Part shown: positions 1-34,461 of the stretch, in pieces
How the letters are laid out: each line of letters starts with the position of its first letter
Position numbering within the stretch: the stretch's first letter is position 1
Assembly: GCA_001604035.1 (NCBI GenBank)
Contig: LVAK01000142.1
Span: forward strand, 1 to 34,461
Reading direction: 5' to 3'
DNA length: 34,461 nucleotides
Source: Clostridiales bacterium Firm_05
GTDB taxonomy: Bacteria; Bacillota; Clostridia; Oscillospirales; Ruminococcaceae
Program-made: the position numbers and the translations under genes
The notes under the pieces: generated by a model
The model's database searches: none
What the model saw: only the letters and a program-made list of their open reading frames with translations
Told to the model about the DNA's origin: nothing

Positions 1-643
1 CCTTTTCCAGCAGGGTTTTTCCGGTTGATGCATTGATAAGGCAGGCATGCTTTGCGTAAAGGTAATTCCCGTTCAGCTTTTCCGGATGGCTGTCGTCAAA
101 ACAGATCGGCGCCTCAAATCCATATACGCTCAGGTCTTCCATCAGCAGGGTGTATTCATCCGGTGTCAGTTTTCCGTCCGCCTTTATCTTCTCCGGAACC
201 TGCTTTTCCATCGCTTCTTCAAATGCCCTCACCGCAGTTTCCGTGTTCGCGCCGTATTTTCCGTCAGCGCTGTCCTGCAGGAGGCTCAGGCCTGTCAGCT
301 GCCTTTGGGCTTCCTTTACCCGGCTGCCCCAGCTTCCGATCCGCAGGGTCCGCAGCAGGTCGGTGTTTTCCGCCTGCATGATCAGGGAAACGGTTTCCGA
401 ATCCGGAGACCCTGAAGGCTGTACATCATATCCGTTTTCCTGCAGGGCTGTCTGAGCCAGCATAATTGCCGCGGAAGTTTTCTTCCCGACAATTCCGTCT
501 GCGGTCCCGATCTCGTATCCCAGCGAGATCAGACGCTCCTGCAGGGCTTTTATGTCTGTTCTGTCCGCAGAAGCAGGCAGAACAAAGCCAAGCAGGCATA
601 CAGCCAGCACAGTGCACAGCACTCTCCGAACCTGTACTCTCAT
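1..643 (-). CDS. Partial secreted peptidoglycan-binding repeat protein, probably D-Ala-D-Ala carboxypeptidase (S11) N-terminal part; host flank
   Basis: Reverse-strand reading MRVQVRRVLCTVLAVCLLGFVLPASADRTDIKALQERLISLGYEIGTADGIVGKKTSAAIMLAQ... runs open off the left edge. Signal peptide, two PG_binding_1-like repeats, then YLYAKHACLINASTGKTLLEKG, which resembles an S11 carboxypeptidase start. Confidence 0.75.
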   Translation of the reverse strand, partial: MRVQVRRVLCTVLAVCLLGFVLPASADRTDIKALQERLISLGYEIGTADGIVGKKTSAAIMLAQTALQENGYDVQPSGSPDSETVSLIMQAENTDLLRTLRIGSWGSRVKEAQRQLTGLSLLQDSADGKYGANTETAVRAFEEAMEKQVPEKIKADGKLTPDEYTLLMEDLSVYGFEAPICFDDSHPEKLNGNYLYAKHACLINASTGKTLLEK

Positions 644-730
644 ACCCCTGCCTCCTTCATACTGCCGGTACCCATCTGCCTATATAACGATGGAACCACC
701 CATCTTCTTTCACAAGTGCAATTCGGGAAT

Positions 731-760
731 AAAAAACCGCTGAAGCATATGCTTCAGCGG
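731..760 (-). terminator. Rho-independent terminator downstream of the tRNA-Ser 3' end
   Basis: 24-bp palindrome CCGCTGAAGCATATGCTTCAGCGG followed on the minus strand by TTTTTT. Confidence 0.85.
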
Positions 761-766
761 AATAAG

Positions 767-824
767 CGGAGAAGCCGGGATTTGAACCCGGGCTGCCATC
801 ACTGACACTACTCCCTTAGCAGGG
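767..824 (-). other. 3' portion of tRNA-Ser(GCU): probable att site junction
   Basis: Minus strand CCCTGCTAAGGGAGTA...GGGTTCAAATCCCGGCTTCTCCG matches the tRNA-Ser anticodon loop (CTGCTAA), T-arm and acceptor 3' strand. The 5' half (GGAGAAG + D-arm) is absent and homology stops inside the anticodon stem, next to the integrase. Confidence 0.8.
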
Positions 825-891
825 TGAACACAGATGCAGTAATAGCAACGGTTCCGGCGGACAATGTCAGCAGTACGTCAGCAGTGGAAAG

Positions 892-1977
892 TCACCCGGT
901 AATCGGCTGTTCGTCAGCATTCGGCCGGTCGATTTGATTTACGCCCGCAATTGCGTCCGATGTCTGCGGATGCGCATAACGATCCAGCATCCGGATCGTC
1001 GACCACCGCATGATCTTTCGGATTGTCTGCGGAGCAACGTTACTGTCCACGGCCAGCGCGGTTGCCGTGGTATGCCGGCAGGAATATGGCGGAAGTTTCC
1101 GGCAGCCGGTTTCTTCCAGAACGGCATAGTAGTCTTCGTACCATGCCTTTTCGTTTCGCTTCCAAATGTATCCGGACGGCATCGCATGATCCATGAGATC
1201 CTGGACCACCGGCAGAATGCAGTCTGCCAGCACGATCGGTGTGCGTTTCCGGATCTTCGTCTTCAGTCCGGCGCGAATGATCGTGCGGTTTTCCAGGCTG
1301 ATGTACTCAGTCTTCAGCAGCATTGCTTCTCCCGGCATCATGCCGGTATAGATCATCAGGAGATGAGCTGCAGCGCGCCTGTCACCGTCATCGTACGCCT
1401 TCCAGATCTTCTTCTGTTCTTCCTTATCGAATGGTATCTGTTCCTTCTCTTCATGCTCCGGCAGGGAAATGAACGACGGCAGTTCCCGGGATGCAAACCG
1501 ATCAGCTGCTGCCAGCTCGAACAGATTGGACAGGAGTGTCTTGCAGTCTTTGGCAGTATCAAACGTGCGGCATGCCTCACCGACGATCCTCTGCAGCAGA
1601 TCCACAGTGATCACGTCGACGCGGACATCGTGAATAGGTTTCAGTTTTTTCCAGGCCGTCCTGTAGGCGGATTGTTTTCCCCTGGATATCTTCAACATGT
1701 TGCCTTCCGAGTATGTCTTCCAGTACTCAGACAGGCGCGGCGCTTCGGCCGGTTTTTCATATCCGCCGGCCAGCAGGGTAGGACAGTATGCAATTGCATC
1801 CTTCTTGGTTGTGAACCCGGCCTTCGTACGCCGGATCGGTTTCTTTGGTTTGGACGGATCCTCCGGGAGAATCCACCCGACCGTGACACACGCAGTCCAT
1901 GTTGGGCCACGCTTGTAAGCACAGCCCATACCGTTTCCGCGTGTCTTTGGCCTGGGCTTGCGCTTTTCATCACTCAT
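892..1977 (-). CDS. int: Tyrosine-family site-specific recombinase (phage integrase)
   Basis: C-terminal motif PYSCRHTTATALAVDSNVAPQTIRKIMRWSTIRMLDRYAHP (R-H-x-x-H/Y). Start placed at MSDEKRKPR after a GGAGG; the ORF track extends to 2022. Confidence 0.93.
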   Translation of the reverse strand: MSDEKRKPRPKTRGNGMGCAYKRGPTWTACVTVGWILPEDPSKPKKPIRRTKAGFTTKKDAIAYCPTLLAGGYEKPAEAPRLSEYWKTYSEGNMLKISRGKQSAYRTAWKKLKPIHDVRVDVITVDLLQRIVGEACRTFDTAKDCKTLLSNLFELAAADRFASRELPSFISLPEHEEKEQIPFDKEEQKKIWKAYDDGDRRAAAHLLMIYTGMMPGEAMLLKTEYISLENRTIIRAGLKTKIRKRTPIVLADCILPVVQDLMDHAMPSGYIWKRNEKAWYEDYYAVLEETGCRKLPPYSCRHTTATALAVDSNVAPQTIRKIMRWSTIRMLDRYAHPQTSDAIAGVNQIDRPNADEQPITG

Positions 1978-2365
1978 TGGACACGGCCTCCGTCGAGATG
2001 GCGTCGATAACGGACATGACAACGTTCAGCTGACGTTCATCAAAGTACTTCATCTTCTGGATTGCGGCACTAATGTTCGGATTTTGCCGTACTGCGTCAA
2101 TTACCTTCAAGGTGACATCCTCGTCCATGTCGGATGTCTCAATAGGTAGAAGGGAAGATACGGGCACTTTGAATGACCGCGCGATTTGGAATACCGTGCC
2201 GAGCTCAGGTTCGCGTGTGCCGAGTTCCCATGCGGAGATCGCAGCCTGCGTGGCGCCTACAGCCTCAGCAAATTTCAGCTGTGAGTAACCCCTGGACTGG
2301 CGAAGATTCCGCAGGTTCGCGCCCAGGATTTTTCGGACGCGTTCGTTTTCAATGGAATCCAACAT
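1970..2365 (-). CDS. CI-like HTH transcriptional repressor
   Basis: LRNLRQSRGYSQLKFAEAVGATQAAISAWELGTREPELGTVFQIARSFKVPVSSLL: Cro/C1-type HTH. Divergent from the Cro-like gene. Confidence 0.88.
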   Translation of the reverse strand: MLDSIENERVRKILGANLRNLRQSRGYSQLKFAEAVGATQAAISAWELGTREPELGTVFQIARSFKVPVSSLLPIETSDMDEDVTLKVIDAVRQNPNISAAIQKMKYFDERQLNVVMSVIDAISTEAVSNE

Positions 2366-2384
2366 CTTTTATCACCTCCGCAAG

Positions 2385-2498
2385 TAGAATAACACGGAAC
2401 GTTGTAAAATACAATAGTTTTGTAACAAAAAGTTAATCATTTTCCGATTGACATCACAACGTTGCGTTGTAAAATAGACTGTGAAAGGAGGACGTGCT
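2385..2498. promoter_or_regulatory. Divergent repressor/cro promoter-operator region
   Basis: Rightward promoter TTGACA-16 nt-TAAAAT at about 2448-2476, with palindrome ACAACG-TTG-CGTTGT filling the spacer. A related half-palindromic site AACACG-GAA-CGTTGT lies at 2391-2405 in the leftward promoter spacer. Confidence 0.75.
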
Positions 2499-2711
2499 AT
2501 GGAGAACAGAATAGTCGATCCGGTGAGAATCGGAGACAGACTGCGGGCGCTGCGCGGCACGAGATCCATTGCGGTGGTTTCCAAAGCAACCGGTCTTTCG
2601 CAGGCCAGAATCGGAAACTATGAGCATGGGATCCGCGTACCGACAGACGAAGCTAAAGTTCTGCTTGCCAATTTCTATTGCACGAGTGTTCAGAAGATTT
2701 TTTTTACTTAA
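2499..2711 (+). CDS. Cro-like HTH protein
   Basis: MENRIVDPVRIGDRLRALRGTRSIAVVSKATGLSQARIGNYEHGIRVPTDEAKVLLANFY; RBS AAAGGAGG upstream. Confidence 0.8.
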   Translation: MENRIVDPVRIGDRLRALRGTRSIAVVSKATGLSQARIGNYEHGIRVPTDEAKVLLANFYCTSVQKIFFT

Positions 2712-2755
2712 CCAAACAACGAAACGTAGTGAGCTAATAGGAAAGGAAGTAGAAC

Positions 2756-3121
2756 ATGAACGGAATCAGGGATGCGCTTGTAAGACTTCTTCGGGTCTAT
2801 GACAGAGAAGTTGCACTGGACAAGGCTGTGCGTGGGATCGGAAGCGCAGACAACTACCACTTCAACAACTGGTCGGAGATCGTTGACGCGATCAACTACA
2901 TGATTACCGGCGGAACGCAGGATGACATGATGGATTCTGCGGTTTACAGGATCATAAAATCATCCATCGCATCCGAACGGAAAGTCGAGCTGCTGATGGC
3001 CGAGTATAAGAATGCGAACCGGGTGGTTATGTGTGCGCCGAACCTCATGGATCGTCAGGAAATCATCGCAATGGCACGTGAGAACGGGGGATATATTCCG
3101 CCGGAAGCGAGGCAGTCATGA
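2756..3121 (+). CDS. Hypothetical protein
   Basis: Uninterrupted ORF with RBS AGGAAG; overlaps the next gene by 4 nt. Confidence 0.7.
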   Translation: MNGIRDALVRLLRVYDREVALDKAVRGIGSADNYHFNNWSEIVDAINYMITGGTQDDMMDSAVYRIIKSSIASERKVELLMAEYKNANRVVMCAPNLMDRQEIIAMARENGGYIPPEARQS

Positions 3122-3357
3122 CCCTGAAAGAGATTGAGGATATGACATGCAACACGCTGACCGTGAAGCAGGTTGCAGAATTCCTTGGAAAGGATCCGCA
3201 GGTGATCCGCGACCAGGCGGAACGGGAACCGAAGTATCTTGGTTTCCCGATCTGCAAGGCCGGGCATAGCTACTGTATTCCGCGAATTGGATTCATCACT
3301 TGGGTTAAGGGACTTACACCGATCGTCGCTTATGCGCAGACAGGAGGCTGGACATGA
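3118..3357 (+). CDS. Small HTH/excisionase-like protein
   Basis: NTLTVKQVAEFLGKDPQVIRDQAEREPKYLGFPICKAGHSYCIPRIGFITWVKG resembles helix-turn-helix excisionase-type proteins. Confidence 0.55.
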   Translation: MTLKEIEDMTCNTLTVKQVAEFLGKDPQVIRDQAEREPKYLGFPICKAGHSYCIPRIGFITWVKGLTPIVAYAQTGGWT

Positions 3358-3884
3358 AGGGCTTTTTCGACACGGAAGCATGGAAATGGATCAAACTGGT
3401 GCTTGAGATCGCGGCGATGGTGCTTTTCGCTATTGCGTTTATCGCCGTATACGATTTCGTCATGTCGCCCGCTCATGCGGAAGACAACACGGCATACGCC
3501 ATCTGCGTAAAGGACGACGTGGTCAATGTTCGGGCCACGCCGAAGACGAGAGGCGAATGGATCGGTTACCTGAACCCGGGCGATGAAGTCCACCTTGATG
3601 GAAGAAAACGCAATGGATTCGTCCACTGCGTCGATATGAACACTGAGTCTGGTGAAGGATGGGTGTTCGCAGGGTACCTGGTCAGTGACTGTCCGGAGCT
3701 GGTGGACTGTGATGCGGTGATCGTCAGCAACGGCAGGTTGGCTGCACGGAAGTACGTTAACGGTGACCGGCTGAAATGGCTGAAACCGAACGTAAGTCTC
3801 CACGTGTACTACATGGCAGGTGACTGGTGCTCAACAAATTGCGGGTATGTTCAAACGAAGTATTTGGAAATGGAGGATGATTAA
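3354..3884 (+). CDS. Membrane-anchored protein with SH3b-like domains
   Basis: N-terminal hydrophobic segment followed by KDDVVNVRATPKTRGEWIGYLNPGDEV...GWVFAGYL, typical of bacterial SH3. Confidence 0.65.
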   Translation: MKGFFDTEAWKWIKLVLEIAAMVLFAIAFIAVYDFVMSPAHAEDNTAYAICVKDDVVNVRATPKTRGEWIGYLNPGDEVHLDGRKRNGFVHCVDMNTESGEGWVFAGYLVSDCPELVDCDAVIVSNGRLAARKYVNGDRLKWLKPNVSLHVYYMAGDWCSTNCGYVQTKYLEMEDD

Positions 3885-4124
3885 ATGCCCGAGAGACAGC
3901 AGTATTTCAAAGAATGCCGTCGTTGCCACCGGCAGATATTGATGACATTCAACCCCAGCAAGGGGCAGTGGATTGCGTGCGACCCTGAGATCCGGCGGTA
4001 CCGGAGAACGGAAGACGGCCCGGAAACGTTCGTCACGCCGGAAGGCGAAGTATGCAAAGGCGAGCGTGCCTTCGACGGTGAGTACGGGTACCGGCGGCAC
4101 AGAAAGGACTGTGGCAGCCGATGA
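3885..4124 (+). CDS. Small Cys-containing hypothetical protein
   Basis: MPERQQYFKECRRCHRQILMTFNPSKGQWIACDP...; contiguous operon ORF. Confidence 0.6.
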   Translation: MPERQQYFKECRRCHRQILMTFNPSKGQWIACDPEIRRYRRTEDGPETFVTPEGEVCKGERAFDGEYGYRRHRKDCGSR

Positions 4125-4621
4125 CGAGAGCGCAATTGATAACACCGTCCAGGGAAGACGCGATCCGCCTGACACGTACCGAGAAGATCGCAATGATGTG
4201 GCTATACCAAGCCTCAACGGTGCTGTGCGAGATGCAGGACGGTCTGTCCGACGAACGGATCGACATGGTAGAAAACGGCCGCGAACGGATGGCAAAACTG
4301 GCAGCAGAGGTGGAACAACTGGTCGATGACCTGCGCGTGACCATCCCGGAAAACCAGCGGATGAACATCCATAATACGTCGATGGACTGCGAAATGAGAC
4401 TGACCCCGAAGGCAACTCCGTCTTCTGTGTCCGTGGTGATCCAGAAGGAGGAGTTCCGGAGCTTGGTCGACTTTGCCAGGGTCCAGTGCCTGCAGTGTGC
4501 AGAGACTGATACGGAGTGCGAGAAGTGCGAACTGTACAAGCTGCTGACGGTAATCCTTCCGTTGGACGACTACCACAGCACTTACCTGTGCCCGTACAAC
4601 CTGGGAGAGTGGAAGAACTGA
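4121..4621 (+). CDS. Hypothetical protein
   Basis: 166 aa ORF overlapping its neighbours by 4 nt/1 nt; C-terminal CLQCAETDTECEKC. Confidence 0.65.
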   Translation: MTRAQLITPSREDAIRLTRTEKIAMMWLYQASTVLCEMQDGLSDERIDMVENGRERMAKLAAEVEQLVDDLRVTIPENQRMNIHNTSMDCEMRLTPKATPSSVSVVIQKEEFRSLVDFARVQCLQCAETDTECEKCELYKLLTVILPLDDYHSTYLCPYNLGEWKN

Positions 4622-4830
4622 TGGCAGAGAAGATTGTAAGACAGTACCGGCGTTGCCACTGCTCTACGTGCAACATCCACTCGGAGACATGCCACTCCAG
4701 GTGCAAGGATTACCTGCGCTGGAAGGCCGAGGAAGACGAGGTAAAGAATAGGATCCGCGAGGAGCGCGAACGTCGCCGCACGCTGAGTGAGGCCGGGCAG
4801 AAGTACATCCATCGGCAGATGCGTAAGTAA
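4621..4830 (+). CDS. Small Cys-rich protein
   Basis: MAEKIVRQYRRCHCSTCNIHSETCHSRCKDYLRWKAEEDEVKNRIREERERRR; stop/start overlap with the previous gene. Confidence 0.6.
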   Translation: MAEKIVRQYRRCHCSTCNIHSETCHSRCKDYLRWKAEEDEVKNRIREERERRRTLSEAGQKYIHRQMRK

Positions 4831-5017
4831 AAGCTTCGTGGAAGGACATACGCGGAGCTTTATCCCAGGCGTCGGGTATAACCCGGGACCTGTCCTATCC
4901 AGCAGGTTGTTTCCTCAATAAGGCGCAGGTGCTTTGATGGCTTCTCCCTGCGCGGGATGGAAAGGAAACTACAGCCTCCCGGTTGGGGATAGCCGGGATC
5001 AAAAAATCCCCACTTAT

Positions 5018-5032
5018 ACTACGAATCGTAGT
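5018..5032. promoter_or_regulatory. Operator-like 15-bp palindrome ACTACG-AAT-CGTAGT
   Basis: Perfect 6-bp arms with a 3-nt centre; same family as the site in the CI/Cro region. Confidence 0.6.
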
Positions 5033-5062
5033 GACTTCACATACAAAGGAGGTAGATCTGGA

Positions 5063-5284
5063 ATGCGGGTGACCCTCGTCTGTGGGCAGTTCGTTGCGGA
5101 AGGAACATATGCTGAGTGTGCATCGTGGGCCTATTCCATGATTGATATGGATCGACAGTACCACGAGCAGCTCCTGAAGAAGGAAGCCCAAGAGGAAACC
5201 CGTAGAGTTGCTGAGCTTTTGAACAAACCTATTTCTGAACTGATGCAAGACGAAAACAAGGAGGATGACGAGTCTCATGAATGA
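5063..5284 (+). CDS. Hypothetical protein
   Basis: MRVTLVCGQFVAEGTYAECASWAYSMIDMDRQYHEQLLKKEAQEETRRVAELLNKPISEL; RBS AAAGGAGG. Confidence 0.65.
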   Translation: MRVTLVCGQFVAEGTYAECASWAYSMIDMDRQYHEQLLKKEAQEETRRVAELLNKPISELMQDENKEDDESHE

Positions 5285-6095
5285 GAGAGAGTACAACGAG
5301 GCCGAAGGGATTCGGAGATCGGATCTCTGGAAGATGGAAGAGAGCCCGGAGAGGTTCAAGTACTTCCTGGACAATCCGCCGGAACAGACGCCGGCCATGG
5401 CATTCGGATCTGCTGTGCACACACTGTTTCTGGAAACTCGAAAGATGTGGGATGAGTACGCGGTTGCCCCGCAGGTTGATCGGCGCACGAAGGACGGCCG
5501 AGCCGCGTACGAAGAATTCTGCCGGGAGAACGAAGGAAAACAGATCATCAGTCAGGATGACTATGATGTCATGTATGAAATGTTCTCCGCGGTTAAGAAA
5601 TGCCCGCTGGCAAAAAAACTGATCTTCGGCAAAGGTCAGGCTGAGGTTCCGATCTTCTGGACAGACAAGGCCACCGGCGAGAAGTGCAAGGCCAGGATGG
5701 ACCGCATTGTGACGTACCGCCGGAAGAAGTACATCGTGGACTACAAGACCACGCTGGCGGCAGATACGTTCAGGTTCAACACCGAGATTTGGAAGCGCGG
5801 ATACTTCATGCAGGCAGGCATGTATGCAGAAGGGCTGAAGACTGCGCTGAAAAAGCGGAAACTGCCCGGATTCCTGTTCGTGGCCCAGGAAAAGAAACCG
5901 CCTTACAGCGTGAATGTGATCGAGGTCAGCGAGGAAGTGATGAACGCTGGAATCGCAAAGTTCCACTCCCTGCTGGAGAAGTACCATGCGTGCAATGCCA
6001 TCGATGAATGGCCCGGATACGTACAGGACAATATTCCGAACGATTCATTTGTTCCAGGTTGGATGATGAGCGAAATGGAGGATGAGTTTGAATGA
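5277..6095 (+). CDS. RecE/YqaJ-like PD-(D/E)XK exonuclease
   Basis: FGSAVHTLFLE ... CKARMDRIV ... KYIVDYKTT: G-x-x-x-H, D and D-x-K core of phage recombination nucleases. Confidence 0.75.
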   Translation: MNEREYNEAEGIRRSDLWKMEESPERFKYFLDNPPEQTPAMAFGSAVHTLFLETRKMWDEYAVAPQVDRRTKDGRAAYEEFCRENEGKQIISQDDYDVMYEMFSAVKKCPLAKKLIFGKGQAEVPIFWTDKATGEKCKARMDRIVTYRRKKYIVDYKTTLAADTFRFNTEIWKRGYFMQAGMYAEGLKTALKKRKLPGFLFVAQEKKPPYSVNVIEVSEEVMNAGIAKFHSLLEKYHACNAIDEWPGYVQDNIPNDSFVPGWMMSEMEDEFE

Positions 6096-6742
6096 GAAAG
6101 CGCAAGATCCGTGAAGTGTCCGACGAACAGCTCCAGCTCATTCTGGACATGCATGCAAAATTCCCGAACATGACATGCGCCGAGATCATTTCATACTCGC
6201 AAATCCCGGTATCGCCAGGCTTTATCAGCTGTGTGATCAAACGTGGAAGCGTTGAAGCATACAACGAGTACAAGGCAACAAAGAGGGTCCAGGCGAAAGA
6301 GCGCGCCGCAAAAAAGAAGGAACAGGCCATCAAAAATGAAGAACCGCGCGTTGAAGAAGAGGAGAAAGATTCCATCTCGGCAGCACCGCCTATTGGGCCA
6401 ACCGACGATCAGTCACTTCTTCTTCGGATCTGTAAAGCACTCGAGTCCATTGTGTGGTCACAGAAAGAAATTCTCCGTGAAATCAGGATGCCTGATTCTG
6501 CAAAGAACGATTTCGTGAGGACGACCGGCGAACAGATTGTGAACATCGGCATGAACATGGGATCCATTAAGAAAAAGTTTTCGGAATATGAGCTGAAATC
6601 CGAAACGTACATGTGCTCCATGGACATGTGGATGCATGAAGTCGCCAGCGGTGTAAACATGGCAAACGAAGGCATCAAGAAAATGAATGAGCTTTGGGAA
6701 ACACCTGAACCTGAAACAGTACAAGGAGGAACAACAGAATGA
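6092..6742 (+). CDS. Hypothetical protein with charged linker
   Basis: 216 aa ORF between the nuclease and SSB modules. Confidence 0.65.
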   Translation: MRKRKIREVSDEQLQLILDMHAKFPNMTCAEIISYSQIPVSPGFISCVIKRGSVEAYNEYKATKRVQAKERAAKKKEQAIKNEEPRVEEEEKDSISAAPPIGPTDDQSLLLRICKALESIVWSQKEILREIRMPDSAKNDFVRTTGEQIVNIGMNMGSIKKKFSEYELKSETYMCSMDMWMHEVASGVNMANEGIKKMNELWETPEPETVQGGTTE

Positions 6743-7374
6743 TTACCAAGGAACTGCAGAACATGAGGCCCCTGAAGGGCGACGAGAAGCTGGAACGCGA
6801 CAGCGAGTACATGGGCGCCGATGATATCGACCCCAACGTTGAGCCGATCCTGACCATCAAGAACCTGTACCGCGGAAAGATCACCCTGTCCCGCGGAAAG
6901 GAAGTCAAGAACGTGCTGACATTCGTCGAAGAGACCGTGCCCGGGATCGTTGAGGTCCGCCCGCTGATCGTGAACAGCGGTAACCGGCAGGTGCTGAAGA
7001 AGCTGTTTGGCCAGGTTACGGCCAATGCCCTGGAAGGAAAGAAGATCCAGCTGTGGATCGAGCACGGCGTCCGGAACCCCGCGAAGAACGAACTGACGGA
7101 CGGGATCCGGATCAAGGACAAGAAACCGGCAGCCGGCAAGACTACGACAGCTGCTGCACCGAAGTGCGCAGACTGCGGGAAGGACATCACAGGATCCGGC
7201 AGCTTCACGGCCGAGCAGATCGCTGCCGGCAGCATGAAGAAGTATGGCCGGCAGCTGTGCGTGGAGTGTGGGCAGAAGGCCAAGGCTGCAATGGAAGCAC
7301 AGGAAAAGACTGCCCAGGAGAACGATGCTCCTGCCGATGACCTGGCTGCCCAGCTTGCAGCTGCTGCTGAATAA
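6739..7374 (+). CDS. Phage protein of the recombination module with C-terminal zinc-ribbon-like segment
   Basis: Contains KCADCGKD...LCVECGQK; adjacent to ssb. Confidence 0.6.
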   Translation: MITKELQNMRPLKGDEKLERDSEYMGADDIDPNVEPILTIKNLYRGKITLSRGKEVKNVLTFVEETVPGIVEVRPLIVNSGNRQVLKKLFGQVTANALEGKKIQLWIEHGVRNPAKNELTDGIRIKDKKPAAGKTTTAAAPKCADCGKDITGSGSFTAEQIAAGSMKKYGRQLCVECGQKAKAAMEAQEKTAQENDAPADDLAAQLAAAAE

Positions 7375-7387
7375 GGAGGAATGACAC

Positions 7388-7780
7388 ATGAACAAACTCA
7401 CGATTATCGGGAACCTCACCAAGGACCCTGAGTCCCATACCACGGCGGAAGGAAAGAGCGTATGCAACTTCTCAGTTGCCGTGAACCGGAAGAAAAAGAT
7501 CGACGGACAGCCTGAAGCAGATTTCTTCCGCGTTTCTGCCTGGGGAAAGCTCAGCGAACTGTGCTCCAAGTATCTGAACAAGGGCCGCAAGGTCTGCGTG
7601 GTCGGTCCGGTGAGTATCGATACCTACACCGCGCAGGACGGTACCACCAGGTCCAACCTGGAAGTGTACGCGGAGGAAGTTGAGTTCCTGAGCCCTGCCG
7701 GAAACAGTACACAGGCGCCTGCAGCTGATACGTCTGCCGGTGGGTTCACCGCTGTGGAGACCGGTGAACTGCCGTTCTGA
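7388..7780 (+). CDS. ssb: Single-stranded DNA-binding protein
   Basis: MNKLTIIGNLTKDPESHTTAEGKSVCNFSVAVNRK...FFRVSAWGKLSELCSKYLNKGRKVCVVGPVSIDTYTAQDGTTRSNLEVYAEEVEFL and acidic tail ELPF. Confidence 0.95.
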   Translation: MNKLTIIGNLTKDPESHTTAEGKSVCNFSVAVNRKKKIDGQPEADFFRVSAWGKLSELCSKYLNKGRKVCVVGPVSIDTYTAQDGTTRSNLEVYAEEVEFLSPAGNSTQAPAADTSAGGFTAVETGELPF

Positions 7781-7796
7781 GAAAGGAGAAACAGTA

Positions 7797-8021
7797 ATGC
7801 CTTTCAGTTTTACCACGAGCATGAAAACCGTGTGCGATGTTCAGAACAACGTGGACAAGGCAAAAGAACTTTGCAAGGTGATAAACGACAAGGTAACAAA
7901 CGAGTGCCACGGAGCTCTTGACTACTCAAAGTCCATTGAGCTCTGCATTAAGGATGCACTCGACGTAGTGCACGGTCTCGAGTTACTGGTTGATCGCCTG
8001 TTGAGCATTGAGCTCAAGTGA
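7797..8021 (+). CDS. Hypothetical protein
   Basis: MPFSFTTSMKTVCDVQNNVDKAKELCKVINDKV...; RBS GAAAGGAG. Confidence 0.6.
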   Translation: MPFSFTTSMKTVCDVQNNVDKAKELCKVINDKVTNECHGALDYSKSIELCIKDALDVVHGLELLVDRLLSIELK

Positions 8022-8027
8022 TTTCAA

Positions 8028-8171
8028 TGCGGGTGGCGGAATATGTAGACGCTGCGGCGTGAGTTCGTGCAAGAACCTAACCCCTGTGACATGAGCGCAA
8101 GCGGTGACTGTCGGTTAAAGGGTATCGAAAAGACACGAGTCATGTGAGGTGCAAATCCTCACCCCGCATTA
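8028..8171 (+). ncRNA. tRNA-like structured RNA (Leu-type D-arm and T-arm halves around a ~90-nt insert)
   Basis: AATGCGGG pairs with CCCGCATT. TGGCGGAATATGTAGACGC matches a Leu-type D-arm and GTGAGG-TGCAAAT-CCTCAC is T-arm-like. No canonical anticodon arm could be assigned. Confidence 0.5.
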
Positions 8172-8390
8172 CGATCAAATGTTAGCTTCCTTACACGCTT
8201 ACCGCACATAATTTTCGGAACTACGGTACGGAGGCATAACATAGGAGTTTACAGACATTCATGGCAGTGTGTCTGCCAGCCAGAGGGGATTGACTCCATA
8301 CTGGGCAGGAAGGACAGCCTACGGGCCACGCCGCCAACACTGCGGTCACTCTGCAATCCAGAAACCTCGCAAGACCTTCTGCATCACCGT

Positions 8391-8742
8391 GGGGGTGATT
8401 TGGTTTCGACAGGCTATGAATGGTACTGGAAACACGGGCATGATACCGCCTTACGGGTCAACAAAAAGAACTGACGAAGACAACATCTACGGCGAACTCA
8501 AGGCGGCTTAATTGCGCCTCGCTCCGAAACGACGGACCTGCCAGCCGGTAACCGTATGAGGATCAGAGAATGACTGGTTGATTGGCTTCGGGCCAGCTGC
8601 TCTTGTCCGTTCACAGTCCAACGAACGGACTGGTGGAACCGGATATCCCCTTGAGCGGCATCTCTATAAACTGCCTATCGTGTAAGAATTTCCAGTATTT
8701 GTCGTAGTTTGGACACGGGTTCGATCCCCGTCACCTCCACCA
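8391..8742 (+). ncRNA. ssrA: tmRNA (ssrA)
   Basis: 5' GGGGGTGATTTGGTTTCGACAGG and 3' GGACACGGGTTCGATCCCCGTCACCTCCACCA form the tRNA-like domain. P2 pairs AATGGTACTGGAAA with TTTCCAGTATTT. Tag ORF ...TDEDNIYGELKAA-TAA. Confidence 0.92.
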
Positions 8743-8814
8743 TTTTTACTCCGGATTAACGGGCGCATCAGAGAGTGCGACATCCGGAGACTATTTGAAG
8801 AGAGGAAGGAAAAA

Positions 8815-9255
8815 ATGCCGAAGCAGAAGACAGATAACCGATCCGTCGGTACAAGGTTTGAAGCTGAACTATGTGAGATCCTGGCCCAGCATGGATTCTG
8901 GGCGCACAACATGCAGCAGAACCACGCTGGGCAGCCGGCAGACATCATCGCGATCCGGGGTGTTTTCCATACGATGATCGACTGCAAGCACATCGCGGAC
9001 AATAAGGGTTTCCCATTCAGTGAGATCCGCGAAAACCAGCGCAGTGCCATGAAGATGTTTCAACGGAAGTGTGGGCAACTATGCTACTTCGCATTCAAGC
9101 TTCCGGACGACACCATTTGGCTGATCACATTGGAACGCATGGACACCCTGATCAACCGCGGGAAAGTACGAATGACGGATGAGGAAATCAGGAACAATAC
9201 ATGGTCGCTGGAATCGTGGCTGGAAAGCAGCAAGACGTGGGCGGAGGAAGTATGA
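8815..9255 (+). CDS. RecU/Hjc-like Holliday junction resolvase (PD-(D/E)XK)
   Basis: VGTRFEAELCEILAQHGFWAHNMQQNHAGQPADIIAIRGVFHTMIDCKHI...FPFSEIRENQRSAMK. Confidence 0.72.
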   Translation: MPKQKTDNRSVGTRFEAELCEILAQHGFWAHNMQQNHAGQPADIIAIRGVFHTMIDCKHIADNKGFPFSEIRENQRSAMKMFQRKCGQLCYFAFKLPDDTIWLITLERMDTLINRGKVRMTDEEIRNNTWSLESWLESSKTWAEEV

Positions 9256-9441
9256 TGATTCAAAAAAATAATAATCGCAATGATACTCGGACTTGCGCTG
9301 CTTCTTCTCGCGATGTTTTCGGTATTTGCTGCATTCCATTACTGCGACGATTCAAAGTCGGAAAAAGCATTTCTCATAATGGTTGGGATTTTTGCTTTTC
9401 TCGTTGCAATCGTCTGCGTGATTGGGATATTGAATTGTTAA
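9252..9441 (+). pseudogene. Two-TM small membrane protein with apparent frameshift at an A7 run
   Basis: ATGATGATTC-A7 start (overlapping the upstream TGA) is out of frame with ...IIIAMILGLALLLLAMFSVFAAFHYCDDSKSEKAFLIMVGIFAFLVAIVCVIGILNC*. Removing one A joins them. Confidence 0.45.
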
Positions 9442-9453
9442 GGAAATGATGAA

Positions 9454-10845
9454 ATGAACACGAAAGTTTCAAACATGATCTACGTGTCGGATCCATCGAA
9501 CGAGCTCGAAGACTGGGCAGAACAGAACCTGAAGTTCCCGAATCCGGAGTACGCCAAGAAGGAACGCATGGGCTTGTGGTTGGGCCGGACGCCGCGGATC
9601 CTCCAGATGCACTCCTGGGTTGGCCATACGCTGGTGCTTCCGTTCGGGGTGTGCCGGGAGATTATGCCGATGCTGAGATCCGGAACAATCGAATGCCACT
9701 TCCACCAGGATGAGGAGATCGAGTACGGGGATCCGGACATCGGCCTGTACGACTACCAGAAAAAGGCAGTTATCCAGATGATCGCGGCCAAGTATGGCAT
9801 TCTGAAATCCAAGCCCGGTTCCGGAAAGACGCAGATGGGAATCTCCCTGATTATGGCGCATAAGCGGCGGGCATTGTGGTTGTGCCATACAGCTGACCTG
9901 CTTAACCAGAGCAGGGACCGCGCGCTTCGATACATCCCGAAGGATCTGATCGGAACCATCACGGAAGGCAAGGTCAATATCGGCGAAGGCGTGACGTTTG
10001 CTACCGTGCAGACAATGTCCAACCTGGACCTGCTGCAGTACCGGGACTGCTGGGACGTGGTGATCGTAGACGAGTGCCACAGGGTCGCCGCATCCGCCAG
10101 CACATTCACCCGGTACGAGAAGGTCCTGAACCACCTGGCAGCCCGGCACAAGTTTGGGCTTACTGCCACTCCGGAACGTTCCGATGGGTTAATCAAGGCA
10201 ACGTTCGCAATGCTCGGAGGTATTGCGTATGAGGTGCCGGACTCAGCGGTTGCTGACAAGACAATGCCGGTGAAAATCCGGCCGCAGGATACCGGCACTG
10301 AGCTTACAGACGATTGCCTGAACACAGACGGCACGATCAGTTATGTGAAGTTGATCGAACACCTGACCACAGATCGTGACCGGAATGCACTGATTGCAAC
10401 AGAGATTATCCGGGAGAAAAACCATAGTTGCCTGATCCTGAGTGAGCGCCTGGCACAGCTGGAAGAACTGCGTGATATGCTCCCAAAGGAAATGCAGGAG
10501 AAAAGCGCGTTCATCAACGGCAAGATGCAGAGCAAGAAGGCCAAGGCAGAACGTGAACAGGCGCTGGAAGACATGCGTACAGGGAAGAAGAAGTACCTCT
10601 TCGCCTCGTACAGTCTTGCCAAGGAAGGGCTGGACGTACCGTGCCTGGACAGGCTGTTCCTGGCAAGCCCAGCGAAGTTCAGTGCCATCGTAACGCAGTC
10701 TGTCGGGCGGATCCAGCGTACGGCACCGGGAAAAGAAACGCCGGTTGTGATCGACTTTGTGGATCGTGAGATCGGATTCTGCGAACGGGCATACAAGGAA
10801 CGCTGCCGGAGTTACCGTAAGATCGGTGCGGAGATTATGAAATAG
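9454..10845 (+). CDS. SF2 DEAD/DEAH-type DNA helicase
   Basis: LYDYQKKAVIQMI...LKSKPGSGKTQMG (motif I), VVIVDECHR (motif II), FGLTATPER (motif III), SVGRIQRTAPGK (motif VI). Confidence 0.93.
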   Translation: MNTKVSNMIYVSDPSNELEDWAEQNLKFPNPEYAKKERMGLWLGRTPRILQMHSWVGHTLVLPFGVCREIMPMLRSGTIECHFHQDEEIEYGDPDIGLYDYQKKAVIQMIAAKYGILKSKPGSGKTQMGISLIMAHKRRALWLCHTADLLNQSRDRALRYIPKDLIGTITEGKVNIGEGVTFATVQTMSNLDLLQYRDCWDVVIVDECHRVAASASTFTRYEKVLNHLAARHKFGLTATPERSDGLIKATFAMLGGIAYEVPDSAVADKTMPVKIRPQDTGTELTDDCLNTDGTISYVKLIEHLTTDRDRNALIATEIIREKNHSCLILSERLAQLEELRDMLPKEMQEKSAFINGKMQSKKAKAEREQALEDMRTGKKKYLFASYSLAKEGLDVPCLDRLFLASPAKFSAIVTQSVGRIQRTAPGKETPVVIDFVDREIGFCERAYKERCRSYRKIGAEIMK

Positions 10846-10928
10846 GAGTAAATAGGAGATTAACGTAGCAACTTGCAACAAAACTTGCAACAAAAGCAAG
10901 TTGCAAGCAAGAGGGAGGATAGCGAAGT

Positions 10929-11099
10929 ATGGAAAGCATTTTATTCAAAGTCTTGATAGACGGTACAACGGTGGCACAGAACATGAGCATTGAACACGCA
11001 TTGATTCTTATCGAAAACCTTTTCAATCATTATTACAACGATACGCAAATGCTTGTTTCCATTCAGCGAATGGACGGTGACGGGGATGCGGAAGTATAG
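10929..11099 (+). CDS. Small hypothetical protein ending MDGDGDAEV
   Basis: 57-codon ORF with RBS GGGAGG; its 3' end is the conserved GGACGGTGACGGGGATG linker. Confidence 0.5.
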   Translation: MESILFKVLIDGTTVAQNMSIEHALILIENLFNHYYNDTQMLVSIQRMDGDGDAEV

Positions 11100-11286
11100 G
11101 CATCCGTCAGATTGTGTCGATTGTCTGTGCCGTGTATGTGCAAGGAACGAGTACATAGACGCCTATAACCACATTGTTGAGAGTGACGGGGATTGGTGTC
11201 AAGGTTGCAACGGATGCACGGAAGAAATCATCGAAACGGAACAAGATTGTCCGAGAGAAGCATTTCTTCCAGACGAGAGCGAGTAA
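11086..11286 (+). CDS. Small Cys-rich protein
   Basis: MRKYRHPSDCVDCLCRVCARNEYIDAYNHIVESDGDWCQGCNGCTEEIIE; start in a linker. Confidence 0.5.
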   Translation: MRKYRHPSDCVDCLCRVCARNEYIDAYNHIVESDGDWCQGCNGCTEEIIETEQDCPREAFLPDESE

Positions 11287-11298
11287 GTCACTAAAGGA

Positions 11299-11398
11299 GC
11301 GGACGGGTATCAAGTACCCGTCAAGTAAAGAAACCGTTGATTTGCTTTAATTACAGACAATTTGAAAAGAAATAATTAAAGCCGAATCAACTAATACG
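11299..11398 (+). ncRNA. Non-coding cassette with two strong hairpins between repeated linkers
   Basis: GACGGGTA-TCAAG-TACCCGTC and TTGATT-TG-CTTTAATTA ... TAATTAAAG-CCG-AATCAA, flanked on both sides by CTAAAGGAGCGG. Confidence 0.5.
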
Positions 11399-11418
11399 CT
11401 AAAGGAGCGGTGACAGGG

Positions 11419-11631
11419 ATGGCAATCATTAAGCAATGTGATAAATGCGGAACAATAACAGGCGTTGAAGCAACTGTCGAAGTCCTCAGAAAGAGGAAGT
11501 GCCGTTCCCAACATGACGGGGAATACACAACTTCAATAAGTGCCACTTATGACCTTTGCGAGAAGTGTGCGAGAGAAATCGAACTGAATTTCATAAGCGA
11601 AGAAAAGGCAGACGAAACAATACTTTATTAA
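11419..11631 (+). CDS. Small zinc-ribbon-like protein
   Basis: CDKCGTITG ... LCEKCAREIE. Confidence 0.6.
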   Translation: MAIIKQCDKCGTITGVEATVEVLRKRKCRSQHDGEYTTSISATYDLCEKCAREIELNFISEEKADETILY

Positions 11632-11675
11632 GTCACTAAAGGAGCGAACCGGAAAAGATAGGAGATTAGCGCACC

Positions 11676-11960
11676 ATGCCGATGGAAAAATACAGATACC
11701 CAAAGGAATGGGATCGAATCGCAACAGAAAAGAAAGAAAGCGTTGGTTGGGTGTGCGAAGTGTGCGGAAAGCAATGCAGAAAACCGGGAGAACCATTTGA
11801 CACGCACAAAAGGACATTGACAGTTGCACATCTGAACCACACCCCGGAAGATTGCAAACCAGAAAACCTAAAAGCAATGTGTGCGGTTTGCCATCTGAAA
11901 TACGATGCAAAGCACCATGCAGAAACAAGAAAAAAGAGGAAGGACGGTGACGGGGAATGA
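11676..11960 (+). CDS. HNH-type nuclease domain protein
   Basis: CEVCGKQCRKPG...LTVAHLNHTPEDCKPENLKAMCAVCHLKYDAKHHA: CxxC, H-N-H core. Confidence 0.75.
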   Translation: MPMEKYRYPKEWDRIATEKKESVGWVCEVCGKQCRKPGEPFDTHKRTLTVAHLNHTPEDCKPENLKAMCAVCHLKYDAKHHAETRKKRKDGDGE

Positions 11961-12145
11961 AACTGCTTCAATTCGCAATATTAGCAACGTTTGAATCAAC
12001 CGCAGACAAACGAAAATATCATTATCAGTCCCCGGAAATAGAAAAGGAGAACGTTAAGGGACTTCGGTTGAATATCGGATGGCTTTTCCTACGAATTGGT
12101 TCATTCATACTTACCGGAAACAAAGGATTCAACACTTATTCATAA
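11957..12145 (+). CDS. Small hypothetical protein
   Basis: ATGA-overlapping ORF following a linker. Confidence 0.45.
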   Translation: MKLLQFAILATFESTADKRKYHYQSPEIEKENVKGLRLNIGWLFLRIGSFILTGNKGFNTYS

Positions 12146-12191
12146 AGTCACTAAAGGAGCGAACCGGAAAAGATAGGAGAATAACGACACA

Positions 12192-12407
12192 ATGAGTTAT
12201 CTGTCCGGGATGAAAACAGAAGCACAAAAATACCATGAAGCGAATGCGATGCAAGCAATGGAAGAAAAGACTGAACTGCCGCAACTTTACCACATGTCTT
12301 GCCAATCATGCGGAAAAGATTGGTGGGACAAAAAAGCGTTTCCGATGTACTGCCCGTATTGCAACACGAACAGGATGCCAGAACGGAAGGACGGTGACGG
12401 GGAATGA
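12192..12407 (+). CDS. Zinc-ribbon small protein
   Basis: MSCQSCGKDWWDKKAFPMYCPYCNTNRMPERKDGDGE. Confidence 0.6.
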   Translation: MSYLSGMKTEAQKYHEANAMQAMEEKTELPQLYHMSCQSCGKDWWDKKAFPMYCPYCNTNRMPERKDGDGE

Positions 12408-12622
12408 GCAATCCAAAATACTGTAGCGAGGTAGAGCCGGAGAATATGCCGGACATGGTAATAGTAAAGCATGGCAAATGGTATCGGCAGTTGTCGAGTT
12501 GCCCGTCCGCAATCAATAACGGTGGATCACGGATGCAGAGATGTTCGCTTTGCGGTGGATGGGGACGGAAAACTTTTGCTTACTGTCCACATTGCGGAGC
12601 GAAGATGGAATTAGAACGCTAA
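12404..12622 (+). CDS. Zinc-ribbon small protein
   Basis: MSNPKYCSEVEPENMPDMV...CSLCGGWGRKTFAYCPHCGAKMELER. Confidence 0.65.
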   Translation: MSNPKYCSEVEPENMPDMVIVKHGKWYRQLSSCPSAINNGGSRMQRCSLCGGWGRKTFAYCPHCGAKMELER

Positions 12623-12637
12623 AGGAGCGATTAACGA

Positions 12638-12841
12638 ATGAGAGAGTTCATCGTAAGCGAAGATTTTCATCCAGAAGTGCGAGGATATGCAGAGCTTGTC
12701 CGGTGCAAGGATTGCAGATTCAACGACAACCCGGAAGAAAGGGCATCCGAAACTAATTGGATGCCGTGTGATGAATACAAAACGGACGGTAATTGGTTCT
12801 GCGGTTGGGGAAAACGGAAGGATGGTGACGGGGATGGCTGA
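12638..12841 (+). CDS. Cys-rich small protein
   Basis: VRCKDCRFNDNPEERAS...WMPCDEYKTDGNWFCGWGKRKDGDGDG. Confidence 0.6.
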   Translation: MREFIVSEDFHPEVRGYAELVRCKDCRFNDNPEERASETNWMPCDEYKTDGNWFCGWGKRKDGDGDG

Positions 12842-12920
12842 TATCCGGGACATTGACGGTCTGTGGTGCGCCGAGGGAGAACGGTTAACCACGAGCGCCC
12901 GTTGAGATGGAGGTGATTCA

Positions 12921-13394
12921 ATGGGCATCAAAAAACTTATCGTGTCCGCACTGATCATGGCGGTTGTATTATACGCGGCAGAATCATTTGCTTGTGACAT
13001 TCAGGAAAAATACATCCTTTGTCATCAGGAGTCCGCAAAATTTGCCGAAAAGATCACCCGGGATGCCGGATCGGAGCTGGAGAAGTATGAGATTATCACA
13101 TGGTATATCTCAGAGAACATCAACTATGACTACATCCGTGCGATTAAACTGCCGAAGACCGGCGGTGGCCCGGACCTGGATTATGTTTGGGATAACAAAC
13201 GCGGAGTATGCATTGACATTGCTGCACTGACCGTATGGATGCTTCGTGCGGTTGGGATAGAAGCACTACTCTGTATCGGAACTGTCCGTGGGTATCCTCA
13301 CGCATGGGTGGAAACTGAGATCGACGGCGAAGTATACATCTACGACCACGAGAACCGGCAAGAAGAAGAATACAACACGGTCATGAGATTCTGA
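12921..13394 (+). CDS. Secreted transglutaminase-like cysteine protease-fold protein
   Basis: Signal peptide-like N-terminus, then NKRGVCIDIAALTVWMLRAVGIEALLCIGTVRGYPHAWVETEIDGEVYIYDHENR, consistent with a Cys-His-Asp triad. Confidence 0.75.
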   Translation: MGIKKLIVSALIMAVVLYAAESFACDIQEKYILCHQESAKFAEKITRDAGSELEKYEIITWYISENINYDYIRAIKLPKTGGGPDLDYVWDNKRGVCIDIAALTVWMLRAVGIEALLCIGTVRGYPHAWVETEIDGEVYIYDHENRQEEEYNTVMRF

Positions 13395-13411
13395 CAGAAA
13401 GGGGAAACAGA

Positions 13412-13636
13412 ATGGGAAAGATCACAACGATCGACGATGAAAAAAAGATCAGCATTGAGCTGGTCGTTCCATTTGAGAATTGCAGTACCAGATGCCCGCA
13501 CTTTTCACTTGAACCGGAGTCTCCGTACATCATTGATGACTTTGGAAGAGGATGGAATACCTTCCACCCGCATTGCAAGAACATGTACATCTGCCAGAAT
13601 GCCGTGAAGGTCGCAGGCTTAGAGAAGCAGGGGTAA
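13412..13636 (+). CDS. Small Cys-containing hypothetical protein
   Basis: 74 aa ORF with RBS AAAGGGG. Confidence 0.5.
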   Translation: MGKITTIDDEKKISIELVVPFENCSTRCPHFSLEPESPYIIDDFGRGWNTFHPHCKNMYICQNAVKVAGLEKQG

Positions 13637-13638
13637 GT

Positions 13639-14013
13639 ATGGATATCAGAGAGATCAGCAATGTGATCCGGAATTCGGTCACTGCCATTGATGTGGCGAA
13701 TGCACTTGGCCTGGAAGTCGACCGTCACGGTCGGTGCAGCTGTCCATTCCACCATGGCCAGGACAAAAACATGAAGCTGTATGACGGGAACCGCGGATAC
13801 TACTGCTTCGTGTGCCATAAGAGTGGCGACTGCATCAGTCTGGTGACCGGCGTCGTCCCGGAGTGCAGCTACACGGATGCCATGTGGTGGGTGAACGACC
13901 AGTTCGGACTTGGACTCCGGCCGGCGAAGGAGAAGCCAAGCATATTTCAGCGAGACCGAGCCAGCCAGATCAGGAAAAGGAAGGATCAGAATGCCGTTCG
14001 CGACACCGGTTGA
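13639..14013 (+). CDS. Stand-alone CHC2 zinc-finger primase-like protein
   Basis: VDRHGRCSCPFHHGQDKNMKLYDGNRGYYCFVCHKSGDCISLV: DnaG-type CHC2 domain without a Toprim domain. Confidence 0.82.
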   Translation: MDIREISNVIRNSVTAIDVANALGLEVDRHGRCSCPFHHGQDKNMKLYDGNRGYYCFVCHKSGDCISLVTGVVPECSYTDAMWWVNDQFGLGLRPAKEKPSIFQRDRASQIRKRKDQNAVRDTG

Positions 14014-14341
14014 TAACAGCACAATCAGATCACGCATAGCACGGGCCAGAATGGCCAGCCAGGAGCTCGAAAGATCACAGCATGACATTGTGTCCATGCG
14101 TATTGCACAACGCGAATTTGAGGCCGAATTAGCCAGCTGGAAGGATGTCATGCAATGGGGCTTGTACCTGGCTGCGCTCCAGATCCTGATGACCCTGGAG
14201 CACATGCGTGATGACAATGCCCCGAAGGATCCGGATGAACCGTGGAATGATGCGTTCTGCACTGCGGTCCGGTGGATCCCTGAAGCCAGGATGTTCCTTG
14301 AGAGAATGAGTATCGAGTGCATAAGGAGTGATAAACGATGA
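13991..14341 (+). CDS. Hypothetical protein
   Basis: MPFATPVDNSTIRSRIARARMASQELERSQHDIVSMRIAQREFEAELASWKDVMQWGLY. Confidence 0.55.
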   Translation: MPFATPVDNSTIRSRIARARMASQELERSQHDIVSMRIAQREFEAELASWKDVMQWGLYLAALQILMTLEHMRDDNAPKDPDEPWNDAFCTAVRWIPEARMFLERMSIECIRSDKR

Positions 14342-14508
14342 ATCCTAAGTATTGTTGTGAGGTTGAACCGGCGGAGGTTCCGGACATGGTTGAAGTCATC
14401 CGCTGCCCAAAGTGTCATTACAAAAACAACTGCATCAACACAACGAACGGAATCGACCCGGAAGGATACTGCAAGTGGGGCAAGAAGGAAGGCAACAATA
14501 ATGGCTGA
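14338..14508 (+). CDS. Small Cys-rich protein (paralogous N-terminus to 12404..12622)
   Basis: MNPKYCCEVEPAEVPDMVEVIRCPKCHYKNNCINTTNGIDPEGYCKWGKKEGNNNG; read from the sequence, not in the ORF track. Confidence 0.55.
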   Translation: MNPKYCCEVEPAEVPDMVEVIRCPKCHYKNNCINTTNGIDPEGYCKWGKKEGNNNG

Positions 14509-14782
14509 TCTGGACAAAGTTTTGAAAGGCTTGCAAGCACACGCAGACGGATGTGGATACCGTTCACATCATTGTGATGTTGCGGATTGTCCGTATCGGT
14601 ATGGTGATGAAAGTTGTGACATAGAGGAAATGTGCCGTGATGCTCTTGAACTTCTGAAATCCCAACAGGAAAAGATGGATGCTATGTTTCGGATGTTGAA
14701 ATCAAGAGGTGAACGAATCAAAGAACTGACAGCGAGGAACGAGAAGCTGTACAACGATTGGCTTAGTTTGGCAGCTAAATAG
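14501..14782 (+). CDS. Hypothetical coiled-coil protein
   Basis: MADLDKVLKGLQAHADGCGYRSHHCDVADCPYRYGDESC...LKSRGERIKELTARNEKLYNDWL. Confidence 0.6.
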   Translation: MADLDKVLKGLQAHADGCGYRSHHCDVADCPYRYGDESCDIEEMCRDALELLKSQQEKMDAMFRMLKSRGERIKELTARNEKLYNDWLSLAAK

Positions 14783-14797
14783 GAGGATAGCACACTA

Positions 14798-15262
14798 ATG
14801 AGCGAACTCGACAAGCTTGAATTATGGCTTAAGAAAAACGGCTATACATACGAGCGAATAGAAGAAAATTGGGATTATGGCAGACATCAGATAGTTGTCA
14901 ACAAGGACACCGAAAAGCAATGGGATGCCATCTGCCAAAAAGGATCATACGGATATGCAGAAGGTCTGCTTGAAATCTATGGGTACATCGTGACCGAAGA
15001 AGATGGTGATACCGTTGTCGGATGGCTCAACGCTGATGCAGTAATCAACAGGGTGCGACAGAAGGAATTCATGCAAGAACAAATGGCGAAAGAACCTGTA
15101 ATCTTTGGTGACGGTGCAACGTTTGAAGAAGCAAAAAATTTCTGGTATGCGTGTGCAGTATGTAAGAATCCGTTGGACTTCTGCGACAACTTTTGCAGAA
15201 AATGCGGTTCAGCTATTGATTGGAAAGGCGTAAAGAAGGACGGTGACGGGGATGAAAGTTGA
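14798..15262 (+). CDS. Hypothetical protein with C-terminal zinc-ribbon
   Basis: CAVCKNPLDFCDNFCRKCGSAIDWKGVKKDGDGDES; RBS AGGAGG. Confidence 0.62.
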   Translation: MSELDKLELWLKKNGYTYERIEENWDYGRHQIVVNKDTEKQWDAICQKGSYGYAEGLLEIYGYIVTEEDGDTVVGWLNADAVINRVRQKEFMQEQMAKEPVIFGDGATFEEAKNFWYACAVCKNPLDFCDNFCRKCGSAIDWKGVKKDGDGDES

Positions 15263-15434
15263 TCCGGTGACGGGATGCGCTCATATCGAGAATCTGAACA
15301 CATACAAGCATTTCCGCATCTGTTCAAACTGTCATGCAGAGATGCCGAAAGAGATTTTTGAGGAAGAATTAAAGTTTTGTTGGCGGTGCGGTGTGATGTT
15401 CGATCACACAGACGATGAGCCAGATGACAAATAA
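15252..15434 (+). CDS. Zinc-ribbon small protein
   Basis: ICSNCHAEMPKEIFEEELKFCWRCGVMFDH. Confidence 0.6.
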   Translation: MKVDPVTGCAHIENLNTYKHFRICSNCHAEMPKEIFEEELKFCWRCGVMFDHTDDEPDDK

Positions 15435-15462
15435 ACAGTTAGTACGCTAAAGGAGCGACCAT

Positions 15463-15753
15463 ATGGAAGGGAAAATGTCGGAAGTATTCAATGCGATTGA
15501 TACACTTATCGAAAATTGCAATAGAGCAATAAAACAATTCAATCCAGAGACAGACAAAGGGAAAATCCTCGATGCGTATCAGAATTGGAAACCAACAAAC
15601 GCAAGGAACAGTATGGGTTGCCCAGAGGATTGGTACTGCTATCCGTTCTCAATTTCAAGAACATTTAGCCGAGAAGAAGTCGAGGAAATGGACGAAAAAA
15701 CCATCAGTTACCTTGTTCGGTTAGCAAACAACCTTTCGGACGCATTTTACTGA
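15463..15753 (+). CDS. Hypothetical protein
   Basis: 96 aa ORF preceded by CTAAAGGAGCG. Confidence 0.6.
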   Translation: MEGKMSEVFNAIDTLIENCNRAIKQFNPETDKGKILDAYQNWKPTNARNSMGCPEDWYCYPFSISRTFSREEVEEMDEKTISYLVRLANNLSDAFY

Positions 15754-15780
15754 TTCAGTTAAGTCGTTAAAGGAGCGGAT

Positions 15781-15909
15781 ATGATGTTGTTTGGACTTCT
15801 GATTGACTTCATTTGCAGGCTGATCCTTGTCGCATTGGCAGTAGGAGTCGTTTTTTTCGTGATCGTGATGGCCGTTCTGATGATCGGCGAGAAGATGAAC
15901 TGGTGGTGA
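15781..15909 (+). CDS. Small membrane protein
   Basis: MMLFGLLIDFICRLILVALAVGVVFFVIVMAVLMIGEKMNWW, preceded by TTAAAGGAGCGG. Confidence 0.5.
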   Translation: MMLFGLLIDFICRLILVALAVGVVFFVIVMAVLMIGEKMNWW

Positions 15910-15914
15910 TATGA

Positions 15915-16277
15915 ATGAAGGCATATGTAATAAGCGACAAGGGCGGATACCTGGACTATGTACTCGTCGTTTTTGCGGAAACCAAAGGCAAGGCAATATC
16001 GTCCGCATTGGGAACAGAAGAGTTCCCAAAGTACGATTGGAATTTCACCGATCTTCGGGCAAGAAGGATCCCGGAACTGGACAAAGCATACCGCGGGCGT
16101 TGGCGCATGGATTGGGATGACGATGAAGACCGTCTTGCTTTTGTAAGGGATGCGCATTGCTACTGTAATGACGACTGCTTTGACCCGGACGATTGCGTAA
16201 GCTGTGTCGGAAAAGAATACTGCAGCCGGTATGAAGAGTACCTGGAAGAAGAACAGGAAGGTGATGGCAATGTTTGA
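15915..16277 (+). CDS. Hypothetical protein
   Basis: MKAYVISDKGGYLDYVLVVFAETKGKAISSALGTEEFPKYDWNFTDLRARRIPELD. Confidence 0.65.
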   Translation: MKAYVISDKGGYLDYVLVVFAETKGKAISSALGTEEFPKYDWNFTDLRARRIPELDKAYRGRWRMDWDDDEDRLAFVRDAHCYCNDDCFDPDDCVSCVGKEYCSRYEEYLEEEQEGDGNV

Positions 16278-16512
16278 ATTTGTCTCGGAGTTTCTGAGGA
16301 ACGTTTTGAGAATCATAGGGTATGTCGTGATCGCGGTCATCATCCTCTTATCAGCTGCAGGCTTCCTGGGTGGGCTGATCCATCTGATCGTGAACCAGGA
16401 GTTCTGCTGGTGGTTACCGGCCGGCGGTGTTTCTCTTATTCTGTGTGCTGCCCTGCTTAGGACAATCAGTGAATGGGATTGTGGAGGTGAAGAGAATGGG
16501 AATGACGATTAA
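16270..16512 (+). CDS. Membrane protein, two TM segments
   Basis: VIAVIILLSAAGFLGGLIHLIV and LPAGGVSLILCAALLRTI. Confidence 0.55.
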   Translation: MFEFVSEFLRNVLRIIGYVVIAVIILLSAAGFLGGLIHLIVNQEFCWWLPAGGVSLILCAALLRTISEWDCGGEENGNDD

Positions 16513-16795
16513 CGGAATGACCCCGGACCAGATGTGCGATGCCATGTGTGACAATGTGGTACCGAAGGAGAAACCGTGCTGGTGGATCTTCACGTTCGGA
16601 CACGGCCAGCCTCACGCCGGTCACTACGTCCGGATATTCGGGACATTCGACAGTGCCCGTCAAAAGATGTTCCAGAAGTACGGTCCGCAATGGGGATTCC
16701 AGTACAGTGATAAGGAATGGGATGCCTGGCTGGCCAGGAAGCCTGCATATCTGCCGGCAGAAGAGCTGCTGGAAGAGATCGGGAAGGAGGAATGA
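16496..16795 (+). CDS. Hypothetical protein
   Basis: MGMTINGMTPDQMCDAMCDNVVPKEKPCWWIFTFGHGQPHAGHYVRIFG. Confidence 0.6.
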   Translation: MGMTINGMTPDQMCDAMCDNVVPKEKPCWWIFTFGHGQPHAGHYVRIFGTFDSARQKMFQKYGPQWGFQYSDKEWDAWLARKPAYLPAEELLEEIGKEE

Positions 16796-16797
16796 CC

Positions 16798-17109
16798 ATG
16801 GCATTTAATTCTTGTGACATGCTTCCAAATGAAAGTGTCGAGCTCACAGTCCAGCACCTTGATATGCTTGCCTGCTGCGATGTGCTTTCAGACAAGGCAA
16901 AGGAAGTATGCGACAATGCTTCGGTTTACCTCAGGAAGCTGGTTTTGGAAGAGAAAAACAGGGAAGCAATGAAGCCGATTACAGATCCGAGGGTTGGCAA
17001 TTTCTTCGGGAGGTGTCCAAAGTGCATGAAGGGCATTCGTTCAATCGAACATCCTCACTTCTGCGGACACTGCGGGTGTGAGATCGTATGGGAGGGGTGG
17101 GAGGAGTGA
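16798..17109 (+). CDS. Hypothetical protein with zinc-ribbon
   Basis: CPKCMKGIRSIEHPHFCGHCGCEIVWEGW; RBS GGAGG. Confidence 0.6.
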   Translation: MAFNSCDMLPNESVELTVQHLDMLACCDVLSDKAKEVCDNASVYLRKLVLEEKNREAMKPITDPRVGNFFGRCPKCMKGIRSIEHPHFCGHCGCEIVWEGWEE

Positions 17110-17115
17110 TGTAGA

Positions 17116-17310
17116 ATGCTGATATCACCGCCTCGGCCCATGAAGATTACCGGCACATGTCAGATGTGCGAACGACCAAACCTGCCGTTGCAGATGATTT
17201 CGTTCTGGGACTATGAAGGGTACACATGCTCGCAATGCACAGAGAAGCTGAAGAAAGAGAACCTGGCCAAGATGATATTTGCCATGGAACATGCAGAACC
17301 TGCGGAATAG
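17116..17310 (+). CDS. Small zinc-finger-like protein
   Basis: CQMCERPNLPLQMISFWDYEGYTCSQCTEKLKK. Confidence 0.55.
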   Translation: MLISPPRPMKITGTCQMCERPNLPLQMISFWDYEGYTCSQCTEKLKKENLAKMIFAMEHAEPAE

Positions 17311-17348
17311 AAAAAAACAGCATATGACCATTTTTTCTATTCCAAACC

Positions 17349-17363
17349 ACAACGGAACGTAGT
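17349..17363. promoter_or_regulatory. Operator-like 15-mer ACAACG-GAA-CGTAGT
   Basis: Same hyphenated palindrome family as 2456 and 5018; located between TTCCAA and TACAAT (17-nt spacing) upstream of the 17397 ORF. Confidence 0.5.
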
Positions 17364-17396
17364 ACAATACTCAGTAACCGAATAATAGGAGGCGTC

Positions 17397-17669
17397 ATGA
17401 TGACGAGATCAGAAGAAAAGAGCAGAGACCAGCCAAAGTCCCCTGCGGATTATGCAATACTACACCAAAGGTCATTCCGAACGGCCTTTGATTTTCTCAC
17501 TTCTCACTTCCCACCAGGATCCGATCCGGAATGGTGGGATAAAACGGCAACGGAAGCATCAGCTGCCAGCGAGTCCCAGCTGGACGACCCACTGACAATG
17601 AAACTGCTGAGCGCAGTGATGGACTATCTCGAGATCGAGTATAAGAACAGGAGGGAACAACATGAGTAA
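17397..17669 (+). CDS. Hypothetical protein
   Basis: 90 aa ORF, RBS AGGAGG. Confidence 0.55.
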   Translation: MMTRSEEKSRDQPKSPADYAILHQRSFRTAFDFLTSHFPPGSDPEWWDKTATEASAASESQLDDPLTMKLLSAVMDYLEIEYKNRREQHE

Positions 17670-17913
17670 GTTGCAAATAACAAAGATGCCATGCGGAAAT
17701 GGCATGGATACCATGAGAATCGCAGGATTTGCCGATGGTGAACTCAATGCACTGAAGAGCATGGAACACGGAGAGGCCAGGCAGAAACTTCTGGACATGC
17801 TCGACAACCGGAACAACGGTACCGGCAGAATGTGGCAGTGTGGCTACGGTGTGTACGGACTATGGTTCGATAATGAGTTCGCGTATATGAATGTCGGTAA
17901 GTCCTGCGATTAA
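17662..17913 (+). CDS. Hypothetical protein
   Basis: 83 aa ORF overlapping its upstream neighbour. Confidence 0.55.
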   Translation: MSKLQITKMPCGNGMDTMRIAGFADGELNALKSMEHGEARQKLLDMLDNRNNGTGRMWQCGYGVYGLWFDNEFAYMNVGKSCD

Positions 17914-17953
17914 TTTTTGCCGCTGGCTACTACAAAACGTAGTGAGGTACAAC

Positions 17954-18898
17954 ATGCGAATCGGTTTGATCGACGTAGACGGACATAATTTCCCGAACCT
18001 GGCGCTGATGCGGATCTCCGCTTATCACAAAGCAAAAGGTGACGAGGTTGAATGGTGGTGGTCTGACCTTATTCACTATGACATAGTCTACATGAGTAAG
18101 ATCTTCTCCAGCACATACTCAAAGGACGTCCCAGAACCGATGAATGCGGACAAGGTGATCAAAGGCGGAACCGGGTACGCAATTCACCTTGAAAACGGGA
18201 AGGAAGTATTCGATAAATCGAAACACCAGAACCTCCCGGACGAGGTTGAAAAGATGTTCCCGGACTACTCGATCTACCCGGAGTTCGACTTCGCAGTTTC
18301 TCTCACGTCCAGAGGCTGCCCGCGCGGATGCAGTTTCTGCCACGTTGCTGCCAAAGAGGGCCGGTGCTCCGTCAAGGTGGCGGACGTTTCCGACTTCTGG
18401 AATGGGCAGAAGCACATTGAAATTCTGGATCCAAATATAACTGCTTGCCGTGATAAACGGGATCTGATGAGACAGTATATGGAGACAGGCGCCACGCTGA
18501 ATTTTAACCAAGGTCTGGACATGCGGTTCATAAACGATGACGACGTAAACGACATCAACCGCATGCGGATTAAGAAGATGCACTTTGCCTGGGATAACCC
18601 AAAGGACGACCTGGAAGGAAAGTTCCGATGGTTTGCTGATAAATACAGGAAGTCCAGGAAAGGTATGGTATACGTGCTGACAAACCACAGCAGCACAATG
18701 GAAGAGAACCTTCACAGGATCTATGTGCTGCGGGATCTCAACTATGATCCGTTCGTCATGGTGTACAACAAGCCGGAGGCCCCGCAGGAAATCAAAATGC
18801 TGCAGAGGTGGTGCAACAATAAATTCGTTTTCAAAAAGGTAAAAAGATTTGAGGACTATCTTGGAAGCAAACACTATTCAGAAATAAAGGATATGTAA
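17954..18898 (+). CDS. Radical SAM family protein
   Basis: AVSLTSRGCPRGCSFCHVAAKEG: CxxxCxxC cluster motif; MRIGLIDVDGHNFPNLALMRISAYHKAKGDEVEWW N-terminus. Confidence 0.85.
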   Translation: MRIGLIDVDGHNFPNLALMRISAYHKAKGDEVEWWWSDLIHYDIVYMSKIFSSTYSKDVPEPMNADKVIKGGTGYAIHLENGKEVFDKSKHQNLPDEVEKMFPDYSIYPEFDFAVSLTSRGCPRGCSFCHVAAKEGRCSVKVADVSDFWNGQKHIEILDPNITACRDKRDLMRQYMETGATLNFNQGLDMRFINDDDVNDINRMRIKKMHFAWDNPKDDLEGKFRWFADKYRKSRKGMVYVLTNHSSTMEENLHRIYVLRDLNYDPFVMVYNKPEAPQEIKMLQRWCNNKFVFKKVKRFEDYLGSKHYSEIKDM

Positions 18899-18942
18899 CA
18901 GTGAACAACTATTATCAATGTGCTGAAAGGAGCAGTATTACC

Positions 18943-19275
18943 ATGAGAAAAATCACAAAAAAATTGGCGATCATCGTCCTGCTGGTCGCCTGCATGTTGT
19001 TCGTTTTCGCTGGGTGTGAACGCAAGATGGGCAACCGGATCGTTGGCGGAAAGGACGTTCAGACATTCACCTATGCGTATGTTGTTGTCGGCGGACAGAA
19101 GGTCGCTGAAGGTGCCGTTACTCAGTGGCGGGACTATGACGACAGCGATACGGTCCAGGTCCTCGTCAACGGCAAATTCTACCTGACGCATTACACAAAC
19201 GTTGTACTCGTTGCCGACCCGAATCAAGGTGCCCTGTCGTATGGTGATTCTTCTTGGGCCGGCATCGATGAGTGA
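18943..19275 (+). CDS. Small lipoprotein
   Basis: MRKITKKLAIIVLLVACMLFVFAGCERKMGN: signal peptide with lipobox FAGC. Confidence 0.7.
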   Translation: MRKITKKLAIIVLLVACMLFVFAGCERKMGNRIVGGKDVQTFTYAYVVVGGQKVAEGAVTQWRDYDDSDTVQVLVNGKFYLTHYTNVVLVADPNQGALSYGDSSWAGIDE

Positions 19276-19287
19276 GGAGGATCCAGG

Positions 19288-19947
19288 ATGAAGATTGAGA
19301 CAATTGAAGTATCCGGTTTCCGGCCGGCATTGCATGCCATGCGGAATCCGATGGACAGCTGGGACAAGTCAGATACTACCTGGCATACAACCGCGGACAT
19401 GTATCCAGACGAACCATTTTCAACCACAATCGACTTTCTGATTGGCGAGAAGGACAAGGAACTTTCGATCCGTCTGCAGAATGCCGGCCCGGAACACTGC
19501 AAGCACCTGCGGATGATCATGGTATACGCCGACATCACTGCTCCCAGATACTGGTGGACTGAGTTCGACACGTACCGTAACGGAGTCGAGAAGGTGAGCT
19601 GCAGCACCATGCACAAGCTGACGTCCCGGCCGCTGACGATGGATGATTTCGAACATGACTGCCTGTGGGACCAGCACCTGGAACAGGTAATTGAACTGGC
19701 CAATAATTCCATCAACATGGCCAAGAATGTTCACGATCTGAACATGACAGAAGAAGACAAGAAGCACCACTGGCGCGGCCTGATCCAGGGACTCCCGCAG
19801 TCCTACTTGCAGAAACGCACTGTCATGATGTCCTACGCAGCGCTCCGGAATATCTACCGCCAGCGTGAAGGACATAAGCTGAAAGAATGGGAGATGTTCC
19901 GCGAATGGGTCCGAAACCTTCCGTGCAGCTGGATGATCACAGAATGA
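19288..19947 (+). CDS. Hypothetical phage protein
   Basis: 219 aa with YADITAPRYWWTEFDTYRNGVEKVSCSTMHK...HHWRGLIQGLPQSYLQKRTVMMSYAALRNIYRQREGHKLKEWEMFREWV; vaguely ThyX-like, not asserted. Confidence 0.65.
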   Translation: MKIETIEVSGFRPALHAMRNPMDSWDKSDTTWHTTADMYPDEPFSTTIDFLIGEKDKELSIRLQNAGPEHCKHLRMIMVYADITAPRYWWTEFDTYRNGVEKVSCSTMHKLTSRPLTMDDFEHDCLWDQHLEQVIELANNSINMAKNVHDLNMTEEDKKHHWRGLIQGLPQSYLQKRTVMMSYAALRNIYRQREGHKLKEWEMFREWVRNLPCSWMITE

Positions 19948-20246
19948 AACTTCGCAAGATCGCTGCCATGTACCATTTCTATGGCATCGATCCGTTGTCC
20001 GGGAAGTGTGAAGATTGCCCACACTTTATCAGCGGAGAATACCATGGACGGAGGTACTTTAAGTGCACCGTCTATGGTTGTTCTCACAGCGAGAGCACAG
20101 ACTGGCGGAAAAGCTATACTGCCTGCGGGTTAATCGACCACGACTTCCCGGAAAACGATGCCAGGGTCATTGATATCCTGAAACACGATCCGATCCTAAA
20201 GACAGAACAGATTCCTGGACAGATGACGGTGGAGGATTTCCTATGA
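19944..20246 (+). CDS. Cys-containing hypothetical protein
   Basis: SGKCEDCPHFISGEYHGRRYFKCTVYGCSHSESTDWRKSYTACGLID. Confidence 0.6.
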   Translation: MKLRKIAAMYHFYGIDPLSGKCEDCPHFISGEYHGRRYFKCTVYGCSHSESTDWRKSYTACGLIDHDFPENDARVIDILKHDPILKTEQIPGQMTVEDFL

Positions 20247-20539
20247 GCAAGACAAACTGCGTGAACTGCGGATCCGCAAAGGACGTTGACGCAAAGGTCT
20301 GCCCGTTTTGCGGCACTTCTTACTTTGACCTGACGGACATCGACCTGGACGGTAAACATCCTTGCATCGTGCGGTTCAAGCACGGAGACAACGTTTTCCA
20401 GATGAAGGCGTACCCTTCCATTGCGGAAATTACATTTCACCCTGTTGCCATGGATGCCAGGGGCGTGGATGGACGCCTCTTGATGATGAGCCGCAACAAC
20501 AATATCACTGCACGTATTGAGTTCGTGTCTGCCGGATAA
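20243..20539 (+). CDS. Zinc-ribbon protein
   Basis: NCVNCGSAKDVDAKVCPFCGTSYFDL. Confidence 0.65.
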   Translation: MSKTNCVNCGSAKDVDAKVCPFCGTSYFDLTDIDLDGKHPCIVRFKHGDNVFQMKAYPSIAEITFHPVAMDARGVDGRLLMMSRNNNITARIEFVSAG

Positions 20540-20563
20540 AAAATAGAGAGGAGGTGATGCCAT

Positions 20564-22456
20564 GTGTCGGAACCGACAGAACTGATCCCGAAATTTACGT
20601 TGGATGATTTCCTGAGTGAGGCACCTTACCAATGGCTGTACGAACGGAAGGACAATAAGTTCATGCTCCAGATCCTTCTGCAGAAAGTCCAGGTGATTGC
20701 CAAGGCTGCCGGATTTTCCGGTTTCATGAAGACGTGGAACGCATACGTCGAAAGTAAGAGTCCGCGTGCCACGATCGTCGGTAACAACCAGACGCTGTTC
20801 CCGGGACAGCCGGTGCAGCTGGACTGCGGACAATACGTAGCAGATGAGTACGGTGTGTCCCGTCTCAATGAAATGGGCGCCGAGGTAGAAGTCCTGTCCC
20901 ACCCGCTGCTGCCGGTCAAGAGAGTGACCAATATCGAATCCCTGGAGGAGAAACTTGAGATCGCATACTGCCGCGGAAAGGACAAGTGGAAGAACATTAC
21001 AGTTTCCCGGGAGACACTGGCCAGCGCACAGAAGATTATCGCATTGTCAAAGCACGGCGTCGCAGTGAACAGTGAGAATGCCAAGGAGGTGGTCAAGTAC
21101 ATGGGCGCACTGGAGTCCATGAACTATGACAACCTCCCGCGCCAGGATTCTATCGGCCATATGGGCTGGCTTCCGGACGGATCCTTTGCACCGTATGCAT
21201 CTGAGATCGCATATGACGGGGAGTCCACCGAGTTCGCCAGGATGTACAACGACTTCCAGCCCACAGGCAGTGAGGAAGTATGGATGGACCTGATCAAGAA
21301 GGTCCGCAGCGGCAGGAGTGTACCGGCCAGGATCGCACTGGCTGCCAGCTTCGCCGCTCCGCTGGTATCGATCTGCAATGCACTGCCATTCTTCGTCCAC
21401 CTTTGGGGCACCCAGGGATGCGGCAAGACAGTCGGTCTCATGGAGGCAGCCAGTGTATGGGGCAATCCCACAGTAGGCCGGTACATCAAGACCTTCGGCG
21501 GTACCAAGGTATCCCTGGAGCTGTACGCTGCTTTCTGCGGGAACATGCCGATCCTTCTGGACGAGCTGCAGGTGATCTCTGACCGGCGCATGTTTGACGA
21601 CATTATCTACATGTTATGTGAGGGTGTCAGCAAGGGCAGAGGCGCCAAGGAAGGCGGACTGCAGACACAGCGCAGGTGGTCCAGCTGTATCCTCACGACC
21701 GGCGAAATGCCCATCGTGCAGAGCAACTCAGGCGGTGGCGCAGCGGTCCGTACGATCGAGGTCAACTACGGAGGCGAGCCCCTGTTTGACGACGCCCGCA
21801 GTGTGGCAAATACCCTGAAGGAGAACTACGGATTCGCCGGCCGCCGGTTCATTGAGCTGCTCCGGAATGAGCAGTACCGTGAGTTGGTGAAGGGTGTACA
21901 GAAGAAGAAGTACAACGAGCTGTCCGGGGAAATCCAGGATAAGCAGGTGCTGTCCGCATCCATCCTGCTTGCAGCTGATACGCTGGCTGATTTCGGCATC
22001 TTTAAGGACGGCAAGGCGCTGACAGTCGAGGACATAAAACCGTACCTGATCACCCGGGAAGAGGCCGACGTGAATGCCAGATGCTACCAGTGGTTGACCG
22101 GATTCATCGGTGCCAATCCGCGCCGGTTCGATTCTGAGGACATGAACAACGGTGAGCTGTGGGGTAAGATCGAGGACGACTATGTCTTCTTCATCAAGTC
22201 CGTGTTCGAGCGCGTGCTGAAGCAGGAAGGATATTCCGCCGGCGCATTCCTGACCTGGGCCAAGAGGCAGGGTCTGTTGAAGGGTGAGAACTATGGCATC
22301 GGCAGTGGGAACAATCGCCAGACCTGCCGGAAGACATTCAACAAGGTCTCGACCGTGTGCGTGGGTCTCAAGCTGCTGACCCCGGAGCCTGTGAAGGAAG
22401 AAAAGGAAGAGTACAAAGAGTACCTGGAGGTGCATCCTGATGACATGCCGTTTTGA
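20564..22456 (+). CDS. DUF927-type replication ATPase/helicase
   Basis: FVHLWGTQGCGKTVGLMEAASVWGNP (Walker A) and MPILLDELQVI (Walker B), layout typical of DUF927 proteins; GTG start after AGGAGG. Confidence 0.82.
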   Translation: MSEPTELIPKFTLDDFLSEAPYQWLYERKDNKFMLQILLQKVQVIAKAAGFSGFMKTWNAYVESKSPRATIVGNNQTLFPGQPVQLDCGQYVADEYGVSRLNEMGAEVEVLSHPLLPVKRVTNIESLEEKLEIAYCRGKDKWKNITVSRETLASAQKIIALSKHGVAVNSENAKEVVKYMGALESMNYDNLPRQDSIGHMGWLPDGSFAPYASEIAYDGESTEFARMYNDFQPTGSEEVWMDLIKKVRSGRSVPARIALAASFAAPLVSICNALPFFVHLWGTQGCGKTVGLMEAASVWGNPTVGRYIKTFGGTKVSLELYAAFCGNMPILLDELQVISDRRMFDDIIYMLCEGVSKGRGAKEGGLQTQRRWSSCILTTGEMPIVQSNSGGGAAVRTIEVNYGGEPLFDDARSVANTLKENYGFAGRRFIELLRNEQYRELVKGVQKKKYNELSGEIQDKQVLSASILLAADTLADFGIFKDGKALTVEDIKPYLITREEADVNARCYQWLTGFIGANPRRFDSEDMNNGELWGKIEDDYVFFIKSVFERVLKQEGYSAGAFLTWAKRQGLLKGENYGIGSGNNRQTCRKTFNKVSTVCVGLKLLTPEPVKEEKEEYKEYLEVHPDDMPF

Positions 22457-22473
22457 GAATCAGAAATTAAATT

Positions 22474-22825
22474 TCCCAAAACGTACAAAACGTACAAAAC
22501 GTACAAAGTCCTTATTTTTCAAGGCCTGCGTGTTGTACGTTGTCAGGATCCATTGTACGTTGTTTGTACGTTGTCACACCAGGACGTACACCGTGGAGCC
22601 CTTGATTTTACTGGGTTTTGTACGTTTTGTACGTTCTGTACGCTATTTTTTATACACACGCTTATATAGGACATATATTTTCTGGAAAATCCAGTCAAGC
22701 GCTCGCGCGCGCGTAAGGATGTTTCCCAACAACGTACAAAACGTACAAAACGTACATTGCCCTTGATTTTCAAGGCTTCCGTGTTGTACGTTCCTCATTT
22801 AGCAACGTACAACGACGTACAAAAT
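22474..22825. repeat. Iteron-like GTAC array, candidate replication origin
   Basis: 16 copies of a CGTAC/GTACG core (ACGTACAAA / TTTGTACGT orientations) in about 350 bp, a ~75-bp degenerate direct repeat, an AT-rich centre and a GCGCTCGCGCGCGCG run. Confidence 0.65.
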
Positions 22826-22845
22826 GATGAATTTGAGGTGATGAT

Positions 22846-23487
22846 ATGAAGGTTATGATCGCGATCCCATGTATGGACACCATGCCGGTCGAGTTCGTTG
22901 AGTCTCTGCTATACACAGAGAAGCCCCAGCAGACAGCTGTGTTTTTCAAACCAAACAGTGTGATATACGACTCGCGAAATATCCTCAGCATCCATGCAAT
23001 ACAGCACGGGTACGACTACGTGATGTGGTTCGACAGTGACATGGTCATACCGCGTGACGCTATTACCCAGCTGCTGCATGACGTTGAGAAAACAAAGTCA
23101 CACATGGTATCAGGCCTGTATGTGAAGCGGTCGATACCTACCGAGCCAGTCCTATTCAGTGAGATCAAACCACCAGCGCTGGAGTGTGGGCACATGGTAA
23201 AAAAGATCAAGGAATGTAACGAGTACCCGCGGGACAGTCTCTTCCTGGTAGATGGATGCGGATTCGGATGCGTGTTGACATCTGTACCACTGCTGAAGGC
23301 TGTGTGGGATAAGTACGGTCCCGCGTTCGCACCATACGCATGGACTGGTGAGGATATATCCTTCTGCTACCGTGTACGTCAGCTGGGATATTACATCTGG
23401 TGTGACAGCCGAGTGAAGTGCGGACATGTCGGCAGCCATGTGTACACGGAGGACGATCTCGGGGGTGGTGAGAATGAAAAGCATTGA
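22846..23487 (+). CDS. Glycosyltransferase (GT2-like, GT-A fold)
   Basis: MKVMIAIPCMDTMPVEFVESLL...YDYVMWFDSDMVIPRDAITQLL with DSD motif. Confidence 0.75.
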   Translation: MKVMIAIPCMDTMPVEFVESLLYTEKPQQTAVFFKPNSVIYDSRNILSIHAIQHGYDYVMWFDSDMVIPRDAITQLLHDVEKTKSHMVSGLYVKRSIPTEPVLFSEIKPPALECGHMVKKIKECNEYPRDSLFLVDGCGFGCVLTSVPLLKAVWDKYGPAFAPYAWTGEDISFCYRVRQLGYYIWCDSRVKCGHVGSHVYTEDDLGGGENEKH

Positions 23488-23860
23488 GTGGTGGAGATCC
23501 ACAGCACAGCACATGTGGCGGACGTTCTTCGCTCTGAAACGCAAGTTCGATGATGCCGGTACAAATGTTGTTCCGATCGTGTTTAACATGAAAAACATGA
23601 GCGATTCAGACAGGAAGATCTACGATATCTGTAACCGGATTTTCACAGATGAGTTTGTAAAAACAGACCAGGATATCCTGCAGATGTACTTCACGTCCAG
23701 GTGGGGTGATGACCTGTATGCTGTGGAGGATTACAGCCTGAAGCACAATGTACCTACCCGGGTGATCTGGATTGTCATCCGCCGCGCAAACCGTCTCGTC
23801 ATGGAGGAGATAGGACTACTCGACAGAAAGGAGAGTGCAGACAGTAATGCCGATACTTGA
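23474..23860 (+). CDS. Hypothetical protein
   Basis: MKSIEWWRSTAQHMWRTFFALKRKFDDAGTNVVPIVFNMKNMSDSDRKIYDICNRIF. Confidence 0.6.
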   Translation: MKSIEWWRSTAQHMWRTFFALKRKFDDAGTNVVPIVFNMKNMSDSDRKIYDICNRIFTDEFVKTDQDILQMYFTSRWGDDLYAVEDYSLKHNVPTRVIWIVIRRANRLVMEEIGLLDRKESADSNADT

Positions 23861-25631
23861 CATCATCGTCACGCATTACAATGAACCATGGAACGTTGGA
23901 AAAAAGTTTTTTGACATGCTGGCCATGCAGCGCACAGTGGACTTCTCTTCCATCCGGGTGATCCTGGTACAGGACGGAAAAGAAGACGGTTTCGCCTGGG
24001 GCCAGCTGATGAACGGGTATCCTTATCAGATCAAGGTCGTCTCGATCGACCACGCAGGACCTGCAGCCGCACGGAATGCCGGCCTGAAGATAGCAACCGC
24101 AGACTGGGTGATGTTCTGTGACTTTGACGACATGTTCTCGGACGTCGCGTCACTGTGTGCGATCATGCAGGTACTCCCGACAGACGACGCCGACATCATC
24201 TGGATGAAGTCATACCGGGAGGAACGTGTGCGCGCCACAAAGCAGGACATCAAGGGTGTGTTCCTGAACTGCCTGAGTGAGAACTTCCAGTACACCTTCG
24301 GGAAAATGTACCGCCGGTCCGCACTGTACGAGCACAACATCCAGTTCAATACCAACCTGCCGTACGAGTATGAGAATGCGTTCAACCACCTGGCGCTCAC
24401 GGTGATCCCGCCCTTCCGGGTGCTGCAGCTGACAGTCGGCTTCATCCCGTACGTCAAGACCCTGCGAAAGGACAGCTACACCACGAATCCGCACACCGTC
24501 AACGAACGTATCAATGCAATGTACTGGCGTGACGTATATCTCACGAACGAGTACAGGTCACGGGGCCTGCAGAATGCGTACAAGGACATGGTCGCCGAGA
24601 CAGTGTTCGACATGTACTACATGCTCAACACGAAACCAGCGATCCGGGCACTGCGTCCGCTCACGATCTCATTCACGAGGTACTATGAGGAAAACTGCGA
24701 GGCATTCTGGCAGATGAATCCTTCCAACCTCGAGGTGATCATGGATAACTGCATCAATAAGATGCTCGGCACGGTACAGAACCTGTACAACTACAATTCG
24801 ATCGAGGCGGAACCACCATTTGACGGGCTGGAAAAGGTCCAGGCATGGCTAAACGATCTGGACGTCGACACGGACCACGATCCGCAGCCGGTACAGGCAG
24901 GTAAGTACACGGGACCGCGCGTCGTCATCTACTGCGGGACGTACAACACCTATCTGAACATGCTCACATCGGCAAAGTCACTGCTATCCCACACCCAGGT
25001 CGATAAGATCTACTTCCTCACGGAGGATGACGTCTTCCCATATGAGATCCCGGACATTATCGAGAACATCAACGTGAAGAACCAGGAAATCTTCCCGGCA
25101 GACGGCCCGAATTACAATAACGTCTGGTCCTATATGTGCATGATGCGCGCCGCATTCCCGAGCATGTTCCCACAGTACACCCGCGCACTGTCCCTGGACA
25201 TCGATATCATCGTGAACGAGGACATCGGGCAGCTGTGGGATCTGGACCTCACGGATTACTACTTCGCCGGTGTGCCTGAACCATGCAGGCAGAAGACGTC
25301 CGAGGATCCGGTGTACTGTAACTTCGGTGTCATCATGATGAACCTCGAAAAGATCCGGAATGACGAGAAGGATCTCGAGGTCATGAAGATGCTCAACACC
25401 TCACGCCTCGGCTGCCCGGAACAGGATGCCTTCAATAAGGTCTGCGCACATCACATCCTCGCACTGCCTCCGGACTATAACTACACACCTTTCAGTCACA
25501 TCACCGGCGAACCTGAGCACGAGATCATCACCCACTACGCCGGATTGAAGTACTGGAAACACTTCCGCCCCGTCCGAGAGTACGCCGGGAAGGAATGGAA
25601 CGAAATCATGAACAGGAGGATCCAGGAATGA
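23847..25631 (+). CDS. Two-domain glycosyltransferase: GT2-like N-terminus and GT8-like C-terminus
   Basis: N: MPILDIIVTHYNEPWNVGKKFFDML...SIDHAGPAAARNAGLKIATADWVMFCDFDDMF. C: YCGTYNTYLNMLTSAKSLLSHTQVDKIYFLTEDD...ALSLDIDIIVNEDIGQLWDLDL...NFGVIMMNLEKIR...CPEQDAFNKV. Confidence 0.8.
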   Translation: MPILDIIVTHYNEPWNVGKKFFDMLAMQRTVDFSSIRVILVQDGKEDGFAWGQLMNGYPYQIKVVSIDHAGPAAARNAGLKIATADWVMFCDFDDMFSDVASLCAIMQVLPTDDADIIWMKSYREERVRATKQDIKGVFLNCLSENFQYTFGKMYRRSALYEHNIQFNTNLPYEYENAFNHLALTVIPPFRVLQLTVGFIPYVKTLRKDSYTTNPHTVNERINAMYWRDVYLTNEYRSRGLQNAYKDMVAETVFDMYYMLNTKPAIRALRPLTISFTRYYEENCEAFWQMNPSNLEVIMDNCINKMLGTVQNLYNYNSIEAEPPFDGLEKVQAWLNDLDVDTDHDPQPVQAGKYTGPRVVIYCGTYNTYLNMLTSAKSLLSHTQVDKIYFLTEDDVFPYEIPDIIENINVKNQEIFPADGPNYNNVWSYMCMMRAAFPSMFPQYTRALSLDIDIIVNEDIGQLWDLDLTDYYFAGVPEPCRQKTSEDPVYCNFGVIMMNLEKIRNDEKDLEVMKMLNTSRLGCPEQDAFNKVCAHHILALPPDYNYTPFSHITGEPEHEIITHYAGLKYWKHFRPVREYAGKEWNEIMNRRIQE

Positions 25632-26092
25632 ACGATCATAACAAGAAACAGGAAGAGAAACAGGACGAGAAAAAAACTGTCGTCATGAACGGTGTCAGCA
25701 CGTACACAGCAATAGACCCGGACGAACAGAACATCCAGCAGAAGGTAAATAACATCATGGCGAACACCCCGAACGGGTATGACCCGCTCGTGTACTGGCA
25801 CCAGGTTGCCATGGATGCAATCAAGTCCGGGCAATCCGCACAAAACGCGGCCAAACAGGCCCGTGATGAGCTGGGTAAGGCACAACGGTCATTCGATAGA
25901 CTGTCTGAGCGAATCGCCCAGCAAAACGCGGACTATCGCGTGCAGATCGAGAAGGCTAAGTCGGAGGTGCCGTTCGACCTGTCTCGCCTCGTCGGTTTGG
26001 CAGGCAAAGGTACGATCGATTTGAACGTCACTATCCAGATCAAGGGGAAAGGGAGGCGACCTGAGTATGAACACGAAGACGAAGACGTCTGA
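25628..26092 (+). CDS. Hypothetical protein
   Basis: 165-frame ORF trimmed to MNDHNKKQEEKQDEKKTVVMNGVSTYTAID; coiled-coil segment. Confidence 0.6.
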   Translation: MNDHNKKQEEKQDEKKTVVMNGVSTYTAIDPDEQNIQQKVNNIMANTPNGYDPLVYWHQVAMDAIKSGQSAQNAAKQARDELGKAQRSFDRLSERIAQQNADYRVQIEKAKSEVPFDLSRLVGLAGKGTIDLNVTIQIKGKGRRPEYEHEDEDV

Positions 26093-26642
26093 TGACGGTA
26101 CCGGACTGAGCGAGGATCAGGTCACGGATATCGTCAAGAAGAAACAGCGCAGGCCTCAACGGAGCGAAAACTATCAGCCTCACTATGAGAAGGGCGATAT
26201 GTCACGAATGATCACGGACGCAATGAACCTGTCAAGCATGGGCGATGTTGACATGTACGACCCTGAACAGGTCGAGCGGCGCGTGCGTGAATACCTGCAG
26301 TACACGATCGAACACGACATGAAACCTACAGTCGAGTCTCTGGCCCTGGCGTTCAATACAAACAGGATGCAGCTATGGCGGTGGAAGGAAGGTGTGGAGT
26401 CGAACCTACCAGAGCGATCACGTTACGCTATAAAAAAAGCCTATAGCATTATGAACCAGTTATTGAGCCAAACTATGGCCGACGGGAAGATCAATCCGGT
26501 AGCAGCGATATTCCTGCTGAAGAACAACCATGCGTACAAGGACCAGACGGACGTGGTCGTCACGCCGAACGCACCATACCAGGCGAAGAGCGACGACGAG
26601 CTCAAGGGCAGGTACCTGGAGGATATACCGGACGAGGAATGA
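26067..26642 (+). CDS. Putative terminase-small-subunit-like HTH protein
   Basis: TVESLALAFNTNRMQLWRWKEGVESN...NQLLSQTMADGKINPVAAIFLLKNNHAYKDQTDVVVTPNAPYQ. Confidence 0.5.
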   Translation: MNTKTKTSDDGTGLSEDQVTDIVKKKQRRPQRSENYQPHYEKGDMSRMITDAMNLSSMGDVDMYDPEQVERRVREYLQYTIEHDMKPTVESLALAFNTNRMQLWRWKEGVESNLPERSRYAIKKAYSIMNQLLSQTMADGKINPVAAIFLLKNNHAYKDQTDVVVTPNAPYQAKSDDELKGRYLEDIPDEE

Positions 26643-26648
26643 CACGAG

Positions 26649-26680
26649 CAGGCACGGAGCGGATCCGTGCCTGTTTTATT
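26649..26680 (+). terminator. Rho-independent terminator of the rightward operon
   Basis: CAGGCACGGA-GCGGA-TCCGTGCCTG followed by TTTTATT. Confidence 0.88.
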
Positions 26681-26961
26681 ATTCCAGACGACAGGATATA
26701 TATATTCATTGTACGTTAAGATATATATATTACCTTAACGACGTGACAGGTTGCTCTCTGGTCTTACTCGGCTGTAGAGCTCAACTATTCGCATAACAAT
26801 AGTTTAACGAATAGTTGGTACGCGATATGTAGTAGTGCATCATCAGGCGAGGCACTATATGTACGATTTTGCATAAAGTGATGTATAAAACGGGCGAAAA
26901 ATGCATAATATACAGCTGGTTTTATGCATAATCGGAGCGAATATGCAGGATCTGAAGGCAT

Positions 26962-26995
26962 AAAAAAAGACCCGCCCCGGAGGATCCGGAGCGGG
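26962..26995 (-). terminator. Rho-independent terminator of the leftward operon
   Basis: CCCGCcCCGGA / TCCGGaGCGGG stem with an A7 run on the left (T7 on the minus strand). Confidence 0.85.
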
Positions 26996-27019
26996 CAAGA
27001 AAGAGGGAACCCGTGGCAG

Positions 27020-27214
27020 TTAATCCAGGGTGACGTCCTCGACGACGTCCGCCTGGCAGTACGGGCCGAACAGATCGCCGGAAAGGTCAGCAGCCTTGTC
27101 CTGCATGGCATACTCGAAGTCCTCGAATGCACCATGGTCGTCGGACACGTTCTTCCGGACGATGTGGATGCCGTCATCGGCATTGATCAGGGCGGTATAC
27201 AGAGTCTTCTTCAT
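27020..27214 (-). CDS. Small hypothetical protein
   Basis: MKKTLYTALINADDGIHIVRKNVSDDHGAFEDFEYAMQDKAADLSGDLFG; RBS AAGGAGG. Confidence 0.65.
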   Translation of the reverse strand: MKKTLYTALINADDGIHIVRKNVSDDHGAFEDFEYAMQDKAADLSGDLFGPYCQADVVEDVTLD

Positions 27215-27218
27215 AGCT

Positions 27219-27407
27219 TTAATCCTCCTTGTTGTCGGTGGCAGCCAGGTCCTTCCTGACCAGCTGCCGTAGGTAGTCTTGCTTGGACGGGACGGAGTCG
27301 AGCTTCGCGATCACGTCCGCATCCGTGTTGATGTTGAGCTTCAGATGGTAAAACCTGCAGTGTGCGGAGTCGTACTTCCGCTGGGCAATGGTAGAACTCT
27401 TGGGCAT
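27219..27407 (-). CDS. Small RHH-like protein
   Basis: MPKSSTIAQRKYDSAHCRFYHLKLNINTDADVIAKLDSVPSKQDYLRQLVRKDLAA resembles short mobile-element ribbon-helix-helix proteins. Confidence 0.65.
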   Translation of the reverse strand: MPKSSTIAQRKYDSAHCRFYHLKLNINTDADVIAKLDSVPSKQDYLRQLVRKDLAATDNKED

Positions 27408-27470
27408 GGTGGATCCTCCTTGAGGTATAGGTGGTGACTTATTGTACAGCGGATCCCGGGATAAAGTCAA

Positions 27471-27653
27471 TTACCTCACCTCCTTTGCGGATAACAGCCG
27501 GTACTTACATCCCGGGAAGGTTTCCTTCATGTACTGACGATAGTCATATACACGGCCGAACACGTTGCTGCTGTCGCCGAAATCCTGGGTGTGCTCGTGC
27601 GTGCACGTTCCGATACCAGGAATCGTGACCTCGCTTTTGATGTTCAGCTTCAT
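27471..27653 (-). CDS. Small hypothetical protein
   Basis: 60 aa ORF, RBS GAGGAGG. Confidence 0.55.
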   Translation of the reverse strand: MKLNIKSEVTIPGIGTCTHEHTQDFGDSSNVFGRVYDYRQYMKETFPGCKYRLLSAKEVR

Positions 27654-27666
27654 GCTTTTCCTCCTC

Positions 27667-28416
27667 TCACACAGCCTTCCGGTATGCGGAAAGGTCGGTC
27701 CAGTAGTTGATCAGACGGTTGATCTCGTCGTCGGGGTACATGTACAGCTCATACCGGTGCAGATCGGCACCGTCCCGGAGATAACCCATGCCTCTTCCGG
27801 CTTTTTTGGGGTCAGGAAGGGCCTCGCAGCCAGTGGCAGCGATAAGATACCGGGACTGGGATGCCGTAGCGGTCCTGAGGCCCAGAATCGTCGGGAAATT
27901 GCACTTCAGAACGGTGGGTATGGTGACTGCCATGACGTTCTGCGTGCAGGCAATGACGTGGACCTTCGCGGCCCGGCCGATCTGTGCCAGGCGCTGCAGC
28001 GGAGGCAGGGCCTGGTTCTTCTGTGATACCATCAGGTCAGCGAGCTCGTCGACGATGACATACAGGTCCCGGCCGGAATATTCCCGGACGCCGGCACGCT
28101 GCATCTCGGTGAACCTGCGCTCAGTCTCGTCCAGGGCATAGTACAGCGCGTCGATCATGTCGCCGGGCTCGCATGCATACCGGACGGTGTGAGGCAGCTT
28201 CTTGTACTGGACCAGCTCTACCTTCTTGGGATCCAGCAGCACAAAACCGCACTCAGACGGCAGCTTGGTGGCCAGAAGAGAGTAGATGATCCCGTTGACG
28301 GTTACGCTTTTCCCGGATCCCGTCGCACCCGCGATCAGCAGGTGCGGACGGTCTGCCAGGGCAGAATACAGCCGGAATACCCGGCCTCCCGGTGTGGAAA
28401 CAAGGGTCGTGCTCAT
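27667..28416 (-). CDS. Truncated FtsK/SpoIIIE-type DNA translocase ATPase
   Basis: RPHLLIAGATGSGKSVTVNGIIYSLL (Walker A), DLYVIVDELADLM (Walker B), LQRLAQIGRAAKVHVIACTQNVMAVTIPTVLKCNFPTILGLRT. Confidence 0.92.
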   Translation of the reverse strand: MSTTLVSTPGGRVFRLYSALADRPHLLIAGATGSGKSVTVNGIIYSLLATKLPSECGFVLLDPKKVELVQYKKLPHTVRYACEPGDMIDALYYALDETERRFTEMQRAGVREYSGRDLYVIVDELADLMVSQKNQALPPLQRLAQIGRAAKVHVIACTQNVMAVTIPTVLKCNFPTILGLRTATASQSRYLIAATGCEALPDPKKAGRGMGYLRDGADLHRYELYMYPDDEINRLINYWTDLSAYRKAV

Positions 28417-28691
28417 GCGTTTGCCTCCTTTATGACGCCTATCTCGATGAAATAGTTCTTCCAGTGGTCGTGATAAGCAGGCCAGTCCTTATCACTGCCG
28501 GCTTCCAGAGCACGGATGTGTGCCTGGGCAGTGGCGAGCGAGAAGTCCTTTCCCCACAGGGACGAAGCGGTCCACTCATACCTGCCTTCCCGGACGTACT
28601 TCAGGTACCAGGGATGCCCGAAGATCGTGTCATCCATACGGACCTGGAACCGCGAGCAATGCTGAGCGGTTCTGTATGTGATTCCATCCAT
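28413..28691 (-). CDS. Hypothetical protein
   Basis: 92 aa ORF overlapping the FtsK-like start by 4 nt. Confidence 0.65.
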   Translation of the reverse strand: MDGITYRTAQHCSRFQVRMDDTIFGHPWYLKYVREGRYEWTASSLWGKDFSLATAQAHIRALEAGSDKDWPAYHDHWKNYFIEIGVIKEANA

Positions 28692-28707
28692 GTTATTTCC
28701 TCCTTCT

Positions 28708-28763
28708 CCAGCACCTGGTGCTGGCTACGAGCGCCGGAGCCCGGCGCCCGTGTGCCAGGATCA
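28708..28763 (-). ncRNA. Intercistronic structured RNA element A
   Basis: UGA-UCCUGGC-AC-ACGGGCGCCGG-GCU-CCGGCGCUCGU-A-GCCAGCACCAGGUGCUGG. Confidence 0.6.
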
Positions 28764-29102
28764 GACGATCTCGATGGTGATTCCCCAGTTCCGCCTGTAA
28801 TCCCTGATCTTGTCAAGGATATGGTAGTTGATCTGGTCGTTTTCACCGATCTCATACGCGACCTCGATACCCCAGTCGTCGTCACCTTCGTCGGACCATT
28901 TGCTTTCCAGGATGAACTGGTCGCATCCGAACAGTTTGCCCCGACGGATCCGGACCTGCCGGTGCCGCTTTGCGGGGTCTACGATCTCGAATGCCTCGCA
29001 GTACCTGGCGTCGATGATCCTTCCGAGGCCGTACGTTTCGAGGATCTGCTCCTCGCTGGTAGCCTCGAGTTCCAAGGTGACTGTGAAAGTCCTCTTGTCC
29101 AT
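28761..29102 (-). CDS. Hypothetical protein
   Basis: 113 aa: MDKRTFTVTLELEATSEEQILETYGLGRIIDARYCEAFEIVDPAKRHRQVRIRRG. Confidence 0.65.
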   Translation of the reverse strand: MDKRTFTVTLELEATSEEQILETYGLGRIIDARYCEAFEIVDPAKRHRQVRIRRGKLFGCDQFILESKWSDEGDDDWGIEVAYEIGENDQINYHILDKIRDYRRNWGITIEIV

Positions 29103-29120
29103 GTTTTTCCCTCGCTTTCT

Positions 29121-29176
29121 TCAGCGTCTGGCGCTGACTACGGGATCTCCGGCGGAGGTCCCGTGTGTCAATGTCA
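29121..29176 (-). ncRNA. Intercistronic structured RNA element B
   Basis: UGAC-AUUGAC-AC-ACGGGACCUCC-GCC-GGAGAUCCCGU-A-GUCAGCGCCAGACGCUGA; here it lies 10 nt past the stop codon. Confidence 0.6.
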
Positions 29177-29186
29177 GATGTTACTG

Positions 29187-29456
29187 TTACAGTTTGATGT
29201 TCCGCTCGTTCATCCAGAATAGTGCGTCCCACAGGGCATCCTGCCCCGGGATCGTCAGCTCATCGAAGATGTCCGCGTGTTTGCCAGCGTCGAAGTAGTC
29301 TCCGAGCATCTCAAACAGGTCGTCCTGCGGTACGGGAAACTCCATGTGGTCCTGTTCCTCCATGGTGAACGTGTTCCCGATGAACGTGAACAGGATCCGG
29401 TCTCCGTCCCGGTCAAGGATGGTGTCACCCTTGTTGTTGTGTGTAAAGGTTCTCAT
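29187..29456 (-). CDS. Hypothetical protein
   Basis: MRTFTHNNKGDTILDRDGDRILFTFIGNTFTMEEQDHMEFPVPQDDLFEML. Confidence 0.65.
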   Translation of the reverse strand: MRTFTHNNKGDTILDRDGDRILFTFIGNTFTMEEQDHMEFPVPQDDLFEMLGDYFDAGKHADIFDELTIPGQDALWDALFWMNERNIKL

Positions 29457-29469
29457 GCTTCCACTCCTC

Positions 29470-29745
29470 TCAGAACATTGCATAGTACTCGTCCGGCATG
29501 TACTCGAGTTCGTACGCGCCGGTCTCGTCGGGTTCGATGTCGTCAACGGAGTTGATTATCTCCTTCAGCAACAGGTCCGGGGCGAGATCTCCTTCCCCTG
29601 TTGTACTGTCGAAGACCGTCACGCAGGTTCCTTCACCTCCACAGACCAGATTTCCATGGTCGTCCAGCACGTCCGGAGCGGGTGTGTACTGAATGATCCG
29701 GAGATGGTCGTCCGGGTGCTTTGTGATCCAATCATAGATCGTCAA
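29470..29745 (-). CDS. Hypothetical protein
   Basis: MTIYDWITKHPDDHLRIIQYTPAPDVLDDHGNLVCGGEGTCVTVFDSTTGEGDLAPDLL. Confidence 0.65.
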   Translation of the reverse strand: MTIYDWITKHPDDHLRIIQYTPAPDVLDDHGNLVCGGEGTCVTVFDSTTGEGDLAPDLLLKEIINSVDDIEPDETGAYELEYMPDEYYAMF

Positions 29746-29766
29746 GCTGATTACCTCCTTTTTCCT

Positions 29767-29822
29767 TCGGTGTCTGGCACCGACTACGAGCGACCCGGTG
29801 AGTCGCCCGTCTGTCGAAGTCA
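29767..29822 (-). ncRNA. Intercistronic structured RNA element C
   Basis: UGAC-UUCGAC-AG-ACGGGCGACUC-ACC-GGGUCGCUCGU-A-GUCGGUGCCAGACACCGA. Confidence 0.6.
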
Positions 29823-30002
29823 GATAATGCCCATCTCCCGGAACTTCCTGAGCAGGCCGTATCGTTTGCCCAGCCGGGTGAAGTGCTCCACACCACGCTG
29901 GCGCTCGTTGATCACGGCCTCTTCAGATGCGGCATTGAGGTACGCCTTGAATTCTCTGGCCGCCTCAATGAGGACCGCTTTCCGCCTCTGGTAATCAGTC
30001 AT
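29820..30002 (-). CDS. Small hypothetical protein
   Basis: MTDYQRRKAVLIEAAREFKAYLNAASEEAVINERQRGVEHFTRLGKRYGLL. Confidence 0.6.
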   Translation of the reverse strand: MTDYQRRKAVLIEAAREFKAYLNAASEEAVINERQRGVEHFTRLGKRYGLLRKFREMGII

Positions 30003-30017
30003 GCTTTCACACCTTCC

Positions 30018-30314
30018 TCACTGATAGTTGAAGTAGTAGTCGCACGTGTCCACGGTGATCCCGGTGAACGGGTCCGTGTATTCGCCTTCGATTACCCACA
30101 TCACGGGGTCGTCGCGGATCCACAGGTCGTAGGGCTGAACGTCCCGGTCAAAGCGCTTTACGAGCCAGTTATAGACGTCGTATAGGTCGTCCCGGCGGAG
30201 GCCCCACTCGTGGTTCCCGGATACCTTCACGTGAAGCGTGACGCGCGGGTCCTTCACCCGGCGTGCGTCCACGGAACCGTATCCCTGCCAATGCTTGAGC
30301 TTCACAGAACTCAC
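30018..30314 (-). CDS. Hypothetical protein
   Basis: 98 aa: MSSVKLKHWQGYGSVDARRVKDPRVTLHVKVSGNHEWGLRRDDLYDVYNWLVKRFDRD. Confidence 0.65.
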   Translation of the reverse strand: MSSVKLKHWQGYGSVDARRVKDPRVTLHVKVSGNHEWGLRRDDLYDVYNWLVKRFDRDVQPYDLWIRDDPVMWVIEGEYTDPFTGITVDTCDYYFNYQ

Positions 30315-30338
30315 TCCTTTCCTCGTAGGTGCCTACCT

Positions 30339-30384
30339 GTCTCAACCTATCCTATCACAATTTCAAGGATAGGTCAATACCTAT
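30339..30384 (-). promoter_or_regulatory. Putative internal leftward promoter with operator-like inverted repeat
   Basis: Minus strand TTGACC-17 nt-TAGGAT, overlapping the inverted repeat CCTATCC...GGATAGG. Confidence 0.5.
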
Positions 30385-30387
30385 TTT

Positions 30388-30437
30388 CTGGCACCGACTA
30401 CGAGGTCCGCACGAGCGGGCCCCGTCTGTCGAAGTCA
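30388..30437 (-). ncRNA. Intercistronic structured RNA element D (3' hairpin truncated)
   Basis: UGAC-UUCGAC-AG-ACGGGGCCCGC-UCGU-GCGGACCUCGU-A-GUCGGUGCCAG, running into the 30339-30384 promoter. Confidence 0.55.
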
Positions 30438-30737
30438 GTGCATGCCGTGGGTAGCGGCCTTCCAGAGCAGGTCGTAGGCCTGCATGAACAGGTCGTACAT
30501 TCCCTGCACAGCGTCCGCGTGCTCCTGGTCGTCGATCAGTGGGATCTGGCGCGCGCGGGAGCGGATTTGATCCAGCGCTTGATGCGCAAGACTGTACTTG
30601 CTGATCATTTCGACCTTGTTCGATAAGGTCTGCCTCTTTGCCGCTGGGAGGTTCATCTCCTCCGTTAGCGACATCTTCGGGATCCCGTACATCTCAGACG
30701 AGTCGTACGTAAGGATCGGCTTGACTGTGTCAATCAC
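30435..30737 (-). CDS. Hypothetical protein (GTG start)
   Basis: (M)IDTVKPILTYDSSEMYGIPKMSLTEEMNLPAAKRQTLSNKVEMISKYSLAHQALDQIRSRARQ; RBS AAAGGA. Confidence 0.6.
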   Translation of the reverse strand: MIDTVKPILTYDSSEMYGIPKMSLTEEMNLPAAKRQTLSNKVEMISKYSLAHQALDQIRSRARQIPLIDDQEHADAVQGMYDLFMQAYDLLWKAATHGMH

Positions 30738-30787
30738 AGCAGTGTCCTTTCTGCCGGGATACGAGGCCTCCCGGCCGGGCCGTCGTC

Positions 30788-31180
30788 TTACTGTCCGCAG
30801 TACTCCATCCACACCCGGCCATGTCTCCGGCCTTCCGGAGGCACGAACGGAGTGCAGGGAATGACGTCCTTCAGGTGGTACAGCCATTTCACTTTCGTGT
30901 CCGGCTGCCAGTCATAGGACGATCCGCAGGGCACCCATGTGGCCCAGAGGTACTCTTCCCAGGTCTCGCGATCGCGGACCTCGACGATCTCGTCGATCAC
31001 GGCGTAGCACTTCACGACCGGGCGACCGTTGCCGGTCTCCGCGATCAGGATGGGCTCGCCGAGGAACCGGCCGAGAGTGTTCCGGGTCCGGGTCTCGTAC
31101 TGTTTGAGTCCGCCGATGATATCATCCACAAAGGGTTCCTTCTGGCAGTTAATGAAGATGATGGGCAGCAATTCGTTCAC
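30788..31180 (-). CDS. Hypothetical protein, ASCH-like
   Basis: LPIIFINCQKEPFVDDIIGGLKQYETRTRNTLGRFLGEPILIAETGNGRPVVKCYAVIDEIVEV. Confidence 0.55.
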   Translation of the reverse strand: MNELLPIIFINCQKEPFVDDIIGGLKQYETRTRNTLGRFLGEPILIAETGNGRPVVKCYAVIDEIVEVRDRETWEEYLWATWVPCGSSYDWQPDTKVKWLYHLKDVIPCTPFVPPEGRRHGRVWMEYCGQ

Positions 31181-31189
31181 CTGCTTTCT

Positions 31190-31245
31190 CCGGCGTCTGG
31201 CGCCGGCTACGATGCCCGGGATCCGGGCACCGTCTGCCGAAGTCA
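31190..31245 (-). ncRNA. Intercistronic structured RNA element F
   Basis: UGAC-UUCGGC-AG-ACGGUGCCCGG-AUC-CCGGGCAUCGU-A-GCCGGCGCCAGACGCCGG. Confidence 0.62.
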
Positions 31246-31539
31246 GCTTGCCTTGAACCACTTGTCGTAGTCCGAGCATGCACAGTATCCAGCGGCGGCC
31301 TCAAAGAATTCCTTCGCCTTCCGGAGCTTGCGCTTCCACGTCTTGTCCTCTGGTGCATCAACTTTTACGACCGCGTTTTCGCTGTAGATCTCGACTTCAT
31401 AGTCCAGAACCTCGGCGAATTTCTTCCGGCCTTCACCCGTGAGCTCGAGCGGTCCGCAGAATGCGATGCCGAGCTCCTCGCAGACGTCGTCGTAGACGTC
31501 GATGTCGATGTCCATCCGGATAAACTCCTTTACTGTCAT
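31243..31539 (-). CDS. Hypothetical protein
   Basis: 98 aa: MTVKEFIRMDIDIDVYDDVCEELGIAFCGPLELTGEGRKKFAEVLDYEVEIYSE. Confidence 0.65.
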   Translation of the reverse strand: MTVKEFIRMDIDIDVYDDVCEELGIAFCGPLELTGEGRKKFAEVLDYEVEIYSENAVVKVDAPEDKTWKRKLRKAKEFFEAAAGYCACSDYDKWFKAS

Positions 31540-31561
31540 TGCTTTTTTCCCTCTCTTTCTT

Positions 31562-31622
31562 CAGTGCTCATGGCACTGACTACGACGTCCGGAGCGGGTC
31601 CGGGCGCCGTCTGTCAATGTCA
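31562..31622 (-). ncRNA. Intercistronic structured RNA element G
   Basis: UGAC-AUUGAC-AG-ACGGCGCCCGGA-CCCGC-UCCGGACGUCGU-A-GUCAGUGCCAUGAGCACUG. Confidence 0.6.
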
Positions 31623-32126
31623 TTTGATTACGATCATGCCGTGCTGGATTGATCCGCAGTCGAAGAACCGGGTGTAGTACTCGAGCGGTTGATTCCGCTG
31701 GTACTGATCCGGACCGGTCTGCCGGCCAACTCCGGAGCAGTCGCCTTCGTAGACTGTGATGTAGGCCGTACCGCCTGTCTGCCGAACGACGCTGGATATC
31801 TCGAGAGCGATCCGGCGGATCGTCTGGTCGTCGTCGATGACGTTCAGTACGTTACTGCAGACGACGTCCACCGGGACGCGGTTCTGCATGGCCCAGCTCA
31901 CAGCCTGAAGCGTGGCCTCGTTCGTATCGTCCGGCTGGTTGTAGGGGTCGTACGGGAGATAGCTCATCTTGGCGGCCACCTCCACAACGTTCCGGATGTG
32001 GTCGATGTACTTACCGCATCCATAGTCCAGCAGGATTCCTCCGAAGCGGGCCGGGAACTTCCTGTACACGGCCGGCAGGCGCCGGGAGTTGACCGACGTT
32101 CCTGCGCTTGTGTATGTCTGTGACAT
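31620..32126 (-). CDS. SAM-dependent methyltransferase-like protein
   Basis: GGILLDYGCGKYIDHIRNVVEV (motif I), VPVDVVCSNVLNVIDDD, TAYITVYEGD. Confidence 0.72.
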   Translation of the reverse strand: MSQTYTSAGTSVNSRRLPAVYRKFPARFGGILLDYGCGKYIDHIRNVVEVAAKMSYLPYDPYNQPDDTNEATLQAVSWAMQNRVPVDVVCSNVLNVIDDDQTIRRIALEISSVVRQTGGTAYITVYEGDCSGVGRQTGPDQYQRNQPLEYYTRFFDCGSIQHGMIVIK

Positions 32127-32143
32127 TCTCTTTTCCTCCTTCT

Positions 32144-32201
32144 TCAGTGCTTGGCACTGACTACGGGATCCGCCTGGAGCGGGTCCCGTCTGTCAATGTC
32201 A
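32144..32201 (-). ncRNA. Intercistronic structured RNA element H
   Basis: UGAC-AUUGAC-AG-ACGGGACCCGC-UCCAG-GCGGAUCCCGU-A-GUCAGUGCCAAGCACUGA, followed by AGAAGGAGG. Confidence 0.62.
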
Positions 32202-32450
32202 CGCGTGACTGTACCGGGGCAGCAGCAGCCTCCCCAGGTACATGCTGAGCGCCTGCGCCTCGTCTATCGGAGCGAGCCCCAGGGCCTGGTCGTAGCTGAT
32301 CCGGAACGGCTCGCCGATCTCCCGGCCGGTCCTTCCGTCCACCTTCACGGCCCGCCAGCGGCCTTTTCCGTCGATGATGGCGCGGTAGATGTTGTACCCG
32401 TGCCTCTGGTCTACGAATTCATAGTTACGAATCGCTTCAGCGGTACTCAT
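32199..32450 (-). CDS. Small hypothetical protein
   Basis: MSTAEAIRNYEFVDQRHGYNIYRAIIDGKGRWRAVKVDGRTGREIGEPF. Confidence 0.6.
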   Translation of the reverse strand: MSTAEAIRNYEFVDQRHGYNIYRAIIDGKGRWRAVKVDGRTGREIGEPFRISYDQALGLAPIDEAQALSMYLGRLLLPRYSHA

Positions 32451-32554
32451 GACTGTATACCTCCCTGCTTTTTTAGGGGCCTTGCCCCTGTCCTACGTCC
32501 GCCGGAGCGGGCGCAGGACAGGAGGCCCGCCGGAGCGGGCCGGTCCTGGGCTGG

Positions 32555-32830
32555 TCAGGTGATCTTCAGGGGCCGGGACGTGCTGGTCCGCATGAACGGA
32601 GCGAGCACATCCGCCGGCATGGTCTTCCGGAGCGCGACCGTGTCCAGCCGCGTGCTGGTGACTTCCTTCCAGGTGACCTTGTAGGGCCCGAAGGTGCCGG
32701 TCTCAGTGGTCCCGAGGTCCGCTTTTACCTTGTCGGAGGCCGCCTCAATCGCGGCGTCGATCTCGTCGCGCATGCGCTTGAGCTCCTGGAGCTCCTCAAT
32801 GTCGCGGACAATTACATCACTGTTACCCAT
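32555..32830 (-). CDS. Small phage protein
   Basis: MGNSDVIVRDIEELQELKRMRDEIDAAIEAASDKVKADLGTTETGTFGPYKVTWKEVTSTRLDTVALR. Confidence 0.62.
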   Translation of the reverse strand: MGNSDVIVRDIEELQELKRMRDEIDAAIEAASDKVKADLGTTETGTFGPYKVTWKEVTSTRLDTVALRKTMPADVLAPFMRTSTSRPLKIT

Positions 32831-32932
32831 GTTTTTTTCCTCCTCATTTTTTGATTAGGGGTCTCGCCCCTGGTCCAGGTCCGCCGGAGCGGGCCCGGAG
32901 CAGGAGCGGCCGGAGCGAGTCCGGCCGGCCTA

Positions 32933-33622
32933 TCAATGCTCGTGGACATAGCTGGATTCCCGGAACGGGCACCCATGGCCGGAGCGGAGGCAGGCGTCAC
33001 AATTGCCCGGGCACTTCCACAGGTCCGGAGCGGGCGTCATGCCTTCCTGTATGCAGGTGAACGTCGGCATGTCGTGCGGATTCGGGCAGGGCATTCCGTT
33101 CCATACTGAGAACATGACGGACAGGTTGGCAGGTAGGGCGTCTTTTGTGTTGGCATCCAACCATGCATTGACTGCCCGGTAGTTCTTCGTATAGGTCCAG
33201 AAGATCCAGTCCGGGTGATTCCGAGCGATCCGGACCATACTGTCGAAGTAATCGACGTCCAGGATGTCGCCGGATACGTGCCAGCGGAAGTATTTATGCG
33301 CCTTCTGAGCGGATATATACTTGTCTATGGCGTCGAATGTCGCGCCCCGATACAGCTGCATTAATACAGTGTTTTCGGCCCGCGCCTTGACGACGTTCTT
33401 ATACTGCAGCACTGCCTTGATGTCGTAGCAATATGCCAGGCACCCGGAACAGTTGGCGCAGGTGATACCCGGCGCCATGCTGAAGTTGTGAACCATACCG
33501 ATTTTTCGGTTCCCTTTTGAGATATGCAGGCGCAAATCTACAAAGGATAAAGCCCGGTACTCGTCCATAGCCTCCCGCAGGTTGTCCAATGCTTTTTTGA
33601 TAGACTGCACAGAATGTTTCAT
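32933..33622 (-). CDS. GP88-like phage protein (Cys-rich)
   Basis: GNRKIGMVHNFSMAPGITCANCSGCLAYCYDIKAVLQYKNVVKARAENT...FRWHVSGDILDVDYFDSMVRIARNHPDWIFWTYTK...CPGNCDACLRSGHGCPF. Start at MKHSVQ with RBS AAAGGTGG. Confidence 0.75.
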   Translation of the reverse strand: MKHSVQSIKKALDNLREAMDEYRALSFVDLRLHISKGNRKIGMVHNFSMAPGITCANCSGCLAYCYDIKAVLQYKNVVKARAENTVLMQLYRGATFDAIDKYISAQKAHKYFRWHVSGDILDVDYFDSMVRIARNHPDWIFWTYTKNYRAVNAWLDANTKDALPANLSVMFSVWNGMPCPNPHDMPTFTCIQEGMTPAPDLWKCPGNCDACLRSGHGCPFRESSYVHEH

Positions 33623-33972
33623 AGTCTTTATCCACCTTTTCATATATTCGCCTTGACAGGCGTCTTGAAAACACGGTTTCATGCTTTCAAGACGCCTGTC
33701 ATGCTCTCACATGACAGGCGGAGGAAAAAAGCAGGTTTTTATCGACGTCGTTCATAGGAAAACATGAGGCCATATCTCAGCCAGCCCGGGAAGCTTTCCG
33801 GGCCGCACCTGCATAGGTGCTGTATGTTACTTTGTCAAGGTTCCCGATAATGCAGGCCGACTCTCAGCCCGCCGGGCTTCCTATGGTTCCCGTCGTTGTT
33901 ATTCCGTTTTCAAGGTTCGCGGCTTCCGGGCTTGCCCGGGTCGGCCGGGTCGGTCGTGCGGTTTCAACTGTC
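33623..33972 (-). promoter_or_regulatory. Long structured 5' leader of the leftward operon
   Basis: About 350 nt non-coding between promoter and RBS with serial hairpins, including a perfect 16-bp stem (33655-33670/33685-33700) and an overlapping 10-bp stem (33694-33703/33710-33719). Confidence 0.55.
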
Positions 33973-33978
33973 AAGGCC

Positions 33979-34006
33979 ATTATAACAGGTTTTTTTGATA
34001 TGTCAA
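33979..34006 (-). promoter_or_regulatory. Near-consensus sigma-A promoter for the leftward operon
   Basis: Minus strand TTGACA-16 nt-TATAAT. Confidence 0.85.
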
Positions 34007-34345
34007 CAACTTTTTATATTACCCAAAATGTATAAAATGGTAAATTTGTCAGATCTGGTATGGCCGCAAACCCTTTATTTTCAACGCATTAACAAAACGG
34101 CCTTGCAAATTAACAAATAAAGCTGTTATTTTTTGTAGGATATGACAGGAAAAAACAATAATTTTTGTGCAAATTGCACAAAAAACCGGGTAAAATCAGC
34201 CCGCGCATGATGGCGGAAACGGTCAGGCATGCTTCCGGCCGTCCGGACGTATATTTACCCGTCCGGAGGCCTGACCGGGCTAAATGGGCCCAAAAACGGC
34301 CAAAAAACAGCATATCCGTTTTTACTATCAAATAAAGCTGTTTTT

Positions 34346-34461
34346 CGGGCCTGCCTCCGGGCCTGCCTCCGGGCCTGCCTCCGGGCCTGCCTCCGGGCCT
34401 GCCTCCCGGGCCTGCCTCCGGGCCTGCCTCCGGGCCTGCCTCCGGGCCTGCCTCCGGGCCT
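34346..34461. repeat. 12-bp tandem repeat (CGGGCCTGCCTC), 9 full copies plus partial
   Basis: Direct reading; one copy has an extra C. The array runs into the window end. Confidence 0.95.

Follow-up and report, generated by a model that had tools for sequence, protein, structure and literature searches.

A two-state structured RNA family at gene boundaries in an accessory operon of phages linked to rumen bacteria

The stretch of DNA analyzed here (34,461 nucleotides, hereafter the window) carries seven copies of a structured element between genes of a leftward operon. The element is a new RNA family and probably governs the passage of translation between successive genes. We establish its structure; its function is inferred. 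Each copy contains a middle hairpin (P2) and three strands that can form two alternative helices, P1 between strands 1 and 2 and P3 between strands 2 and 3. Because P3 shares the 3' strand of P1, the two helices are mutually exclusive.

A preliminary description of the window had proposed seven such elements, and all of them were confirmed where it had placed them, on the minus strand and with the folding it described (Table 1). The compensatory changes it had seen by eye held up in the alignment of the seven sequences, where nine pairs are doubly changed compared with 3.8 in shuffles. In the same alignment, 93.1% of the P1 and P2 cells are paired compared with 80.6 ± 2.0% in shuffles, and every slid control fails. 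The longer relatives at the first two junctions of the operon follow the same overlapping-strand design. The different spacer at junction E, which the preliminary description had passed over, has a similar-looking counterpart in the contig L181, as judged by eye.

Table 1. Elements and neighboring features in the window
Feature	Position	Strand	R1 match (bits)	Remarks
Likely main promoter of the leftward operon	33979..34006	-		TTGACA-16-TATAAT, 12/12 matches
Longer relative, first operon junction	~32831-32932	-		After the GP88 gene; constrained folds
Longer relative, second operon junction	~32451-32554	-	19.7 (weak)	P0, P1/P2 and P3; constrained folds
Element H	32132..32201	-	82.9	Folds; coordinates from sequence
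Element H, strand 1	32201-32192	-		5' strand of P1, opening with the UGA stop
Element H, P2	32189-32163	-
Element H, strand 2	32161-32152	-		Common to P1 and P3
Element H, strand 3	32150-32144	-		3' strand of P3
Element H, Shine-Dalgarno (SD)	32140-32135	-
Element H, next AUG	32126-32124	-
Element G	31549..31622	-	75.9	Opens with the UGA stop of the 168-aa gene
Element F	31178..31245	-	80.4	Opens with the UGA stop of gene 31243-31539
Junction E	30738..30787	-		Different hairpin-rich spacer; by eye
Element D	30378..30437	-	59.5	P3 lost, P1/P2 kept
Promoter-like site after element D	30349..30377	-		Sigma-70-like, TTGACC-17-TAGGAT
Element C	29755..29822	-	81.3	Opens with the UGA stop of gene 29820-30002
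Element B	29109..29176	-	80.1
113-aa gene between elements B and A	28761..29102	-
Element A	28696..28763	-	77.3	Opens with the UGA stop of gene 28761-29102

A search with a covariance model of the seven elements recovered some 90 more copies in contigs of other phages. The elements are confined to one accessory operon in each phage, and the carriers form a phage group associated with rumen bacteria. These homologous phages keep the structure; at the junction orthologous to that of element F (L174:6682-6752), sequence comparison revealed compensatory changes in both P2 and P3. The earlier view that no known RNA family is involved also stands, as a search of Rfam 15 at E ≤ 1 gave no match in the element region and operon of the window, nor did Rfam at E ≤ 0.5 in the contigs L174, L175, L176, and L182. 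No DNA match was found among 50,697 GenBank phage records. In the genome that the window comes from, neither R1 nor R2 matches any site but these seven, and R2 found no chromosomal copies in 394 genomes of the order, the window's own contig excepted. A weak R1 match in G048 (E 0.007; 98 relatives searched) was not recovered by R2 and is regarded as chance.

The homologues refined the structure. The P1 pairing was borne out but its described length of 5 bp was not, since the helix extends to about 10 bp (UGACWUYGRC:GYCRGYRCCA), with an A3.C72 mismatch in 91 of 93 copies and a terminal pair that is U-A in 81 and G-C in 7 of them. The outer part of P2, which had been described as fixed (ACGG/CGU), varies in homologues, for example to CUGG/UCAU and ACAG/UUGU, and the C.A mismatch noted at P2 position 7 in several of the window's elements characterizes a part of the family (44 of 93 copies). 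The proposed competition between P1 and P3 gained support, with P3 found to covary too. In a phylogeny-aware version of the covariation test that the preliminary description had suggested, P1, P2, and P3 were all strongly positive. Across 93 elements, the column pairs with the 18 strongest covariation signals all belong to P1, P2, or P3, plus one pair between the 5' strand of P1 and the 3' strand of P3, which is expected because both strands pair with the shared strand. Under a null that keeps the tree, 15 of the 18 pairs have E ≤ 0.05; the test is a re-implementation of the R-scape null with 200 simulations, so the floor of the E-value is 0.005. When whole strands were swapped between elements, the observed pairing of P1, P2, and P3 was reached in 0 of 1000 trials each, and the result was the same in the 24 elements found only through FtsK.

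The predicted stabilities of P1 and P3 are balanced, with a mean difference of −0.3 kcal/mol (SD 2.9 kcal/mol) over 51 elements, for which the state with P1 and P2 is predicted at −13.7 to −33.7 kcal/mol. Non-Watson-Crick sites of the P1 state are conserved as well: A11 and A64 form mostly A-A and in some copies G-G, and the pairs C10-G65 and G8-C67 are nearly invariant. The conserved A.C mismatches correspond to G.T wobbles on the other strand, and wobble usage shows no clear sense-strand preference. Among the wobbles of P3, 11 are G.U and 4 are A.C.

The elements are precisely positioned between the genes. In 68 of 97 copies the UGA stop codon of the upstream gene supplies the opening three bases of the element; counted as a stop codon exactly at position 1, the figure is 69 of 97, and stop codons almost never fall within P2 or P3. 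Element B keeps the UGA at position 1 although its upstream gene ends at a UAA 13 nt earlier. At the other end, strand 3 stops 4-8 nt ahead of the SD core in most copies, and the next start codon lies mostly 12-26 nt past P3. Gaps with an element have a median length of 73 nt compared with 13 nt for the other gaps of the same operons, 71 of 96 of which measure ≤ 25 nt. Downstream of elements the SD is weaker (−8.8 kcal/mol) than it is where gaps are short (−10.2 kcal/mol; p = 8e-8). In at least six cases a promoter, and not a ribosome-binding site, comes after the element; element D is one of them, and TTGAC sites similar to that of D follow the copies at L174:7151, L175:7034, L176:9935, L219:6811, and L215:588. 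Antitermination, one of the roles suggested earlier, looks unlikely, since none of the window's elements overlaps a terminator-like site and P3 precedes a purine-rich ribosome-binding site, not a U-run. An intrinsic terminator as the output was likewise rejected for the window's elements.

Two further candidates arose from sequence features. The terminal CCA of strand 2 raised the possibility of a tRNA-like or RNase P substrate, but an unpaired 3' RCCA is not present; the CCA is paired, because CCC or CUC arises together with a change of its 5' partner UGA to GGA or GAA. Stop-codon readthrough was also rejected on sequence grounds, as a second in-frame UGA (UGACAUUGA) occurs in many copies and the downstream genes are equipped with SDs and starts of their own.

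The 113-aa gene has a homologue in the gamma-group contig L219, from a distant phage lineage, which is also bounded by elements on both sides. Homology between the two cassettes fades out at the edges of the elements, whose three strands have all undergone compensatory changes. Apart from this single cassette, BLASTN across the operons for recombination breakpoints at elements revealed only patchy homology. A tie of the element to a particular upstream or downstream gene was rejected, with only a weak association remaining: among ortholog pairs, an element lies ahead of both genes in 24 and ahead of only one in 183, leaving a weak enrichment over chance.

We favor the view that the element acts in translation where one cistron meets the next. 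The best explanation, with a probability of roughly 0.4, is a cis-acting two-state RNA that insulates cistrons from each other through a ribosome-triggered switch. As long as the stop codon is free of ribosomes, strand 1 would pair with strand 2, and P1 together with P2 would form a long hairpin that starts from the stop codon. Given the known footprints, a terminating ribosome would cover roughly strand 1 and the two-base linker, which would free strand 2 to pair with strand 3; masking 15 nt from the stop raises the predicted probability of P3 from a median of 0.40 to 0.99. The alternation of P1 and P3 would thus keep the gap folded in both situations with the ribosome-binding site free. Run-on or re-initiation from the upstream gene would be blocked and a standard entry site left for the next gene, and such insulation would allow small accessory genes to be swapped as cassettes with their neighbors undisturbed. 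From the observed position, structure, covariation of both states, balanced energies, and cassette-like homology, we infer switching in the cell, the ribosome as its trigger, and the insulating effect. We suggest, a little more tentatively, that the element is a ribosome-operated linker of cistrons with the stop codon as part of the switch, a standard joint for plugging genes in and out that keeps the translation of neighbors separate or graded. Insulation is also favored by the gap lengths and by the published work on re-initiation cited below (PMC7518266, PMC10666635). Several observations speak against it. The predicted accessibility of the SD and start codon, detailed below, is unaffected by a ribosome on the stop codon. 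The weaker SDs would be surprising if the start site were fully independent, six or more elements precede a promoter and not a ribosome-binding site, and the presence of an element is only weakly conserved per gene. In addition, the near-invariant A.C pair and A11/A64 suggest a specific recognized fold, which pure insulation does not need.

The same placement of strand 1 under a terminating ribosome and the same balance of P1 and P3 would also suit a translational coupling switch, in which a ribosome that has reached the upstream stop converts P1 into P3 and the change raises or lowers initiation on the following gene, so that cistrons are expressed in proportion; the somewhat weaker SDs may need such help. 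We consider coupling doubtful. In partition-function folding, the SD and start codon are predicted to be equally accessible whether or not a ribosome occupies the stop codon (SD 0.53 versus 0.50). An effect on the downstream site is thus not predicted from folding by itself, and SD sequestration is rejected, accessibility being equal with strand 1 free or masked. Moreover, the gap of ~70 nt is far past the reported range of re-initiation, which has nearly vanished at 38 nt in gene pairs of E. coli (PMC10666635). The conserved positions of the P1 state (A3.C72, A11, A64, C10-G65, and G8-C67) and the layout of P1 over an alternative P3, which resembles the logic of riboswitches and antiterminators, would be accommodated if a phage, host, or ribosomal protein bound the P1/P2 internal loop and the A.C pair, stabilized P1, and controlled many cistrons together. 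This, too, remains a rather unlikely possibility: no protein is common to all element-bearing contigs, although these are fragments, and the widest cluster is present in 12 of 22 groups. Three lineages have a small protein family near elements, but in our reading it looks like the common DNA-binding proteins of the ribbon-helix-helix type, and it sits outside the element-bearing part of the operon.

It is less plausible still that the element acts in mRNA processing or stability, with a hairpin at the stop codon protecting or defining the 3' end of the upstream cistron. Although elements persist where the next gene has its own promoter (element D, L174:7151, L176:9935, and others), the overlap of P1 and P3, the covariation of P3, and the fixed spacing to the next SD would be left unexplained. 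We regard as very improbable a recombination or protein-binding site in DNA that marks exchangeable cassettes with an attC-like layout, even though genes are shuffled between phages with elements at their borders, one homologous cassette runs from element to element, and the G.T equivalents and wobble usage do not clearly single out the sense strand. The sequence is poorly conserved yet three alternative pairings are kept, the orientation always follows the genes, nearly all copies lie between a stop codon and an SD, and G.U outnumbers A.C in P3.

The two-state insulating RNA that we prefer can be compared with several known systems. In trp-type leaders, LicT/RAT antiterminators, and riboswitch platforms, pairing of strands 1 and 2 excludes pairing of strands 2 and 3, and a ribosome or ligand can decide between them. 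The strands of the elements alternate likewise and meet the attenuator-type criterion of exclusive helices with a common strand, both under selection as judged by covariation and balanced energies. However, the elements have no leader peptide or terminator, lie between cistrons, and number up to ~10 per operon. Integron attC sites are folded bottom-strand DNA with integrase core sites of the form RYYYAAC/GTTRRRY. Like them, the elements are structured, sequence-poor hairpins at the 3' ends of cassettes near stop codons, but their three-strand pairing, which reaches the SD, suggests mRNA as the active form.

The closest concepts are the SAS/ESAS repeats of mycobacteriophages and the ribosome termination structures (RTSs). 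The SAS/ESAS repeats of cluster K mycobacteriophages (Pope et al. 2011, PMC3203893) also lie between non-structural phage genes, just ahead of starts and in one orientation, and their function is unknown. However, SAS has a fixed sequence of 13 bp that includes the SD, and this sequence (GGGATAGGAGCCC) is absent at the SDs of the elements listed. According to that study, the inverted repeats of ESAS do not support RNA pairing, whereas pairing in the elements is strongly supported, and ESAS follows the gene family, which the elements do only weakly. RTSs (Chemla et al. 2020, PMC7518266) are proposed translational insulators; in a synthetic operon of E. coli, stable structures right after the stop lower re-initiation, and such structures are enriched at gaps ≥ 25 nt and absent from short ones, a distribution that the elements share (median 73 versus 13 nt). 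In contrast to RTSs, which are a statistical folding signal without conserved sequence or fold (PMC7518266), the elements are a defined family with a conserved architecture, two exclusive states, the stop codon inside a helix, and many copies per operon. Insulation by stop-codon structures has so far been based on folding statistics and a synthetic operon; the natural family described here, with about a hundred copies, two states kept by evolution, and precise placement relative to the stop codon and ribosome-binding site, makes it possible to test directly how ribosome termination, re-initiation, and mRNA folding interact within operons, and possibly provides a ready-made part for multi-gene constructs.

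The preliminary description had claimed at least seven structured RNA elements between genes of the leftward operon, and the claim holds, with the pairing statistics of the seven listed sequences already above those of shuffles and slid controls. A covariance model built from them (R1) gave strong matches in the window (L094) and in the phage contigs L017/L050, L063, L095 and L123. Further copies were found with degenerate sequence patterns and in contigs gathered through FtsK, the FtsK-like translocase of the element-bearing phages, without any element sequence pattern. A second covariance model (R2, 53 sequences) returned 97 matches at E <= 0.001 from 42 sources, counting orthologues and paralogues together on contigs that are fragments. 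In whole-record searches, nearly all matches per phage were confined to one operon, and the element is lost in related phages once FtsK identity falls below ~55%. No copy was found outside the window's own contig in 394 host-order genomes, and no DNA match to the operon in 50,697 GenBank phage records. One carrier contig belongs to MAG RUG095 (record title, uncultured Clostridiales bacterium), RUG being the name of a rumen genome series; the other carriers are presumably also of rumen origin, as read from the IMG accession series.

The structure consists of P1, in which strand 1 (UGACWUYGRC) pairs with strand 2 (GYCRGYRCCA), a middle hairpin P2 separated from P1 by a two-base linker and one A, and P3, in which strand 2 pairs alternatively with strand 3, directly 5' of the Shine-Dalgarno sequence (SD). 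Covariation among 93 non-redundant elements, aligned to fit P1 and P2, was assessed with an R-scape-like procedure (a FastTree phylogeny, Fitch reconstruction, per-branch substitution shuffling, APC-corrected G-test, null of 200 sets). The top 18 column pairs were P1, P2 and P3 pairs plus one strand 1-strand 3 pair, the latter expected because both strands pair with strand 2. Triplet 7:68:88 is UAU (43) or CGC (38) and triplet 9:66:90 is GCG (49) or AUA (22). Position 4:71 alternates between C-G and U-A, and position 1:74 between U-A (81) and G-C (7). When GGA or GAA replaces UGA, the pairing partner is mostly altered as well, and an A.C mismatch at 3:72 is retained in 91 of the 93, including such copies. 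Since P3 is in neither covariance model, its covariation is no product of the alignment. Each of the three helices was also supported when strands were swapped between elements, and this held for the 24 elements found through FtsK alone. The P1 and P3 states have near-equal predicted energy.

The element and the stop codon of the preceding gene share their first base in 69 of 97 copies, with UGA as the stop in 68 of these; in most of the remainder the stop codon lies 1-14 nt before the element start, and in three it lies 6 nt downstream. P3 mostly ends 4-8 nt before the SD core, which mostly lies 6-9 nt upstream of the start codon, and SDs downstream of elements are weaker; in at least six copies a TTGAC promoter-like element comes next instead. 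The median gap length is 73 nt (IQR 70-79) where an element is present and 13 nt for the remaining gaps of these operons.

The window, a complete contig of a metagenome-type assembly with 265 contigs and also IMG/VR record IMGVR_UViG_2751185649_000001, is a phage contig, as identified from a GP3-type packaging protein, a DUF927 protein, a PDDEXK nuclease and the FtsK-like translocase. With genes called by a simple script, its leftward operon starts with a GP88-family gene, continues with small proteins without Pfam match and runs on to the FtsK-like gene; all seven elements lie between the small genes on the operon strand. The phage also encodes a tmRNA (tag DEDNIYGELKAA), as does the related phage G099 (tag DEEEIYCELKAA); the parts of the other phages that were searched gave no further one. 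Another related phage, G100, carries six clustered tRNA genes. Near the packaging gene of the window lies a gene for a large protein that combines GT2 and GT8 glycosyltransferase domains; the protein has homologues in seven other element-bearing records.

The first two operon junctions in the window and the homologous ones in contigs L174, L175 and L176 have ~100-nt spacers with an extra hairpin, P0. Constrained folding gave overlapping P1-like and P3-like helices in most of the eight, less clearly in two, both from L175; without covariation data, they may be called relatives by structural analogy only. A different hairpin-rich spacer in the window (ACGGCCC...CGTATCCCGGCAGAAAGG), with a similar-looking one in L181, is possibly a third type. 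In two related phages, L177 and L178, an intercistronic inverted repeat, TGTAGTAANATNTTACTACA, recurs upstream of a short hairpin and an SD, and may be an operator or promoter.

Positions of features in the window and in other phage records
Feature	Record	Position	Strand
Element matches within one operon	G099	23.6-28.9 kb	
Element matches within one operon	G101	36.0-39.4 kb	
Element matches within one operon	G105	26.2-31.8 kb	
Perfect sigma-70-like promoter, leftward operon	Window	34006-33979	-
FtsK-like gene	Window	27667-28416	
Longer relative, three successive hairpins sharing strands	Window	32451-32554	-
Longer relative, three successive hairpins sharing strands	Window	32831-32932	-
Different hairpin-rich spacer	Window	30738-30787	-
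Similar-looking spacer	L181	~11313-11360	operon (reverse)
Inverted repeat	L177	8798-8869 and 11196-11271	
Inverted repeat	L178	7897-7949 and 9951-10036	
tmRNA	Window	8391-8742	+
tmRNA	G099 (L200)	7879-8229	
Six-tRNA-gene cluster	G100 (L189)	10293-11069	+
GT2/GT8 protein	Window	23835-25631	+
Small ribbon-helix-helix-like protein	Window	27219-27407	-

The element-bearing phages form three groups, alpha (including the window), beta and gamma, with few proteins in common between groups, and no protein common to all was found among these fragmentary contigs. A given gene family may have an element before the gene in one phage and a gap of -4 to +17 nt in another. A 113-aa gene common to the window and the gamma contig L219 has an element on either side in each of them; the homology begins near the upstream element and fades past the downstream one, and the elements themselves differ in a coordinated manner in all three strands. 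This gene provides the strongest support for element-gene-element behaving as a cassette. A small protein encoded close to the element-bearing region, ribbon-helix-helix-like by eye and without Pfam match, has 13 homologues near elements, spread over three phage groups, and is a possible operon regulator.

A terminating ribosome is expected to cover roughly the stop codon and ~12 nt, and at the element's stop codon it would roughly cover strand 1 and the linker. Masking 15 nt raised the predicted median for P3 from 0.40 to 0.99 and left the predicted accessibility of SD and AUG unaltered; a model of simple on/off sequestration therefore does not hold. Coupling and protein binding remain serious rivals as roles of the element; insulation alone leaves unexplained the weaker SDs after elements, the elements before promoters and the conserved non-Watson-Crick positions. 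We favour a two-state boundary or insulator, a function inferred without functional data, because a structure in both states fits the proposal that ribosome termination structures are insulating (PMC7518266) and the limited distance over which re-initiation occurs (PMC10666635). Whichever state is adopted, strong structure is predicted between the stop codon and the ribosome-binding site; this is what stays constant.
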